Of a DNA stretch of 64,000 bases, positions 1 to 64,000 are shown one piece after another. How positions within the stretch are numbered: position 1 is the stretch's first letter; the number at the start of each line of letters is the position of its first letter. The DNA lies in assembly GCF_004339245.1 (NCBI RefSeq), contig NZ_SMGG01000005.1:186001-250000 (forward strand), written 5' to 3'. Source of the DNA: Seleniivibrio woodruffii. Lineage in GTDB: Bacteria; Chrysiogenota; Deferribacteres; Deferribacterales; Geovibrionaceae. The notes beneath the pieces were generated by a model. That model ran no database searches. It saw nothing but the letters and a program-made list of their open reading frames with translations, and was not told where the DNA came from. Made by a program: the position numbers and the translations under genes.

Positions 1-1
1 A

Positions 2-1990
2 GTGACCTCTATGACCCTCACCAGTCTCGACTGGTCGGCGGCATCCCTTATCAATTCGCAGGATATTAAAGGCTTGCAGAGGTTAATTGAAAACGCCGCA
101 TCCAACAGGTTCATAAGCTATATGAACGTCTGCGGCGCAAACGGCAGGATAATCGCCAGCAGCAGTCCTGCGGAAATCGGCAAACCATGGAAATCAGAAC
201 TGGTTAAGGCCGTTTTTGAAAAACACGCTCTCATACGCCGCAAAATGCACTCGGACAACACCTTCGAAGCCGCAGTGCCCGTTTCCGGCCAGATATTTGA
301 CAACCTTTCCCAGAGCAGCATTCAGGCCGTGATATATCTGAAAGTGGATAAATACTATGCCGACCAGATATACAGGGAATACAGCGACTTTTTTGTAACC
401 CAGTATGCGTTTGTCTCCGTTCTGGTAACGATCTGCTTCCTGTTCCTTATCTCCCGCATGGTTCTGAGCCCGCTGAAAAAACAGCAGAATGCCATCAACA
501 GCATAACCACCGGCAACTACGACGTTCATCTGGAAGTGCTCCGCAAGGACGAGCTGGGAAGGTTTGCAGATACCATAAACGCAATGAGCTCTGAAATACT
601 CTCAAACAGACTGGAACTGGAAAAGACCAACAAAAACCTCTCCGAATATCTGAAAGCCATCGACGAAAGCGTCATAGTCATAAGATCTTCTCTGGAGGGC
701 AAAATAACCTATGCGAACAAGAAATTCTACGAGATAACCGGATACACCAAAAACGAGATAATCGGCGCTCCCGTCGGCATGATAAGAAACTACGATACCG
801 ATGAAGACACCCTCATCAACTACTGGGAAACGATCCTCAACCGTTTCATATGGCGGGAGGTCATAGAGAAAAGGGCGAAGGACGGCAAAAAGTTTTATGT
901 AAACGCCACCATAAACCCCATAACCGATACAGACGGCGAGGTTATCGAGTTCATAGACATCTGGTATGACATCACGCAGATATACGAACTCAAAGAAGAG
1001 CTGAAAATGCATAAGGAGAATCTGGAGGATATCGTCTGTCTGCGCACAAAGGAACTGTTCGATTCCCACCAGAAACTTAAAAACGCATATGCCGAATCCG
1101 AACAGCTGAACAACACGCTCAGGCTCACTCAGGCCAGAATGGTTCAGCAGGAGAAGCTGGCATCCATAGGTCAGCTGGCCGCCGGAGTCGCCCACGAGCT
1201 GAACAACCCCGTGGGTTTCATCTCCAGCAATTTCGATGTGATGAAAAGGTATTACGACCAGACCTTCTCATATGTTAAGGAACTGGAAAACAGCATAGCC
1301 GAAATGGAAAAAAGGTGCGGCAGAAAGTGCGGAAACGATATACAGAGCCTTTTTGACGAAATGGAAAAGAGCAGAAGCAACAGCAGAGTGAATTTCATAA
1401 TGTCCGACACTCAGGACATCTTTAAAGAATGCGAGCACGGATTCGCCAGAGTTTCAGGGATAATAAACAGCCTCAGGGACTTCTCCAGAATAGACATAGA
1501 GGAGAAACTGGCTCCCTATAACCTGAACGAGGGTATCAGAAGCACGGTCACAGTGGCAAAGAACGAGATAAAGTACGTTGCAGATGTCAATCTCGACCTG
1601 CGTGACCTACCGGATATACTCTGCAACGGCGGCGAGATAAATCAGGTGCTTCTTAACCTTATAGTCAATGCGGCTCACGCCATTGAGGATTCCGGAGAAA
1701 AAAAGGGAACCATAGACATAGCCACAAGGCTGGATCTGGGATTTGTGGTCTGCACTATCAGAGATTCAGGCAAAGGCATCCCTGCGGAATATCTGGGGAA
1801 GGTATTTGACCCGTTCTTCACAACAAAAGCGCCCGGAAAGGGAACCGGACTGGGCTTAAGCATTTCATACGATATCATTGTCAACAAACACAAAGGCATG
1901 CTCTATGCCGAAAACGACGGCGGAGCAAAATTTACTATCACGCTTCCTTTAAAAAGCGGATCAGTGGAGGAGAAGGATGTTCAGTTTTAA
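2..1990 (+). CDS. Membrane sensor histidine kinase (HAMP-PAS-HisKA-HATPase), probably 5'-truncated
   Basis: The frame is open to the left edge, so the true start and probably a first membrane segment lie outside the window. What remains (about 662 residues) has an extracytoplasmic sensor part, a membrane segment near residues 130-152, a HAMP linker, a PAS domain near 215-335 and a coiled coil. The phosphoacceptor motif VAHELNNPVGF follows, with His about 398. The ATPase domain has an N box (LLNLIVNAAHAI), DSGKGIP and GTGLGLS. It should autophosphorylate at the inner membrane and pass phosphate to a receiver; the two regulators just downstream are obvious partners. Its stop overlaps the next kinase by 14 bases, so the genes are translationally coupled. 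The ligand is not predictable. Confidence 0.9.
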   Translation: MTSMTLTSLDWSAASLINSQDIKGLQRLIENAASNRFISYMNVCGANGRIIASSSPAEIGKPWKSELVKAVFEKHALIRRKMHSDNTFEAAVPVSGQIFDNLSQSSIQAVIYLKVDKYYADQIYREYSDFFVTQYAFVSVLVTICFLFLISRMVLSPLKKQQNAINSITTGNYDVHLEVLRKDELGRFADTINAMSSEILSNRLELEKTNKNLSEYLKAIDESVIVIRSSLEGKITYANKKFYEITGYTKNEIIGAPVGMIRNYDTDEDTLINYWETILNRFIWREVIEKRAKDGKKFYVNATINPITDTDGEVIEFIDIWYDITQIYELKEELKMHKENLEDIVCLRTKELFDSHQKLKNAYAESEQLNNTLRLTQARMVQQEKLASIGQLAAGVAHELNNPVGFISSNFDVMKRYYDQTFSYVKELENSIAEMEKRCGRKCGNDIQSLFDEMEKSRSNSRVNFIMSDTQDIFKECEHGFARVSGIINSLRDFSRIDIEEKLAPYNLNEGIRSTVTVAKNEIKYVADVNLDLRDLPDILCNGGEINQVLLNLIVNAAHAIEDSGEKKGTIDIATRLDLGFVVCTIRDSGKGIPAEYLGKVFDPFFTTKAPGKGTGLGLSISYDIIVNKHKGMLYAENDGGAKFTITLPLKSGSVEEKDVQF

Positions 1991-3131
1991 CGAAATAGCC
2001 GAAATGCTCAAATCAGATATAAAAGATCCGGCGGAATACGTTCAGTATGCGGCGGAAGTTCTGGAACAGGAGATATGCGGACTTAATGCGAAATTCAGAC
2101 CGGACACCCACGGCGGCAATATGCCCTCTGCCGGAAACCATATCATCTCAGCGGGGGAGGCAGGCCGCATACATATCTCATATTTTCCTGAGATGGCAGA
2201 AAGTCTTATACCATTTTTCAGGATCATTGAACTGGAAACGGAGGTCAGACTGGCAAACAGCCGTCTGCGCAGACTGGAAATGTCGCTGGCGGACACGGAC
2301 ACAGAGACTCTGGAAAAACTGAGGGTGACTCAGGCGGCTCTGATAAGGCAGGAGAAACTGGCCTCACTGGGACAGCTCTCCTCCGGTGTGGCGCACGAGC
2401 TGAACAACCCTCTCGGTTTCATCTCCGGCAACTTTGACGTCCTGAAGAACTACAGGAACCTTTTTCTTGCCTTTCTGATGCAGGCGAAGGGGCTGATCCC
2501 CGCCGACAGGCTTCCTGAATATGAAGAGCTGAAACACCTGCACAGGGTGGATTATCTTCTGCAGGACACCGAAGACATATTCAAGGAATCCTCGGACGGT
2601 TTCAGGCGTATATCCCACATTGTAGAGGGTCTGCTGGCATTCGCCAGAAACGACACCGGCCGAATGGAACCTGCCAGCCTGAACGACAGTATAGAATCCA
2701 CAGTGGACATCTGCCGCAGTCAGTTCAGGTTTGTGGCCAAGGTGACAAAGGAACTGGAGGATATCCCCGATTTCGAATTCTGCTCCGGCGAGATAAATCA
2801 GGTGCTCCTCAACCTCATCCTGAACTCTGTTCAGGCCATTAAAGCACAGGAGAGGGACGACTACGGAACCATTGCCATCCGCAGTTTCAAATTCGGAAAC
2901 ATGGCCTGCTGTTCAGTGACCGACGACGGAGGCGGCATAAGCGAAGAGGATCTGGACAGGATATTCAGTGCGTTCTACACCACCAAGCCCGAAAACAGCG
3001 GAACAGGGCTGGGGCTTAGCACCTCATACGAAATAATCGTAAATAGACACAAGGGAACCATAGACGCTGAAAGCAGTGACGGAAAGACCACTTTCACTTT
3101 CAGAATCCCAATGAGAACTGGCGGAAGGTAA
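1977..3131 (+). CDS. Cytoplasmic sensor histidine kinase
   Basis: A 384-residue kinase without membrane segments. The N-terminal 120 residues include a helical, probably coiled-coil stretch ending in a TQAALIRQEKLASLGQLSSG linker. The phosphoacceptor motif VAHELNNPLGF has His about 140. A complete HATPase follows, with LLNLILNSVQAI, DDGGGIS and GTGLGLS. The H-box region is very similar to that of the overlapping upstream kinase, suggesting duplication of the catalytic core. Lacking a transmembrane sensor, it may take its signal from the membrane kinase or from a cytoplasmic cue. It precedes the HDOD regulator by 3 bases and belongs to the same operon. Confidence 0.9.
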   Translation: MFSFNEIAEMLKSDIKDPAEYVQYAAEVLEQEICGLNAKFRPDTHGGNMPSAGNHIISAGEAGRIHISYFPEMAESLIPFFRIIELETEVRLANSRLRRLEMSLADTDTETLEKLRVTQAALIRQEKLASLGQLSSGVAHELNNPLGFISGNFDVLKNYRNLFLAFLMQAKGLIPADRLPEYEELKHLHRVDYLLQDTEDIFKESSDGFRRISHIVEGLLAFARNDTGRMEPASLNDSIESTVDICRSQFRFVAKVTKELEDIPDFEFCSGEINQVLLNLILNSVQAIKAQERDDYGTIAIRSFKFGNMACCSVTDDGGGISEEDLDRIFSAFYTTKPENSGTGLGLSTSYEIIVNRHKGTIDAESSDGKTTFTFRIPMRTGGR

Positions 3132-3134
3132 CGG

Positions 3135-4340
3135 ATGAACTCAACTCAGGGAAAGATACTTATTGTTGATGACGAACTGAATATAACCAACTCACTAAGG
3201 CGCATGTTCGTTTGTGAGGGTCTGGATGTGCTTATAGCCAACAGTGCGGAGGAGGCTCTGGATATCCTGAGCAAAAACGAAGCCGAGCTGATCCTCAGCG
3301 ACTATAAGATGCCGGATGTTAACGGCATACAGCTGCTGACGACCGTAAAATCACAGTACCCCAACGTTTTCCGTGCCATCCTCAGCGGATATGTGGAAAC
3401 GGACACCATAACCTATGCCATAAGCAAGGGCATAGCCATGGCCTATTTCAAAAAGCCCTGGACCGACTATAACCTTGCGGAGAAGATAATCCATATCATC
3501 CGGACTGTGCGGCAGGTAAAAAACAGAGACCTTGTCAGAATATTCAGCCGGATGGACAAACTGCCCGGCATCCCCGAAATATATCTCAGGCTGGAGCGTG
3601 CCATTCAGGCGGGTAAATCCATTGAAAAGATCGCCTCAATAGTGAAACAGGATGCCTCCATGACAGCAAAGATAATGCAGATAGGCAATTCAGTGTTTTA
3701 CAGCGGAAAGAAATATCTTCCTCTGGAACAGGCCATTCTGATGATAGGGCTGAACACCATAAAAGAGATAGTGCTGATGTATAAGCTTTCAGAGGGGATG
3801 GTGCCTTCAAAAGTTAACGAAGACGACCTGAGAGCAATATTCCGGCATGCGCTGATACTGAACAAAGCGGTAGAGCTGTGTCTGCATGATTCGGGCAAAA
3901 AATATAACCGCAGCGTATCGGACACGATAGGGATACTCTCATGCATCGGGATGATAATTCTACTTTCATCAAAACCGGATGCATTCAGGGAAATTTACGA
4001 AACCGCCCTGAGAAACGGAATAACCTTTCACGAGGCCGAAAACCTCATGGGCATAAAAGAAGACCTGAGCCTGAATATCACATGTCATCTGCTGGATCTG
4101 TACAATATGCCGTTTGATATTCTGGAAATTATACACTACAGAAACAACCTTGATTCTGTTTCGCCGGAAAACAGGTTCATTGCCTGCGTGCTTAATGCAG
4201 TGTCCTCTGTGGCGGCCAGAGTGCGGGCGGGAATGGAGTCTGAACCAATGCCCGCAGTTGAGGGATTATCTATACAAACAATTGAAAAAGCCGAGCGACT
4301 GATTACGGAGGCCTATTATGCATACGATAACAGATTCTGA
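3135..4340 (+). CDS. Response regulator with HDOD output domain
   Basis: The receiver occupies residues 1-125: acidic pair VDDE near 11-14, phosphoacceptor Asp 56 in LSDYKMPD, and conserved Lys in FKKPW. It is followed by an HDOD domain (about 140-340; it begins LPGIPEIYLRLERAI and has a QDASMTAKIMQIGNS motif). HDOD proteins are HD-superfamily relatives usually lacking metal-dependent phosphodiesterase activity and acting in signalling. A ribosome-binding site (GGAAGG) lies directly before the ATG. The gene follows two kinases and overlaps the next receiver by 23 bases, so the four genes look like one phosphorelay unit. The output target is unknown. Confidence 0.88.
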   Translation: MNSTQGKILIVDDELNITNSLRRMFVCEGLDVLIANSAEEALDILSKNEAELILSDYKMPDVNGIQLLTTVKSQYPNVFRAILSGYVETDTITYAISKGIAMAYFKKPWTDYNLAEKIIHIIRTVRQVKNRDLVRIFSRMDKLPGIPEIYLRLERAIQAGKSIEKIASIVKQDASMTAKIMQIGNSVFYSGKKYLPLEQAILMIGLNTIKEIVLMYKLSEGMVPSKVNEDDLRAIFRHALILNKAVELCLHDSGKKYNRSVSDTIGILSCIGMIILLSSKPDAFREIYETALRNGITFHEAENLMGIKEDLSLNITCHLLDLYNMPFDILEIIHYRNNLDSVSPENRFIACVLNAVSSVAARVRAGMESEPMPAVEGLSIQTIEKAERLITEAYYAYDNRF

Positions 4341-4746
4341 CATCGTTCTCTTTGTTGACGACGAGGAGAGCATTCTTAAAGCGATCGACCGCAGTCTGAG
4401 CGACGTCAGGTTCAGCACTATGTTCTGCAGCGACTCAATGCAGGTCATGGATATGCTGGAACAGCACAGAATAAACGTAGTTGTTACAGATTTGAAAATG
4501 CCGGGCAAAAACGGAATAGAGCTTGTGCGGATGATAAACGCAAAATTCCCGCATATACGCATAATCGTACTGTCAGGATACTATCAGGTGTCCACTGTGA
4601 TGTCTGTAACCCGTGCCGGAAAGATCTTCCATTTTTTCACTAAGCCATGGAAGATGGACAACGAGTTTATCTCCGTTATAGAGAAGGCTATAATCAGCAG
4701 CAGAGAGAGCAGGGAATCCGCAGACGGGCTGTCTGCTCAGGTCTGA
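4318..4746 (+). CDS. Stand-alone receiver (CheY-like) response regulator
   Basis: 142 residues consisting almost entirely of one receiver domain: VDDE near residues 13-16, phosphoacceptor Asp 58 in VTDLKMPG, LSGYY with the conserved Ser/Thr, and Lys in FTKPW. There is no DNA-binding or enzymatic output, so it probably acts by protein contact or as a phosphate shuttle in a relay. It starts inside the end of the HDOD regulator and closes the operon. The FxKPW ending is shared with the HDOD receiver, which suggests the two came from one lineage. It converges on cowN with a 6-base gap and no clear terminator between them. Confidence 0.88.
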   Translation: MHTITDSDIVLFVDDEESILKAIDRSLSDVRFSTMFCSDSMQVMDMLEQHRINVVVTDLKMPGKNGIELVRMINAKFPHIRIIVLSGYYQVSTVMSVTRAGKIFHFFTKPWKMDNEFISVIEKAIISSRESRESADGLSAQV

Positions 4747-4752
4747 CCTGCG

Positions 4753-5073
4753 TCAGCAGCACTCGGACTCGCATTTCTCCAGAGCGTGTGCTGCGTCCTC
4801 ATCTGCCACGGCATCAAAGAGTTCTCCGATGTTTGATGCGCAGGAGCAAACCATATAAAGCAGGACCTCTTTGGGGTCCTGTTTTGGGTCTCGTGCGTAG
4901 TAAGCATCAGGGATTCTCGTCACAAATCTTTCCCAGTAGGCGTTTGCATTCCGAGGCTCTTTCAGTATCCTCAGAAGATGGTCAATGACAACGCAGGCAT
5001 TTTCGAAGCAGTTGATGTTCTTAAAGCTGACATAGCTTTCATCAACCTTGATCTCTTTCTTGCAGTTACACAT
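4753..5073 (-). CDS. cowN: CowN-like protein protecting nitrogenase from CO
   Basis: A 106-residue, cysteine-rich protein. It starts MCNCK, contains the family-typical YVSFKNINCFENACVVID stretch, and ends in the characteristic ESECC. These match the CowN family, first described in Rhodospirillum rubrum, which sustains N2 fixation when carbon monoxide is present. Members are normally 90-110 residues. No nif genes are in the window, so its presence predicts a nitrogenase elsewhere in the genome. It is transcribed divergently from an AraC-type regulator 111 bases away, which may or may not control it. A ribosome-binding AGGA lies 9 bases before the start. Confidence 0.85.
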   Translation of the reverse strand: MCNCKKEIKVDESYVSFKNINCFENACVVIDHLLRILKEPRNANAYWERFVTRIPDAYYARDPKQDPKEVLLYMVCSCASNIGELFDAVADEDAAHALEKCESECC

Positions 5074-5109
5074 TTTTGTATGTCCTCAGGGGTATTTTAT
5101 CGCATTATA
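5074..5109 (-). promoter_or_regulatory. Possible cowN promoter -10 and leader
   Basis: On the minus strand a perfect TATAAT lies at 5109-5104. It would place the transcript start near 5097, leaving a leader of about 24 bases with AGGA (5086-5083). No convincing -35 box is visible 17 bases upstream, so an activator may be needed. I saw no sigma-54 GG/GC element, which would be expected for NifA control. Confidence 0.4.
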
Positions 5110-5184
5110 CATGTTTACTACCGCTTTTGTATGCTATATCATGAATTATTACTGACATTTTACGAAAACTCAAAAGGTTGAACA

Positions 5185-6183
5185 ATGACTCTGGTCTCCT
5201 CCATAACTTTCCAATACGTTCTGAAAGCTCTGGAACAGAACACAAAAATACCCTCCGGAGAGATGCTCGCCCATGTGGGGCTCAGAGCTGAACAGCTTTC
5301 AAAGAACGTCCACGGCATCGACAGCCGCAGGCTCTCCGCCATATTCCGCTACTGCATGGAGAAAACGGACAACCCCTATCTTTCGCTGGATATCGGCCAG
5401 TCCATACCCTATCAGTCGCTGGGGATTCTCGGCTATCTGCTGATGAACACAAAGACCCTGCGGGAGATGATAGAAAAATTCAGCGTCTATCAGAAGCTCA
5501 TAAGCGAACACCTGAAGTTTCATTTCTCTGACGACGGAAAATTCTGTAAATTTGCAATATACATAGACGGCAACAGAAACATTCCCGTGCCGCCTTATCA
5601 TGCCGAAGTACACATGAGCGGCATTCTGAACATTCTTTCAGGGGTTCTGGGCAGACATGTGTTTCCGGCTCATACGCATTTCACAGGGGAAAAACCGGCC
5701 GACTGTGCAAAACACAGGGAACTTTTCGGAGACAGCATCCTTTTCGGAAAAGAGGAGAACGCCCTCTTCTTCAAAAAGGATGAACTTGATATTCCGGTGG
5801 ACAATGCAAACCAGTCCATGCTGGAATACTTTGAAACTCAGGCCGCAAACCTGCTTCAGGAGCAGGAAAAAAGCTCATGGTTCGGCAGAGTGGAAAAGGA
5901 GATACTGAAAAACATAGGCGACAGGGGCACGTCCATAGAGTTTATCTCCTCCCGCCTGAATGTCAGCGTGAGGACACTCCAGAACTATCTGAAAGCCGAA
6001 GAAAAAACCTTCATGCAGGCTCTGACAAACGTCCGCAGACGTCTGGCCGAACATTACATCATGCACACAAAACTGGACGACGCATCCATATCCGCCCTTC
6101 TGGGCTACAGCGAGGTCAGCGCATTCTACAGGGCATATAAAAAATGGAATAAAAACACACCGAAATATTTAAGGAAAAAATAA
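5185..6183 (+). CDS. AraC-family transcriptional regulator (Arabinose_bd-type N-terminus)
   Basis: 332 residues. The N-terminal two thirds resemble the Arabinose_bd/OruR-type domain (GQSIPYQSLGILGYLLMN is typical). The C-terminal hundred residues form the double helix-turn-helix: SIEFISSRLNVSVRTLQNYL, then the second helix pair and GYSEVSAFYRAYKKW. It is a cytoplasmic DNA-binding protein with an unknown ligand. An AAAGG lies 8 bases upstream of the ATG. It is divergent from cowN and followed by 220 bases of non-coding DNA before the convergent decahaem cytochrome gene. Confidence 0.9.
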   Translation: MTLVSSITFQYVLKALEQNTKIPSGEMLAHVGLRAEQLSKNVHGIDSRRLSAIFRYCMEKTDNPYLSLDIGQSIPYQSLGILGYLLMNTKTLREMIEKFSVYQKLISEHLKFHFSDDGKFCKFAIYIDGNRNIPVPPYHAEVHMSGILNILSGVLGRHVFPAHTHFTGEKPADCAKHRELFGDSILFGKEENALFFKKDELDIPVDNANQSMLEYFETQAANLLQEQEKSSWFGRVEKEILKNIGDRGTSIEFISSRLNVSVRTLQNYLKAEEKTFMQALTNVRRRLAEHYIMHTKLDDASISALLGYSEVSAFYRAYKKWNKNTPKYLRKK

Positions 6184-6358
6184 GAAAGCACTGGAGCCGG
6201 AATAGTCATTATAAATACTAGCGTATAAAAATGGCAAAAGGAGGCTACCTTTTTTATTTTTCCGAATCCAGTGCAAATCGGAGATTCTCTGCCGTATTCT
6301 TTCAGGTGCAGACCGGAGAAACCTGTCACCGGATTGCATATGAAAGAATTTAAAAGAG

Positions 6359-6386
6359 GCTCCGCACCCCTTACAGGGCACGGAGC
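6359..6386 (-). terminator. Intrinsic terminator between araC-type gene and decahaem cytochrome
   Basis: Hairpin GCTCCG...CGGAGC with internal CCCT/AGGG pairing. On the minus strand it is followed by CTCTTTT, serving the cytochrome gene; a looser T-rich run follows on the plus strand, so it may work in both directions. Confidence 0.6.
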
Positions 6387-6405
6387 TTTCTTTGTTTTCA
6401 GTTAC

Positions 6406-8826
6406 TTAGAACAGTTTGAACACTGCCTTGACAACATCAAGGTAGCTCATATCGCTTACAGCCACTTTGTAGCCGAAAGTTTTAGTGTGAGCGTTGAAGC
6501 TGGCAAGTTTACCTGCGTCGCCGATGATCAGCGGGTATGCTCTGTGGCAGCCGCCGCAAGCAACAGCTGCAGGACCGTATGTGAACTGGTCTGCTGTTGT
6601 GTTTTTACCTTCAGATCCGCTCAGTATACCGCCGATAGCTTTAGACTGATCCGGAACTTCATATGTGCCGGAATCGTGGCAAGCAAGGCAGTCTGCTGTG
6701 CTCTTAGGATATTCGATCTTAAGTGAACCGTAAGATGCGAATGTTGCCTGTCCTTCGTGGATGGCGTGGATGTAAGAGTCGATGGATCTTGACTGCTGAG
6801 GATAGTGACCTGCAGCGGCGCTGGGAACGTGGCAAATGCGGCATACGTCAACTTTTCCGATAGCCGTGTGACCGTGAGCGCCTGTAGATGCTTCCTCAAG
6901 GTGGATAGCTATTGAGTTGTGGCAAGCGTCGCATTTTGTGTCGTTCGCAACTGCTCCTCTGGGAGCTGTTACAGCTGTGCCGTCAACGTTGTATTCAGCA
7001 GCAACGCTTCTTACGATAGCGTTTTCGCCGTTAACCCACGGAATACCGATGATACCAACGATACCGCCGGTTACGCTGTAGTTAGCGATTGTAGTCGCAT
7101 TCAGCTTAACGGTTGTTGTGGCTTTGCCAGTTGAAGCGTCATAAGTTGTGTAGCCGGAAGTTGCAGCACTGGTTGTTGTAAGGTTGGTTTTTGTGTAACC
7201 GTCGTATGCAACAACATCTTTTGTGCCTTTTCCATAGTAGCCCACAAGGATTCTGACACCGTCAGATTTTGCTACGCCGTCAACAACTCTGTCTGTGTAT
7301 GACTGCATGAAGATAGGCTTAGTTGTGTCAGTTGTGTTTTTCACATCAACTTTAGTATCTGTACCGGCTTCATATGTTCCGTTGCTGTTTGTGTCGATGA
7401 ACGCACCCCAGGTAATTGTCATTACGCTGGTAGTTGTGTTGACAGCCACTTCGGGAGTGAAGTAGTAAATGTTTTTACCGTTCTCTCTGGATGCGCTTTT
7501 GCCGGTGTGTATTTTGTTGAAGCTGCGGGCGATACCTGCTGCACCGTGGCAAGTGAGGCAGTTGCTGGCTTCTGTCATGCTTGTGTGGATATCACGAACT
7601 GCAGTTGTTGAGAAGGGTATGGCTGCCCAAACATCTGCGATAGCATCAGAGTAGCCTGCGCCGGCTGAGTTCCAAACGTTTTTGTTTCCTCTGTGGCAAG
7701 ATTTGCAAAGAGTCAGGTTCATCTGAGTGTCTGCTGTAACAGCTGCAACCTGAGTTGAAGATGTGTGGCAAACTTCGCAATCAGCTACGTTTGTGGGGAA
7801 ACCTATAGCAAATGTGCTGCTTCCGTTAGGAGTGGTTGTAGTGGGTTCGTTTGTTGTAGAGTTGTATGATCTTACGAATATTCCGCCGAGCATGTTCTCA
7901 GAGTTGTGAACACCGTGGACATAGTTTGTAAGTCTGTGACCAAGCTCTGTGCTGGAACCGGAACCGCCGCCAAGTGTACCGTTTGAATAACCTGCTGCTC
8001 TTGAGTGGCAAACAACGCAAGCTTTGCCCTGAGGCTGGTATGCGCCGTGGTGAGCTGTTGCTGTTGCAGCATTTGTTTCAAATACGCTTGTGTGGCATCT
8101 TACGCATCCGTTGTCATCAACGAGAAGCTCGGGAAGAGTGCCGGAGTCATAAGTGAAGGTCATGGCCTGGGCAGACTGAGTTGAAGATACAGGCTTATTG
8201 AATGTAAGCATGAATCTTACGGGAGTTGTTCCGAGTGTAAGGTTGGGAGCGTTTACTGCCATGTTTGACAGAACTACAGTATAGTTACCTGTTGTTCCTG
8301 TCTCAGAAATAGCAACGCTGGCAGAGGGGATGCTTGCGCGTACGAAGCCCCTTGTTGTTTCCTGTGTGCCTGCGATAGCTGTGCTCTGAGCTGCAACATA
8401 GTAGTATGCATACGCAGAAACAGTGGGTGTTACACCCTGAGCAGCACCGGAAAGTGCAACGCCGTCAACTTTTGCGCTGAAAGTGATTGTCGCCGTATCA
8501 GCACCGTATGTTACGCCGATGCCTGAAGCAGCGGGATATGCTTCAACTTCGTGTGTTCCTGCAACGTCGTTGTGGCAAACGGCGCAAGATTCAACCTGTG
8601 TGATCTTTCCTGCTGTTGCAGCTGCCTGCAGGTCTGCAATTGCCTGCTCATACTGAGCAATAGTGATAGCTCCGCTTTCGAGCTGAGCTTTAAGTTCCGC
8701 AATGATAGCTGCTGAATCTGCATCTGCGCCATCCTTGCCGTCAGAACCGTCGCTCCCGCCGCAACCCACAAGTAAAAACGTGCAGGTGAGGGCGAGCATC
8801 AAAAGAACTAAAATTCTTTTTGACAT
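6406..8826 (-). CDS. OmcA/MtrC-family decahaem c-type cytochrome (surface lipoprotein)
   Basis: 806 residues with ten CXXCH haem motifs: CAVCH, CVRCH, CVVCH, CEVCH, CKSCH, CLTCH, CDACH, CRICH, CLACH and CGGCH. The N-terminus is a lipoprotein signal (hydrophobic stretch ending LLVGC, Cys about 22), followed by a Gly/Asp-rich tether and a short helical region. Ten haems plus a lipobox match the OmcA/MtrC family, which carries electrons across the outer surface to metals or electrodes. Between haem clusters are Thr/Ser/Val-rich stretches, as expected for the beta-rich domains of the family. GGAGG precedes the ATG. No porin (MtrB) or periplasmic decahaem partner (MtrA) is adjacent, so partners must be elsewhere. 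Confidence 0.92.
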   Translation of the reverse strand: MSKRILVLLMLALTCTFLLVGCGGSDGSDGKDGADADSAAIIAELKAQLESGAITIAQYEQAIADLQAAATAGKITQVESCAVCHNDVAGTHEVEAYPAASGIGVTYGADTATITFSAKVDGVALSGAAQGVTPTVSAYAYYYVAAQSTAIAGTQETTRGFVRASIPSASVAISETGTTGNYTVVLSNMAVNAPNLTLGTTPVRFMLTFNKPVSSTQSAQAMTFTYDSGTLPELLVDDNGCVRCHTSVFETNAATATAHHGAYQPQGKACVVCHSRAAGYSNGTLGGGSGSSTELGHRLTNYVHGVHNSENMLGGIFVRSYNSTTNEPTTTTPNGSSTFAIGFPTNVADCEVCHTSSTQVAAVTADTQMNLTLCKSCHRGNKNVWNSAGAGYSDAIADVWAAIPFSTTAVRDIHTSMTEASNCLTCHGAAGIARSFNKIHTGKSASRENGKNIYYFTPEVAVNTTTSVMTITWGAFIDTNSNGTYEAGTDTKVDVKNTTDTTKPIFMQSYTDRVVDGVAKSDGVRILVGYYGKGTKDVVAYDGYTKTNLTTTSAATSGYTTYDASTGKATTTVKLNATTIANYSVTGGIVGIIGIPWVNGENAIVRSVAAEYNVDGTAVTAPRGAVANDTKCDACHNSIAIHLEEASTGAHGHTAIGKVDVCRICHVPSAAAGHYPQQSRSIDSYIHAIHEGQATFASYGSLKIEYPKSTADCLACHDSGTYEVPDQSKAIGGILSGSEGKNTTADQFTYGPAAVACGGCHRAYPLIIGDAGKLASFNAHTKTFGYKVAVSDMSYLDVVKAVFKLF

Positions 8827-9244
8827 AAATTAGCCTCCATTGGTATTACGCTTTTATTTCCCAAAATGAAAACAATAGCCGTACTTAATAAAAAGCGGTC
8901 AGAAGGTATCCGGACACACCGAAACGAGGCTCCGCAGATAAAACTGCAAACCCCCATTCTTGCGTCATCGCACCTCTGATTTTAATAACTTCCTCTAAAA
9001 CAAAACCTTTAATGTACGGGCTCAGTCAAAAACTGTGGCTTAAAACTGTGGATTTCTGCATAAGAAAAACACAATTAGGCTTTTGATTTACCCGTAGCTT
9101 TTTGTTATAAAAGGAACTGGATGATGTGTTCTTACTGCGTGGATTATATAGCGGCGGGATTTATAAACAATCCGGCTGAAGTGACAATCAATCTCTAAAT
9201 TCTGACAATGTTCGGATTTAGAGGCTTTATTTGGTGGACACATT
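8827..9244. other. 418-bp divergent intergenic region
   Basis: Lies between the decahaem cytochrome (minus) and an AraC regulator (plus). It holds the cytochrome ribosome-binding site, a small GCAG/CTGC hairpin near 8936-8949 and an imperfect CGGT...ACCG palindrome near 8897-8922. The cytochrome leader could be long enough to carry a regulatory RNA, but I could match it to no known riboswitch. No gene is supported here. Confidence 0.5.
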
Positions 9245-10033
9245 ATGGATATTTCTTCAAAAAGCGGCCCTTGTGCAAGGGCAATAATTCTCAGCAGAGA
9301 CAAAGAACACATAAAAGAGAAACACTCGCACCCGGAAGGTGAGCTTGTCCTCAACCTGAAAGGTAATATCAACTGCACAGTTAACAATACCTTATGGGTC
9401 ATACCCCAGCACTGTGCGTTCTTTATCCCCGGAAACAAACCGCATCAGGTTAAAACAGCTGCACACACAGACTACTGTCTGGCGTTCGTTAACCCCATCA
9501 TTGATGGGCTGCCTGAAAAGTGCGGATTCCTGACCCTCTCCCCCCTTCTGCGGGAGATGATCCTCCACATGGCAACTATGCCCGAAAACTATTATGAGAA
9601 CGATCACGACCTGCATTTCGCAAACGTCATGATAAACACTCTCATAAAAATGCCCGTTGCAAGCTACAGCATGTCAATTCCCTACAGCCCGAAACTGAAA
9701 GAGATTGCAGACGTGCTCTCCTCGGACCCTTCAGACAGAAGAACCGTTGCCGAATGGGCGAAAACAATGGGCATGTCGGAAAGAACCCTCGCAAGGCTGG
9801 TCATAAACGAGACCGGACTGACGTTCGGTCAATGGCGCCAGCAGTTCCAGCTTTTTGCGGCTCTGCGGAAACTGGAAACCGGAAGCTCAATTCAGCAGAC
9901 GGCCTGGGATCTCGGGTATGAATCCGTTACAGCATTTATAACCATGTTCAAAAAGCACTTCGGAAAACCGCCCCGCAAGTATCTGGCGGAACACGAAGAC
10001 GAAATTTTATACCCAAGTTTTCACGGAATTTAA
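9245..10033 (+). CDS. AraC-family transcriptional regulator (cupin sensor)
   Basis: 262 residues. An N-terminal cupin-type sensor (HSHPEGELVLNLKG, then IPGNKPHQVK) is followed by a C-terminal AraC DNA-binding domain (RTVAEWAKTMGMSERTLARL and SIQQTAWDLGYESVTAFITMFKKHFGKPP). This resembles the NimR/YdeO-like branch that often controls efflux or stress genes. It has a GGTGGA ribosome-binding site and its own terminator. It is divergent from the decahaem cytochrome, so it is a candidate regulator of that gene, though this is only positional. Confidence 0.9.
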   Translation: MDISSKSGPCARAIILSRDKEHIKEKHSHPEGELVLNLKGNINCTVNNTLWVIPQHCAFFIPGNKPHQVKTAAHTDYCLAFVNPIIDGLPEKCGFLTLSPLLREMILHMATMPENYYENDHDLHFANVMINTLIKMPVASYSMSIPYSPKLKEIADVLSSDPSDRRTVAEWAKTMGMSERTLARLVINETGLTFGQWRQQFQLFAALRKLETGSSIQQTAWDLGYESVTAFITMFKKHFGKPPRKYLAEHEDEILYPSFHGI

Positions 10034-10068
10034 AAGTTTCCGGTTTTTTTATATTTTTTAAATGAAAA

Positions 10069-10107
10069 GAGGGCATCATTCCTGACGGAGTGATGCCCTC
10101 TTTCTTT
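10069..10107 (+). terminator. Intrinsic terminator of the AraC gene
   Basis: Strong hairpin with arms GAGGGCATCATTCC and GGAGTGATGCCCTC around a TGAC loop, followed by TTTCTTT. Confidence 0.85.
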
Positions 10108-10112
10108 CAAAT

Positions 10113-10160
10113 CGGGATGACAGGATTGATGGCGAAACAAGTTCGCCAAATCTTGCATCC
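10113..10160. repeat. tRNA-Pro 3'-end fragment joined to a GAAACAAGTTC palindrome
   Basis: Begins with the 3' end of the neighbouring tRNA-Pro (CGGGATGACAGGATT) and runs into GGCGAAACAAGTTCGCC. The whole 48 bases can fold as one imperfect hairpin, because GGATG at the left pairs with CATCC at the right. It is preceded by the same TTTCAAAT seen after the intact tRNA, so it looks like a decayed duplicate of the tRNA 3' end. Confidence 0.6.
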
Positions 10161-10169
10161 TTCAAATTA

Positions 10170-10209
10170 AAAAAGGGACATCAGCCATTCGGCTAATGCC
10201 CCTTTTTTT
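10170..10209 (-). terminator. Terminator downstream of tRNA-Pro
   Basis: Symmetric A-stretch, hairpin, T-stretch structure (GGGaCATcAGCC / GGCTaATGcCCC) directly 3' of the tRNA on the minus strand; it can terminate in both directions. Confidence 0.8.
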
Positions 10210-10213
10210 CAAA

Positions 10214-10287
10214 TCGGGATGACAGGATTTGAACCTGCGACCACCTGTTCCCAAGACAGGTACGCTACCAAGCTGCGCTACATCCCG
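10214..10287 (-). tRNA. tRNA-Pro (anticodon TGG)
   Basis: On the minus strand a complete cloverleaf can be drawn. The 7-bp acceptor stem is CGGGATG/CATCCCG, followed by D arm GCGCAGC...GC, anticodon stem CCTGT/ACAGG and loop CTTGGGA giving anticodon TGG. The T arm is GCAGG-TTCAAAT-CCTGT, with discriminator A. CCA is not encoded (ATTT follows). It reads CCA and by wobble other proline codons. A disrupted copy lies upstream in the same transcript. Confidence 0.95.
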
Positions 10288-10322
10288 AACGTTATATTCA
10301 TAAGTTAAACTCAAATCCTGAA

Positions 10323-10422
10323 GATGACAGGATTGAGCCCGAAACAAGTTCGGGCGCCTGCGGCTGAACCTGCGACCACCTGTTCCCAAGACAGGTACGC
10401 TACCAAGCTGCGCTACATCCCG
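10323..10422 (-). pseudogene. Disrupted tRNA-Pro copy with a 30-base palindromic insert in the T arm
   Basis: Sixty-one bases (10365-10425) are identical to the 5' part of the intact tRNA-Pro. At 10335-10364 thirty extra bases containing GCCCGAAACAAGTTCGGGC split the T loop, and the 3' acceptor strand has lost its outer pairs (AAGATG instead of CGGGATG). It cannot form a normal tRNA. It is nearest to the promoter, so it is probably transcribed with the intact gene. Confidence 0.8.
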
Positions 10423-10443
10423 AACTCTTTTCAAAGAGATATA

Positions 10444-10472
10444 TCTATAGTTGACCGGAACATAAATGTCAA
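10444..10472 (-). promoter_or_regulatory. Sigma-70 promoter of the tRNA-Pro locus
   Basis: Minus strand TTGACA (10472-10467), 17-base spacer, TATAGA (10449-10444). It sits just before the disrupted tRNA and would drive both it and the intact copy. Confidence 0.75.
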
Positions 10473-10493
10473 GCTGATACAAGCATAAAAAAA

Positions 10494-10512
10494 GGGAGAG
10501 CCTCGGCTCCCC
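10494..10512. terminator. Terminator hairpin, left copy flanking the 153-bp repeat
   Basis: GGGAGAGCCTCGGCTCCCC preceded by seven A (a T run on the minus strand). The same hairpin recurs on the other side of the repeat at 10665-10691. Confidence 0.65.
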
Positions 10513-10664
10513 TCAGACTGATGACAAACTATAGTTTTGCTTTATTGCACCCTCCTTTGGGAAAGGAGGGCAGGGTGGATTTCCCTGCTAATAAAAGAAA
10601 ATCCCTCCAAACCTCCCTTTGGCAAAGGGAGGCTTAAGAGCGCAAAGCAAACTTTGTCAACAAC
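10512..10664 (+). mobile_element. 153-bp MITE-like repeat, copy 1
   Basis: Runs from CTCAGACTGATG to TTTGTCAACAAC. It is the reverse complement of 34002-34154 with one mismatch in 153 bases. It encodes no protein and contains two strong internal hairpins (CCTCCTTTGGGAAAGGAGG and CCTCCCTTTGGCAAAGGGAGG) plus imperfect subterminal inverted repeats (AGTTTTGCTTT / AAAGCAAACT). It sits inside a duplicated terminator. See the corresponding finding. Confidence 0.75.
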
Positions 10665-10691
10665 ATAAGGGGGAGCCTCGGCTCCCCTTAT
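10665..10691 (-). terminator. Terminator of the DASS transporter, right copy flanking the repeat
   Basis: ATAAGGGGGAGCC/GGCTCCCCTTAT hairpin six bases after the transporter stop codon. The T run expected on the minus strand is replaced by the repeat; the left-hand copy (10494-10512) retains the poly-T. Confidence 0.6.
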
Positions 10692-10696
10692 GTTGA

Positions 10697-12436
10697 TTAT
10701 TTAACTACGTTCAGTGCCCACTCAGGAACAACACCAAACTGTATGCCGAACAGAGGGACAGATATCAGATAGACTATAAGCACAGTTACCACGATACCTA
10801 TTATATTAAGTCCGAAGCCGCTCTTAACCATCTGCGGGATGGTGACATAACCCGAACCGAAAACTATCGCATTGGGAGGAGTCGCAACTGGCAGCATGAA
10901 TGCGCACGAAGCGGCTATGGCCGCAGGAATAGTGAGCAGAAGCGGGCTTTGGCCAAGTCCGATTGCAACAGCAGACAGAATGGGCATTACCATTGCCGCT
11001 GTGGCGGTGTTTGACGTAAGCTCCGTCAGGAAGATGATGAGCGTTGTGACGGCAACTATCAGAACAAAAATTGAAGCTCCCTCAAGCAGGCTCACCTGAT
11101 TTCCGATCCACTCCGCAAGACCTGTGGCCTGAAATCCATCGGACAGTGCAAGACCGCCGCCGAAAAGGATAAGAACACCCCAGGGCATTTTGGAGGCCCA
11201 GTGCCAGTCCATAACAAAGCTGTTCTTTTTCAGGTCTATGGGAATAAGGAAAAGAAGCAGTGCGCCCATCATGGCCACGGCAGAATCCGTCACCATTGAA
11301 GGATCGGGGAAAAGTGCTGAAACAGGCTTAATGAATATCCAGCCAAGAGCCGTTACAGCGAAAACAACTGCGGTGTATCTTTCGCCCTTGTTCATTTTTC
11401 CCATCCCTTTCAGTTCTTTATCAATAAGTTCCTTACCGCCTGGAACCCTTTTCAGATCCATGGGGTTTGCGAACTTGACGAGCCATAACCAGCAAAGAGG
11501 CAGGAAGATGACCACAAGGGGCACGCCCACAAGGAGCCAGTTGGCAAATGTTATTTCAAAGCCGTAGGTTTTGTTAAGATATCCGGCAAGAACCGTGTTG
11601 GGAGGCGTTCCGATAAGCGTTGCGATACCGCCGATGGAAGCCGCATATGCTATACCCAGCATAAGGTTAAGGCCGAAAGTAAATTTTTCGGGTGAAAAGT
11701 CTATCTCTTTATCAAGGCCTTCTTTTTTGCCCTCGTCAATAACGTGTGCAATGATAGCAAGGCCTATGGGCATCATCATAACCGTTGTTGCGGTGTTTGA
11801 AACAAAAGCGGAAAGAGCCGCTGTTGCAACCATGAAGCCCAGAACTATTCTGTTAGGCGAAAAACCGATGAACTTGACAATGTTCATAGCGATGCGTCTG
11901 TGCAGGTTCCACTTCTGCATGGAAAGTGCAATGATGAAGCCGCCCATGAACAGGAAAATAAGGTGGTTAGCATAGGGCGTTGTCGCTTTTGCGGCGGGCA
12001 GAAGCCCCAGTGCCGGAAACAGAGGGATAGGCAGAAGGCTGGTTGCAGGAATCGGGAGCGATTCGCACATCCACCATGTGGCCATCAGAAAAGTGATGGC
12101 GGCCATTTTCTGAGCCGCAGGCTCCATTCCCGCAGGTGCAGGCAGAACAAGAGCCAGAATGAAGAGCAGCGGACCGAGAAACAGACCGATAAGCTGTCTT
12201 CTGGTATAGCCTTTGGGTTCTTCAACGTTCATTCCGCCGGGAGTGGGCTTCACCCTGTTTGAAGTTTCAGCGGGTGATGATTCCATTTCGTCGGCGATGT
12301 CCACATCCTTTTCGTTGGACATGGATGACTGCATGGCCTTTCTCATCTTCATGGCCATCGCTTTCGGGCTGAACAGAACGAGAGCTTTCGTCTCGTAGTG
12401 CATGTCCCACATACGGGACCAAAATGCTGTTAACAT
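10697..12436 (-). CDS. SLC13/DASS-family anion (dicarboxylate) : cation symporter
   Basis: 579 residues. A hydrophilic N-terminal extension of about 85 residues precedes a polytopic membrane protein of 11-13 segments. Both hallmark substrate/Na+ motifs of the divalent-anion:Na+ symporter family are visible: SNTATTVMMMP near residue 215 and SNTATAAMVMP near 485. The family imports C4-dicarboxylates, citrate, sulfate or similar anions with sodium. A GGAG precedes the ATG. The long soluble N-terminus is unusual for the family. It is divergent from the EamA permease, with 264 A/T-rich bases between them in which I see nothing else. Confidence 0.88.
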   Translation of the reverse strand: MLTAFWSRMWDMHYETKALVLFSPKAMAMKMRKAMQSSMSNEKDVDIADEMESSPAETSNRVKPTPGGMNVEEPKGYTRRQLIGLFLGPLLFILALVLPAPAGMEPAAQKMAAITFLMATWWMCESLPIPATSLLPIPLFPALGLLPAAKATTPYANHLIFLFMGGFIIALSMQKWNLHRRIAMNIVKFIGFSPNRIVLGFMVATAALSAFVSNTATTVMMMPIGLAIIAHVIDEGKKEGLDKEIDFSPEKFTFGLNLMLGIAYAASIGGIATLIGTPPNTVLAGYLNKTYGFEITFANWLLVGVPLVVIFLPLCWLWLVKFANPMDLKRVPGGKELIDKELKGMGKMNKGERYTAVVFAVTALGWIFIKPVSALFPDPSMVTDSAVAMMGALLLFLIPIDLKKNSFVMDWHWASKMPWGVLILFGGGLALSDGFQATGLAEWIGNQVSLLEGASIFVLIVAVTTLIIFLTELTSNTATAAMVMPILSAVAIGLGQSPLLLTIPAAIAASCAFMLPVATPPNAIVFGSGYVTIPQMVKSGFGLNIIGIVVTVLIVYLISVPLFGIQFGVVPEWALNVVK

Positions 12437-12700
12437 GACAACTCCGTAAATAACGTTTTTTGATTTTTACCTGATGTTGAAATAATCAACTAAAACAAAT
12501 CATAAAAATACAGCACCTGTTTGTTTCGGGTATGTAATATATCTAAGTAAAAAAACACAATCAAGTTTTATTTTGGCATGCACTTATCAAAAATCCTCAT
12601 AGGGAACATATGTTTATAAATTTTATTCCGCCGACAGCCTAACTTATTGACTTTTTTCTCCAAAGAGCTTATCCATATCTTTTGCCTGTGGGGATGATAA

Positions 12701-13567
12701 ATGTTAAAAGGAATTATTGCCGCCGCTCTCTCGGCGATCTGCTATGGCACGCTCGTTATTTTCGGCAAAATAGGCATGACGCTGGAGCTGACATCCGTCC
12801 GTATGCTCACCCTGCGGTTCATTTTCGCCGCTATTCTGCTGTTCCTTTTTTTCGGGATAAAAGATATCAGACAGCTCCGCCCCACAAAGACCATGCTGGC
12901 AAAATGCGCTTTTCTGGGCATATTTTTCTATCTGGGTCAAAGCCTTATGTTTTTCAGATCAATAGAGTACATCCCCGCCTCAACGGCATCTCTGATACTC
13001 TATTTCTATCCTCTGGTGGTTCTCATAATTTCTGTGATATTTCTGAAAGAAAAATTCAGGATGTCGTCTCTGTTTTCTGTTCTGCTTATTCTCGGCGGTT
13101 GCAGTCTGGTCTTTTTCGATGCGTTTCAGCGCAGTTTTGACATAAGGGGAATAATGTTCGCCGGACTGTCGGTTATACTGTTTTCAACTTATCTTATAGT
13201 GGCACAGATAATTCTGAAAAATGAGAACTCAACCACGGCAACATTTTATGTGACGCTCTTCACAGCAATAGGCTACACTGTCTTAAACGGCGGCACAGGC
13301 TTGGCAGGGATCACCCAGCAGCAGCTTGCCCTCTGCGTCGCTCTGGGGCTTATCCCCTCTGCACTTGCAATGTGGCTTCTTTATGCAGGCCTTAAAATTA
13401 TCGGTGCGGCATACACGTCCATTTTCAGCTCCATCGAACCTGTAATGACACTTATTCTGGCGGGAATTTTCCTTGGCGAGGAGATAGTGGCGTTTCAGAT
13501 ATTCGGTGTGATTCTGCTGATAGCGGGAATTATAGTACCGAATTTGAGGCTGTATAAAAGGTATTGA
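12701..13567 (+). CDS. EamA-like drug/metabolite transporter (DMT) permease
   Basis: 288 residues with ten predicted membrane helices arranged as two five-helix EamA repeats; the second repeat contains SSIEPVMTLILAGIFLGE, typical of the family. DMT permeases export amino acids, metabolites or drugs; the substrate cannot be read from sequence. The start has GGGGATGATAA upstream. It stands alone, followed by a repeat-rich spacer. Confidence 0.87.
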   Translation: MLKGIIAAALSAICYGTLVIFGKIGMTLELTSVRMLTLRFIFAAILLFLFFGIKDIRQLRPTKTMLAKCAFLGIFFYLGQSLMFFRSIEYIPASTASLILYFYPLVVLIISVIFLKEKFRMSSLFSVLLILGGCSLVFFDAFQRSFDIRGIMFAGLSVILFSTYLIVAQIILKNENSTTATFYVTLFTAIGYTVLNGGTGLAGITQQQLALCVALGLIPSALAMWLLYAGLKIIGAAYTSIFSSIEPVMTLILAGIFLGEEIVAFQIFGVILLIAGIIVPNLRLYKRY

Positions 13568-13585
13568 ACAAGCAAGGATTTTCGG

Positions 13586-13612
13586 GTCATTCTGAATGAA
13601 ATGAAGAATCTC
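13586..13612. repeat. Dispersed GTCATTCTGA...AAGAATCTC repeat
   Basis: Short copy of a repeat also seen at 24063, 33899 and 44298. These share the GTCAT(T/C)CTGA start and the GAAG(A/G)AT(C/T)T core. Confidence 0.6.
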
Positions 13613-13650
13613 GGCATTAAGAAGCAATTTCTACACCTAGAAACAGCCAT

Positions 13651-13720
13651 CACCTTTATGGCAGTAACTCGTCCAGCTTCTCTAACATCTTGTAAAAAAT
13701 GACCTCCTGTCATTTTTTAC
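13651..13720. repeat. Duplicate of the 3' end of the 150-aa gene plus a 12-bp inverted repeat
   Basis: Bases 13651-13682 match 13815-13846 (the end of the following minus-strand gene) with about three or four mismatches. Next to it, 13692-13720 is a perfect inverted repeat (GTAAAAAATGAC, five-base loop, GTCATTTTTTAC) that looks like a bidirectional terminator. This suggests remains of a second copy of that gene. Confidence 0.6.
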
Positions 13721-13819
13721 CAACGCTTCGCACAGGTAAAACCTTTGCTCCGCTCACACTACGGCGGTTCTCAGGAATAAATACCTTCAAACCTCCTTCG
13801 TGAGGTGCATCCTGCACCT

Positions 13820-14272
13820 TTATGGCAATAGTTCGTCCAGCTTCTCCTTCCAGTCGTCAGTGTCCGATATGACTATTGTGTTGTAGCCTTTGGCTTTGAT
13901 GTATGATGTGATGCGGGTGAGGCTGTTTTTGTCCCTTGCCTGAACCACGACAAAATCGCCCTCCAGCTTAGCAGGTTCGCCTATTGAGCTTCTCACCTGT
14001 TCAAGGAGCGCAACAAGTCTCTTAACCCCTTCCTGAAAAACGTATTTATCTCTTGAAACTTCTTTTGCATCGTCAAACGACAGACCGCTCATGTCTCTGG
14101 CGGAGAAGACTATCATCCCCAGCTTCTGCATATAGATGCTTGTGGAGCCGAACTCCTCGCTGATGAGCTTTCCGGCATATTCCAGCACCTTATCCTTTGC
14201 GCTGTGGTCGCCGTATTTCAGCTTTTCGGCCATTTTCACCAGATTGTCGGCGATGTCGTATGTTTTTCCCAT
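13820..14272 (-). CDS. Conserved-looking hypothetical protein
   Basis: 150 residues, soluble, no signal peptide and no motif I recognise. The N-terminal half is helical; the C-terminal half (LEGDFVVVQARDKNSLTRIT...GYNTIVISDTDDW) looks like an alternating beta/alpha fold. It lies 4 bases downstream of the diguanylate cyclase gene in the same direction, so it is co-transcribed and may belong to the same signalling function. A duplicate of its last 30 bases lies 165 bases further downstream. I assign no function. Confidence 0.7.
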   Translation of the reverse strand: MGKTYDIADNLVKMAEKLKYGDHSAKDKVLEYAGKLISEEFGSTSIYMQKLGMIVFSARDMSGLSFDDAKEVSRDKYVFQEGVKRLVALLEQVRSSIGEPAKLEGDFVVVQARDKNSLTRITSYIKAKGYNTIVISDTDDWKEKLDELLP

Positions 14273-14276
14273 TTAC

Positions 14277-15593
14277 CTACTCGCAGCAGAAAACGAATCT
14301 GTTTTTGCCGCTGCCCTTTGCAATATACATTGCTCTGTCGGCCTGCGCCATCAGTTTTACTGCATCCCGACTGTCGTCCGGATATATGCTTATGCCCATA
14401 CTGGCACCGACATGGAACACCTTGCCTTTTATGGTCAGTTCTTTGTTTATGTTCTCAAGGATGCGTTCGGCAACCTCTTCTATCTCCCGCACATCGTGCA
14501 CGCCCTCCAGAAGCACCACAAACTCATCCCCGCCTATTCTGGCGGCGGTATCGGATTTTCTGACAGACTCATTAAGCCTGTCGGCTATCTCTTTAAGGGC
14601 TATGTCCCCTGCGGCGTGGCCGAGGGTATCGTTAACGGGTTTGAAGCCGTCAAGGTCTATGTATATAAGAGCGGAACGCTGTCCGTCCCTTTTTCTGCGC
14701 TCAATGGACTGGTTTATCCTGTCGGAGAGCAGGTCACGGTTGGGGAGCCCCGTCAGGGTGTCATGGAGAGCCAGATAGCGGATGTACTCCTCCTGAATCT
14801 TCTTCTGAGTGACATCACGGATAACCACCTGCACAGCCATCCGCCCGTCAAGACTGAACGGTATGGAGGCGAACTCTATATGGGCTATGCGTCCGTCCTT
14901 GCGCACTATTTTCGATTCGGACAGCGGCATTGAGGATTCCTCTTCGTAGAGCTTTTTCAGCCGCTCGGCTATTCTGGGTCTGTCCTCTTCCGGAAAAAAG
15001 CCGAGAACCTCTGCTCCCAGAATATCCTCTGCTGCACCGCCGAATATTTTTGCGGCGGCGGGATTGACGTATTTAACAACGCCGTCACGGTGGATAATGA
15101 TTCCGTCCGGCGAATATTCCACAAGCTGTCTGTATCTCTTCTCGGAATAGATGAGTTCCTTTTCTATTGCCTTTTTGTCGGTGATATCCCGAACTGAGGC
15201 AACTATCATCTTTCTGCGGCTGTCCAGCACACGGGTCAGAAACACCTCGACATCCAGAACAACGCCGTCAGCGGGTCGCTTGATCTGCCATGTAAACGCC
15301 TGATCCTGACCGTTCACTGCATCGGCAAAATATTTTCGTCCCGCCTGAAAATTGATATCGTCGGCGGAGAAATGATAGAAATTCGCCAGAATCTGCATCT
15401 GTTCATCGCATATTCCGAGCATTTTCAACAGCTTATTGTTATAGCTCAGTATATTGCCCTTAACGTCGTGAACGATTATGGCATCGTGGATACCATGGAG
15501 CACCCCCGCCAGAAAGCGTGGATTCTCGTGACCGTCAATGGGTCTGGGAAGCTGAACCGATTTTGTTTTGCCGCCGGACTTCAATGTAGTCAT
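14277..15593 (-). CDS. Diguanylate cyclase with two PAS domains
   Basis: 438 residues, soluble: two PAS modules (about 25-145 and 150-270, with the PAC-like RKMIVASVRDIT and VQVVIRDVT ends), then a GGDEF domain. The active site is RIGGDEFVVLLEG. An allosteric I-site RKSD lies exactly five residues before GGDEF, so the enzyme should make cyclic di-GMP from two GTP and be feedback-inhibited. PAS inputs suggest redox, light or small-ligand sensing. It is divergent from recC and leads a two-gene operon with the 150-residue hypothetical. A PilZ receptor (49.7 kb) and HD-GYP enzyme (40 kb) complete the pathway in this window. Confidence 0.93.
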   Translation of the reverse strand: MTTLKSGGKTKSVQLPRPIDGHENPRFLAGVLHGIHDAIIVHDVKGNILSYNNKLLKMLGICDEQMQILANFYHFSADDINFQAGRKYFADAVNGQDQAFTWQIKRPADGVVLDVEVFLTRVLDSRRKMIVASVRDITDKKAIEKELIYSEKRYRQLVEYSPDGIIIHRDGVVKYVNPAAAKIFGGAAEDILGAEVLGFFPEEDRPRIAERLKKLYEEESSMPLSESKIVRKDGRIAHIEFASIPFSLDGRMAVQVVIRDVTQKKIQEEYIRYLALHDTLTGLPNRDLLSDRINQSIERRKRDGQRSALIYIDLDGFKPVNDTLGHAAGDIALKEIADRLNESVRKSDTAARIGGDEFVVLLEGVHDVREIEEVAERILENINKELTIKGKVFHVGASMGISIYPDDSRDAVKLMAQADRAMYIAKGSGKNRFVFCCE

Positions 15594-15641
15594 AAAGTTA
15601 AAACCCGTATTTAAACACTTTTAATACTCTAATTATATAGC

Positions 15642-15647
15642 TATAAT
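15642..15647 (+). promoter_or_regulatory. -10 box of recC, implying a leaderless transcript
   Basis: Perfect TATAAT ending six bases before the recC ATG at 15654. Transcription would begin at or next to the start codon. There is no Shine-Dalgarno sequence in ATTCCGTT. The -35 region (about 15619) is weak. Confidence 0.5.
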
Positions 15648-15653
15648 TCCGTT

Positions 15654-18600
15654 ATGCTCAATATATTTATCGGCAACAAACTGGAAAACCTGCTGAAAGA
15701 GATGCAGAAAAGACTTTATAACCCCTCCCGCCCGCTCAAAAAGCCTGTCGTCTGCGTCCAGACGTCCGGTATGCAGAGGTGGATAGGGCTTGCTCTGGCC
15801 AGAGAAACGGGCATATGCGCCAATCTGGACTATCTTTTCCCCGCCGCTCTCATAAAGAGACTGGCTGAGCGTCATTTCGGTTCGGAAAAATTATGGGCCG
15901 ACAAGCAGGAGCTGACATGGCGGGTTTACCAGACATTGCTCTATGCCAAGGACGATGGCAGAAACTCGGAACTTATTGAATATATTGACAACGACCCCTT
16001 GCGGATAAAACTGTTCAGGCTGTCCCAGAAGATAGCGGACATCTTCGACCAGTATCAGGTATACAGACCGGAAATGACGCTGGACTGGCTGAACAAAGGA
16101 TTCAGCAAGCCCACAAAGAGCATCGAGGGTTGGCAGCCCTGGCTTTTCAACGAGGTTTTCCCCGACAGGCGAAGATGCAAGACCCACGTTCTGGACAGGT
16201 TCTACAGCGACTGCAAGGCGGGCAAAGTAGACTTTTCCGGCACGGATACACTGCACATCTTCGGAATCAGCGTTATCCCCAGATTTTTCATGAACATCCT
16301 GCTTGAGGCGGGAAACCATACCGACGTTAATTTCTATCTGCTCTGCCCCACCATGCAGTATTGGGGCGATTCCATGTCCGACTGGGAGAAACGCCGCTAT
16401 GAAAAACGGACGAAAATGTCCGCAGAGGAACTTCTGATACTGGAAAACCACAGACTTCTGGACAATCTGGGCACAATGGGCAGGGATTTCTTCGAATATC
16501 TCACCGAAAATGCCAGCGCATCCATAAATTCCGACAACTTCGAAGAGCCTCATCCTGAAAGCATGCTGGGCGGGATTCAGGCCGAGATTTATGATTTCAC
16601 ACAGACAACGGACGCTCAGGCGGACGATTCCATATCGATAAACTCATGCCACAACCCGCTGAGGGAAGTGGAGGTGCTCTACGACTTCATTCTGGACACC
16701 ATAAACCGAGACGGGAGCATCACCCCTGCGGACATTCTGGTAATGACACCGGACATCCGCAAATATGCACCCTATATCCGTTCGGTGTTCGACAATCCAT
16801 ACAGCACCGAAACAGCAGTTCCATACACCATAGCCGACATCCCGCAGAAGATGCAGAGCGGGAACGCAAAGGTGTTCACCGAGATAATCCTCGCCGTGAC
16901 GGACGAATTCAGTCTGTCGGCGGCGGCAAAACTGATAGAAAGCCCTGTTGTGGCGGAAAAATTCGGACTGACTTCCGTGCAGTATCTTCTGGATATTCTG
17001 GAGCGCAACGGAGCCTACTGGGGGCTGGACAGCGAAACCCTGAGAGCGGAAGGCATAACCGCCGACACCCCCTTCACATGGGACAGGGCAATGCGCAGGC
17101 TTGCGCTGGGGCTGGCCGAGGGCGGCAGACACACCATCTATTCCGAAGCCGCAGGAGCGGACGTTCCCTTCTCTATGGCGGAGCAGATAGGCGGTCTGAT
17201 GAGCTTTGCAGAGCAGTGCGCAAAATATGCAAAACTGCTGACAGGTGAGAAGAAACCGGACGAATGGTGCTCTGTTCTTGCCGAAATGGCGGACAGGTTC
17301 CTTTCGGACGATCCGAAATATGCCGACGATGCGGTTGAGCTGTCAAAGGCCATCGCCGACATCAGGGAAGAAACGGCGCAATGCCGCATAAAGATGCCTT
17401 TCAGACCCGTTTTCGAATCCCTGAACGGCATTCTGGACGAGGTTAAGACCGCCAAAGGGTTCATCACGGGCAAAACCACCTTCTGCGCCATGATGCCCAT
17501 GCGGAGCATCCCCTTCAAGGTAATATGCGTTCTGGGGTTGGACGACGGCAGTTTCCCCAGAGAAAAAACGTCGCCGGAGTTCGACCTTATCGCCGCAAAG
17601 CCCCGGAAAGGGGACAGAACCCAGCGGGAGAGCGACAAATATCTGTTCCTTGAAACGCTAATCAGCGCACAGAAGCGGCTTTTTCTGAGCTACACAGGGC
17701 GAAGCGAGACCGACAACAGGGAGCTTGTTCCCTCTATAATTGTTACGGAGCTTATCCGCCATCTTGAAATGCGGTTCGGCGTGGCAGCCCCTGTCACAGA
17801 GCATCCTCTGCACAATTTCAGCAGAAGATATTTTGAAAACAACCCGAAACTATACACATACAGCTCACAGCGGTTCAATGCCGCATCGGTTTTCGGCACA
17901 CAGGCGCAGGAGAAAAAATTCTGTCCCTCGCCCCTTGAGGCGGAGATCCCCGCCGAGGTGACCATCGCCGATCTTGAACGGTTTTTCAGCAACCCTCCGG
18001 CCTATTTTCTGGGCAGGACACTGGGAATAGACCTGTCTATTCAACAGACCGCATATCCTGAGACCGAGCGGATGGTGCTGGACAATCTGCAGGAGTTTCA
18101 GCTGAGAACCGAAACCACAGCCAGAGTGCTTTCAGACGGAAGCCCCGACGATATTCTGGCCTATGCCGCCGCAACGGCACAGCTTCCTGCGGGAGGACTG
18201 GGCGAAGGATATAAAGCGAGGATAGTTGATTCCGCAGTGCAGATGGCAAACGAGATAACTAAACACGGACAGCCCCGCAGTGCGGACATAGACCTTACAG
18301 TAAACGGTCTTCGCATCCACGGGCGTATCGAGGGAATAACAGATAACGGGCTGATATATCCCAAAACAGGCGGACTGAAACCCAAAGACCTTATGCGGGC
18401 GATGATACGCCACGTTCTGCTTCTCAAAAGCGGGGACAGCATACGCACCCTGCTGGTAAACGACAAAGGGGACATGGCAGAACTATCGGGAGAAGGCTTT
18501 AAAGAAACACTTGAAACGCTGGTCAGGCTGTTCATCGATGGGCACAGAGCACCCCTATGCTTCCACCCCACCGAAGGGTTCGCCGCCGCAAAGAAAACAC

Positions 18601-18767
18601 TCAAAGACAGCCGCAAATACAGCGGCATAGGCGGAGACCTTTTCTACAGCGCATCGAACCTCCCGCAATACTCTCTGTGCTTCGGAACAGAGGATATAAC
18701 CGAAAGGCTCATGCAGACGGGAATTGAGATTTTCAAAGGACTGGAGAACACCGATGACTGGCAGTAA
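15654..18767 (+). CDS. recC: Exodeoxyribonuclease V subunit gamma (RecC)
   Basis: 1037 residues, close to the usual 1050-1120. The N-terminus (LNIFIGNKLENLL, QTSGMQRWIG, ANLDYLFP) and the IPFKVICVLGLDDGSFPR segment are typical of RecC. This subunit is a catalytically dead helicase-like protein that holds RecB and RecD, splits the DNA strands and scans for Chi. It acts in the cytoplasm in repair of double-strand breaks and destruction of foreign linear DNA. The recC-recB-recD genes overlap one another, forming a tight operon. The likely start lacks a ribosome-binding site (see the -10 box). Confidence 0.95.
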   Translation: MLNIFIGNKLENLLKEMQKRLYNPSRPLKKPVVCVQTSGMQRWIGLALARETGICANLDYLFPAALIKRLAERHFGSEKLWADKQELTWRVYQTLLYAKDDGRNSELIEYIDNDPLRIKLFRLSQKIADIFDQYQVYRPEMTLDWLNKGFSKPTKSIEGWQPWLFNEVFPDRRRCKTHVLDRFYSDCKAGKVDFSGTDTLHIFGISVIPRFFMNILLEAGNHTDVNFYLLCPTMQYWGDSMSDWEKRRYEKRTKMSAEELLILENHRLLDNLGTMGRDFFEYLTENASASINSDNFEEPHPESMLGGIQAEIYDFTQTTDAQADDSISINSCHNPLREVEVLYDFILDTINRDGSITPADILVMTPDIRKYAPYIRSVFDNPYSTETAVPYTIADIPQKMQSGNAKVFTEIILAVTDEFSLSAAAKLIESPVVAEKFGLTSVQYLLDILERNGAYWGLDSETLRAEGITADTPFTWDRAMRRLALGLAEGGRHTIYSEAAGADVPFSMAEQIGGLMSFAEQCAKYAKLLTGEKKPDEWCSVLAEMADRFLSDDPKYADDAVELSKAIADIREETAQCRIKMPFRPVFESLNGILDEVKTAKGFITGKTTFCAMMPMRSIPFKVICVLGLDDGSFPREKTSPEFDLIAAKPRKGDRTQRESDKYLFLETLISAQKRLFLSYTGRSETDNRELVPSIIVTELIRHLEMRFGVAAPVTEHPLHNFSRRYFENNPKLYTYSSQRFNAASVFGTQAQEKKFCPSPLEAEIPAEVTIADLERFFSNPPAYFLGRTLGIDLSIQQTAYPETERMVLDNLQEFQLRTETTARVLSDGSPDDILAYAAATAQLPAGGLGEGYKARIVDSAVQMANEITKHGQPRSADIDLTVNGLRIHGRIEGITDNGLIYPKTGGLKPKDLMRAMIRHVLLLKSGDSIRTLLVNDKGDMAELSGEGFKETLETLVRLFIDGHRAPLCFHPTEGFAAAKKTLKDSRKYSGIGGDLFYSASNLPQYSLCFGTEDITERLMQTGIEIFKGLENTDDWQ

Positions 18768-21700
18768 CATCGACATACTGAGCTGTCCGCTCAGAGGCAC
18801 ACATCTCATTGAGGCAAACGCCGGAACAGGCAAGACCTACACCATAACCGCCCTCACGGTTCGGATGCTCGTTGAGCTTGATATCCCCATAGAAAAAATT
18901 CTGGTGGTCACCTTCACCAAAGCATCTGTGGCCGACCTGAAAACCAAGATATACGACAGGCTTACTCAGCTGAACGATGCTCTGGACGGAAAGGACTGCA
19001 CCGACGGATTCATAAATGCATACATTAAGGAACATCCGGAGGAACTGCTGAAAAAGCGTATCGGGGCGGCTATCCGTGATTTCGACATGAACCTCATCTG
19101 CACCATCCACGGATTCTGCCAGAAAATGCTCACCGAAAACTCGTTCGGCGGCAACATCGCCTTCGGAACCAAGCTGTCAGGCGATTCGGCAAACCTGCTG
19201 AAACGCCCTGTTCAGGATTTCTGGCGCAGACGCATCTATCCCCTGAAACCCGAATCCGCAAGGCTCCTTTTGGGAGTAACTCCTGACGATATCGTCAACT
19301 TCGTAAAAAAACTGACTGACAATCCCTCCATGCGCATCATCAACCGCCCCCATGTTGAGGAGAGCGAACTTGAGGCGGCGGAAAGGAGCATTAAAGAGGC
19401 ATTCGAAAGTGTTAAATCCGCTTTTGCCGCATGCGACCTGAAATCTTTTCAGGCGGAGATGGCAGACAGCCTGAACGCCAGAACCTATAAACCGGAAAAC
19501 ACGGATGCCGCATTCAATGAACTTGAAAGGTTCATCGAAAACGATATCTGCAACTTCGGCGAATCCTCAAAAATTGAGATACTCACTTCCGAACGTATTG
19601 AAAAAGCCCGTAAAAACAATAAGCAGATACCACAGAATCCGCTTATCTCCGCAGTCGACAGGTGGAAGGAAGCATCGGAGCACAGCTTAGGGCTGAACAG
19701 GGATTTCCGCACAATGATATATGCAGAAGGCTATGACCATTGCGCAGAGACCCTTGAAAACTACAAAATGAAGGCCGACAGCCAGTCATACACCGACCTG
19801 ATAGTGCGTATGCGTGATGCGGTGATGCACGGGCAGGCTATGAAAGAGAGCCTGCGCAGAAGCTGTCACGCAGTCATGATAGACGAGTTTCAGGACACAG
19901 ACCCCTATCAGTACGATATTTTTTATGAAACATTCGGAACCTCCCCCGCCCCGCTCTTTATGATCGGCGACCCGAAGCAGGCTATCTATGCCTTTCGGGG
20001 TGCGGACGTTTTCACCTATCTGAAAGCAGCGGACAACAGGGAATCCAGATACACGCTGACAACAAACCACCGCTCCGGCAGGGGGCTGGTGAACGCTGTA
20101 AACAGCCTTTTCACCTCCCAAAACCCCTTCTGCATAGACCGAATAGGCTATAATCCTTCAGAAGCCAGAAAAGACATCAGCCTCAAAGACGGCGAAGACA
20201 CGTCCAGCCCCATGATAATGTGGCACTCATTACAAGGCTCGAAATGCTCCGTGGCAAACGTTGCGGATGCCTGCGCATATGAGATAACGAGGCTTCTGAA
20301 CAGCGGTGCACAGCTTACGGACGAAAAAGGGACACGCCCCGTCCGCCCGAACGATTTCGCAGTGCTCACCCAGACCAACAGTCAGGCGCTGACAGTGCGT
20401 GATGCTCTTACAAAATGCATGGTTCCGTGCGTCATAACCGGAGCTGAGAGCGTTTTTCTCACCACACAGGCAAGGCAGACGGTTCAGCTTGTGGCGGCAA
20501 TGGTTCGCCCCTATTCCGAAAAAGCCGTGCGGACTGCACTCGCAACGGATATTTTCGGCTACGATGCCCATGGGATATTCAATCTGAACGACAGTATGGA
20601 GCAGATATTTGAGGATTTCGCCGAGCTTTCCGACATAATGAAGACCAAAGGCGTTGCGCCAATGTTCTTCCGTGCGGCGCAGAAATACGGCATGACGGCC
20701 AGACTTGCCCAAAGCCCCAGCGGAGAGCGGGTTCTCACCAACTTTGTGCATATAATCGAACTGGCTCAGGAGTATGAAGCGGAACACAAAGCATCCCCGG
20801 CACAGCTTCTTCTCTGGCTCACAGACAAGGTTAACGGCGCATCCACCCGTGAGGACGAATATCTGCTGAAGATGGACAGCGATGACAACGCAGTGACCAT
20901 CACCACCATCCACAAAAGCAAAGGATTGGAATATAATATAGTTTTCACCCCGTTCCTGACTTTCAGCAGAAAGAGCGGTGACGAATTTCCCAAATATCAT
21001 GACGCTGACCTGAACCTCGTTTTCGACATGAAGCCCGAAGGCACAGCAAAGGAAGAGGCGGCGCAGGAAAACCTTTCGGAATCACTCCGGCTGGCATATG
21101 TGGCCCTCACCCGTGCAAAGGCAGTCTGCTATACGATGTTCTCTGATGTGAGAGAGTATTACAGCTCACCCATGTGCTACATTGTTTGCGGAACAACGGG
21201 CAAAGGGTCGGTTGAATACTCTACGGATATTGTCCGTCAGTTCCTGTCTGACAAGGGCGAGATAGCCCTTCTGGAAATGCCCGAAGCACCTCTGCAGGTC
21301 TATGCCGCCCGCAGAACACCGCCATCAGGCGAAAACCTCGCCTTTTCGGGGCGGGTGAAGGGAGGCTGGCAGATGAACAGCTTCTCAAGGCTGGTTCACA
21401 GTGCATCGTCCGACAGGGACGTTGACCAGTTCGCAAAAACAGAGACCGAAAAAGCAGTCTACTACAATATATTCACCTTCCCCAAAGGGGCAAAGGCGGG
21501 CAATTGCCTCCACGAATGCATGGAGGAGATCCCACTGAACAGCTTCACTGCGGAGCACATCGAAGACGTGGTTAAAAGCAGGCTTGAGCAATACTTTTTC
21601 GATGAGAAATTCGTTCCCGCTGTGGCTCAGAGCATAGAGACCATACTGACCCGTGAACTTAAAAGCGGCCTGCGGCTGGCAGGTATTTCACAGGACGATT

Positions 21701-22176
21701 TCGTCCACGAGATGGAGTTTTCGCTCTCGGCAGGTCAGTTCAGCTCTGCACAGATAGCCGAAATTTTCGCCGCAGAGGGCGAGGAACTGTTCGCCAGAGC
21801 GGCATCAACTCTTGATTTCAACGCTATGGAAGGCATTCTGACGGGATTTGCCGACCTTATCTTCGTTCATGACGGCAGGTTCTATATCCTCGACTGGAAA
21901 TCCAACTGGCTTGGAAGCACTGCGGAAGAATACTCACAGGTAAGGATGCTTGATGAAATGCTGAACAGCCACTACTACTTACAGCTTTACATCTATACCC
22001 TCGCACTGCACATGCATCTGAAATCGAATATGCCCGATTACGACTTTGACACCCATATGGGCGGCGGGCTTTACATTTTCATGCGGGGAGTGGAAAAGAT
22101 AGGGGATAACGGAATATACTTCCACAGACCAAAAGTCGGAATAATCGAAAAAATGGAAAGGATAATACGGAAATGA
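18754..22176 (+). CDS. recB: Exodeoxyribonuclease V subunit beta (RecB)
   Basis: About 1140 residues. A UvrD-type 3'-5' helicase comes first (Walker A EANAGTGKTYTIT, DEFQDTDPYQYDIF, motif VAVTR-like YVALTRAKA). The C-terminal nuclease follows, with GNCLHECMEEI and the catalytic YILDWKSNW (Asp and Lys that bind Mg2+). I chose the ATG at 18754, 14 bases inside recC, because GGAG lies 7 bases upstream and the protein then begins right before the conserved NIDILSCPLRGTHLIEA. It partners with RecC and RecD. Confidence 0.96.
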   Translation: MTGSNIDILSCPLRGTHLIEANAGTGKTYTITALTVRMLVELDIPIEKILVVTFTKASVADLKTKIYDRLTQLNDALDGKDCTDGFINAYIKEHPEELLKKRIGAAIRDFDMNLICTIHGFCQKMLTENSFGGNIAFGTKLSGDSANLLKRPVQDFWRRRIYPLKPESARLLLGVTPDDIVNFVKKLTDNPSMRIINRPHVEESELEAAERSIKEAFESVKSAFAACDLKSFQAEMADSLNARTYKPENTDAAFNELERFIENDICNFGESSKIEILTSERIEKARKNNKQIPQNPLISAVDRWKEASEHSLGLNRDFRTMIYAEGYDHCAETLENYKMKADSQSYTDLIVRMRDAVMHGQAMKESLRRSCHAVMIDEFQDTDPYQYDIFYETFGTSPAPLFMIGDPKQAIYAFRGADVFTYLKAADNRESRYTLTTNHRSGRGLVNAVNSLFTSQNPFCIDRIGYNPSEARKDISLKDGEDTSSPMIMWHSLQGSKCSVANVADACAYEITRLLNSGAQLTDEKGTRPVRPNDFAVLTQTNSQALTVRDALTKCMVPCVITGAESVFLTTQARQTVQLVAAMVRPYSEKAVRTALATDIFGYDAHGIFNLNDSMEQIFEDFAELSDIMKTKGVAPMFFRAAQKYGMTARLAQSPSGERVLTNFVHIIELAQEYEAEHKASPAQLLLWLTDKVNGASTREDEYLLKMDSDDNAVTITTIHKSKGLEYNIVFTPFLTFSRKSGDEFPKYHDADLNLVFDMKPEGTAKEEAAQENLSESLRLAYVALTRAKAVCYTMFSDVREYYSSPMCYIVCGTTGKGSVEYSTDIVRQFLSDKGEIALLEMPEAPLQVYAARRTPPSGENLAFSGRVKGGWQMNSFSRLVHSASSDRDVDQFAKTETEKAVYYNIFTFPKGAKAGNCLHECMEEIPLNSFTAEHIEDVVKSRLEQYFFDEKFVPAVAQSIETILTRELKSGLRLAGISQDDFVHEMEFSLSAGQFSSAQIAEIFAAEGEELFARAASTLDFNAMEGILTGFADLIFVHDGRFYILDWKSNWLGSTAEEYSQVRMLDEMLNSHYYLQLYIYTLALHMHLKSNMPDYDFDTHMGGGLYIFMRGVEKIGDNGIYFHRPKVGIIEKMERIIRK

Positions 22177-23897
22177 ACACCGCAGACAGACTATACGAAG
22201 AGGGATATCTGAGGGACATCGACATACAGTTTTCAAAACAGATGTGCGCTGTTTTCGGGTACGATGACGCATACCTTTTCTTTGCTGTGCTCTTCTACGC
22301 CGTTTCATCCGCCCACACATGCCTGAAAACCGACAGGCTGGACATCCTCCCCTTTTATGCGGAAAACAAAGACGAACTAGAAACCGCTTTTTCAGCGGAG
22401 AACATACAGAAAATAGCCCTGACAGGAGCTGTCTCCGACAGAGACAACGCACCGGTAATATTCAGCGGCAGCAGGCTCTATCTCGCATCATTCTACAGAA
22501 GCGAGCGCATAGTAGGCGATTTTATCCGACGCAACTGCGAGACACCCGTTCAGCATGACCTGACCAGACTGAAGGACCTTCTGGAAAAAGAGTTCGGTGA
22601 AGGGGAGAACATGCAGAAAGCGGCGGCTCTCTGCGCCTGTTTGTCACCCTTCTGCGTCATAACCGGAGGCCCCGGCACAGGAAAGACAACCACCGTAAGG
22701 AAACTGCTGAACGTGCTTAAAGGACTGAGCGAAAAACCTCTGAACATAGCTGTCACAGCACCCACAGGCAAAGCGGCGTTCCGCCTCACCGAATCCCTTG
22801 CCGAAGCAGACGCAGGGCTTAAGGCCATCACTCTGCACAGGCTTCTGGGAATTTCAGGAAGCCGTGACAGAAGCCGTTTCAGCCCGGAACATCCTCTGGC
22901 ATACGATATTGTGGTGGTTGACGAGGCATCCATGGTGGATCTGAGGATGATGTCGGAACTGGTCAGCTCACTCAGCCCCGATGCCAGACTGATCCTCCTC
23001 GGCGACAAAGACCAGCTCTCTTCTGTTATGCCCGGCTCGGTTCTGGGCGACATATGCACGGCATCCGACACGGAGAACTTTACGCAGGAGCGGGCACAGC
23101 TCATAAAAGATTACGCAGAAACATCAGTTGCGGGGACTTCCGCCACTGCTGTTTCCGACATAACCGTTGCGCTTTCCGTCAGCCGCAGATTCGATGACAC
23201 ACTTGGCATAGGCAGACTTGCAAAAGCATGCAGAGACGGTGATTTTGAATCGGCAATGGACGTTATGCTCAGTGACAGCTCGAAACAGATAGAGTTTCTG
23301 AACGCAGATACTGACATGAAAGGTTTTTTCAGGGATTATTTCATAGATTTTCACCGGAGGGTCACGGCGGCTGAAACGCCGCAGCATATGCTTTCGGCGG
23401 CGGCACAATCGGTTATTCTCTGCCCGAACGTAAAGGGTAAAGGCGGCACAGAGTCTCTGAACACTGCCGCACTCTCAGCTCTGGCCAGAGAGGGAATGCG
23501 CAACAGTACGGAAAAATATTTCCACGGCCAGCCCGTGATGATAACCGAGAACGATTACAACCTGAACCTGTTCAACGGCGAAACGGGGCTTATCGTCCGG
23601 CAGGACGGGATACGGGCATATTTCCAGAACAGGGATAAGCCTGTGGCAGTCATGCGGATGCCGGTCTGGTCAAACGTTTATGCCATGACGGTTCACAAAA
23701 GTCAGGGATCGGAGTTTGAGCACGTGATTCTGGTTCTTCCTGAATGGGAATCGCCCATTGCAACTAGGGAGCTTTTCTACACAGCCGTTACGAGGGCAAA
23801 GAACAGACTGACGGTTATTTCAACACCAGATGCGGTTAAAATGTATCTGAGCAGACGGAGCGAACGCTTTTCTGGACTTTCCGACTACCTTAAGTAG
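22173..23897 (+). CDS. recD: Exodeoxyribonuclease V subunit alpha (RecD)
   Basis: 574 residues, standard RecD length. 5'-3' superfamily 1 helicase: Walker A GGPGTGKTTTVRKLL, Walker B VVDEASMVDL, LLGDKDQLSSV, and the C-terminal UvrD-like VHKSQGSEF and YTAVTRAKNRL motifs. It overlaps recB by four bases (ATGA), so the two are coupled. It supplies the faster leading helicase of RecBCD and controls nuclease activity and Chi response. Confidence 0.96.
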   Translation: MNTADRLYEEGYLRDIDIQFSKQMCAVFGYDDAYLFFAVLFYAVSSAHTCLKTDRLDILPFYAENKDELETAFSAENIQKIALTGAVSDRDNAPVIFSGSRLYLASFYRSERIVGDFIRRNCETPVQHDLTRLKDLLEKEFGEGENMQKAAALCACLSPFCVITGGPGTGKTTTVRKLLNVLKGLSEKPLNIAVTAPTGKAAFRLTESLAEADAGLKAITLHRLLGISGSRDRSRFSPEHPLAYDIVVVDEASMVDLRMMSELVSSLSPDARLILLGDKDQLSSVMPGSVLGDICTASDTENFTQERAQLIKDYAETSVAGTSATAVSDITVALSVSRRFDDTLGIGRLAKACRDGDFESAMDVMLSDSSKQIEFLNADTDMKGFFRDYFIDFHRRVTAAETPQHMLSAAAQSVILCPNVKGKGGTESLNTAALSALAREGMRNSTEKYFHGQPVMITENDYNLNLFNGETGLIVRQDGIRAYFQNRDKPVAVMRMPVWSNVYAMTVHKSQGSEFEHVILVLPEWESPIATRELFYTAVTRAKNRLTVISTPDAVKMYLSRRSERFSGLSDYLK

Positions 23898-24250
23898 GCA
23901 GAGACTCTTCACTTCGTTCAATAGCCGAAGGCTGTATGAGTCCACTTTCAACTAGTTGTCGAATAGACTGACTTTAAAGTGTGGTTTTGAGGGATTTTCA
24001 TTACGGCTTTTTGAGCATGGAAGACTGCTTCGTCGCTACGCTTCTCGCAGAGACGTTTAGCTGTCATTCTGAGTGTAGCGAAGAATCTCTTCTTTTTTCG
24101 TCACTGCGAAGCACCGCAGGTGCTGTAGCAGTCGCCTAACACACAAAAAACCGGAAAACAATATCACAGCAACCGTCATGTGATGAGATTGCTTCACTCC
24201 GTTCGCAATGACGCAGAACCACCACCACAATGAGACACAATCAAAATTAC
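23898..24250. other. Repeat-rich gap after recD
   Basis: No gene is supported. It contains a GTCATTCTGAG...GAAGAATCTC repeat copy (24063-24089), a GCACC-GCA-GGTGC hairpin near 24110, and a TGATGAGATTGCTTCACTCCGTTCGCAATGA-type half repeat (near 24181-24211). Such repeats cluster at ends of transcripts throughout the window. Confidence 0.5.
24063..24089. repeat. Dispersed GTCATTCTGAG...AAGAATCTC repeat
   Basis: A second short copy of the family, here GTCATTCTGAGTGTAGCGAA followed by GAATCTC. Compare 13586, 33899 and 44298. Confidence 0.6.
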
Positions 24251-24373
24251 TCCGGTGATTAGATGCAAGCAGTGCAAGGAAGATTCGATGAGAGGACTGC
24301 GAGCATACACATAAGTATGTGAGCAGTTCCGAAGAGAAGCTGACGCAGTAATGCGCCGCATATAATCGCCGGA
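24251..24373 (+). repeat. 123-bp structured repeat, copy A
   Basis: Aligns without gaps to 56601-56723. A 10-bp terminal stem (TCCGGTGATT with AATCGCCGGA) encloses AGATGC/GCATAT and an inner hairpin (CATAC-ACATAA-GTATG inside ACTGC/GCAGT). Differences from copy B keep the pairs. It sits immediately beyond the terminator of the convergent minus-strand gene, as copy B does. Confidence 0.7.
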
Positions 24374-24378
24374 AAAAA

Positions 24379-24402
24379 AAGGGGAGCCGAAGCTCCCCTT
24401 AT
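24379..24402 (-). terminator. Terminator of the 11-haem cytochrome
   Basis: GGGGAGCCGAAGCTCCCC hairpin flanked on its left by eight A, which are a T run on the minus strand, six bases after the cytochrome stop codon. Confidence 0.85.
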
Positions 24403-24406
24403 TGCC

Positions 24407-25897
24407 TTACTTCTTATGGCAAGTGTTACAGGAGGCCTTAACCTTCCTTTCTTTGTGACACTTGATGCAGAGTTCATCGTGGAAGACGTTTTTAGAGCCT
24501 TTCACTTCTGTTATTTCAAACTTGAGAACACCGGGTTCGCTGTGGCAGTCTGCGCATGCAACCCTTTCTGCGTGGCCTTTGTGGTCAAAGATCACGGCAG
24601 GTTTTGTGGGTGCGGGAACGTGACGCTCAGCAAGGTTGATGGTCTCAGAGCCTTCGAGCATAGCCATGTCATCAGCCGAGTTGACAGGACCTGCGGGCTT
24701 TGCAGCCTCTTTTTTAGGTTCTTCTGCTGCTTTAGCCTGCACGGGAGCCTCTGCTTTTTTCTCTTCGGGCTTCCATGTGTCGATGGCTGTGGCCAGTTCG
24801 GGAACCTTGTCGAACATCAGGTCGAAGTATTCGGGGTTATGGACGCCTTTAGAGCCGTCGTTCTCCAGAACACGAAGGATGTTCTTCATTTCGTTATAGA
24901 TAGCCAGCTTGGCAGCGGGCATTCCTTTTGTCTGAGCTGCGTATTTGTCACGAACAGCCTGAGCCTGAGCAAGTTTCTGCTTATAAGTGGACTGGATGTC
25001 CTTCATTATGTCGGCATAACTCGCATCATGGCATCCTGCGCACGTCTCAGGCGTGGGCAGAGTGAACGCATCTGCGTGGCAGTCCGTACAGTTCAGGTCA
25101 GCCATATACCATTTGTCGCCTTTAACAGTTTTTGCATATGTTCCCTGCTGGTTGCCCTTCTGCATTGTGTGGCACTGGGCGCAGTTGTCGTTTGCGGGAA
25201 CTTTTGCAACGTTTCTGTTCTCGTCGTGACATTTGAAGCAGGTTTCCATTTTGGGCTTGTGGTTTTTAACCCCTGCGTGTCCGATGCCAAGGTGGCAGTC
25301 GAAGCAGGTTACGCCGGCCTTATAGTGTTTAAGGTGGTCAGGGTTAACGCCGATAGGCCCTTCGGTCATTATATCGGGTCTGCCGAATTTCTCACGAAAC
25401 TCGGGGTTCTTTACATCGTCAATGAATCTGAACTCGCCGAGAACTTTGATGACTTTGTCACGTCTCATCTTTTTGTTAAAGTCATCTGAGTGACAGAATA
25501 CGCAGGACTCAAGAGAAGCGGCATGTTCCGCTGCTTTCGGGTCTGTGGCGAATTTTGTGAGGTCTTTGATGACCTGTTCTTCGGAAGTGAAGATCTCATG
25601 GTACAAACTTCTCATACCGGCGACAACGTGGGCATTCAGATAGCCGTCGATGCCGGGTGCGCCGTGACAGTCAAGACAGCTTACGCCTGCCTCACTGTGG
25701 ATGCCTCTTTTGAAGGAATAGTACTCTCCTCTTACCTCAACAGCCTCTTTCGGGTGGCAGGTTTTGCAGAATTCAGCAGTGCTTGTAGCATGCATCATCT
25801 GAATGGAACCGAAACCGCCGACAACCAGAACAACTGCAAGGATAAGTGTGAAAATGAGAGGATCCTTCTTGCTAAAATCTTTCAGCTTTTGCCACAT
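24407..25897 (-). CDS. Membrane-anchored NapC/NirT-type multihaem cytochrome c (11 haem motifs)
   Basis: 496 residues. One N-terminal membrane anchor (about residues 15-35) is followed by eight CXXCH motifs in a NapC/NirT-like part (CKTCH, CLDCH, CVFCH, CFDCH, CFKCH, CAQCH, CTDCH, CAGCH). A Lys/Glu/Pro/Ala-rich linker (about 375-410) then leads to a three-haem C-terminal module (CADCH, CIKCH, CNTCH) with distal histidines, resembling class III c7 cytochromes. NapC/NirT proteins take electrons from menaquinol to periplasmic partners, and the extra module could pass them onward. It lies upstream of nothing obvious; the Fo genes that precede it (minus) are probably a separate unit. Confidence 0.9.
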   Translation of the reverse strand: MWQKLKDFSKKDPLIFTLILAVVLVVGGFGSIQMMHATSTAEFCKTCHPKEAVEVRGEYYSFKRGIHSEAGVSCLDCHGAPGIDGYLNAHVVAGMRSLYHEIFTSEEQVIKDLTKFATDPKAAEHAASLESCVFCHSDDFNKKMRRDKVIKVLGEFRFIDDVKNPEFREKFGRPDIMTEGPIGVNPDHLKHYKAGVTCFDCHLGIGHAGVKNHKPKMETCFKCHDENRNVAKVPANDNCAQCHTMQKGNQQGTYAKTVKGDKWYMADLNCTDCHADAFTLPTPETCAGCHDASYADIMKDIQSTYKQKLAQAQAVRDKYAAQTKGMPAAKLAIYNEMKNILRVLENDGSKGVHNPEYFDLMFDKVPELATAIDTWKPEEKKAEAPVQAKAAEEPKKEAAKPAGPVNSADDMAMLEGSETINLAERHVPAPTKPAVIFDHKGHAERVACADCHSEPGVLKFEITEVKGSKNVFHDELCIKCHKERKVKASCNTCHKK

Positions 25898-25922
25898 GGC
25901 AACCCCCTAGATAAAGCTGAAA

Positions 25923-25949
25923 GGGCGGACACCCGTTAAATGTCCGCCC
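25923..25949 (-). terminator. Hairpin after atpE
   Basis: GGGCGGACA/TGTCCGCCC stem; on the minus strand it is followed only by TTTCAGCTTT, so termination may be partial and allow read-through into the cytochrome gene. Confidence 0.5.
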
Positions 25950-25966
25950 GATCATATTTTTTGATA

Positions 25967-26284
25967 TTAAGCTACGAAGAGAAGGATAAGAGCTACAACA
26001 AGTGCGTAGATAGCAAGTGATTCGATCAGTGCAAGACCGATGATCATTGTTGTAGAGATTTTACCAGCAGCGCTGGGGTTTCTGGAGATACCTTCAACAG
26101 CACCTTTGATAGCGTTACCCTGACCGATACCGGTACCGAGAGCCGCAACACCGATAGCAAGACCTGCTCCGATGTATTTCGCCCATGAAGCGTCGGCAAC
26201 TGCGCCTGCTTCAGCAGCGGAAGCTACGCCTGCAACTGCGAAAATAGCTGCAACAGAAAGAACGATTCTTACAAGTTTAGACAT
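25967..26284 (-). CDS. atpE: ATP synthase Fo subunit c
   Basis: 105 residues, two membrane hairpin helices making the rotor ring. A signal-peptide-like leader (residues 1-24, ending VASAAEAG) precedes the first helix, explaining the length beyond the usual 75-90. The ion-binding carboxylate is Glu 88 in ALIESLAIY. Gln 55 in GTGIGQG and Ser 89 next to Glu 88 are two of the sodium-ligand residues known from Na+-type c rings, but the following Thr is Leu here, so the ion cannot be settled. GGAGG precedes the ATG. It is last in the hemL-atpZ-atpI-like-atpB-atpE run; the F1 genes are not in the window. Confidence 0.95.
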
Positions 26285-26311
26285 TTGAGTCCTCCGTGTT
26301 TATTATATCTC

Positions 26312-26983
26312 TTAGTGTGCTTCTTCAAGTGCACCACTGATATAGATCATAGAAAGCATCATGAACACATAGGCCTGAAGCAGACCTGTGAACACGCCCA
26401 GCATGAACATGGGCAGCGGAACAAGGAACGGAACGAGTATGAACAGGATCACAATAACAAGCTCTTCACCGAAGATGTTACCGAAAAGTCTCATGGACAG
26501 TGAGAGGGGTCTTGCGAGGTGTCCGATAAGCTCGATGATGAGCATCAGAGGTGCAAGCCACACGACCGGTCCGAGGAAATGGTGAATGTAGTGTGCTCCG
26601 TGGGTTTTGATACCGATATACTGATAGAGCAGGAAAACCACTATTGCGGGAGCAACTGTGGAGTTCAGGTTTGATGTGGGAGCAAGGAAACCGGGAATAA
26701 GACCTATCAGGTTGGAAAACGCAACATACAGTCCGATACCGAAGATAACGGGAATGTAGGGTCTTCCGTGGGGTCCCATCACATCGTCACACATGCCGTA
26801 TATACCTTTAACCAGCAGCTCGACAGCGTTCTGGCCTCTGCCGGGCACTTCTGCCTTGGCGCGCAGAGAGAAACTGCCTACCAGAATAACCAGAAGCAGT
26901 ACGATGAAGGTCATCACAACATGCCAGTAGGTATGGGAAAATTCCATGCCGAAGAGCATGGATACATTAAGCGGGTGTTCCAT
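26312..26983 (-). CDS. atpB: ATP synthase Fo subunit a
   Basis: About 223 residues with 5-6 membrane helices. The essential stator arginine is in SLSMRLFGNIFGEELV, and PGFLAPTSNLNST and the C-terminal GLLQAYVFMMLSMIYI are typical. It forms the half-channels that feed ions to the c ring. Two ATG codons occur in tandem; I prefer the second (26983) for better spacing from GGGGA. It overlaps the end of the upstream AtpI-like gene. Confidence 0.95.
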   Translation of the reverse strand: MEHPLNVSMLFGMEFSHTYWHVVMTFIVLLLVILVGSFSLRAKAEVPGRGQNAVELLVKGIYGMCDDVMGPHGRPYIPVIFGIGLYVAFSNLIGLIPGFLAPTSNLNSTVAPAIVVFLLYQYIGIKTHGAHYIHHFLGPVVWLAPLMLIIELIGHLARPLSLSMRLFGNIFGEELVIVILFILVPFLVPLPMFMLGVFTGLLQAYVFMMLSMIYISGALEEAH

Positions 26984-27338
26984 CATTCTTCCCCTTTAAG
27001 TTGTTATATATCGCAGTTATGGGCACACACACGGGCATAACAGTGAGCCCGACCAGCATGCCTGCAACATTCATTTTTAACTGCACAAGGCAGTACCATG
27101 CGAAAACACCTGAGACCAGAAGCCTTATCTGCGAGTAGATAACGGCGGTTCCGGGTCTCCCCTCCTCCGCAACCTTCCTTACTCCCCTTGCGAGGTACCG
27201 GAAGTTCACCGCCCCAAGCAGGTAGCCCGCAGGGATGGCGTTTGAAAACGAGGGTTCAAATATAAACCTGAATACTGTATACAATATTCCGCAAAAAATC
27301 AACGACAGAATTAATATTTTATTTTCTATCTTCATCAT
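26967..27338 (-). CDS. AtpI-like membrane protein of the Fo operon
   Basis: About 123 residues with four predicted membrane helices. It resembles the ATP synthase subunit I family by size, topology and position directly before atpB. Such proteins help c-ring assembly or Mg2+ supply. The coding region overlaps both neighbours (20 bases with atpZ; about 17 with atpB), so translation is coupled. Sequence similarity visible by eye is weak, so the name rests mainly on context. A tandem ATG leaves the start uncertain by one codon. Confidence 0.7.
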   Translation of the reverse strand: MMKIENKILILSLIFCGILYTVFRFIFEPSFSNAIPAGYLLGAVNFRYLARGVRKVAEEGRPGTAVIYSQIRLLVSGVFAWYCLVQLKMNVAGMLVGLTVMPVCVPITAIYNNLKGKNDGTPA

Positions 27339-27561
27339 CAAAAAGGTCTGTTTTCTTTATGAAATAAACCATGTTCTTAAATCCGGCGATGATTCCGCAG
27401 ACAAGAAACAGCAGGAAAAGCCATGGCTTTGTGTCGAACGTTTTGTCCAGCCACCAGCCCATGGCCGCTCCGATTATAACGGAAAACGCCAGCGATGTTC
27501 CCGCCGAACTGGCGTTTGCCATTTTTTTAACAAATTTATCTACTTCTTTCTTCTGCACCAT
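27319..27561 (-). CDS. atpZ: AtpZ/AtpI-type small membrane protein
   Basis: About 80 residues with two membrane helices and the family pattern GTSLAFSVIIGAAMGWWLDKTF followed by PWLFLLFLVCGIIAGFKNM. AtpZ-type proteins precede Fo genes in many bacteria and are thought to aid ATP synthase assembly or Mg2+ handling. The ATG at 27561 lies two bases after the hemL stop, so it is probably coupled to hemL. Confidence 0.8.
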   Translation of the reverse strand: MVQKKEVDKFVKKMANASSAGTSLAFSVIIGAAMGWWLDKTFDTKPWLFLLFLVCGIIAGFKNMVYFIKKTDLFDDEDRK

Positions 27562-27563
27562 TA

Positions 27564-28829
27564 TCAAAGTGCCTTAAGGCTCTCGTAGTGGGCTTTGGCA
27601 GTCTTCTCAAGATCCTCTTCGCTATGCGCGGAGGAAACGAACATTGCTTCAAACTGGCTGGGAGCGAGGTTGATGCCTCTGTTCAGCATTTCATGGAAGA
27701 ATTTTGCATATTTTTTGGTGTCGGACTTCATTGCATCCTGAAAGCTCTCGACCTTTCCTTCGGTGAAGAACAGGCACGCCATCGACTCGACACGGTTGTA
27801 TGCATAGTTCAGGCCGAGCTTCTTGCAGTTTTCAGCCATGGCATCATAAAGGATGTCGGACTTGGCTTTCAGATTTTTGTAGAAGTCGGGCTGAGACAGT
27901 TTTTTAAGCATTGCGATTCCAGCCGCTGTTGCCAGAGGGTTTCCGGAGAGCGTTCCCGCCTGATAAACAGGTCCTACGGGAGACATCATCTGCATGATCT
28001 CTCTCTTGCCGCCGAATGCGCCGACAGGGAGACCGCCGCCGATTATCTTGCCCATGGTGGTTATGTCGGGCATAACATCGTAGTATGCCTGTGAACCGCC
28101 CTTTGCGATGCGGAATCCGGTGATAACCTCGTCAAACAAAAGCACTATACCGTCGCTGTCGCAAGCTTTGCGCAGGTCGGCAAGGAATCCCTCTTTGGGA
28201 AGCACCAGTCCCATGTTGCCTGCAACAGGCTCAACCAGAAGACATGCTATCTGGCCTTTGTTATCGGCAATGAGGCTTTTAACGGATTCTATGTCGTTGA
28301 ACTGAGCTATCAGTGTGTGTTTTGCGAAATCTTCGGGCACGCCGGGGCTGGAGGGCTGATTAAATGTCAGCAGACCGCTTCCGGATTTAACAAGAAGGCT
28401 GTCGGAGTGGCCGTGGTAGCAGCCTTCGAATTTGATTATCTTGTCCCTTTTGGTGTAGGCACGGGCAAGACGGATTGCGCTCATGAGAGCTTCCGTTCCG
28501 GAGCTTACCAGACGAACCATCTCAACGGAGGGAACCATATCGCAGATCATCTTAGCTATGTCCAGTTCAGCCTTTGTGGGTGCGCCGAAGCTCGTTCCCA
28601 TATCAGCCGCACGCTTAACCTCGCTGATGATATCGTCGTCGGCGTGTCCGGTTATCATGGGACCCCATGAACCGACATAATCTATGTATTCTTTGCCGTC
28701 TTCACTGTAAATTTTTGATCCTTTTGCGCTTTTAACGATAACAGGGTCGCCGCCCACAGAACCGTATGCACGCACGGGGCTGTTTACGCCGCCGGGAATA
28801 AATTTTTTGGATTCTTCGAAGATATTCAT
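27564..28829 (-). CDS. hemL: Glutamate-1-semialdehyde 2,1-aminomutase
   Basis: 421 residues, normal family length. PLP enzyme of fold type I: phosphate-binding VSSGTEALMSAIRLAR, LLFDEVITGFR with the PLP-contacting Asp, and the Schiff-base Lys in TTMGKIIGGGLPVGAFGG. It converts glutamate-1-semialdehyde to 5-aminolevulinate in the C5 haem pathway, which fits the heavy cytochrome content. It heads the run into the Fo genes, with a two-base gap to atpZ. The ribosome-binding GGGAG lies 7 bases upstream. Confidence 0.97.
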   Translation of the reverse strand: MNIFEESKKFIPGGVNSPVRAYGSVGGDPVIVKSAKGSKIYSEDGKEYIDYVGSWGPMITGHADDDIISEVKRAADMGTSFGAPTKAELDIAKMICDMVPSVEMVRLVSSGTEALMSAIRLARAYTKRDKIIKFEGCYHGHSDSLLVKSGSGLLTFNQPSSPGVPEDFAKHTLIAQFNDIESVKSLIADNKGQIACLLVEPVAGNMGLVLPKEGFLADLRKACDSDGIVLLFDEVITGFRIAKGGSQAYYDVMPDITTMGKIIGGGLPVGAFGGKREIMQMMSPVGPVYQAGTLSGNPLATAAGIAMLKKLSQPDFYKNLKAKSDILYDAMAENCKKLGLNYAYNRVESMACLFFTEGKVESFQDAMKSDTKKYAKFFHEMLNRGINLAPSQFEAMFVSSAHSEEDLEKTAKAHYESLKAL

Positions 28830-28836
28830 TCAGCAT

Positions 28837-28888
28837 CTCCCGAAAATATATTTGAGCAGATAATACTAAATTCGGGAGCGTCTCTCAA
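28837..28888 (-). promoter_or_regulatory. hemL promoter with an inverted repeat spanning the ribosome-binding site
   Basis: Minus strand TTGAGA (28888-28883), 17-base spacer, TATTAT (28865-28860). An 8-bp inverted repeat, CTCCCGAA at 28837-28844 and TTCGGGAG at 28871-28878, has one arm in the promoter spacer and the other covering the hemL Shine-Dalgarno. With this promoter only the second arm is transcribed, so it looks more like a DNA operator than an RNA hairpin. Confidence 0.5.
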
Positions 28889-28925
28889 CTGTTAGTTTGC
28901 CGGAATCCGGATTTTATATGCGTCC

Positions 28926-28953
28926 TTGACAACTGTGTCGTTAAACTTATTAT
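28926..28953 (+). promoter_or_regulatory. Promoter of the guanidine-exporter operon
   Basis: TTGACA (28926-28931), 16-base spacer, TATTAT (28948-28953), placing the transcript start just before the riboswitch. Confidence 0.75.
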
Positions 28954-28962
28954 ATCTCTATG

Positions 28963-29057
28963 AAGTTCTCTAGGGTTCCGCGGGAGACCGGACAGTGACC
29001 GAGAGAGAACGGCAGTAAAACAAACTGTTACACGGCGGGATAAAAGCCCGGGAGATG
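28963..29057 (+). ncRNA. Guanidine-I (ykkC) riboswitch aptamer
   Basis: Contains the conserved blocks of the ykkC class: CTAGGGTTCCG, a central CCGGACAGTGACCGAGAGAG-type region, and ACACGGCGGGATAAAAGCC followed by CGGGAGA. It lies directly upstream of two small multidrug resistance-type exporter genes, the usual cargo of this riboswitch. Guanidine binding should stop formation of the overlapping terminator and turn the exporters on. Confidence 0.9.
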
Positions 29058-29093
29058 ACGCAGATATTGCGCCCTCTTCCGGGCTATTTTTTT
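29046..29093 (+). terminator. Riboswitch-controlled terminator
   Basis: GCCCGGGAGA pairs with TCTTCCGGGC, followed by TATTTTTTT. The left arm is shared with the 3' end of the aptamer, so ligand binding and termination exclude each other. Confidence 0.85.
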
Positions 29094-29103
29094 GTGAGGA
29101 CAT

Positions 29104-29433
29104 ATGACAAGGACATGGATAACTGTGGTAACAGCCGCATTTTTTGAGGTGGGCTGGGTGATAGGGCTTAAGGCATCCGACAGTTTTACAGACTGGGCGG
29201 CAACAGTGTTTGCAGTGGCTGTCAGCTTCCGACTGCTGATAAAGGCCACAAAACAACTGCCCGTGGGCACGGTTTATGCAGTTTTCGTCGGGCTTGGAAC
29301 TGCGGGAACGACCATAGCCGAGATAATCCTTTTCGGTGCAGAGATTCAGCCTGCAAAGATAGGGCTTATCGCCCTTCTGCTTGCGGGGGTTATAGCCCTC
29401 AAGCTCGAAAGCGCATCAGCCAAAGGAACTTGA
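29104..29433 (+). CDS. SMR-family guanidinium exporter subunit 1
   Basis: 109 residues, four membrane helices. The essential helix-1 glutamate is in AAFFEVGWVIGLK (about residue 15), and GTVYAVFVGLGTAGT is the typical helix-3 motif. Together with the next gene it matches the heterodimeric YkkC/YkkD-type guanidinium (Gdx) arrangement: proton-coupled export from the cytoplasm. Placement behind a guanidine-I riboswitch supports guanidinium as the substrate over drugs. The stop is one base before the next ATG. Confidence 0.88.
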   Translation: MTRTWITVVTAAFFEVGWVIGLKASDSFTDWAATVFAVAVSFRLLIKATKQLPVGTVYAVFVGLGTAGTTIAEIILFGAEIQPAKIGLIALLLAGVIALKLESASAKGT

Positions 29434-29434
29434 C

Positions 29435-29749
29435 ATGGAATGGATATATCTGATACTCGCAGGAATTTTTGAGATAACAGGCGTAGCCTCAATCAGCATT
29501 CTGAACAGAAAGCAAAACGCCGCCTCGTTCTTAGCCATGGTTGCAACCTTCGGGCTGAGCTTTCTTTTTCTGTCGATGGCGATGAAAACAATCCCCATGA
29601 GCACTGCATACGCTGTGTGGACGGGGATAGGAGCATCCGGCGGAGCGGCGGCGGGGATCTTTTTATACAATGAACCCAAAAGCTTCATCAGGGTGGCCTC
29701 GATTATAATAGTGCTTGCTTCTGCGGTCGGACTGAAACTAATTAACTAG
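29435..29749 (+). CDS. SMR-family guanidinium exporter subunit 2
   Basis: 104 residues, four membrane helices, helix-1 Glu in LAGIFEITGVASI (about residue 13) and AYAVWTGIGASGG in helix 3. Its paralogue lies immediately upstream, so the functional pump is probably a dual-topology heterodimer. Both are under the riboswitch. Confidence 0.88.
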   Translation: MEWIYLILAGIFEITGVASISILNRKQNAASFLAMVATFGLSFLFLSMAMKTIPMSTAYAVWTGIGASGGAAAGIFLYNEPKSFIRVASIIIVLASAVGLKLIN

Positions 29750-29832
29750 CGAATTTTAAAAAACTTCCGGTACTCTAAAGATATAGTTACCCGTCTAATC
29801 AGAACCATATTTTGAAATGCATGCAAATAAAG

Positions 29833-29860
29833 TTGCGCACTATTCGAACTATGGTAAAAT
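29833..29860 (+). promoter_or_regulatory. Probable promoter of the hydrogenase-chemoreceptor operon
   Basis: TTGCGC (29833-29838), 16-base spacer, TAAAAT (29855-29860) with an extended -10 (TGG directly before it). It leaves a leader of about 40 bases. Confidence 0.55.
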
Positions 29861-29907
29861 ACCCCATGGGTGATTAATTATTCTTTTTGCTTATTGGAGG
29901 CTCCTGC

Positions 29908-31338
29908 ATGTCTAAAACCATCGCAATCGAGCCGCTGACTAGAATCGAAGGACACTTGAAGGTCGAAACACAAGTAGAAAACTCAAGAGTGACCAACGCC
30001 TTTATCAGCGGACAGATGTTCCGCGGGTTCGAAAAATTTCTCGAAAACCGGCATCCCATCGACGCAGCCAGAATCGCACAGAGAGTGTGCGGTGTGTGCC
30101 ACGAGGTACACGGCGTAGCGTCCGTTCTGGCTCTTGAAGAGCTCTATTCAAAACCATCGCCAAAAAACGGGCATATCCTGAGAGACATGATTCTTGGTCT
30201 GCACCTTATAACAGACCATTTTCTTCATTTCTATACGCTGTGCTTACCCGATTTTATTGATTTTACACAGATACTTAACTACAAAGGAAACGACACCGAG
30301 ATCAACTCTCTGAAAAGCTGGGTCGCCAGCACCAAGCCCGCCTTTGTTTTGAAGCGGAACGCCGGAAACTATATCACGCATACACCCACTGCGCTGAATA
30401 TCATGGCAAACTATTTCAAAGCTCTCAAAATACGCAGCAAAGGTGCCGCCGGAATAGCCATTATAGGCGCAAAGGCGCCTTTTTCCCATGCTGTTCTGCC
30501 CGGCGGAATAACCACCGACATAACACCGGACAAACTTATGTATTACCACAACGTGCTTGAAGAGGTACGCCAGTTCACGGTCAACTGCTACATTCCCGAT
30601 GTGATGACCGTTGCCAAGCACTTCAAGGACTATTTCAACATAGGGGTCAGCCATGGAAACTTCTATGCCAACAAGACATTCACCGCTCTCGGCAAACCTG
30701 TCTTCGAGGGCGGAGTTTTTCTTAACGGCAGAACCGAACCTTTCTCAATGGCAAACGTAAAAGAATTTGTCGACAATTCATTCTATGACAGCAACGGAAA
30801 TCCCAACCCAAAGAAAAAAGGCGCATACAGCTGGGTGAAAGCCCCCCGCTATAAGGGCGAGCCTGTTGAGGTAGGGCCTCTGGCAAGGGTTATAATTTCC
30901 GACACACCCTATTTCAAAAATCTTATGAAGACCCTGAACGCCCCCGTAAAATCATCAACCATGGCAAGACACGTTGCCAGAGCGGCGGAATCCCGTGTTC
31001 TGCTGGATCATATGTACGGCCTGCTCGATGCCTACAGAATCGGCGACCCCACCATAAATCAGGTGGATTTCTCCAAAAAGGTTTCGGGCAAGGGAACAGG
31101 ACTTTCGCTGGCGGCCAGAGGAGACCTCATCCATCAGGTTGAGGCGTCCGGAGGCAAGATAACCAGATATAACATGATAGTGCCCAGCACATGGAACTTC
31201 AGCCCTGCGGCAAATGGCAAAAGGGGCGTTGTGGAGCAGTCGCTGGTGGGAACTCCCGTTGCATACGGCGAAGATGCCATCGAGGTTGGCAGGGTTATTA
31301 GAAGCTACGACCCCTGCACAGCCTGTTCCGTACACTGA
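29908..31338 (+). CDS. [NiFe] hydrogenase large subunit without C-terminal extension
   Basis: 476 residues from the ATG at 29908 (TTGGAGGCTCC upstream; an in-frame TTG at 29887 is rejected). MSKTIAIEPLTRIEGHL is the classic N-terminus. The four nickel ligands are present in RVCGVCHEVH and in the very last residues, DPCTACSVH. The stop codon follows that His directly, whereas periplasmic hydrogenases normally carry about 15 further residues that an endopeptidase removes after nickel insertion. It oxidises or senses H2 with the small subunit encoded next. No hyp or maturation protease genes are in the window. A C-terminal tail is also absent in regulatory H2 sensors. Confidence 0.95.
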   Translation: MSKTIAIEPLTRIEGHLKVETQVENSRVTNAFISGQMFRGFEKFLENRHPIDAARIAQRVCGVCHEVHGVASVLALEELYSKPSPKNGHILRDMILGLHLITDHFLHFYTLCLPDFIDFTQILNYKGNDTEINSLKSWVASTKPAFVLKRNAGNYITHTPTALNIMANYFKALKIRSKGAAGIAIIGAKAPFSHAVLPGGITTDITPDKLMYYHNVLEEVRQFTVNCYIPDVMTVAKHFKDYFNIGVSHGNFYANKTFTALGKPVFEGGVFLNGRTEPFSMANVKEFVDNSFYDSNGNPNPKKKGAYSWVKAPRYKGEPVEVGPLARVIISDTPYFKNLMKTLNAPVKSSTMARHVARAAESRVLLDHMYGLLDAYRIGDPTINQVDFSKKVSGKGTGLSLAARGDLIHQVEASGGKITRYNMIVPSTWNFSPAANGKRGVVEQSLVGTPVAYGEDAIEVGRVIRSYDPCTACSVH

Positions 31339-31351
31339 GAAGGAGCCTGTC

Positions 31352-32302
31352 ATGAATATATCAAGACGCCAGTTCCTGGACAACTGTGCCAAAATATCCT
31401 CAATGGTGTTCGGCTCATGCCTGTTCACCAACGAGATAGCCGAAGGTTTCATGAAGCTTTCCGCAACGGAAAGACCGCAGATAATCTTCATACAGTCGCA
31501 GTGCTGCACCGGATGCAGTATCTCCGCAACCTACGGTAACGAAGATGATTTCATCAACTTCATCACGAACATAGTCAGGCTTCAGGTTCACCCGAACCTG
31601 TCTTTCAGTCAGGGACACACCTATCTGAAGACCATAGAGGAGACGGTCGCATCAGGGCCTTTCTATCTGGTTTGCGAAGGCTCCGTCCCCGCCGGAATGA
31701 AAGAGGCCTGCATCTTCAACGACGAACCGATGTACGACTATCTCCATAAGCTCATGAAAAAAGCCGCCGCAATAGTGGCATCAGGCACCTGCGCCTGCTA
31801 CGGAGGCATTCCGGCATCAAACCAGAATGTCACCGGAGCCATTTCAATGGAAGCCTATATGAAGCGCACAGGGGTCAATAAGCCCCTGATAAAGATTCCC
31901 GGCTGCCCCATAAACCCCGACAGGCTTATGGGCACAGTGGCATACATTGTGGCCACGGGGAAGATTCCGGAACTGGTGAAGGGAGTACCGAAAAAATACT
32001 ATCCCGACCTGATACACAACCAGTGCGGACGCTATCAGGCTTTCAATCAGGGGCACTACACCAAGAATTTCGAAAGAGAGAAGCTGAACTGCCTGCTCAA
32101 AAACGGCTGCCGGGGGCCTGTGACCTATTCCGACTGCCCCACCCGCAGATGGAACGGCAAGGTCAGCGTGTGCATCGAAAGCAACGCACCCTGCATAGGA
32201 TGTGCGCATCCGGAGTTCCCGTTCAAAACAGCCCTCTATCTGGAAGAGGAATCTTTCAAAGACCTGACATGGTCTGAAATGAAGAAAATGATGGAGAAAT
32301 AG
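31352..32302 (+). CDS. [NiFe] hydrogenase small subunit, Tat-targeted
   Basis: 316 residues. The N-terminus [12 protein letters not shown] is a twin-arginine signal, so the folded dimer should be exported to the periplasm. Iron-sulfur ligands are visible: proximal cluster CCTGC, CEGS, TCACYGG and PGCP; distal and medial clusters in [26 protein letters not shown] and [10 protein letters not shown]. It passes electrons away from the NiFe site. There is no C-terminal membrane anchor and no cytochrome b gene, so the electron or signal acceptor must be soluble or the adjacent chemoreceptor. It starts 13 bases after the large subunit with AAGGAG upstream. Confidence 0.95.
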
Positions 32303-32304
32303 CC

Positions 32305-33888
32305 GTGAAAATAGAATTAAAGCAGTCCATAAAATTCAGAGCGGCGGTTTATATAATAACGCCCCTGCTGTGCCTTTTTGCGGTTCTCATGTTTATGGAT
32401 TACAGGAAAAACCAGCTCACCAAGGTGACCATGCACAGATACATGGACTACCTGAAAGAGATGATATTCATGTCCACCTACGACTCGCTGAAAAAAGGGA
32501 ACATGACCCTGTTCAGCGAGCTTCTGGCGGAGATAGGCAACTATGAACTGGTGAAGGAGTTCTCTCTGCTGACCCCCGAAGGGGTGGTGCGATACTCCTC
32601 ACACAACGAATCGGTGGGCAAAACAGAAGACCTCTCCCATGCCTCCAAGGAAAAGGAGGTGATGTATGTTGAAGACGGCGTCACAACCTTTTATTACCCT
32701 GTCGCAACAGCTCAATACTGCCTGCGCTGCCACAGAGAATGGGACGAGAACAGCATAAACTCATTCTATAAGGTCTCTCTGGATTCATCAGCCATCTCAA
32801 AAATAGAAAATGCCTCATACATAAACGATATTCTGCTGATAGCCGCCGGAATACTATCCATCGTGATACTCATTTCCGTCATGCAGAAGCTGGTTTTCGA
32901 AAGGCTCCAGAAGGCCAACGAGATAATGGACGACCTCTGCACAGGCGACGGCGACCTGACCATTCAGCTCAAAGTCAGGCGGATGGACGAAATAGGAACC
33001 CTGAGAAGCAAGATAAACAACTTTATCAGCCACCTGAGGGGAATGGTATCGGAGCTTAAGGACAAGATAGAGGATGTGGACGGTGACGTTTCGAACATCA
33101 GAACATCCCTCACGGCCATAAACAGCTCGGTTCAGGACAACGTTTCAAGTATAGCCACAATATCGGCTTCGTCCGAGCAGGTTTCGGCAACCCTCCACGA
33201 CAATATTCAGAACCTCACAAGCATAACCGACAGCGTCAACGAGAAGAAAAAATCCATCTCCGCGTCGCTGAACAACGTTATGACCATAACAGGCATGATA
33301 AACGAAATGACCTCGTCGGTGGAGTCGCTGAGCAAGACCATCTATAATCTGGAACAGCGGTCGAACGATATCAACAGCATAACCAACCTGATAAACGAGA
33401 TAGCCGACCAGACGAACCTGCTTGCGCTTAACGCCGCAATTGAGGCCGCCAGAGCCGGAGAGGCGGGAAGAGGCTTTGCTGTGGTCGCCGACGAGATAAG
33501 AAAACTGGCGGAGCGCACAACCAGCGCCACCAATGACATCAAATCCATCGTGTCTGACAACACAAAGATAATCACGGGAATAGTCAGCGAGATAGACCGG
33601 AACAAAGACCATGCCCAGAGCATGAATCAGGGCATAACGGATATCCAGAACTTCACCTGTGAAGTTGAAAAGACCATGGAGGACATCACCCGCAACATCG
33701 TCAACCTCACCCAGATGATGACCCAAAGCATCTCAGCACTGGAGGTGACCCTGAGCAGCATCGAAAACGTCAACGAAAACATGGCGCACACGGGCGAGAT
33801 TTCGAACAGGATTGCGGAAACGTCGAAATACCTCGGTGAAAAAAGCTCCCAGATGAGGGTTATTGCCGACAAGTTCAGAACGAAGTGA
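32305..33888 (+). CDS. Methyl-accepting chemotaxis protein with a c-type haem motif
   Basis: 527 residues, GTG start two bases after the hydrogenase small-subunit stop, with GGAG upstream. Membrane helices lie at about 12-28 and 168-190. The periplasmic domain between them contains Cys139-Leu-Arg-Cys142-His143, a covalent haem-attachment site. HAMP is at about 190-245, followed by a long coiled coil with the conserved tip [20 protein letters not shown]. Haem-c sensor domains occur in Geobacter receptors and Desulfovibrio DcrA. Position in the hydrogenase operon and shared compartment suggest that it reads H2 or the hydrogenase redox state and steers motility through CheA. Confidence 0.93.
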
Positions 33889-33898
33889 CAAAAAAAGC

Positions 33899-33959
33899 GT
33901 CATCCTGAGGTTCAGCCGAAGGATTTCTGCATGAGATTCTTCATTTCATTCAGAATGAC
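33899..33959. repeat. Dispersed palindromic repeat (GTCATCCTGAG...ATTCAGAATGAC)
   Basis: Imperfect inverted pair of the GTCATYCTGAG family, lying just after the chemoreceptor gene. Confidence 0.65.
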
Positions 33960-33979
33960 GGAGTACAGACAACAAAAAA

Positions 33980-33997
33980 GCCGCCCCGAAAGGCGGC
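33980..33997. terminator. Terminator hairpin, left copy flanking the 153-bp repeat
   Basis: GCCGCCCCGAAAGGCGGC preceded by six A. An identical 18-base hairpin recurs at 34153-34170. Confidence 0.7.
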
Positions 33998-34001
33998 TCA
34001 G

Positions 34002-34154
34002 GTTGTTGACAAAGTTTGCTTTGCGCTCTTAAGCCTCCCTTTGCCAAAGGGAGGTTTGGAGGGATTTTCTTTTATTAGCAGGGAAATCCACCCTGCCCTC
34101 CTTTCCCAAAGGAGGGTGCAATAAAGCAAAACTATAGTTTGCCATCAGTCTGAG
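34002..34154 (-). mobile_element. 153-bp MITE-like repeat, copy 2
   Basis: Inverted relative to copy 1 at 10512-10664 and identical except for one base (G versus A in the GATGRC near one end). Flanked on both sides by the same 18-base terminator hairpin, here GCCGCCCCGAAAGGCGGC. Confidence 0.75.
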
Positions 34155-34180
34155 CCGCCCCGAAAGGCGGCTTTTCTTTT
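34153..34180 (+). terminator. Terminator hairpin, right copy flanking the 153-bp repeat
   Basis: GCCGCCCCGAAAGGCGGC followed by TTTTCTTTT on the plus strand, immediately before the antiporter stop codon (minus gene). The left copy has its T run on the minus strand. Confidence 0.7.
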
Positions 34181-34182
34181 TT

Positions 34183-35388
34183 TTATTCCTGAGGAGCCCG
34201 CCGGAACTTTGCCCCGACAGCCTTTGTGAGCATATAGATAGCCTTCGACTCCTTTGTGAGCAGAGGCCCCAGAACCGCCAGAATAAGCACATACACCACC
34301 GCAAAGGACTGGAGCACGGGAAGAAGCCCGCCCGCCTTGCCGATGCTCGCCATGATGATTGAAAACTCACCTCTGGAAACCAGCGTAAAGCCGATGTTCG
34401 CCGACTGCTTATTGGAAACACCTGCGATCTTTCCGGCTATCATGCCCGAAATGGAGTTTGCCGCTATCGTCAGCAGAACGCCTATTACAGCCGCACCCAC
34501 AGCCCCGCCCAGCGACATGGGGTCGATGCTGAGTCCGAAGCTGAAAAAGAACATTGCGCCGAAAAAATCCCTGAACGGAACTATCATATGCTCAATGCGC
34601 TTGCCGTGAACCGAATCCGCCAGCACCAGACCGATGAGCAGTGCGCCGATGGCCTCGGCAACGTGCACTGTTTCGGAGAGTCCCGCCGTTATGAACAGCA
34701 GAGCCGAAACAGTGAGCAGAAAAAGCTCCGATGATTTGATCTCCAGAGCGGCATCAATGTACTTCATGAATTTACGTCCCGCCGCAATGAACAGCAGGAT
34801 AAAGGCCAATGCGAAAACGGATGTTTTCAGAATTGCGCCGACGGATGTTGCCCCGCTGAGCACCAGACCGGAAAGGAACGACATGTGGATGGCAATGAAG
34901 AGGTCGTCGAACATTATCATTCCCATGATGATCTCTGTTTCAGGGTTCGCCGTGCGTTTCAGATCCACCAGAACCTTTGCAACAATGGCGGTTGAAGAGC
35001 TGGTCATGATACCGCAGACAACCATGGTCTCCTTAAGCGGGAAACCCAGCAGCCAGCCCAGAAGCAGACCCGAAACGAAGTTCAGACCCACATAAAATGC
35101 GCCGCCGGCAACAATTGACTTTCCCGACTTCAGAAGACGGCTGATGGAAAACTCCAGCCCCAGATAAAACAGCAGGAAAAGAACTCCCACCCTGCCCATG
35201 AACTCTATGAACTCGTAACTCTCTATGAACCTGAAATCCAGTATGCCGAAATGGGGCATATGCGGCCCCATGGCCATACCGACGATTATGTAAAAAGGTA
35301 TAACCGAGAATCTGAACTTCTCGGAAACCAGTCCCACAAGGGCAATAAGCCCCAGTGCCAGACCTATCTCAAATACGACTGCGTCCAT
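34183..35388 (-). CDS. CPA2-family cation:proton antiporter (KhtU/KefB-like)
   Basis: 401 residues, 12-13 membrane helices typical of the Na+/H+ exchanger fold of monovalent cation antiporter family 2 (LALGLIALVGLVSEKF, TSSSTAIVAKVL, SRGEFSIIMA). No C-terminal nucleotide-binding TrkA-N domain is fused. Instead a separate TrkA-C-type protein is encoded 10 bases upstream, as in the Bacillus KhtTU potassium/proton system. It exports K+ (or Na+) in exchange for protons at the inner membrane. Confidence 0.87.
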   Translation of the reverse strand: MDAVVFEIGLALGLIALVGLVSEKFRFSVIPFYIIVGMAMGPHMPHFGILDFRFIESYEFIEFMGRVGVLFLLFYLGLEFSISRLLKSGKSIVAGGAFYVGLNFVSGLLLGWLLGFPLKETMVVCGIMTSSSTAIVAKVLVDLKRTANPETEIIMGMIMFDDLFIAIHMSFLSGLVLSGATSVGAILKTSVFALAFILLFIAAGRKFMKYIDAALEIKSSELFLLTVSALLFITAGLSETVHVAEAIGALLIGLVLADSVHGKRIEHMIVPFRDFFGAMFFFSFGLSIDPMSLGGAVGAAVIGVLLTIAANSISGMIAGKIAGVSNKQSANIGFTLVSRGEFSIIMASIGKAGGLLPVLQSFAVVYVLILAVLGPLLTKESKAIYMLTKAVGAKFRRAPQE

Positions 35389-35398
35389 TTATCCCCCG

Positions 35399-35887
35399 TC
35401 AGGCTTTTATAGCCAGAAGCTCCTTAAAGAGTTTGATATGCTGCCTTTCTCCGGCAATGACCAGTACAGAATCGCCAACGAACCTGAAGTCGGGTCCCGG
35501 AACTATGTTCTTTTTCTCTTTCTCCACCACCGCAATGATGGATACTCCTGTGGTCTGTCTGACCTTCAGTTCGCCGATGGTCTTTCCGATCCACTCAGAA
35601 TCCGGATCGATCCTGTGCCATTCGATAACGAGGTCATCTATCTCAATATCAAGATTTTCAAGGGCTTTGGGTTTATACGCCATTCCGCCGATGATGCCCG
35701 CCAGTTTTCTGGACTCGTCGTCGGTAAAGGAACCCACGGAAAGCCTCTCATCCGGATCCGCAGGGTCGGGGATATAAAGTTCTCTTGTCCCGTTGTCGTG
35801 AACGATGACGATCATTTTTCCCTTTGCCTTGGTCTCCATAACAAATTTGCGGCCGATACCCGGTAAATCAATCTCTTTAACCAGCAT
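35399..35887 (-). CDS. KhtT-like TrkA-C regulatory subunit
   Basis: 162 residues. The N-terminal half matches the KhtT type (LPGIGRKFVMET, MIVIVHDNGTRELYI). The C-terminal half is an RCK_C/TrkA-C ligand-binding domain (IGKTIGELKVRQTTGVSIIAV ... FVGDSVLVIAG). It probably gates the downstream antiporter in response to a nucleotide or ion. First gene of the two-gene operon. Confidence 0.85.
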   Translation of the reverse strand: MLVKEIDLPGIGRKFVMETKAKGKMIVIVHDNGTRELYIPDPADPDERLSVGSFTDDESRKLAGIIGGMAYKPKALENLDIEIDDLVIEWHRIDPDSEWIGKTIGELKVRQTTGVSIIAVVEKEKKNIVPGPDFRFVGDSVLVIAGERQHIKLFKELLAIKA

Positions 35888-36055
35888 TTTTTGTTCCCTC
35901 CTGCAAAACTTACACTATGTAATTTTTCGATATGACATAATCTAGAGTTATTTTGTTCAATAGAAAAGCGTTATTTATTATATCATATATATTTGTTTTG
36001 ATTTTCCTCAGGTTTTGCACTATCTTTTCTGAACACAAATCAGGCGGAGGGTGCG

Positions 36056-37060
36056 ATGATAGTTTCCGTAATCGGGGCAACCGGCTACACCGGATATGAA
36101 CTAATAAAAATTCTGGCGAGACATCCCCTCTTCCGCATAGGCCATCTGGTCAGCGAAACCTACGAAGGCAAAGCATTCAGCGAGGTTTATCCTTATTTCA
36201 GAAATATATGCGACACCGTAATAATCGGCAGGGACTATGAAAAGGTAGCCGCAGAATCCGAAGCGGTTTTCCTCTGTCTGCCCCATGCGGCGGCACAGCA
36301 GGCGGCTGAGTTCTTCCACTCCAAGGGACTGAAAGTGGTGGATCTGTCGGCAGATTTCAGGATTAAAGATGCCGTGCTTTACGAAAGCACATACAAAACA
36401 AAACACCTGTTTCCGGAGCTTCTGGCTTCGTCCGCATACGGCATACCGGAGATATTCGGCGAAGAGATAGCCAAAGCCTCACTTGTGGCAAACCCCGGCT
36501 GCTACCCCACAACGGTGATAATGCCGCTCTATCCTCTGATAAAAGAGGGCATGATAGACACGTCGTTTGTGATAGCCGATGCCAAATCCGGCGTAACAGG
36601 CGCAGGGCGCAAGGCCGACCTCTCCCTCTCATTCTCCGAGGTGAACGAGGATTTCAGAGCCTACAACATCTTCGGACACAGACACAACCCCGAAATGATA
36701 CATATCCTTGAAAGAGCGGGAAAAAGAGCCGACATAACCTTTACGGCGCATCTGCTCCCCGTAAACAAGGGCATCGAGACCACCATATACGCAAAAACCG
36801 ACAAGAGCCTTGCGGAGCTTGCCTCCTGCATGAAGGCTTTCTATAAAGACCGACGTTTTGTGAGGATATACGACAACGGACACATCCCTTCCATAAAGGA
36901 TGTCGTTGATACTAATTTCATCGACATATCCCTGTTTGTGAAGGACGGAAAGCTGATAGTCGTTTCCTGCATCGACAACCTGATAAAGGGCTCCAGCGGC
37001 GCAGCCGTTCAGAACCTGAATGTCATGTGTCAGCTGGACGAAACGGCTGGTATAATCTGA
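36056..37060 (+). CDS. argC: N-acetyl-gamma-glutamyl-phosphate reductase
   Basis: 334 residues. The N-terminal Rossmann NADP site is VIGATGYTGYELI. The catalytic cysteine is in VANPGCYPTTVIMPL, and the conserved histidine in GHRHNPEM. It performs the third step of arginine synthesis, reducing N-acetylglutamyl phosphate. GGAGGG lies just before the ATG. It is followed 32 bases later by argJ. Confidence 0.97.
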   Translation: MIVSVIGATGYTGYELIKILARHPLFRIGHLVSETYEGKAFSEVYPYFRNICDTVIIGRDYEKVAAESEAVFLCLPHAAAQQAAEFFHSKGLKVVDLSADFRIKDAVLYESTYKTKHLFPELLASSAYGIPEIFGEEIAKASLVANPGCYPTTVIMPLYPLIKEGMIDTSFVIADAKSGVTGAGRKADLSLSFSEVNEDFRAYNIFGHRHNPEMIHILERAGKRADITFTAHLLPVNKGIETTIYAKTDKSLAELASCMKAFYKDRRFVRIYDNGHIPSIKDVVDTNFIDISLFVKDGKLIVVSCIDNLIKGSSGAAVQNLNVMCQLDETAGII

Positions 37061-37092
37061 TACAATCATAAACGTAAAACACGGAGAAAAAT

Positions 37093-38295
37093 ATGATCCA
37101 GAAAATAAATAAAGCGGGCGTATGTGCGCCCCTCGGATTCCTTGCAAGCGCAGTCAACGCAGATGTGAAAGGCAAGGGCAAAGACAAAAAAGACCTCTGC
37201 CTGCTCTATTCGGAAGTTCCTTTCAAAACCGCCGCAGTTTTCACTGCAAACACATTCAAGGCGGCTCCCTTAAGGCATGCAATGGAACTTATGAAGCAGG
37301 GAAAAGAGTTTCAGGCCGTTCTGGTTAACAGCGGAAACGCAAACGCATGCACAGGGGCACTGGGGATAGAAAACTGCGAAACACTTGCTCAGGCAGTGGC
37401 CGACAGCCTCGGCATTGACCCTTCAAAAGTGCTTACAGGCTCAACGGGAACCATAGGCGTTCAGCTTCCCGTGGACAGAATGGTATCCCACATCGAAACA
37501 CTGGCGGACGAGCTTGACGACGGAAATTCAGACCTCTTCGCAGAGGCCATAATGACCACCGACACCTTCCCGAAGCAGGCGGGTGTGCTGGTTGAAACTG
37601 CAAACGGCGCATACGTTGTTGCAGGCGTAACAAAGGGTGCAGGCATGATAGCCCCCAACATGGCCACAATGCTCTGCTACATAACGACAGACGCAATGGT
37701 GAACGACAAAAACCTTCAGGCGGCTCTCGACCATGCAGTAAAAGGCTCTTTCAACAGTATCACGGTTGACAACGACATGAGCACCAACGACACGGTTTTC
37801 CTCATGGCGAACGGCATGAGCGGAATAATCCCCGACATGGACGAGTTTAAAGAGGCCGTGGCAACGGTCTGTCTTGAACTTGCGAAGATGATAGTCAAAG
37901 ACGGCGAGGGCGCAACCAAGTTCATCACGGTGAACGTTAAAAATGCCTCTACGGAAGAGGATGCAAAAAAATGCGCATTCCTCATCGCCAACTCACCGCT
38001 GGTAAAAACCATGTTCCACGGCGAAGACCCCAACTGGGGCAGGCTGATGGCCTGTGTGGGTGCAAGCGGCGTTAAAGCGGACGAAAGCACGACTGATCTC
38101 TATTTCGAAGACCTGCTCTATGCCAAAGGCGGACTGATAATAGACCCCGCAATGGAGCCGAAGGCCGCCGCAATAATGAAGCAGCCTGAAATATCCATAA
38201 CACTGGATTTAAACACCGGTTCAGAATCGGCCACAGTATACACCTGTGATCTCAGCAGGGAATACATCGCCATAAACGCAGACTACAGAAGCTAA
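37093..38295 (+). CDS. argJ: Bifunctional ornithine acetyltransferase / N-acetylglutamate synthase
   Basis: 400 residues, usual length. The autoproteolytic site is visible in KGAGMIAPNMATML, where the Thr becomes the N-terminus of the beta chain and the catalytic nucleophile. The DPNWGRLM-like segment (EDPNWGRLMACVG) is typical. It recycles the acetyl group in the cyclic arginine pathway. It forms an operon with argC and ends at a strong terminator. Confidence 0.97.
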   Translation: MIQKINKAGVCAPLGFLASAVNADVKGKGKDKKDLCLLYSEVPFKTAAVFTANTFKAAPLRHAMELMKQGKEFQAVLVNSGNANACTGALGIENCETLAQAVADSLGIDPSKVLTGSTGTIGVQLPVDRMVSHIETLADELDDGNSDLFAEAIMTTDTFPKQAGVLVETANGAYVVAGVTKGAGMIAPNMATMLCYITTDAMVNDKNLQAALDHAVKGSFNSITVDNDMSTNDTVFLMANGMSGIIPDMDEFKEAVATVCLELAKMIVKDGEGATKFITVNVKNASTEEDAKKCAFLIANSPLVKTMFHGEDPNWGRLMACVGASGVKADESTTDLYFEDLLYAKGGLIIDPAMEPKAAAIMKQPEISITLDLNTGSESATVYTCDLSREYIAINADYRS

Positions 38296-38303
38296 AAATC
38301 ACA

Positions 38304-38345
38304 AAGCCCCCTGACCTGAAAGGGGGCTTCTTTAATTTTTTTACA
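38304..38345 (+). terminator. Terminator of argC-argJ
   Basis: AAGCCCCCT/AGGGGGCTT hairpin followed by a T-rich run (CTTTAATTTTTTT). Confidence 0.85.
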
Positions 38346-38458
38346 CTTCCCTTTCAATTTTTTTATGGTAAAATAATAACATCGTTTCAGAATAAACTAT
38401 TTTAACGGTTTATTAAGTTGCGACTGATTTCATAATTTATTGTTTTGCGGAGACGTTT

Positions 38459-39991
38459 ATGAATTTTAAAGTGCCCGTATGGGTCAAGATCTTCATGCCT
38501 ATAGGAATATCCATAGCTCTGTTCCTGTATATCGTCTTCGGAATCCACCTGCCCGATGTTGAGACCCGACTTCTGGAGCAGAAGAAATCTCAGATATACG
38601 ACCTGACCCAGACCGCAGTCGATGTTATTGAGCATAACTACAAAATGTTCAAAAGCGGTAAAATGACCGAAAAAGAGGCTCAGGCACTTTCAGTCAGCAT
38701 CATTTCCAGCATGAAGTTCGGCCCTGAGGGCAAGGACTATTACTGGATAACCAATTTTCAGCCTAAAATGATAATGCATCCCTACCGCACCGATCTTGAC
38801 GGCAAAATGCTGGACAAGTTCGCCGACCCTTCCGGCAACCAGCTTTTCAACGAAATGGTGAAGGTGGTCCGAAAGAGCGGCGAAGGGTATGTGAACTATA
38901 TGTGGCAGTGGAAGGATGATCCGAACAACATCGTCCAGAAGATATCATATGTAAAAGCGTTTCCAGAGTGGCAGTGGATAGTCGGCACAGGGATATACAT
39001 AGACGACATCAAAAAAGAGGCATCGTCTCAGGTTCAGAAACTGATGTTCTTCACTCTCATGGTCTTCTTTTTCATTTTGATCCTATCCGGCTACACCATA
39101 ATATCCGGCGTTGAGACCAACAAAGAACTGATGCGGCGGGAATCGGAACTGGAACAGCTGAACCGCGAGCTTGAAGACAGGGTCGAAACAAGGACAAAAG
39201 ATCTTAAAAACTCTCTGGAAAACCTGAAAAGAACGCAGAATCAGCTCATTGAGGCGGAAAAGATGGCCTCACTGGGCAACCTTGTGGCGGGCGTTGCCCA
39301 CGAGATAAACACACCGGTGGGCATTGGGGTCACCACGGCAACCTTCCTTGAGGATAAACTGAAAACAATTACGGCGGCATATCAGTCCGGACAGATGAAA
39401 AAGAGCGACCTGGACAAGTTTTTTGAGATAGCCGACCAGTCACTTAAAGGTATAACATCCAACCTTATGAGAGCCGGAACCCTTGTCCGCAGTTTCAAAC
39501 AGGTGGCTGTCGACCAGTCCAGCGAACACCCCAGGGTTTTCAACGTTAAAAACTATTTCGAAGACATTCTCCAGAGCCTCGGCCCCAGATTCAAAAACAC
39601 AGGGCATAAGGTTTATCTTAACATCCCCGATGATGTAGTTATAGAATCCTTCCCCGGCGCATTCATGCAGATATACACTAACCTGATAATGAACAGCCTG
39701 ATACACGGGTTTGACGAGATAGAGAACGGCGTAATAGAAATATCTCTGGAAAAGGGCGACGGCGAAATAAGCATAATCTACTCCGACAACGGCGTCGGAA
39801 TGGACGAGGATCAGCAGAGCAGGATATTTGAACCGTTTTATACCACAAAGCGAAACGCAGGAGGCTCCGGTCTCGGCATGAACATCGTATATAATCTGGT
39901 CAGCAGACAGCTGAACGGTACCATAAAAACATACAGCAAACCGGGGCAGGGAACGACTTTCACAATAACCATGCCCGTCAAGGGGGTCTGA
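38459..39991 (+). CDS. Cache-domain sensor histidine kinase
   Basis: 510 residues. A first membrane helix (about 12-30) is followed by a periplasmic single Cache (sCache_2-type) domain with KDYYWITNFQPKMIMHP and DPSGNQ, then a second helix (about 195-215). A coiled coil leads to the phosphoacceptor motif VAHEINTPVG (His about 281) and a complete ATPase (DNGVGM, GSGLGMNIV). It likely senses a small organic acid or similar periplasmic ligand. The response regulator starts two bases after its stop. Confidence 0.92.
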   Translation: MNFKVPVWVKIFMPIGISIALFLYIVFGIHLPDVETRLLEQKKSQIYDLTQTAVDVIEHNYKMFKSGKMTEKEAQALSVSIISSMKFGPEGKDYYWITNFQPKMIMHPYRTDLDGKMLDKFADPSGNQLFNEMVKVVRKSGEGYVNYMWQWKDDPNNIVQKISYVKAFPEWQWIVGTGIYIDDIKKEASSQVQKLMFFTLMVFFFILILSGYTIISGVETNKELMRRESELEQLNRELEDRVETRTKDLKNSLENLKRTQNQLIEAEKMASLGNLVAGVAHEINTPVGIGVTTATFLEDKLKTITAAYQSGQMKKSDLDKFFEIADQSLKGITSNLMRAGTLVRSFKQVAVDQSSEHPRVFNVKNYFEDILQSLGPRFKNTGHKVYLNIPDDVVIESFPGAFMQIYTNLIMNSLIHGFDEIENGVIEISLEKGDGEISIIYSDNGVGMDEDQQSRIFEPFYTTKRNAGGSGLGMNIVYNLVSRQLNGTIKTYSKPGQGTTFTITMPVKGV

Positions 39992-39993
39992 GA

Positions 39994-41556
39994 ATGATTG
40001 ACAACGGCGATGACAGCCTTATTTTTGCTCCGGAAAACGGGAAAACCGCAGAAAAAGTTCAGGAAGAATACTGGAAAGTGCTCATAGTGGACGACGAACC
40101 GGACGTTCACTCCACAACAAAACTTGTTCTGGAGGATTTTTCCTTTGAGGACAAGGGGCTGAAATTCATAAGCGCATACTCGGCAAAAGAGGCCATGGAA
40201 ATACTTAACAACCAGAAGGATATCGCTGTGATACTCCTTGATGTTGTCATGGAGAGCAACAGCGCAGGGCTTCAGCTGGCAAAGATAATCCGAAACGAAA
40301 TGGGCAACAGGTTCAGCAGGATAATCCTGCGCACCGGACAGCCCGGCGAAGCACCTGAAAAGAAGGTCATAGCCGAATACGATATCAACGACTACAAAAA
40401 CAAGGCGGAGCTGACAAGCCAGCAGCTTTACACCAGCATGTTCTCCGCTCTCCGCTCATACAGAGACCTGAAAATAATCAACAAGAACAGCGAAGGTCTG
40501 AAACAGATAATAAACTCCACCGCAAACCTCTTTCAGAGGCAGAACGTGGAACAGCTGGCACAGGGTGTTCTCACTCAGGTGGTCTCCATTCTGGGGCTTG
40601 AAAACTCTTATTACGTCAGCACATCCGGCTTCACAGCGGCACAGACAAGCGACAGCGATTTCCGTATCATAGCCGCAACCGGACGTTTTACAAAATGCAT
40701 CGGAACAAAGGTCGAAGACTGCACCCCTATTCCTGCGGATATAGTTCCATATCTTCAGGAGGCCATCAGCAAGGAGAAGAGCGGCTTCATCGACACACAC
40801 TACGTTGGCTATTTCCCCACAATGAAGGACAAGATACACCTGCTTTTCATTGAGGACTGCTCAAAGGATCTGGGACCTGAAATAGAAAACCTGCTCACCA
40901 TCTTTAACCACAATGCAGGCATAGCGTTTGACAACGTAATCCTTAACAAAGAGATACACGACACCCAGATAGACATAATCTACCATCTGGGCGAGGTTGT
41001 GGAGAACCGCTCAAAAGAGACCGCATACCACGTCAAGCGTGTTTCCGAATACACCTACACTCTGGCAAGGGAGATGGGATTCAGCGAAGAGGAGTCACAG
41101 CTTTTCAAAATGGCCTCGCCCATGCACGACATAGGCAAGATAGGCATTGCCGATTCCATTCTGCTGAAACCCGAAAGGCTCGACCACGACGAGCTGAACA
41201 TAATGCGCACCCATACGGAGATAGGCTACAATATGCTTAAAAGCTCGTCCCGCCCGCTGCTCCAGACCAGTGCCGTGATAGCCCGTGACCATCACGAATA
41301 CTGGGACGGAAGCGGATATCCCAGAGGGCTGAAAGGCGAAGATATACATCCTGCGGCACGCATTGTTTGTCTTGCGGACGTTTACGATGCTCTGGGCAGC
41401 AAAAGGGTTTATAAGGAAGCGTGGAAAGAGGAGGACGTCCTCACTTTTGTCCGTGAGAACAGAGGAAAGATGTTCGACCCCAAGGTTGTGGACGCACTTT
41501 TTACAGCTTACGAAAGAATATCCCGCATAAAAGAAAGGTTTAAAGACCCGGAATAA
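39994..41556 (+). CDS. Response regulator with DUF3369-like and HD-GYP domains
   Basis: 520 residues. The receiver has VDDE near 32-35 and phosphoacceptor Asp about 83 in ILLDVVME. The middle domain resembles DUF3369. The C-terminal HD-GYP domain has HDIGK, HHEYWDGSGYP and DVYDAL. HD-GYP enzymes hydrolyse cyclic di-GMP to GMP, so the upstream Cache kinase probably lowers c-di-GMP in response to its ligand. It ends at a bidirectional terminator shared with marR. Confidence 0.93.
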   Translation: MIDNGDDSLIFAPENGKTAEKVQEEYWKVLIVDDEPDVHSTTKLVLEDFSFEDKGLKFISAYSAKEAMEILNNQKDIAVILLDVVMESNSAGLQLAKIIRNEMGNRFSRIILRTGQPGEAPEKKVIAEYDINDYKNKAELTSQQLYTSMFSALRSYRDLKIINKNSEGLKQIINSTANLFQRQNVEQLAQGVLTQVVSILGLENSYYVSTSGFTAAQTSDSDFRIIAATGRFTKCIGTKVEDCTPIPADIVPYLQEAISKEKSGFIDTHYVGYFPTMKDKIHLLFIEDCSKDLGPEIENLLTIFNHNAGIAFDNVILNKEIHDTQIDIIYHLGEVVENRSKETAYHVKRVSEYTYTLAREMGFSEEESQLFKMASPMHDIGKIGIADSILLKPERLDHDELNIMRTHTEIGYNMLKSSSRPLLQTSAVIARDHHEYWDGSGYPRGLKGEDIHPAARIVCLADVYDALGSKRVYKEAWKEEDVLTFVRENRGKMFDPKVVDALFTAYERISRIKERFKDPE

Positions 41557-41559
41557 AAA

Positions 41560-41580
41560 AGGGAGCCGCAAGGCTCCCTT
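41560..41580. terminator. Bidirectional terminator between the HD-GYP and marR genes
   Basis: AAGGGAGCC-GCAA-GGCTCCCTT hairpin. Six A lie on the left, which form a strong poly-T for the minus-strand marR; the plus side is followed by TCACTTTT. Confidence 0.8.
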
Positions 41581-41592
41581 CACTTTTATAGA

Positions 41593-42051
41593 TCAGGCCT
41601 GTTTTATGTTGGCCTTTCTGAGTTTTCTCAGGATAACCGCCAGACTATCCTGCTCCTCCTCAGTCAGGCATTCGAAATATCCCTCCATGTTCAGCGCATG
41701 GGTGGGGAAGATATCCGCTATCAGCGCCCTGCCCTTCTGAGTTATGGAGGCAACAGTCACCCGTTTGTCGTCATCTCGGCGGACAGTTTCTATAAGTTCT
41801 TTCTGTTTAAGATTTTTCAGAACAACTGTCATGTTTCCGGGGGTGCTGATCACCAGCTTTGTCAGCTCGCCCACAGTCAGTTCGCCCATGTGATACAGGG
41901 CTTCCAGAACTCCGAACTGCTGAATCGTCAGACCGTTCACCTCTACAAATGCGTTCTCTCTGGCACGCACGGCAGAAAACGCCCTGACAATCTCAATCCA
42001 CGTTCTCATGGCCATGTCGGCCCGTATTCCGTAAGAGTGTTTTCTTTTCAT
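41593..42051 (-). CDS. MarR-family transcriptional regulator
   Basis: 152 residues, winged helix-turn-helix dimer: LTVGELTKLVISTPGNMTVVL recognition region followed by the wing RRDDDKRVTVASITQKG. MarR proteins usually repress efflux or stress genes and their own gene until a small aromatic or oxidant is sensed. A perfect 20-bp palindrome lies in its own promoter region. No obvious target is divergent. GGAG precedes the ATG. Confidence 0.92.
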   Translation of the reverse strand: MKRKHSYGIRADMAMRTWIEIVRAFSAVRARENAFVEVNGLTIQQFGVLEALYHMGELTVGELTKLVISTPGNMTVVLKNLKQKELIETVRRDDDKRVTVASITQKGRALIADIFPTHALNMEGYFECLTEEEQDSLAVILRKLRKANIKQA

Positions 42052-42074
42052 ATTTTTCTCCTATGGAGAGAAAT

Positions 42075-42094
42075 ATATTACTAATTAGTAATAT
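42075..42094. promoter_or_regulatory. Likely MarR operator
   Basis: Perfect 20-bp palindrome ATATTACTAATTAGTAATAT, 23 bases upstream of the marR start and overlapping a probable -10. Length and symmetry fit a MarR-dimer site, suggesting autoregulation. Confidence 0.65.
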
Positions 42095-42134
42095 TTCAAT
42101 AGTTTTTTCTGTCGGTATAAAATAAATAAAAAAA

Positions 42135-42437
42135 TCAGCCGAGTTTAAAGATTACGCTTATGACCAGAACGAGGATTATCGCCAGACTGAACAGCACCAT
42201 AGGTCTGTTCTTCTCGCTCAGATAGTGGAAAAAAGCCAGCAGAACACCTGCGAAAGGCGTAGCTATGAACATGAAGGCGGTTGCCATTGCCGCATAATAG
42301 TCGAGACCGGTGTCAGATCTAAAAACACTTCCGCCGAAAAGCGACAGCAGAATAACCCCCACAGCCAGAACTATTCCGGCCTTGGTTGTCATGGTATACA
42401 GCTTTGCGATCCTCTCTTTAAGCACTCTGTCCGTCAT
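42135..42437 (-). CDS. DUF1634 membrane protein
   Basis: 100 residues, three membrane helices, typical DUF1634 pattern (GIVLAVGVILL, YYAAMATAFMFIATPFAGVLLAF). Such proteins are almost always coupled to TauE/SafE permeases, as here: its start overlaps the upstream permease stop by four bases. Probably an accessory subunit of that transporter. Confidence 0.82.
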   Translation of the reverse strand: MTDRVLKERIAKLYTMTTKAGIVLAVGVILLSLFGGSVFRSDTGLDYYAAMATAFMFIATPFAGVLLAFFHYLSEKNRPMVLFSLAIILVLVISVIFKLG

Positions 42438-43252
42438 TGTATCCCCTTGTAGAACATCTGAACGGCTATCACCGACAGCACGGCGGCAAACATTATCCTA
42501 AGCCTTTTGTCAGTGATCTTCTGAAATTTCGATGCACCGAATCTTGAACCGAAGATAACCCCGAGAACCATCGTGATTGAGGTTACAGGCGAGGAAGTTC
42601 CGTAGATTATATAAGGTATGCTTCCTGCGGCAGCTGTCAGGCCTATCATATAGTTGCTGGTGCCGATGGACACCTTTATGGGTATTCTGGACACCAGATT
42701 CATCACCGGAACCTTGATAACCCCGCCGCCTATGCCAAGCGCACCGGAGGCAAACCCCGCAAATGCGGAAACTGCCGCAACTATTTTGAGCTTAACAGGG
42801 GTATACTTCACCTCTTCGCCCCGTTCCGCATCGAAATAGCTGTCGGAGAACCGGTTGGAAACGGACGTTTCATAGGTTATAGCATCGGATTTTTTAAGGC
42901 TTTCACGCACATAAAGCATCGCTATCATGAACAGCATCACGCCGAAGGAAATCTCAAGAACGTGTTCGGGGGTGTGGTTACCCGCCATTCCGCCTATGAA
43001 CGCCGCAAGAACTGTAAGCATTTCAAGAAAAAGGCTGAAACGGAGATTAACAAACCCTTTGACGATATTTACAGGCACAACGGAAGTGCTGGTGGAAACT
43101 ATGGTCATAAGCCCCGCCGCAACCGCATAGTGCATGGGAATATCAAAGAAAAGAACAAGAACGGGAACAATTATGGAACCGCCGCCTATGCCAAGCATAG
43201 CGCCGATGATCCCTGAAAAAAAACCCACAAGGAGAAGGAGAATAACCGTCAT
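42434..43252 (-). CDS. TauE/SafE-family anion permease
   Basis: 272 residues, seven to eight membrane helices in two halves, each with the GAMLGIGGGSIIVP / GALGIGGGVIKVP motif of the TauE/SafE family. Family members export sulfite, sulfoacetate or related anions. It is co-transcribed with the DUF1634 gene. A second member of the family lies at 55.8 kb. Confidence 0.88.
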   Translation of the reverse strand: MTVILLLLVGFFSGIIGAMLGIGGGSIIVPVLVLFFDIPMHYAVAAGLMTIVSTSTSVVPVNIVKGFVNLRFSLFLEMLTVLAAFIGGMAGNHTPEHVLEISFGVMLFMIAMLYVRESLKKSDAITYETSVSNRFSDSYFDAERGEEVKYTPVKLKIVAAVSAFAGFASGALGIGGGVIKVPVMNLVSRIPIKVSIGTSNYMIGLTAAAGSIPYIIYGTSSPVTSITMVLGVIFGSRFGASKFQKITDKRLRIMFAAVLSVIAVQMFYKGIQ

Positions 43253-43326
43253 TTGTTAACTCTGTGATGTAAAAGATTAAACAGGTGTATATACTAGCCC
43301 CGTGCACCACTCAAGTCAACCCATAA

Positions 43327-44244
43327 TCACCCGCCGTTGACCTCCAGAGACTCCCTGAGTATGTCTGCGAAATAGTCCCTGACTATGTGAGGCGACAGGA
43401 TGCGGATGTGGGGAAGCCATTCCAGACAAAGCTTAACGCACTCCAAAGGCGAACCTGCCTGAAAGCTGAACCTGACGCTAAGATTCTCGTACTCTTCCAG
43501 AATCTGCTGATGTGGAAAAAACCGCTTCCGCCGCAGAAAATCTGCCATGGGGTGAGCCAGAATGCACTCAACCTTTATCTTTTTGCCTGCGTCGAAGAAC
43601 ATGCTCTTGGCCTCGTCTATCTCAGCATCGAGCCCCTCAGGCACTCCGTCGAATATACTTCCCGTTGCCTTCAGGTTTTCTATCAGATCAAGGCTGAATT
43701 TGCGTATCTCTCCGTTCTTGTCCCCTGCCAGATACCAGAAACCGTCGCCGTAAATTATTCTATACGGCTTTATGATGTAGCTCTTGCCGTTCTTGCTGTA
43801 CAGAAATGATATTTCCTGCCTGTTCATTATAAATGTTTCAAGTTCGGCGAATATGTCCGCTATCTTCTCAAACTCTATGGAATCCTGCTTGAGAAACCGA
43901 ACCACCCTTTCCCTGTTTGATGCGGAAATGACCTTCTTTTTTATCCTGCGGAGGGTGCCCGAGAACTCATTGTTCAGAATGTTCTCCGCATAGTCGAAAA
44001 GTCCGGACAGCACAGCCAGTTCGTCCTGTTTCAGATAACTCTCCGACAGGCCGTATTTTTCAGCCATATACCAGCAGTGGCGTGAATCGTCATAGCAGAC
44101 GCCCGGCAGACTGCTCATCTCCAGAAGATATCTCTGGGCGGTGCGCAGGCTTATCCCCATGTCCTCTGCCACCAGAGCGGAGGTCACGGTGCGGTTTTCG
44201 TTCAGAAGTCTTATCAGGTTGAGTGCTACATAGAGTTTATTCAT
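43327..44244 (-). CDS. WYL-domain transcriptional regulator
   Basis: About 305 residues from the ATG at 44244 (an in-frame TTG 24 bases upstream is rejected because it overlaps the -10 box). The N-terminal winged helix (VTSALVAEDMGISLRTAQRYLLEM) is followed by a WYL sensor domain (EISFLYSKNGKSYIIKPYRIIYGDGFWYLAG) and a WCX extension. WYL proteins bind nucleotides or oligonucleotides and often control stress or defence genes. It is divergent from a small membrane peptide gene and is probably translated from a leaderless mRNA. Confidence 0.85.
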   Translation of the reverse strand: MNKLYVALNLIRLLNENRTVTSALVAEDMGISLRTAQRYLLEMSSLPGVCYDDSRHCWYMAEKYGLSESYLKQDELAVLSGLFDYAENILNNEFSGTLRRIKKKVISASNRERVVRFLKQDSIEFEKIADIFAELETFIMNRQEISFLYSKNGKSYIIKPYRIIYGDGFWYLAGDKNGEIRKFSLDLIENLKATGSIFDGVPEGLDAEIDEAKSMFFDAGKKIKVECILAHPMADFLRRKRFFPHQQILEEYENLSVRFSFQAGSPLECVKLCLEWLPHIRILSPHIVRDYFADILRESLEVNGG

Positions 44245-44250
44245 AAATGC

Positions 44251-44259
44251 ATTATACCA
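44251..44259 (-). promoter_or_regulatory. Extended -10 promoter of the WYL regulator, leaderless
   Basis: Minus strand TGGTATAAT (44259-44251). The ATG begins seven bases after the box, so the transcript would start at or beside the start codon; no Shine-Dalgarno is possible. Confidence 0.55.
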
Positions 44260-44297
44260 TAACGACAATTATTGGCGCATCGAAATTATACAAAGCC

Positions 44298-44367
44298 GTC
44301 ATCCTGAGCGAAACGAAGGATCTCAGTCTTACGATGACACGAGACTCTTCGCAAAGCTCAGAGTGAC
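44298..44367. repeat. Dispersed palindromic repeat (GTCATCCTGAGC...GCTCAGAGTGAC)
   Basis: Inverted pair of the same family as 13586, 24063 and 33899. A further degenerate half copy lies near 44403-44450 (GTCATTCTCAAAAACGCTGA). Confidence 0.65.
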
Positions 44368-44511
44368 AATCTTTTCGTCTCTGCGAACGCAGTGAAGCAT
44401 AATTGTCATTCTCAAAAACGCTGAAAGCGGAGTGAAAAATCTCATTTCTCTTTTTTGCAACGACAGAAACTGTCGCCATACCCCTGTATATTACAATAAA
44501 AGGAGGACGAA

Positions 44512-44655
44512 ATGGACAAATATGCAATTCACATCGCACTTACTATTTTTCTGGGGTTTCTGGTGCTTTTCTGTGTCAACGGCGGGAAGCCTGCGGAAAG
44601 ATTAGCCGTAAACGATTCCGAAAGGGTCGTTTCCGCAGGATTTGTCAGGCAGTGA
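44512..44655 (+). CDS. 47-residue single-span membrane protein
   Basis: A short frame with a near-perfect ribosome-binding site (AAAGGAGG, six bases before the ATG). It encodes MDKYAIHIALTIFLGFLVLF, one membrane helix, and a polar tail of about 25 residues ending GFVRQ. It ends three bases before the convergent def stop. No family recognised. The good start signal and clear hydrophobic segment argue that it is real. Confidence 0.55.
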   Translation: MDKYAIHIALTIFLGFLVLFCVNGGKPAERLAVNDSERVVSAGFVRQ

Positions 44656-44657
44656 GC

Positions 44658-45161
44658 CTATTTGAATTTCTTTCTGCGGAACAGGTCGGTACGTTTGGAT
44701 ATGACCCTGTCAAGAAACAGAGTACCCTCAAGATGGTCGGTTTCGTGCTGAAGAAGAACAGCTTCGAAATCTTCCGCCTCGATAACCTTCTGCTCAAGAT
44801 TCTCGTCCTGATAGCGCAGGAGAATCTTTTTTGCCCTATTCACGTTTCCGGTGTAGTCCGGCACGCTCATACAGCCCTCACGGAACTGTATCATGCCCTC
44901 CCACTGGATTATCTCCGGATTTATGAGAACAAGCCTTCCGTGGTTCTTTTCGCATTTCGGGTTCTTTGATGCGTCCGCCAGAACGATACGGACGTTCTCG
45001 CCTATCTGGGTTGCGGCGATACCTGTGGAGTGGCCGGAGGCCTCCATTGTGTCGGTCAGGTCTGTGATAACCTGTTTTATATAATCATCAATTACTTCAA
45101 CATCTTCCGCCATCTCTTTAAGACGGGGATCGGGGTATTTCAAAACTTCTCTGATTGCCAT
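44658..45161 (-). CDS. def: Peptide deformylase
   Basis: 167 residues. All three metal-site motifs are present: GIAATQIG, EGCMSVP (Cys ligand) and LLQHETDHLEG (the HExxH His ligands and catalytic Glu). It removes the formyl group from the initiator methionine of nascent proteins. It is preceded by an ACT-domain gene three bases upstream. Confidence 0.97.
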   Translation of the reverse strand: MAIREVLKYPDPRLKEMAEDVEVIDDYIKQVITDLTDTMEASGHSTGIAATQIGENVRIVLADASKNPKCEKNHGRLVLINPEIIQWEGMIQFREGCMSVPDYTGNVNRAKKILLRYQDENLEQKVIEAEDFEAVLLQHETDHLEGTLFLDRVISKRTDLFRRKKFK

Positions 45162-45164
45162 ATA

Positions 45165-45704
45165 TTAAAACTCGTATGTTTCAATCTGTCTGATATTAAC
45201 GTCTGTGCCCATATCTCTTGATATTTTTTTCAGGTCGTCTTCCCATCCGGTTCCCATCATTTTGGGATCGATGATGACCTCAAGCACCATAAGATATATA
45301 GGGCTTTTTTCCGAACCTGCAACCTTTGTCTGCAGGTCTAAAATATTTATTTCCCTGTTGGCCAGATACTCAGCCACACGGTTCACTATTCCGGGCTTGT
45401 CCGAACCATAGACCGAAATGATGTAATGCTCGCCGATGGGTTTTATTCCGGCCTCGCTCATTTCCTGAACGTTTATATCTATGTTCATGGTTTTTTCCAG
45501 ATGCGAGAACATTTTTTTAACAGCCTCAGTGTCCACTCCCTCTTTGCTTACAATGAATATCGCAGAGAAGAAGCCCTGAAGCAGGGTTGAGCTGGAGTCC
45601 TCTATGTTGAAACTGTTCTCATAGAAAATCTTTGACACCGCAGCAACTATTCCGGGTCGGTCGGCGGCGATAAGTGTTACGGCAAAAAGGTTTTTCTGGT
45701 TCAT
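45165..45704 (-). CDS. Tandem ACT-domain regulatory protein (GcvR-like)
   Basis: 179 residues made of two ACT domains: FAVTLIAADRPGIVAAVSKIF and YIISVYGSDKPGIVNRVAEYL. The layout is that of GcvR-like proteins, which bind amino acids and modulate a regulator. Its target here is unknown. It is co-transcribed with def. Confidence 0.82.
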   Translation of the reverse strand: MNQKNLFAVTLIAADRPGIVAAVSKIFYENSFNIEDSSSTLLQGFFSAIFIVSKEGVDTEAVKKMFSHLEKTMNIDINVQEMSEAGIKPIGEHYIISVYGSDKPGIVNRVAEYLANREINILDLQTKVAGSEKSPIYLMVLEVIIDPKMMGTGWEDDLKKISRDMGTDVNIRQIETYEF

Positions 45705-45924
45705 AAATCACTCCGGATATGAGCTATTTTAAGTATTATTGTGTTTACGGGGCGGCATGTCAACTCAATTTTTTCCGCAGAGCAATAAGCATGAATATAT
45801 TCATGTTTTTCAAGATTCACCTTGATAAACCCGTCCCTCAGAATATAATAAATGTATGCCACTCAAAATCCGTACGTCACCAAGTCACGGATAATTAAAA
45901 GATTATAAACCAAGGTTGAAATAT

Positions 45925-48330
45925 ATGTTTGAACTATTTACTGACCGTGCAAGACGGGTAATTCTTTTCGCAAGGGAAGCATCGGAAAGACTGATGCAGT
46001 CGTCCATCGACACAGAGCATATTCTTATGGGTCTGCTCAGGGAGCGTTCGGGCATCGCAGCGGAGATATTCACCAAGCGGGGTATCGACGTGACCATGCT
46101 GATGAACGATGTTAAAAGCGTCAGCGAAAAGGGACATAACCTGATGATAAAAGGCAGTCTGCCTTTCAGCCCGTCGGGCAAGAACGTTCTGGACTATGCG
46201 GTGGACGAGGCGAAGATCCTCAACACCAAATACGTCAACACCGAGCACATCCTTCTGGGGCTTCTGAAAGAGAAGAAGGGCAAAGCCTCGATGCTCCTTT
46301 CAAAGCTGGGCTTCGAGCTTCTGCCCCTGCGTGACGAGATAGCGGGACTTATCCGCACCTACAGCAAAAAGCAGGGACAGGCCGCAACACCCACCATTGA
46401 CGAGTTCGGCAGAGACATGACTGCTCAGGCCAGAGAGGGCAAACTGGATCCTGTCATCGGCAGGGGAAAAGAGATCGAAAGGCTTGTTCAGATACTCGGC
46501 CGCAGAATAAAGAACAATGCAGTGATAATCGGCGAACCGGGCGTGGGCAAAACAGCTATAGTTGAAGGTCTTGCTCTGCGCATGATAGCCGAGGATATCC
46601 CCGATTTCCTGAAAAACAAAAGACTCATCTCGCTGGAACTGGGCAACGTTGTTGCCGGAACTAAATATCGTGGCCAGTTTGAAGAGCGGATGAAAAACCT
46701 CATAAAAGAGATTGAGACCGACGGCAATATCATAATCTTCATAGACGAAATACACACCATGGTCGGCGCAGGTGCGGCGGAAGGCTCCATCGACGCATCG
46801 AACATGCTTAAGCCCGCCCTCGCAAGGGGTGTTTTCCAGTGTATCGGTGCAACAACCCTGAACGAGTTCCGCAAGAATTTTGAAAAGGACGGAGCCCTGA
46901 ACAGACGCTTCCAGACGATCCCTGTGGAACAGCCATCTGTTCCCGCAACGGTGGAGATTCTGGAAGGCATCAAACGCTACTACGAGGACTTCCACAAGGT
47001 GCTCATAGGTCACGATGTTCTGGAAGAGATCGCAAAACTCACCGACAGATACATCACCGACAAGTTCCAGCCGGACAAGAGCATCGACGTTCTGGACGAG
47101 GCCTGTTCAAGGCTGAAACTGGCAGTCCGCCAGACCCCCGAAGCACTGCTTAAGCTCAGACAGAAGCTGAACGAGGCAAAAGCGGCGAGGGATGAAAAAC
47201 TCAGGATTGCCGACTACGACGACATACAGAAGTTTTCAAAGGATGTGGAGCGTTTAGCCAAAAAGGTTGCCGAATCTGAAAAGACATGGCAGCAGGAGCT
47301 TGAGGACAACTGGCCGACACTCCATGTTGACCATATAAGCGAAGTTGTTGCCCATATGACGGGAATACCCGTCCAGAAGCTACAGCTCGACGACATGGCA
47401 AGAATAGTCGGCATCGACAAAGAGATAAAGAAACATGTCATAGGACAGGACGAAGCGGTGGACGCTCTGGCAAAAGCAGTCAAGCGGAGTTTCGCAGGGC
47501 TTTCGAACCCCAACAGACCCCTTGGCTCCTTCATCTTCATGGGTCCCACAGGAGTGGGCAAAACAGAAGTTGCCAAAAAACTGGCCGAACTGGTTTTCGG
47601 TTCGGAATCGTCACTCATCCGTATCGACATGACGGAATACATGGAACGGTTCAACGCATCCAAACTTATCGGTGCGCCCCCCGGCTACGTAGGCTATGAA
47701 GAGGGCGGAAAACTTACAGAACTGGTACGCAGAAAACCTTACAGCGTTGTGCTGTTTGACGAGATAGAAAAAGCTCACCCCGAAGTGCTGAATATTCTGC
47801 TTCAGATACTGGACGACGGACACATCTCCGACAGTCTGGGGCACAAGGTGAACTTCAAGAACACAATAGTGATAATGACATCGAACCTCGGCACAAAACA
47901 TACCCTCACCAGAAAGGCCATGGGATTTGAAACTGCCGAAAAGCCCAACTCAATAGACTACGGCACATTCAGCTCCAACGCAAACCGTGAGCTGAAAGAC
48001 CAGTTCCCGCCGGAGTTCATAAACAGGGTGGACAAACTGATAGTGTTCAAACCTCTAGGAAAAGAGGAGCTTTACCGGATCATCGACCTGCAAGTGGACG
48101 AGCTGAACAGACGGCTTGCCGATATAGGCAAGTCCATAACCATAGACGACGAGGTCAAGGAGCATATCTTAAACTCCGACTACGACTTCACATACGGCGC
48201 ACGCCCCATCAGACGCATTCTCCAGTCCCTCATTGAGGATCCGCTGAGTGATCTGCTTCTGGGAAGCAGGCTCGGAAAACGGAAGAATCTGAAAGCTAAA
48301 ATGATGGAGAAGGAAATTGTTTTCAAATAA
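45925..48330 (+). CDS. clpC: Clp protease ATP-binding subunit ClpC
   Basis: About 801 residues. Two N-terminal Clp repeats (FTDRARRVILFAREA, NTEHILLGLL) come first, then AAA+ domain 1 (Walker A GEPGVGKTAIVEGLA), a short middle coiled coil with KLRQKLNEAKAARDEKL, and AAA+ domain 2 (Walker A GPTGVGKTEVAKKLA). It unfolds proteins for ClpP. I chose the ATG at 45925 over an in-frame TTG three codons upstream. The next gene starts inside its 3' end. Confidence 0.95.
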   Translation: MFELFTDRARRVILFAREASERLMQSSIDTEHILMGLLRERSGIAAEIFTKRGIDVTMLMNDVKSVSEKGHNLMIKGSLPFSPSGKNVLDYAVDEAKILNTKYVNTEHILLGLLKEKKGKASMLLSKLGFELLPLRDEIAGLIRTYSKKQGQAATPTIDEFGRDMTAQAREGKLDPVIGRGKEIERLVQILGRRIKNNAVIIGEPGVGKTAIVEGLALRMIAEDIPDFLKNKRLISLELGNVVAGTKYRGQFEERMKNLIKEIETDGNIIIFIDEIHTMVGAGAAEGSIDASNMLKPALARGVFQCIGATTLNEFRKNFEKDGALNRRFQTIPVEQPSVPATVEILEGIKRYYEDFHKVLIGHDVLEEIAKLTDRYITDKFQPDKSIDVLDEACSRLKLAVRQTPEALLKLRQKLNEAKAARDEKLRIADYDDIQKFSKDVERLAKKVAESEKTWQQELEDNWPTLHVDHISEVVAHMTGIPVQKLQLDDMARIVGIDKEIKKHVIGQDEAVDALAKAVKRSFAGLSNPNRPLGSFIFMGPTGVGKTEVAKKLAELVFGSESSLIRIDMTEYMERFNASKLIGAPPGYVGYEEGGKLTELVRRKPYSVVLFDEIEKAHPEVLNILLQILDDGHISDSLGHKVNFKNTIVIMTSNLGTKHTLTRKAMGFETAEKPNSIDYGTFSSNANRELKDQFPPEFINRVDKLIVFKPLGKEELYRIIDLQVDELNRRLADIGKSITIDDEVKEHILNSDYDFTYGARPIRRILQSLIEDPLSDLLLGSRLGKRKNLKAKMMEKEIVFK

Positions 48331-49630
48331 GCGGATACTTATTGCGGGCGCAGGAGCTATAGGCAGTTTTTACGGCGGACTTATGTCCCGTGCGGGATAC
48401 GATGTGGAACTTATGGCCAGAGGAAAGCACCTCAGAGTCATGCAGGAGAGCGGAGTTCTCACCATTAAAAGCTGGAAATACGGTGAACCGGTTATTCCGG
48501 TGAAAGCCGTTTCCGAACCCTCCGGCAGATACGGAGTGATAATTCTTTGTGTTAAATCTCAGGATACCGATACGGCCTGTGTTCAGCTGAAAGACCATCT
48601 GGCGGAGGACGGGTGCATACTCTCATTTCAGAACGGAGTGGAAAATCCCGACGTTGTGGCAAAGCACTTCGGCGCAGACCGCACTCTGGGTGCGAGCCTT
48701 TTTGTGGGGCTCTGGATCGACCCGGCAGGCACTGTCAACCATACCAGCACGGGTGAATGCGTTTTCGGCGGCTGGAATAAAAAAGCTCAGAAATTCGAAC
48801 AGCCTTTAAAGGAAATTTTTGACAGAAGCGAGATATTTTCAACTGTCTCTGATGATATAAAATATACCCTGTGGAGCAAACTGGTATGGAATGTGGCCTA
48901 TAACCCCCTTTCAGCACTCCTTGAGAGCACCTGCGGGCCTATGATGAAAACTCCCCTCATCTTCGAGCTTATAGAGAAGATGGTGCGGGAAACTGTGGCC
49001 GCCGCAAAACTTGAGGGTGTAACCATTCCCGAAGAGGAATGGCGTGACAAAATAAAATACCGTGAACAGCTTGAAAAATACAAAACGAGCATGCTTCAGG
49101 ACATAGAAAAACTCAAGAACCCCGAAATAGACGGCATTCTGGGACCCGTTATCCGTACTCTTGAGAAGCACGGACTCTCTGCCCCCTACTGCGAAACGGT
49201 TTTCAGAACCGTTCAGTTCAAATACGGCGGACACTACCTCTACACACCGAAACTCACAGCAGACGTTATCGCCAGAAAGGGCAACTCCATTCTTCTGATA
49301 GAAAGGATGAACGAACCCTTCGGCTGGGCTATTCCCGGCGGATTTGTGGACTACGGTGAAAAGGTCGAGGATGCCGCTGTCCGTGAGCTTTTTGAGGAAA
49401 CAGGGATAAAAACGGACAGTATCGAGCTTTTGGGCATATACTCCGATCCGAAAAGGGACAAAAGAGGCCACACAGCCACAGCTGTCTATTTTACCGATAC
49501 AGAACAGGAACCAAAAGCAGGGGACGATGCGAAGAATGCGGCTTTTTTTCCTCTGGATTCTCTGCCGGACAATTTAGCATTCGACCATAAACAGATAATT
49601 TCTGACTATATTAAAAAAGTTTATATATGA
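48317..49630 (+). CDS. Fusion of a ketopantoate-reductase-like protein and a Nudix hydrolase
   Basis: 437 residues with a TTG start overlapping clpC by 14 bases (GGAGAAGGAAA upstream). Residues 1-310 resemble PanE/ApbA: nucleotide site RILIAGAGAIGSFYGGLM, CVKSQDTD, SFQNGVENP and KLVWNVAYNPLSAL with the catalytic Lys. Residues 315-437 are a Nudix domain with a complete box: GGFVDYGEKVEDAAVREL then FEETGI. PanE makes pantoate with NADPH; Nudix enzymes cleave nucleoside diphosphate derivatives. The union could couple CoA/NAD metabolism to nucleotide clean-up, but this is inference. Confidence 0.88.
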   Translation: MFSNKRILIAGAGAIGSFYGGLMSRAGYDVELMARGKHLRVMQESGVLTIKSWKYGEPVIPVKAVSEPSGRYGVIILCVKSQDTDTACVQLKDHLAEDGCILSFQNGVENPDVVAKHFGADRTLGASLFVGLWIDPAGTVNHTSTGECVFGGWNKKAQKFEQPLKEIFDRSEIFSTVSDDIKYTLWSKLVWNVAYNPLSALLESTCGPMMKTPLIFELIEKMVRETVAAAKLEGVTIPEEEWRDKIKYREQLEKYKTSMLQDIEKLKNPEIDGILGPVIRTLEKHGLSAPYCETVFRTVQFKYGGHYLYTPKLTADVIARKGNSILLIERMNEPFGWAIPGGFVDYGEKVEDAAVRELFEETGIKTDSIELLGIYSDPKRDKRGHTATAVYFTDTEQEPKAGDDAKNAAFFPLDSLPDNLAFDHKQIISDYIKKVYI

Positions 49631-49700
49631 TAGCATTTTTCATGTAATTTTTCCCTTGATTTATCATCAGAAATGACGATGATAGTTTCAGAGGGACAAC

Positions 49701-50150
49701 ATGAGCCACCTACCAAATAAAGTAGTTAACAGACGCGAACACATAAGAGTTCGTGTCGAACTTGATTTTTGTGTAACCAACGTAAGAAGACCCGACACCC
49801 CTGAGGCCGAGACCGAAAAGATATGTTTCCGCACAAAATCTCTGGATATCAGTGCAGGCGGTATATGTTTCGGTCAGAAGAACGTTCTTCAGGTCGGTGA
49901 TATTGTTGAAATGCGCACAAAAAACAGCCTCACCCACTCCATGTGCCTTCGGTGCGACAGCGCATATTTCATGAGCACCGAAATAGAGCTGCAGCCAATG
50001 GAGGGCGTTGTAGTCTGGGCAACAGACAGCATCGCAGGGGTTAAATTCTCAAACCTCTCTCTGCGCAACGAGAACATCATCAATAAGATAGTCTGGGAAA
50101 ACCACCTGAAGGATGTAAGGAACTCCAAGAAAAAACCGTCAATCTTTTAA
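49701..50150 (+). CDS. PilZ-domain c-di-GMP receptor
   Basis: 149 residues. Both c-di-GMP contact motifs are present: RREHIRVRVELDF (RxxxR) and SLDISAGGICF (DxSxxG), spaced as expected. There is no other domain, so it acts by protein contact, perhaps on motility or pili. It partners conceptually with the GGDEF and HD-GYP enzymes in this window. Confidence 0.9.
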   Translation: MSHLPNKVVNRREHIRVRVELDFCVTNVRRPDTPEAETEKICFRTKSLDISAGGICFGQKNVLQVGDIVEMRTKNSLTHSMCLRCDSAYFMSTEIELQPMEGVVVWATDSIAGVKFSNLSLRNENIINKIVWENHLKDVRNSKKKPSIF

Positions 50151-50151
50151 T

Positions 50152-50179
50152 TTGACTTCCGTGTTCCACAGGCTATAAT
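50152..50179 (+). promoter_or_regulatory. Promoter of the small lipoprotein, leaderless
   Basis: TTGACT (50152-50157), 16-base spacer, TATAAT (50174-50179). The ATG at 50186 is where transcription should begin, and no Shine-Dalgarno is present. Confidence 0.6.
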
Positions 50180-50185
50180 TTTCAC

Positions 50186-50719
50186 ATGAATAAATATTTA
50201 ATGCTCATTCTCACTGCGTTCCTTTTTTCCGGCTGTTTCAGCACCATCGACGCCCGCAGAACCATGCAGGCAGGCGTAATGGCTACGCCCGAAGATGCCT
50301 TCAGCGGTGTTTACAAAGGCGAAGGAATGCGGGTGGACATGTTCGGAAATACTAAAAGCACCTTCAATGCGACCCTGAAAGCATACAGCGAAAACGGCAC
50401 AATATACATGCAGGAAACCCTTGAAGACAACACAGGTACACAGCGCAGGTTTACCTACAGAATAACAAAATCCGCAGACCAGACCGGATATGCATGTGTG
50501 GATATCGACTCTGTCCGCAGTTGCTCTGTTTCCCGTGCGGGGGATTCCATAGTGCTTAAGTCATGGCTGATGAGCCGATTCAGAGACAGTTTTGACGTTT
50601 CAATGCAGAGCGTATACCGTATATTGCCGGACGGAAAAATCTTAAAACGTTCATCTCTCAACAGATTTCTGTTCTTTTTCTCCGAAGAGGAGATAACATC
50701 ATATAAGAAAGAGTTATAA
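50186..50719 (+). CDS. Predicted lipoprotein of unknown function
   Basis: 177 residues. The lipobox signal is MNKYLMLILTAFLFSGC (Cys 17). The mature part is polar and likely beta-rich, starting with FSGVYKGEGMRVDMFG and containing FTYRITKSADQTGY. I recognise no family by eye. It has its own promoter without a leader and no partner gene. Confidence 0.78.
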   Translation: MNKYLMLILTAFLFSGCFSTIDARRTMQAGVMATPEDAFSGVYKGEGMRVDMFGNTKSTFNATLKAYSENGTIYMQETLEDNTGTQRRFTYRITKSADQTGYACVDIDSVRSCSVSRAGDSIVLKSWLMSRFRDSFDVSMQSVYRILPDGKILKRSSLNRFLFFFSEEEITSYKKEL

Positions 50720-50761
50720 TTATCTGACATTAAAGAGACAATTTTAATCTCATTTTTACTA

Positions 50762-50790
50762 TTGACAACTCCGGAAAAAAAGAATACAAA
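50762..50790 (+). promoter_or_regulatory. Promoter of the peroxiredoxin gene
   Basis: TTGACA (50762-50767), 17-base spacer, TACAAA (50785-50790); leader of about 40 bases with CGGAGG at 50820. Confidence 0.6.
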
Positions 50791-50835
50791 TAATAAAAAT
50801 TATCTGTAACTCAAATTTAACGGAGGTAATTCAAT

Positions 50836-51432
50836 ATGAGCCTGGTAACAAAACAAGCACCCGCTTTCTCCGAGGCAGCAGTCCTCAACAAACAGTTCAA
50901 AAACGTTAGCCTGGAAGACTACAAAGGAAAATGGGTAGTTCTTTTCTTCTATCCTCTGGACTTCACATTCGTTTGCCCCACAGAGATAACAGCTCTCTCT
51001 GATGCCAACGAAGAATTCGCAAAAAGAGACGCTCAGATAATCGGCGTTTCCACCGACAGCAAATTCAGCCACCTTGCATGGGTAAACACTCCCAGATCAG
51101 AAGGCGGCCTTGGCGATATCGCATATCCCCTTGTGGCAGACTTCACAAAGTCAATCTCCACAGACTACGGTGTTCTGCTTGACGGCGGAATGGCTCTTCG
51201 TGCAACTTTCATAATCGATCCCGAAGGCAAGGTTCAGTTTGAACTGGTACACGACCTCGGCATCGGCAGAAACGTTACCGAAATTCTCAGAAACCTTGAC
51301 GCACTCCAGTTCGTCCGCAAACACGGCGAAGTTTGCCCCGCCGGCTGGACACCCGGAAAGGACACTATGAAACCCGACCCCGAAAAGAGCAAAGACTACT
51401 ACAAAAACAATCCGGAAGGATGGCAGAAATAA
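50836..51432 (+). CDS. 2-Cys peroxiredoxin (AhpC/Prx1 type)
   Basis: 198 residues. The peroxidatic cysteine is in [14 protein letters not shown] (about 50) and the resolving cysteine in HGEVCPAGW (about 170), so it is a typical two-cysteine enzyme. It reduces H2O2 and organic peroxides in the cytoplasm with a thioredoxin-type donor. It is a single gene with strong signals, as expected for abundant oxygen defence in an anaerobe. Confidence 0.96.
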
Positions 51433-51436
51433 CACA

Positions 51437-51470
51437 AAAGGCGGCTCAAACGAGCCGCCTTTTTTTATTT
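51437..51470 (+). terminator. Terminator of the peroxiredoxin gene
   Basis: AAAGGCGGCTC-AAAC-GAGCCGCCTTT hairpin followed by TTTTATTT; the A-rich left side could also serve the convergent gene. Confidence 0.85.
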
Positions 51471-51486
51471 ATGAGTTGTCTGATGG

Positions 51487-52035
51487 CTATTTTATAAGCC
51501 CTGATATCTCTTTGAAACCTTCTCTGCCTGCGCCGCCCACAAGCTGGAACAGAACAGTCTCGGTAACGGTGATGACGGCTCCCGCCTTCTCCATGAAACC
51601 AAGCCCCGTGTGCCAGTTGAACTTAGCCCTTGAACAGACCGCATCAGCCGCCACATGAACGGTGTATCCGGCCTCAAGAAGGTCTATGGCAGTCTGGAGA
51701 ACGCAGACGTGGGTCTCCATTCCGGCAAGGACTACGGTCTTGATCCCTGAGGTTTTAAGCTGATCAACAAAGCTCAGCTCGCCGCAGCAGGAGAAAGATG
51801 TCTTTTCAATGGCCTCGCATTTAAGATGTTCCGCAAGTTCAGGGATGGTTGCTCCCAGCCCCTTGGTATACTGCTGAGTGACAAGTGTCTTGACCCCCAG
51901 AATATTGGCTCCTTTGATGAGTCTTGCAGTGTTGTCGGTAACTTTTTTCAGTACATCAGGATCCATAGCTTTGACCAGCCTCTCCTGAATATCGATAACC
52001 ACAAACGCTGTCGTCGCTTTTTCAAGTCTGAACAT
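51487..52035 (-). CDS. Isochorismatase-family hydrolase
   Basis: 182 residues. The cysteine-hydrolase triad is visible: Asp in FVVIDIQERLV, Lys near KTLVTQQYTKG, and Cys in GMETHVCVLQTAIDLL. It is of the YcaC-like size and style. Substrates vary (amides, isochorismate-like ethers), and none can be assigned. It lies 12 bases after a HAD phosphatase gene in the same direction. Confidence 0.88.
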   Translation of the reverse strand: MFRLEKATTAFVVIDIQERLVKAMDPDVLKKVTDNTARLIKGANILGVKTLVTQQYTKGLGATIPELAEHLKCEAIEKTSFSCCGELSFVDQLKTSGIKTVVLAGMETHVCVLQTAIDLLEAGYTVHVAADAVCSRAKFNWHTGLGFMEKAGAVITVTETVLFQLVGGAGREGFKEISGLIK

Positions 52036-52047
52036 GCATAGTCCTCC

Positions 52048-52647
52048 TTAGATACTAATAATCGTTTCTATCTCTCTGATGCCATCTGCGGCATCCTTAA
52101 ACAGCACTGTATTCAGTCCGCATGCCTTCGCACGGCCGATATGTCCCTCGTTGTCGTCAACAAACAGAGCCTCCGCAGGCTCAATGCCCATTTCTGCGCA
52201 GACCATGGGGAATATCTCCGGATGTTTTTTACCTATACCCAGACGGTATGAGTTGTACACCTTTTCGAACAGTCCGAAAAATCCGTACATATCGTTGAAC
52301 TCGTCCAGCCAGTTCACCTGATCGCTCAGTATCGCAGTCCGTAAACCGGCTTCGTTAACCCTCTTTATAAGCTCAATGACCTGTGGACGGATGGCGAACC
52401 TGTCAAAGATGACCCTGCGCATTTCATCCCTTGTCATTTTAAATTCGTATCTCTCGGCGAACAGACGCCAGAAGGTGTCTTCATCCGCCCTGCCGTACAT
52501 GTATCCCGTGCTCCAGAGCACGTCGCATGCATCCTCAAAGAATTTTCCGGGATCAAACCCGTGGATTCCGGCTATCTCAGTTAAACCTTTTTCCCAGCCT
52601 TCGTCCGCAATAACTCCTCCGAAATCGAAGAAAACCACTTTAATCAT
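52048..52647 (-). CDS. HAD-superfamily hydrolase
   Basis: 199 residues. Motif I is VVFFDFGGVIADEG (the DxG type of subfamily IA variant 3), motif II is AILSDQ, and motif IV is EALFVDDNEGHIGRA. It is probably a small phosphatase. First gene of a two-gene unit with the isochorismatase-like protein. Confidence 0.87.
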   Translation of the reverse strand: MIKVVFFDFGGVIADEGWEKGLTEIAGIHGFDPGKFFEDACDVLWSTGYMYGRADEDTFWRLFAERYEFKMTRDEMRRVIFDRFAIRPQVIELIKRVNEAGLRTAILSDQVNWLDEFNDMYGFFGLFEKVYNSYRLGIGKKHPEIFPMVCAEMGIEPAEALFVDDNEGHIGRAKACGLNTVLFKDAADGIREIETIISI

Positions 52648-52764
52648 TATAACCTCTCACAATTCTATTAACATACTATAAAAACGGAATAAGTCAAATA
52701 TCCGCTGTTGAAAAAACCGCTCCGGTGAACTATCTTACTCCATACCACAAACACGGAGCGTCAT

Positions 52765-53799
52765 TTGAAAACAAAGGTTTTAGTGGCCATGAGCGGCGGG
52801 GTCGACAGCACCCTCACGGCACATATGATGAAGGAACAGGGATACGAGGTTCAGGGCGTCACTATAAAGTTCTTCGAGGGGCAGGAGCAGGCTCTGGCCG
52901 ACGGAGAAAAGGCGGCGAAGGAACTCGGAATCCCATGGTATGCGGCCGACTACACACAGTTTTTTAAAGATGACGTTATCTCTTATTTCATAAGAACATA
53001 TAAACTCGGCAAAACTCCCAACCCCTGCGCATGGTGCAACAGGAACGCAAAGCTGAACTATCTTTTCAGGGAGATGAAATCCAACTGCTGTGAAAAGATA
53101 GTAACAGGTCACTACGCCCGCAAAATTCCCTTCGGTGAAGGATTCCGCATTGCAAAGGGGACAGACAGCTCCAAGGACCAGTCTTATTACCTGTCGCTGC
53201 TGAAGGCCTGTCAGATAGAGGTTGTTGAGTTCCCCCTCGGCGGGATGGTCAAAACCGATGTTAAGGCAAAAGCGGCGGAGCTTGGTCTCTCGGTTGCCGA
53301 GAAGGCTGAGAGTCAGGACATCTGTTTCCTGATGGGCGAGGACTACGGCGATTTCCTCGACAGGCACATCGCACCTGAAACCGTTAAAAAGGGCTGGTTC
53401 ATCCTGAACGGCAAACGCCTGAAAGAGCATAAAGGCATAATCTACTACACCGTGGGTCAGCGCAGAGGACTGGACATAGGCTATCACGAGCCGCTGTTCG
53501 TTAAGTCAATTGATGCCAGAAGCGGCGATATCATCCTTTCGGACAAGGAATCCGTCACAGGCAGAGGGGTTAAACTTGTGGAATGCGAGTTTCCCTCCGA
53601 CCACGACAGAATATTCCGTGCCGAGGTGAAGGTGCGCTATCGTATGGCTCCCGTCGGCTGTCTGGTGGAGATCCAGCCGTCGCAGACCGCCACAGTTCTG
53701 TTCGACAGACCGGAATTTGCTCCCACGCCCGGTCAGGTGGCCTGTATTTATAAAGATGATTCGGTTATCGGAGGAGGATTCATTGGAGACGTATTTTAA
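52765..53799 (+). CDS. mnmA: tRNA 2-thiouridylase MnmA
   Basis: 344 residues with a TTG start (GGAG at 52755). PP-loop SGGVDSTL, catalytic Cys in NPCAWCNRNAK, GHYARK, and second catalytic Cys in ESQDICFL. It activates tRNA U34 with ATP and transfers persulfide sulfur to make 2-thiouridine in Lys, Glu and Gln tRNAs. The segment KDQSYYLSLL is typical. The downstream LarE-like sulfur transferase begins within its last codons. Confidence 0.92.
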   Translation: MKTKVLVAMSGGVDSTLTAHMMKEQGYEVQGVTIKFFEGQEQALADGEKAAKELGIPWYAADYTQFFKDDVISYFIRTYKLGKTPNPCAWCNRNAKLNYLFREMKSNCCEKIVTGHYARKIPFGEGFRIAKGTDSSKDQSYYLSLLKACQIEVVEFPLGGMVKTDVKAKAAELGLSVAEKAESQDICFLMGEDYGDFLDRHIAPETVKKGWFILNGKRLKEHKGIIYYTVGQRRGLDIGYHEPLFVKSIDARSGDIILSDKESVTGRGVKLVECEFPSDHDRIFRAEVKVRYRMAPVGCLVEIQPSQTATVLFDRPEFAPTPGQVACIYKDDSVIGGGFIGDVF

Positions 53800-54454
53800 T
53801 AAATTTGACAAGGTTTTCGTAGCCTTAAGTGGCGGCGCGGACAGTGCGGCGGTGCTTATGATGGCTGTTGAATATCTCGGCGCAGACAGGGTAACTGCCT
53901 TCACATGCACCGGCAGCCACGTTTTCGGGCATGAAATAGAAACTGCGAAAGAGATTTCCGCAAAGCTCGGAGTTAAGCACGTATGCATGGTTGTTGACAT
54001 GCCTGAGCAGTTCTACGAGAACGCACCCGACAGATGCTATCACTGCAAAAAAGCAACGCTGGCAAAGATAGTGGAGATGGCAAAAGGCGACACCATCTTT
54101 GACGGCACGAATATAGACGACGACCCCAGAAACCGTCCCGGATTCAGAGCTTTGCAGGAGACGGGGATAATCTCTCCCCTGCGTGATCTTGGGCTGGGCA
54201 AATCCTTTACTCTGGACAAGGTGAAACCGCTGGACATAGATTTCCACGACGAATCATGCAAGGCGACCCGACTGACACTGCCCATCGACGAAGAGCGCAT
54301 GGACAGGGTTGAGCGGGTGGAAAGCCTGCTTCGTGACAGATTCAGAGGTCTTCGCTACCGTCTGGACGACAACCGAATAGAATTTAAAAAGCCGGTACGC
54401 CTTTCGGCGTCCGACTTTGAAAATATAGTTAACGCTGTCGGGATGATATCCTAG
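53783..54454 (+). CDS. larE: LarE-like ATP-dependent sulfur transferase (PP-loop)
   Basis: 223 residues from the TTG at 53783, chosen because GGAGGAGG lies 7-8 bases upstream; longer in-frame options would run far into mnmA. PP-loop ALSGGADSAAVLM and the sulfur-donating Cys motif DRCYHCKKATLAKI match the LarE family, which sacrifices cysteine sulfur in making the nickel-pincer nucleotide. No larA, larB or larC is nearby, so another sulfur-transfer role is possible. It is coupled to mnmA by overlap and meets the following kinase gene tail to tail with a four-base overlap. Confidence 0.82.
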   Translation: METYFNKFDKVFVALSGGADSAAVLMMAVEYLGADRVTAFTCTGSHVFGHEIETAKEISAKLGVKHVCMVVDMPEQFYENAPDRCYHCKKATLAKIVEMAKGDTIFDGTNIDDDPRNRPGFRALQETGIISPLRDLGLGKSFTLDKVKPLDIDFHDESCKATRLTLPIDEERMDRVERVESLLRDRFRGLRYRLDDNRIEFKKPVRLSASDFENIVNAVGMIS

Positions 54455-55686
54455 GTCAGCTCTTTTACCTCGCTGGGGATAACGATGCGGAACTTTACGC
54501 CCGCCGTGTCCCCGTTCGAGGCGGATATCTCCGCCCCCATGGCCTCTGCAAGAACGGCGCAAACCGCAAGCCCAAGCCCTGAACCGTCGGACTTGGTCGT
54601 ATAATACGGCAGAAACAGCTTATCCATATCAGCATCCCCGAACCCCGTGCCGTCGTCCTCATAAACCGCTTCTATCCCCTTCTTAACCACCGAAAGGGTT
54701 ATCACAGCGTTCTTGGCTCCCGCATCCAGCGAGTTGGTCTGCAGTATGGCTATTATCTTCCCGAATTTTGTCTTATCAATACTGACGCTGACATCCTCCG
54801 GACAGTGTACGGCGGTTATCAGATTTTTGCGGATATATCTGGCGGATTTCGCACGGATAAAATCAGCAAGCTCCGAAAGGGTCATTTCTGAGATAGCAAC
54901 CTTTACAGGCATGGAGTACTCCACAAACTCCCCTATCCTCTCCGCCAGCTTAAAGGTCTCGCTGCGGATGGACATTATCTCCTGATTTCTGACACCCTGC
55001 CGCTCCAGAGTGTCCGTCAGGCGGTTTATCTCCTCAATAGGCTCCGCAAGCTCCTGCGCAAGACCAAAGGTCAGGTTCTCCATTCTGGTCTCGTGCTTCT
55101 GCTTGTTCTCCTCCTGCAGCTTTGAAAAATCCGCTATGGGCTTCGTCATCCTCTGGCTGAGATATACTCCTGTCAGAAGTCCCGCCACTATAATGAGCAG
55201 GTTCAGAAGCGCAAGTGCGCTGATATTTTTGACAATGCCTGCTACAATGGACGTTCTGCTGACAAAAAACTCCATAGTGCCGAGGTGTTCGCCTGCGGCA
55301 TCGACAATTGGCATGCGGAAAACGATATTCGAACTGTCAGGGGTGATGGTGTCCCGCTCAACCCTGCCGTCGGCCATGTAAAGACCTTTAGAATTGTAAA
55401 CGGCGATATTGTCCAGATGGGGCACAGCACTGGTAAGACGTGTTATTAAAGTAAAGATTCCGAAAGAATTGTCATCGTCCAGATATTTTATCACATCCGA
55501 CGATATTATCTTCTGCTGTGCTTCCAGAAAGTGCTTTGTGGAACGCACCTCTGCGATATACTGAATATAAACGAACAGGACAATGTTCACCATTACAGCT
55601 GTGATCGCCAGAAAACCAATAAGCAGAATGGGTCTGCGTTTCAGACGTTTTACGAGACGCTCAGCTTTTTCACTTGGTGAGTGCAT
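54451..55686 (-). CDS. Sensor kinase-like protein lacking the phospho-histidine
   Basis: 411 residues. Membrane helices lie at about 20-42 and 150-175 around a periplasmic sensor domain, followed by a short linker with MTKPIADFSKLQ. The H box reads FGLAQELAEPIEEI, with Gln 211 where His is expected. The ATPase part is intact (QTNSLDAG, DDGTGFG, GSGLGLAVCAVL). It may bind ATP and act as a modulator of another kinase, or use a noncanonical residue. The stop overlaps the convergent larE-like gene by four bases. Confidence 0.85.
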   Translation of the reverse strand: MHSPSEKAERLVKRLKRRPILLIGFLAITAVMVNIVLFVYIQYIAEVRSTKHFLEAQQKIISSDVIKYLDDDNSFGIFTLITRLTSAVPHLDNIAVYNSKGLYMADGRVERDTITPDSSNIVFRMPIVDAAGEHLGTMEFFVSRTSIVAGIVKNISALALLNLLIIVAGLLTGVYLSQRMTKPIADFSKLQEENKQKHETRMENLTFGLAQELAEPIEEINRLTDTLERQGVRNQEIMSIRSETFKLAERIGEFVEYSMPVKVAISEMTLSELADFIRAKSARYIRKNLITAVHCPEDVSVSIDKTKFGKIIAILQTNSLDAGAKNAVITLSVVKKGIEAVYEDDGTGFGDADMDKLFLPYYTTKSDGSGLGLAVCAVLAEAMGAEISASNGDTAGVKFRIVIPSEVKELT

Positions 55687-55810
55687 ATTCTCCTCCCGTC
55701 ATATTATACCCCATGATTTAAATTCGGCAACAGTTCAAGGTTAATCCGTTCTTAACGTTTTTTTCATTATTAACGTGGCTATTGACATAATTTTCTGATA
55801 TCAAAAGAAT

Positions 55811-56491
55811 ATGCTAAATATACAAGATTTTATGCTCATTATTTCAGGCACTTTCGCATGGTTCACAGGCATTCTGTCTGCGGGCAGCGGCGGCCTTATT
55901 TTCCTGCCGGTCTCTGCTCTTTTTCTCCAGACGGGAATAATAACTCCCGTAACCGCAATAGCTTCGCTCCTTTCTGATTCGGAAAAGATGCTGAGATACG
56001 GCAACAACGCCTGCCCTGTGGTTCTGAAAGCCTCCATTCCCTTCACCATCGTCGGTGCGGGGCTGGGAGTTTTTCTGTTCTCCGTTTCCGATCTGCGGGT
56101 TTATGCAGTTTTCCTCTTTCTCTTTTATCTCGCCAACTCAGTCTACTCGCACAAATTCTACGGCCTCGGACGCATTCCGGTGTTTTTCGGGTCTGTCATT
56201 TCCGGCTATCTCGGAGTAACGGCGCTTAACACCTCAATGACCAGAGAGGAGGAGGGCAGCTTCTTCGTCCTCTGCTTTATGCGTGGAATTACAATGCTCA
56301 GCGCATATCTTATGTTCGGGGTACTCACAGCCGATGTCCTGATATACGGGATAATGGCAGGAATTGGTGCTCTTGCTGGCGGGTATCTGGGCAGACGCTA
56401 CTTCAGCGGCTTTCAGGATCGTTTCCTCCGCTTTTTCGTAAAAGCATCTCTTATTGCCTGCATTGTCATCATCCTCGCCGGACAGCTCTGA
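55811..56491 (+). CDS. TauE/SafE-family permease
   Basis: 226 residues, six to seven membrane helices. Its first half has SAGSGGLIFLPVSALFL, a version of the family glycine motif, and its second half has GIGALAGGYLGRRYF. Shorter and more diverged than the copy at 42.4 kb. Substrate unknown. It stands alone. Confidence 0.75.
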   Translation: MLNIQDFMLIISGTFAWFTGILSAGSGGLIFLPVSALFLQTGIITPVTAIASLLSDSEKMLRYGNNACPVVLKASIPFTIVGAGLGVFLFSVSDLRVYAVFLFLFYLANSVYSHKFYGLGRIPVFFGSVISGYLGVTALNTSMTREEEGSFFVLCFMRGITMLSAYLMFGVLTADVLIYGIMAGIGALAGGYLGRRYFSGFQDRFLRFFVKASLIACIVIILAGQL

Positions 56492-56600
56492 TCTTTTTTT
56501 AATGTTATGTTATTGGTTGTTCCAAGGTTACCGCATTATGAATGTGTGAGACTGCCGCAGCCCTTGCAGGGCTTCGCAGTGACGTGTGCGTGTCTTTCTC

Positions 56601-56723
56601 TTTGATTTTTAGATACAAGCAGTACAAGGAAGGTTTTTTGAGAGGGCGGCGAGCGTACATACGGGTACGTGAGCTGTTCCGAAAAAAAGCTGACACCGTA
56701 ATGCGCCGTATATAAAGATCAAA
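56601..56723 (+). repeat. 123-bp structured repeat, copy B
   Basis: Gapless partner of 24251-24373. The 10-bp terminal stem is TTTGATTTTT with AAAGATCAAA. The inner pairs AGATAC/GTATAT and CGTAC/GTACG differ from copy A by matched changes. It lies beyond the terminator of rpsI. Confidence 0.7.
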
Positions 56724-56728
56724 AAAAA

Positions 56729-56751
56729 AGGCCTGCTCGAAAGCAGGCCTT
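56729..56751 (-). terminator. Terminator of rplM-rpsI
   Basis: AAGGCCTGC/GCAGGCCTT hairpin; nine A on its left give a poly-T on the minus strand, right after the rpsI stop. Confidence 0.9.
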
Positions 56752-56757
56752 GTAACA

Positions 56758-57150
56758 TTAACGTTTGGAGAACTGAGAAGACTTTCTCGCCTTCGGTTTA
56801 CCGGGTTTCTTACGCTCGACTGCTCTGGAGTCTCTGGTAAGGAAACCTTCCTTTTTAAGTGCGGGACGGTTAGCTGCGTCGAATTCGCACAGTGCTCTTG
56901 CAAGACCGTGACGAACAGCACCAGCCTGTCCGCTTTTGCCGCCGCCTTTAACAGTGATGTAAAGGTCGAACTTGCCCTCTGCGGCTATTGTTGAGAGGGG
57001 CTGCAGGCTTATCATTGTGAGAGTGGGTCTCTCAAAATATGCTTCAGGCTCTTTGCCGTTGATAGTGACAAGACCTTTGCCGGGTTTGATGAAAACTCTG
57101 GCACAGGATGTTTTTCTTCTGCCAGTTCCGTATGTATAGTCAGCCATCAA
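56758..57150 (-). CDS. rpsI: 30S ribosomal protein S9
   Basis: 130 residues. [13 protein letters not shown] start and [16 protein letters not shown] end are family signatures, including the basic C-terminal tail ending in Lys-Arg that reaches the P site. Pairs with rplM eight bases upstream. Confidence 0.98.
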
Positions 57151-57158
57151 TAGTCTCC

Positions 57159-57587
57159 TTATATCTCAAAAACTTCGGGGTTCTGAGCAGCATGAGGATG
57201 CTCTGAGCCGGTGTAGATTTTCAGTTTGCTGATCATAGCTCTGCCCATTCTTGTTTTGGGGAGCATGTTTTTAACAGCCAGTCTGATTACATCTTCGGGT
57301 TTTTTCTCAAGCTGTTCTTTAAGAGTTCTCTCTTTAAGACCGCCGAGGTGGCCGGAGTGTCTGTAGTACATTTTGTCGTCCATCTTGGAACCTGTAACTA
57401 CGAACTTGTCAGCGTTGATAACGATAACGAAGTCGCCGGTGTCGATGGAGGGAGTGTAGATCGGCTTCTTTTTGCCCATAAGGGTCATAGCGATCTCAGT
57501 AGCCATACGTCCGAGAACTTTGCCTTTGGCGTCCAGAACGTACCATTTTTTTTCTATTTCGTCGGGTTTTGCCCAATAGCTTTTCAT
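57159..57587 (-). CDS. rplM: 50S ribosomal protein L13
   Basis: 142 residues, normal length. [31 protein letters not shown] and [11 protein letters not shown] are diagnostic. First gene of the rplM-rpsI pair. Confidence 0.98.
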
Positions 57588-57659
57588 TTGTAAACCTCGT
57601 CAAAAATGTGAGCTTTTTAATTTATTTAATCTGCGTGAACGTGTCAAGCGGATTTTAAA

Positions 57660-58019
57660 TTAAAGCCCTTTCCTTCTTTCTTTAATTCTCGCAGCTTTAC
57701 CGCGCAGGTCTCTCATGTAGAACAGCCTAGCCTGACGTACTTTACCGCTTCTGATAAGCTCTACCTTATCAATACGGGGTGAGCAGTAGGGGAAAGTTCT
57801 TTCCACGCCTATGTCGCCAACCATCTTTCTAACGGTGAAAGTTGAGTTGGTAGCGTTTCTGTGGATCTTCATAACAAGACCTTCATATGCCTGAATACGC
57901 TCTTTGTTTCCTTCAACAATGCGGAAGTAAACTCTGACTGTATCTCCGGAACGGAAAGCAGGCATTTCTTTTTCAGTTTTAAACATCGCCTCAACGGAAG
58001 CGATAAGTTTATTTTTCAT
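57660..58019 (-). CDS. rplS: 50S ribosomal protein L19
   Basis: 119 residues. [22 protein letters not shown] and RRSGKVRQA-type ([20 protein letters not shown]) motifs identify it. Last of the rpsP-khpA-rimM-trmD-rplS series; trmD ends 11 bases upstream. Confidence 0.98.
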
Positions 58020-58030
58020 GGATGAGCCTC

Positions 58031-59308
58031 CTAAAAACTATGTATCCTATCCATTATAATGGCCACGGCACTTCTGACCGAAAGGTGGTTGAACTGGCCA
58101 ACGCCCTTTATGGGTTTAAGCACCCTGTCCGACATTTTAAAAACATCTTCGGTGAAGCCCCAGCCCGTCCCGAAAATTATCAGGCACGGTTTCTGTTCGG
58201 CGAGCCTCGCCGTCTCTTCGAAATCGATGTTCGCTCTGGAATCCCTTGCCGTGGTGGCTATCACCACAGGCCTTTCGCCCTCAAGCCTTTCGATCTCTGC
58301 TATAACATCAAGAAGTCCCTCTGCGAGCTGTGTACGCTCGAAGGCCTCCTTGCGGTTGACATTGTAAGTTGCGCCGTATCCGTGAAGCCAGTGGTTGATG
58401 ACCCTCTCAGCGATCCCCCGCTGAGCCTGAAGCGGCGTAACAACGAAATACTTGCGTACGTCGTATGTTGTACAGCTTCTGGATATGTCGTGCAGATCCA
58501 TGTTGGTAATGGATGTTGCGACATTGATCTTCTCTTTGTCCTTCATCGGATAGTGCAAAAGAGCGACGTATATTTTCTTCTTTAATGCGACGGTGTCAAG
58601 ATATTTTTTATCTTCGGCACTTAAATTCGCATTTTTCAGTAAATCAGGTCTGTTTTTCGCAGTGATTTCTATGGATTGTTGCCTTCTCCATTTCTCGATC
58701 TCTGCGTGGTGTCCCGACAGAAGGATTTCGGGAACCTTCACACCTTCATATTCATAGGGTCTTGTGTAGTGGGGATATTCAAGCATTCCGGAGGTGTGAG
58801 AGTCCTCCAGAGGCGAGTTTTCGTCTCCCAGCACACCGGGAAGAAGCCTTGCTATGGAATCTATCATCACCATCGAGGCCAGTTCGCCTCCTGTCAGTAC
58901 AAAATCGCCCAGTGAGAGCGACTCGTCCACACAAAGACCGACTACCCGTTCATCAACTCCTTCGTATCGGCCGCAGATGAATGTGAGGCTATCATATTCA
59001 CGGAGCCTTTCGGCGTCCTTCTGGGTGAATTTCTTCCCCCTCGGGTCCATGAGTATGACGTGGGTATCGCCATCCTTTTGTTTCAGATCCCTGACAGCGG
59101 TGACTATAGGTTCGGGCTTCATCACAAGTCCCTGTCCGCCGCCGTACTGATAATCGTCCGTGAGTCTGTGTTTGTCTGTGGTGTAGCTTCTTATATCAAC
59201 GGGGTTTACGGTAAAGAAGCCGGACTCCGCAGCCTTGGACAGAACACCCTGAGAGAAGGGAGCAGTGAACATGTCCGGAAATATCGTAAGGATATTAAAC
59301 GTCTTCAC
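58031..59308 (-). CDS. trmD: TrmD fused to a second RNA-methyltransferase-like domain
   Basis: 425 residues, against about 230-250 for ordinary TrmD. Residues 1-235 are a complete tRNA (guanine-37-N1)-methyltransferase ([49 protein letters not shown]). Residues 245-425 ([32 protein letters not shown]) match the SAM-dependent RNA methyltransferase-like domain often encoded alone. The fusion places two knotted methyltransferase folds in one protein. It overlaps rimM by 14 bases. Confidence 0.92.
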
Positions 59309-59804
59309 TTATCAGACCCTCTCTGTTGATCACCAGTTTTTTCTCTTTCACGTTTATCTCTGTAACGTGATCCTTATTGTTGGAGATGAGCCATGTCTCC
59401 TTTTCGCCCTGAATGCGGAAAACCTCTGAGGCTCCCGCTTCCATGTAGTCGATAAGGGTTCCGACAAAATCTCCGTTCGTGTCTAACACCTGACACCCCT
59501 CAAGCTCATGCCAGTATATCTCGTCATCAAGCTGAGGCAGCATCTCTTCGGGGACAACAACGTCCATCCCCTTATATTTAAGGGCGGAATCAACATCCTC
59601 CAGCCCTTTGAAGCCTACGAGGAGCATGCCCTTGTAGTCCTTCATATACTCGATTTCCAGAGATGCCTTCACTTTGCCCTCTTTCGAAAGCATCATATAC
59701 TGCATCTCTTCCAGAATTTCCGGACTCTCAGTGGTCACCTGCATCAGCAGGAGCCCGTCCAGTCCGTGTGTGTTAACAAGTTTTCCAATCTTTATAAACT
59801 TCAT
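59295..59804 (-). CDS. rimM: 16S rRNA processing protein RimM
   Basis: 169 residues. The N-terminal RimM barrel (IGKLVNTHGLDGLLLMQ) is followed by the PRC-type barrel (IYWHELEGCQVLDTNGDFVGTLIDY). It assists 30S head assembly around S19. Position between khpA and trmD is standard. Confidence 0.96.
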   Translation of the reverse strand: MKFIKIGKLVNTHGLDGLLLMQVTTESPEILEEMQYMMLSKEGKVKASLEIEYMKDYKGMLLVGFKGLEDVDSALKYKGMDVVVPEEMLPQLDDEIYWHELEGCQVLDTNGDFVGTLIDYMEAGASEVFRIQGEKETWLISNNKDHVTEINVKEKKLVINREGLISEDV

Positions 59805-59853
59805 GAACCATGCCGCAGGGAATCGTTAAATCTCCTCTGCTCCTTTTCGAAAA

Positions 59854-60084
59854 TCAATCCAGTATCTCAAGAATGACTTTCTTTCCGTTTTTAACGCCGG
59901 CCGCATTTATCACTGTTCTGATAGCTTTGGCTGTGCGTCCCTGCTTGCCGATCACCTTTCCGAGATCTGCAGAGTCGACCCTAAGTTCGAGGATTGCGGC
60001 CTTTTCGCCCTCAACCTCTTTCAGGCTCACTGCCTCGGGTTTGTCTACCAGAGACTTTACGATGAATTCAACAAGCTCTTTCAT
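59854..60084 (-). CDS. khpA: KH-domain RNA-binding protein KhpA
   Basis: 76 residues, single KH domain with DLGKVIGKQGRTAKAIRTVI (GxxG loop). Small RNA-binding partner usually encoded next to rpsP. Confidence 0.94.
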   Translation of the reverse strand: MKELVEFIVKSLVDKPEAVSLKEVEGEKAAILELRVDSADLGKVIGKQGRTAKAIRTVINAAGVKNGKKVILEILD

Positions 60085-60107
60085 GGTTCACCTCATTCCC
60101 AGCCGGC

Positions 60108-60371
60108 TTACTTGGAAGCTGCGTACTGAGCTATAATGCCTTGTTTGGACAGAAGGTTCTTAACTGTGTCTGAGGGCTGTGCACCTTTGTTCAGCCAGTC
60201 GAGAGCCTTTTCAGCATCGATCTTCACTTCTGCCTCAGCGGGCATAGGGTTGTAGTAACCGAGAATTTCGATGAAGTTACCGTTGCGTCTTTCCTGTGCG
60301 TTGCAAACAACGATTCTGTAGAAGGGTCTTTTTTTACGTCCGAGTCTTACAAGTCTGATTCTGGTAGCCAC
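60108..60371 (-). CDS. rpsP: 30S ribosomal protein S16
   Basis: 87 residues. [21 protein letters not shown] and the [20 protein letters not shown] region are diagnostic. It follows ffh by 41 bases. Confidence 0.98.
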
Positions 60372-60412
60372 TTAAATGTACCTCTCTTATTTGTACTGAT
60401 ATATTATATCTG

Positions 60413-61765
60413 TTATCTCATTTTGAGAAAATCTCTCATCATGGCAGGGTTCAGCTTATTGGAGCCGCCCAGTTTCTTTTTCATCTGCTTCATCATCTTG
60501 TTCATCTGATTCAGCTGATTTACCAGTCTATTAACATCGGCAACAGAAGTTCCGCTGCCTCTTGCTATCCTTTTTCTTCTGCCGGAGTTAAGAATTTTTG
60601 CGTTCTTACGCTCCTGACGTGTCATTGAGAAGATGATGGCCTCAATCTTTTTGAACTGTTTCTCGTCCATGTCGCCCATGGAGATGTTGTTCAGACCGGG
60701 TATCATTCGCATGATGCTCTCAAGGGAGCCCATCTTCTTTATCATTTTGAACTGTTTGAGCATATCGTCGAAGTCGAGGCCGTGTTTTGCCATCTTTTCG
60801 GCCATGTCTTCCGCATCGCCGTCTTCGATGGATTCCTGCGCACGCTCAACCAGAGTGACGATATCGCCCATTCCGAGAATTCTGGAAGCCATCCTGTCGG
60901 GATAAAAGGCTTCGAACTCGCCCATTTTTTCGCCCGTACCGATGAACTTAAGGGGTTTGCCTGTCACTTCTTTAATAGAGAGTGCGGCACCGCCTCTTGC
61001 ATCGCCGTCCATTTTGGTAAGGATGATACCGGTTGCTTCAAGGCTTTCGTTGAAGGCCTTTGCAACGTTCACCGCATCCTGACCTGTCATTGCATCGGCA
61101 ACGAACAGTATCTCGTCGGGGTTAACGGCTTCTTTCGTACGGACAATCTCCGCCATAAGCTCTTCATCGATATGAAGACGTCCGGCGGTATCTATAATAA
61201 CCACATCTTTTGCGGTCTTTTTTGCATATTCAAGAGCATCCTTTGCGATCTTAACCGCATCTCTGGAGTCTCTGTCGGAGTAAACGTCGCATCCGAGCTG
61301 TTTACCCAGTGTTTCAAGCTGGTCTATGGCCGCAGGGCGATAGATGTCGCCTGCAACAAGCAGAACGTTTCTTTTCTGCTTCATCAGCAGTCCGGCAAGT
61401 TTACCGGATGATGTTGTTTTACCCGAACCCTGAAGACCCGCCATCATGATAACGGTGGGGGGCTGTGAGTTCAGCCTTATCTTGCCCTCGTCATAATCCT
61501 TTCCGCCGAGGATCTCAACAAGCTCGTCGTGCACTATCTTGATGAATACCTGATCGGGTGTGAGGCTTTTGAGAACCTCTTCGCCCATGGCCTTTGCCTG
61601 AACGCTGCCTATAAAGTTTTTGACGACCTTATAGTTTACGTCGGCCTCAAGAAGAGCCATGCGCACCATTTTAAGTGCTTCTGTTATATTGCTTTCATCA
61701 AGGCGTACCTGTTTTTTCAGTCTCTTAAATACGCCGTTGAGCTTGTCATTCAGAGTCGCAAACAT
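60413..61765 (-). CDS. ffh: Signal recognition particle protein Ffh
   Basis: About 450 residues. GTPase: GLQGSGKTTSSGKLAG, DTAGRLHIDEEL and TKMDGDARGGAALSI; the methionine-rich M domain (MMKQMKKK, MMRDFLKMR) binds the SRP RNA and signal peptides. I prefer the ATG at 61765 to a GTG four codons earlier. It targets inner-membrane proteins co-translationally with FtsY. It heads the translation cluster. Confidence 0.97.
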   Translation of the reverse strand: MFATLNDKLNGVFKRLKKQVRLDESNITEALKMVRMALLEADVNYKVVKNFIGSVQAKAMGEEVLKSLTPDQVFIKIVHDELVEILGGKDYDEGKIRLNSQPPTVIMMAGLQGSGKTTSSGKLAGLLMKQKRNVLLVAGDIYRPAAIDQLETLGKQLGCDVYSDRDSRDAVKIAKDALEYAKKTAKDVVIIDTAGRLHIDEELMAEIVRTKEAVNPDEILFVADAMTGQDAVNVAKAFNESLEATGIILTKMDGDARGGAALSIKEVTGKPLKFIGTGEKMGEFEAFYPDRMASRILGMGDIVTLVERAQESIEDGDAEDMAEKMAKHGLDFDDMLKQFKMIKKMGSLESIMRMIPGLNNISMGDMDEKQFKKIEAIIFSMTRQERKNAKILNSGRRKRIARGSGTSVADVNRLVNQLNQMNKMMKQMKKKLGGSNKLNPAMMRDFLKMR

Positions 61766-61854
61766 TTTTAAACGCACCTCTAGGACGGTATAAGGGTGAA
61801 CTAAAGTTTATAGGTTAAAGTGGTAGGTCTGTCAATAAATATTTCCAAAAAGAC

Positions 61855-63132
61855 TCAATGCGGCTGCTCTTCGGTGCCCAGCCTGCTCAGAGCCTCGTCG
61901 GTTCTGCGCAGACGGCCGCAGAGAGCTGTTATTATCCGGCGGGAGAGCACCGGACTGTCCTTAAGTATCTCGTCAAATTCATAGGGCGAGAGAGCCAGCA
62001 GTTTTGTATCGGATTCGGCCTGAAGGGTTGCCGTTCTCTTCTCTCCGGTGATGTGCGCCATCTCTCCGAAGATCTCCCCTTCGCCGACACTGCCAACCTG
62101 CTTGCCGTCAATTATTATACGCATCCTGCCGTCCTGAACATAATATATGTCACAGCCTTCGTCGCCCTGTCTGAAAAGAACCTCGCCGCTTTTCAGCCTT
62201 TTGGCGAATCTGTCCAGAAGGCGGCCGTTCATCCGCATGAAAAGGGCAGAAGGCCTCTCCGCACTGAACAGCATGTTAAGAATGAGGATATCCGCACGGT
62301 AGCAGACGAAAACGAACTGGGCGCAGTATAGGTACAGCATGAAAACCACATATGCCCAGACCAGAACAACGATGATAGACCCCACGATGCCGTATGCCGT
62401 GCTGACGCTGAACATGTTGAACATGCCGAACGCCGCAAACTTGACTGCGGAATAAAGCAGAATGAAAAGCACGGCCCCTTTGGCGGCGCTCTTCGAATCG
62501 GGCTTCTTGACAGGGATGTATCTGAAACTCATAAACACCAGCATAAAGCTGAGCAGAGCCGAAATTACAACAGAAGCTATGGATATGGAGTGGATCACAA
62601 GGATCCCGGTCATATTAAAGAATGTAAGGTATTGTATGATAAGCCCTTTAACGGCACTGAAAACGGTGAGCATGAGCACGAGCGCAAAGACCACAGGGAG
62701 AATTATAAATGCTATTCCATTCTCCATAAAGAAGTTGCGCTTATTCTCAGAGGGGAATATGACGAAAAACGCCCGCTGGATTGACACCAGAATAAGGCGG
62801 CTGGACCACACAAGGTTCAGAAGACCGAATATCCCCAGTGCACTTCCCGCACTGCCTGAAATGCCCAGATCCTTGAACATCTGCGGGGAAATGTTCTCGT
62901 TGAAGGTTGAGAGCAGATAGAAAAGCTCCTCGGAAAAGTTGGGGTACTTAGCCAGAAAAGTATCAAATATATAAAACAGAAAGAGCACCAGCGGAATGAG
63001 TGACAGAAGCATGTAATACGCCGCCGCCGCCGCATGGTTTCTCAGTTCGTTGCTTATAAAATAGCTGTAGCTTATGGTGAGACGCTGAAAAAACTCAAGG
63101 ACGTATCTTTCAGCCTGCCTGTAGAACCTCAT
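61855..63132 (-). CDS. YihY/BrkB membrane protein fused to a cyclic-nucleotide-binding domain
   Basis: 425 residues. Residues 1-290 form a six-helix YihY/virulence-factor-BrkB-type membrane protein (HAAAAAYYMLLSLIPLVL is the hallmark). Residues 300-420 are a CRP-like cyclic-nucleotide-binding domain: EVLFRQGDEGCDIYYVQDGRM, then the phosphate-binding cassette GEIFGEMAHITGEKRTATLQAE with Glu and Arg conserved. There is no DNA-binding helix, so it would read a nucleotide at the membrane. It follows the M15 peptidase by one base. Confidence 0.88.
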   Translation of the reverse strand: MRFYRQAERYVLEFFQRLTISYSYFISNELRNHAAAAAYYMLLSLIPLVLFLFYIFDTFLAKYPNFSEELFYLLSTFNENISPQMFKDLGISGSAGSALGIFGLLNLVWSSRLILVSIQRAFFVIFPSENKRNFFMENGIAFIILPVVFALVLMLTVFSAVKGLIIQYLTFFNMTGILVIHSISIASVVISALLSFMLVFMSFRYIPVKKPDSKSAAKGAVLFILLYSAVKFAAFGMFNMFSVSTAYGIVGSIIVVLVWAYVVFMLYLYCAQFVFVCYRADILILNMLFSAERPSALFMRMNGRLLDRFAKRLKSGEVLFRQGDEGCDIYYVQDGRMRIIIDGKQVGSVGEGEIFGEMAHITGEKRTATLQAESDTKLLALSPYEFDEILKDSPVLSRRIITALCGRLRRTDEALSRLGTEEQPH

Positions 63133-63133
63133 T

Positions 63134-63973
63134 TCAGACCACTTTTACATGCCACGGTTCAAACCGCACGCCGTAGGGGTTCTTTTCGTCATATCGGATC
63201 CGCATGTATCCGCCTTCGATGAGGCTTGCATACTCTTTTGTGGTGGCGAACCTGTCGGTGAAGTTGTCCGCACCCCAGCCTCTGATGCCCACATCAAAAT
63301 CGCCTATGCCATGAAACGAATAGCCCACGGGAGCGAGGGAGCGGGAGGCCATTGAAAGGTTGCCTCTGGTCTGAACAGCCTTGTTCAGAAAAAGATAGAG
63401 CTGTTTTACGGTTCCCCTGATGCCGGATGTCAGCGTGAGGCTTTTCATGTCCTTCATTATCTTGTCGTGTGTGGAAACCGCATCCTTATATATATAATGT
63501 CCGGTACGGGGTATTCTGACTATATCATTGCGCCTGATGTTGTCTGTTAGCGAGGTCATTACCTTTTCGCCGAAAAACCCGTAGTCGGCGGCATCTCTGG
63601 CAAAAATCTCCTCAATATAATCCAGTTCCTTCTGGTCGAACCTGCGGAGTGAGGAATACTGCTTCATAGCCCTGAGAAGGTCGTCGTAGTTTATCACGTT
63701 GAAGTTGACATAGCCCACGTGGTTCATCACCGAGCGTATCTTCGCCGATACGGAGCGGATGAGAACAAACTCTTCGGGTGTTGCCATGTAGTCGTCGGGG
63801 AAACTGCGGTCGAATTCCTTTATCTTGCGGAAGTAGTCCTTGTTGAAAAACAGGCTGTCCTTAACTTCGGGTTCGTTGTCGAATCTATGCAGAATCTCCC
63901 CGAAAGATTCGGGGGCGGCAAGCGAGATGGAGGCTATGCAGGATAATCTTAAAAAATCCCTTCTGGACAGCAT
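63134..63973 (-). CDS. Tat-exported M15-family peptidase (VanY-like)
   Basis: 279 residues. The Tat signal LSRRDFLRLSC is followed by a short hydrophobic run. The M15 zinc/catalytic motifs are present: TSGIRGTVKQL (Arg), SFHGIGDFDVG (His and Asp) and EPWHVKVV (Glu and His) at the C-terminus. It likely trims cell-wall peptides in the periplasm as a D,D- or L,D-carboxypeptidase. Unusually it goes via Tat rather than Sec. It is the first visible gene of the unit with the YihY fusion. Confidence 0.85.
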   Translation of the reverse strand: MLSRRDFLRLSCIASISLAAPESFGEILHRFDNEPEVKDSLFFNKDYFRKIKEFDRSFPDDYMATPEEFVLIRSVSAKIRSVMNHVGYVNFNVINYDDLLRAMKQYSSLRRFDQKELDYIEEIFARDAADYGFFGEKVMTSLTDNIRRNDIVRIPRTGHYIYKDAVSTHDKIMKDMKSLTLTSGIRGTVKQLYLFLNKAVQTRGNLSMASRSLAPVGYSFHGIGDFDVGIRGWGADNFTDRFATTKEYASLIEGGYMRIRYDEKNPYGVRFEPWHVKVV

Positions 63974-64000
63974 ATTGGTTTAAGTCTCCGTCGTTCATTT

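Follow-up and report, generated by a model that had tools for sequence, protein, structure and literature searches.

The characterized H2 sensors known to us are cytoplasmic. The regulatory hydrogenases HoxBC/HupUV, for instance, are found there without a Tat signal, have group 2 sequences and signal to a PAS kinase that contains no haem c; as members of group 2b, they carry bulky Ile/Phe residues in the gas channel. Most [NiFe] large subunits are made with an extra C-terminal peptide, which is cut off by an endopeptidase once nickel has been inserted, and H2-taxis has been reported for a methanogen. Kinds of large subunit without this extension have been named, comprising groups 2b and 2d (called H2-sensing in that work) as well as 4c, 4e and 4g (PMC7294309). 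In the literature we searched, no report was found of extension-less maturation in periplasmic (group-1-like) [NiFe] enzymes.

H2-taxis has also been proposed for the [FeFe] hydrogenases of group C2 (PMC5037454), and no receptor for this behavior was identified in the literature searched. Haem c-containing MCP domains have been described from Geobacter, where the haems of GSU0935 and GSU0582 (midpoint potentials -251 and -156 mV) are believed to gain a Met60 ligand on reduction (PMC8396549). Published accounts of haem-Cache receptors treat them as sensors of NO or redox state and do not mention hydrogenase (PMC12889525), and an MCP appears, without comment, among many neighbor clusters of [NiFe] large subunits (PMC12727194). 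No paper that we found describes a [NiFe] hydrogenase together with a haem chemoreceptor; the literature searched was mostly open-access, and an earlier description is possible.

We analyzed a 64,000-nucleotide window of the Seleniivibrio woodruffii genome (contig NZ_SMGG01000005.1, positions 186,001 to 250,000; coordinates below are those of the window unless a locus is named). Its gene calls include a three-gene operon entirely on the plus strand, with gaps of 13 and 2 bases as in the original prediction: a [NiFe]-hydrogenase large subunit (29908..31338, 476 aa), a hydrogenase small subunit (31352..32302, 316 aa) and a membrane chemoreceptor (MCP; 32305..33888, 527 aa, GTG start). Because the same unit is present twice in this genome and throughout its relatives, the grouping is not due to chance. 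As had also been predicted, no gene for a cytochrome b or another electron acceptor adjoins the operon in the window; its neighbors are a small multidrug resistance (SMR) pair and a KefB-like antiporter. The single promoter that had been assumed was not recovered, as a consensus scan upstream of the operon, from 29700 to 29908, gave no sigma-70-like site. The SMR gene pair (29104-29749, plus strand) lies directly 3′ of a Guanidine-I riboswitch (Rfam RF00442, 73 bits; 28959-29056, plus strand) and probably encodes guanidinium exporters. Elsewhere in the window, two adjacent tRNA-Pro(TGG) calls are found on the minus strand (10213-10288 and 10329-10421), the second of which spans 93 bases and is weaker.

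The large subunit matches the nickel-dependent hydrogenase family (PF00374, E 1.8e-102), and both CxxC Ni-binding motifs of [NiFe] enzymes are found, RVCGVC within the N-terminal RVCGVCHEVH (30082..30111, plus strand) and DPCTAC within the C-terminal DPCTACSVH (31309..31338, plus strand). The four Cys ligands of Ni and Fe (CGVC, CTAC) are present, as are, by motif, the canopy residues E14, D115, R404 and D468. The stop codon follows directly after DPCTACSVH: the maturation peptide that is typical, though not universal, of the ordinary uptake kind is absent, and linked homologs likewise lack a C-terminal extension. For both subunits, the closest solved structures are the periplasmic [NiFeSe] and [NiFe] (group 1) enzymes of Desulfovibrio. 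The curated NCBIfam cut-offs for HysA and HysB are nevertheless not reached (345 vs 780 bits and 210 vs 470 bits, respectively), and the large subunit has Cys where [NiFeSe] enzymes have Sec. The missing extension is a feature of group 2b regulatory hydrogenases as well, but the gas-channel residues of those enzymes are absent from the window protein, whose CGVC and HFYTL motifs carry the Val and Leu of ordinary enzymes. A change from Pro to Ala before the catalytic Arg was considered as a sensor signature and ruled out: Ala also occurs in 24 of 101 enzymes.

The small subunit matches NiFe_hyd_SSU_C and Oxidored_q6 in Pfam. Its N-terminus, MNISRRQFL, contains the twin-arginine motif SRRQFL (31361..31378, plus strand), whose RR is invariant in 12/12 homologs; group 2b small subunits are cytoplasmic and without such a signal. 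There is no C-terminal helix that could serve as a membrane tail. In an alignment of homologs, the Cys/His ligands of all three FeS clusters are kept, those of the distal cluster (His/Cys) included. Behind the last cluster ligands (32219-32299) lies a C-terminal tail of the EDLPWSEMKK type, common to the small subunits of this clade, which is a candidate docking element for the receptor.

The receptor consists of a first transmembrane helix, a periplasmic domain of ~140 residues containing the haem-c attachment motif CLRCH (residues 139-143; 32719..32733, plus strand), a second transmembrane helix and an MCP signaling domain (PF00015; 33319..33789, plus strand), matched above the Pfam cut-off (E 1.2e-36). 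Judged by signal and topology, the haem site thus shares a compartment with the Tat-targeted hydrogenase, in agreement with the original prediction. The CxxCH is invariant in the sensor domains we compared. A predicted model of the domain (mean pLDDT 79) has a Cache-like fold and aligns with receptor Cache domains at Z 10 to 12.7 (VIA-align); Foldseek places GSU0935 (3b42) at rank 14, a weak match (E 1.7e-3). The sCache_heme profile (PF11845, DUF3365/Tll0287) matches one of nine domain members, weakly (E 0.049), and that of PF21563 (Mcp40H-20_sensor) two of the nine (best E 0.0077). A sequence search of the PDB with the sensor-domain profile returned chance matches only.

All 29 of the single-haem sensors compared have a Met in the motif [K/R/T]G[N/E]M, which in the window receptor is Met67 of KGNM (32503..32505, plus strand). 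Given that its position matches that in GSU0935, Met67 is a candidate for the axial, distal ligand of the haem. Nine receptors carry two CxxCH motifs (L062, L124, L210 and L213-L218), and in these Arg stands in place of the single-haem Met, as if the second haem goes with another ligand.

Together with the recurrence, near-exclusive pairing, co-evolution and output swap described below, these features strongly suggest, at the level of sequence, that H2 is sensed by direct coupling of the hydrogenase to the receptor. The operon is probably an extracytoplasmic H2 sensor, in which electrons pass from the hydrogenase to the receptor haem and are converted into a transmembrane signal. Maturation would rely on the shared Hyp machinery and involve no proteolytic step, after which both subunits would fold and leave the cytoplasm together via Tat. 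In the periplasm, the hydrogenase would split H2 and its three FeS clusters would hand electrons to the receptor's one c-type haem, which is also the only haem that the operon offers, there being no cytochrome gene. Reduction would alter ligation of the haem, with Met67 binding or leaving, and shift the transmembrane helices; the MCP would then alter CheA activity, and the cell would thereby read H2 from the redox state of this haem. Complex formation, electron transfer, the ligand switch and the behavioral output are steps that we infer. Were the haem at the potential of GSU0935, its half-reduction at pH 7 and equilibrium is calculated to need ~3e-6 atm H2, or ~2 nM. This concentration is near the levels of anoxic sediments.

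The arrangement on which the original prediction depended, a tail-less [NiFe] pair linked to a haem-motif receptor, recurs in several phyla. We found the three-gene unit in Deferribacterota, Desulfuromonadia (277 genomes searched), Campylobacterota (397 genomes, nine with the large subunit), one Aquificota MAG (L075) and one further bacterium (L020); it is carried in at least four phyla. Within the phylum of the window, the sensor domain adjoins the extension-less large subunit in 20 of 24 matches. In most units, the third gene encodes an MCP. Four Desulfuromonas relatives (L019, L200, L201 and L203) have a PAS histidine kinase in its place, and L126, L127 and L123 a PAS-GGDEF protein, with an additional EAL domain in the first two. 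These kinase and cyclase versions, like the missing extension and the second operon in the window's genome, go beyond the original prediction. Common to all third genes is the periplasmic haem domain, and every linked transducer has the haem motif; the receptor without haem that would have spoken against the original prediction did not arise, as far as sequence shows. Its proposal of H2-taxis fits the MCP output and is too narrow as a general description, as other genomes feed a histidine kinase or a c-di-GMP enzyme. In those bacteria, the same input module would drive the histidine kinase or GGDEF-EAL protein.

The further bacterium, L020, has a second haem-motif MCP (CLKCH; 1947-3680, minus strand) divergent from the operon, and its small subunit has CSGD instead of CxGC at the proximal cluster. 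In L125, a transposase gene (4533-5954) splits the small subunit from the receptor and alters the small-subunit C-terminus; this insertion element is a natural disruption. A hydrogenase is missing next to some related haem transducers. One of these orphans, a haem GGDEF protein, adjoins pyruvate kinase in genome G020 (L221, 4628-7306); the matching place in genome G019 (L123, 2368-6614) holds hydrogenase genes and a haem GGDEF protein, which suggests that G020 lost its hydrogenase genes.

The large subunit and the sensor domain co-evolve. Distances between large subunits and between sensor domains are correlated across 38 operons (Mantel r 0.93) and within the window's clade (r 0.88), with 0/5000 permutations reaching r in either case; both values are raised because the two trees partly follow species ancestry. 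This pattern is compatible with contact, and hence with a second explanation, in which H2 binding reshapes the hydrogenase, the receptor reads the change through protein contact, a mechanism proposed for HoxBC and HoxJ, and the haem either has a structural role or tunes a second input. Regulatory hydrogenases do signal to HoxJ within a complex (PMC6978683), and the conserved tail of the small subunit could dock. A pure contact sensor, however, needs neither the haem motif present in every linked transducer nor the full FeS chain that has been kept, and we regard it as unlikely. In a tree of large subunits, the sensor type falls into two groups, requiring two changes, and a single clade has a p-AU of 0.41; one or two origins are therefore both compatible with the data.

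The extracytoplasmic sensor can be weighed further through enzymes with and without the maturation peptide. We compared 142 distinct large subunits from the fetched loci, which either end at CxxH or extend past it, and counted haem transducers located downstream on the same strand in cases with enough flank. Such a transducer stands beside 35/39 extension-less CxxH enzymes by script (37/39 once longer flanks were read) and beside 0/84 with an extension. Conversely, a protease motif is found near 56/101 large subunits with an extension vs 0/41 without. As the loci are related, these counts are not independent trials. Desulfuromonadia have both kinds side by side, with either an extension and a protease gene or no extension and a haem transducer.

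The same division is found within the window's own genome, in statements that rest on sequence searches of that genome. It encodes five [NiFe] large subunits, comprising three ordinary ones, the window gene and its paralog. Each ordinary hydrogenase has one of the three HycI-type proteases near it, and none was found near either sensor operon. The paralog belongs to a second full operon of large subunit, small subunit and haem receptor (G000:C3:1207827-1212150; locus L009, 3828-8150, minus strand), the products of which are 51, 58 and 32 percent identical to their window counterparts, respectively, with CLRCH also in the receptor. At E below 1e-8, the sensor-domain profile matches only the two operon receptors in this genome. 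The genome also encodes HypD, TatC, proteins for cytochrome c assembly and four CheA.

Not all extension-less enzymes adjoin a haem receptor. Two Campylobacterota pairs (L211 and L212) stand beside two-component genes instead, namely those for a response regulator, a histidine kinase and an SBP-PAS protein, and are possibly another kind of H2 sensor. In five further extension-less large subunits (L065, L081, L088, L091 and L075), the last His is replaced by Gln to give a CxxQ ending. The surroundings of L065 and L088 were read: non-sensor genes adjoin, with no haem receptor, and so a missing extension alone is no proof of sensing. Both have a small subunit without a visible Tat signal and a formate-THF ligase-like gene nearby, and L088 is additionally near methylene-THF reductase-like genes. 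Cytosolic extension-less CxxQ enzymes of this type occur in Acetothermia-like MAGs. The Aquificota locus L075, also with a CxxQ ending, combines a small subunit bearing a Tat signal with a haem MCP.

These comparisons bear on a third explanation, an ordinary uptake hydrogenase combined with generic redox (energy) taxis, in which the enzyme supplies periplasmic cytochromes with electrons, the receptor responds to the general redox state, and the genes share an operon only through their conditions of use. Cytochromes are indeed fed by soluble hydrogenases of periplasmic group 1, and environmental redox is the presumed signal of the Geobacter haem MCPs (PMC8396549). Such a combination does not account for a maturation tail that, apart from the exceptions above, is missing in receptor-linked enzymes only, for operons without a cytochrome, or for the near-exclusive pairing of the domain subfamily, its retention after duplication and its three output types; we consider it improbable. 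A sensor of NO or another gas, in which the hydrogenase keeps the haem ferrous and H2 is the reductant, not the signal, is very improbable: signaling sCache_heme domains are reported to behave like NO sensors (PMC12889525) and reduced Geobacter sensors reversibly bind CO and NO in place of the axial Met (PMC8396549), but other haem sensors manage without a dedicated hydrogenase, which would be costly as mere support, and the invariant Met suits a redox-switched ligand.

Gene linkage, the lack of a maturation peptide and the exchange of outputs all point one way, toward an extracytoplasmic H2 sensor. More broadly, we lean toward a widespread class in which exported, protease-independent [NiFe] hydrogenases inject electrons into haem-c Cache transducers as their sensory subunits, so that outside H2 would be read as haem redox state and wired to motility, transcription or c-di-GMP by output-domain swap. 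If this is true, the sensor lies outside the membrane, and a chemoreceptor uses a working redox enzyme as its detachable ligand-binding part. H2-taxis would gain a molecular basis in bacteria for which gradients of H2 are important, those of anoxic sediments and vents, and the module would be an H2-to-signal converter naturally joined to three outputs. The [NiFe] enzymes known to mature without proteolysis would also be joined by a group-1-like branch.

How the window system relates to those already described can be stated for each in turn. Desulfovibrio DcrA is not known to us as encoded with a hydrogenase. It resembles the window receptor as an MCP with a c-type haem, according to its citation in PMC8396549. 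The [FeFe] group C2, "chemotactic (putative)" in HydDB, shares the proposed sensing of H2 via a methyl-accepting chemotaxis protein but is an unrelated metalloenzyme, with a role that is putative in HydDB (PMC5037454). The sCache_heme receptors GSU0582 and GSU0935 are similar in their periplasmic Cache-like domain with one CxxCH and a candidate axial Met, and such domains are likewise fused to MCP, HK or GGDEF/EAL outputs; they differ in that no hydrogenase link is described for them in PMC8396549 and PMC12889525. Desulfovibrio HysAB, of the periplasmic [NiFeSe]/group 1 enzymes, is closest in solved structure and shares the Tat signal and the lack of a membrane tail, whereas the window enzyme has Cys for Sec, a 476-aa large subunit without extension, and scores well below the cut-offs. 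HoxBC/HupUV with the histidine kinase HoxJ (HydDB group 2b) is likewise a two-subunit, extension-less [NiFe] enzyme that serves as the H2 receptor of a transducer. In contrast to it, the window enzyme is exported by its predicted signal, is near the periplasmic [NiFeSe]/group 1 enzymes and has a transmembrane haem-c protein as its partner. With its Tat signal, other gas-channel residues and periplasmic kinship, the window system thus appears to work like the regulatory hydrogenases without being one of them.
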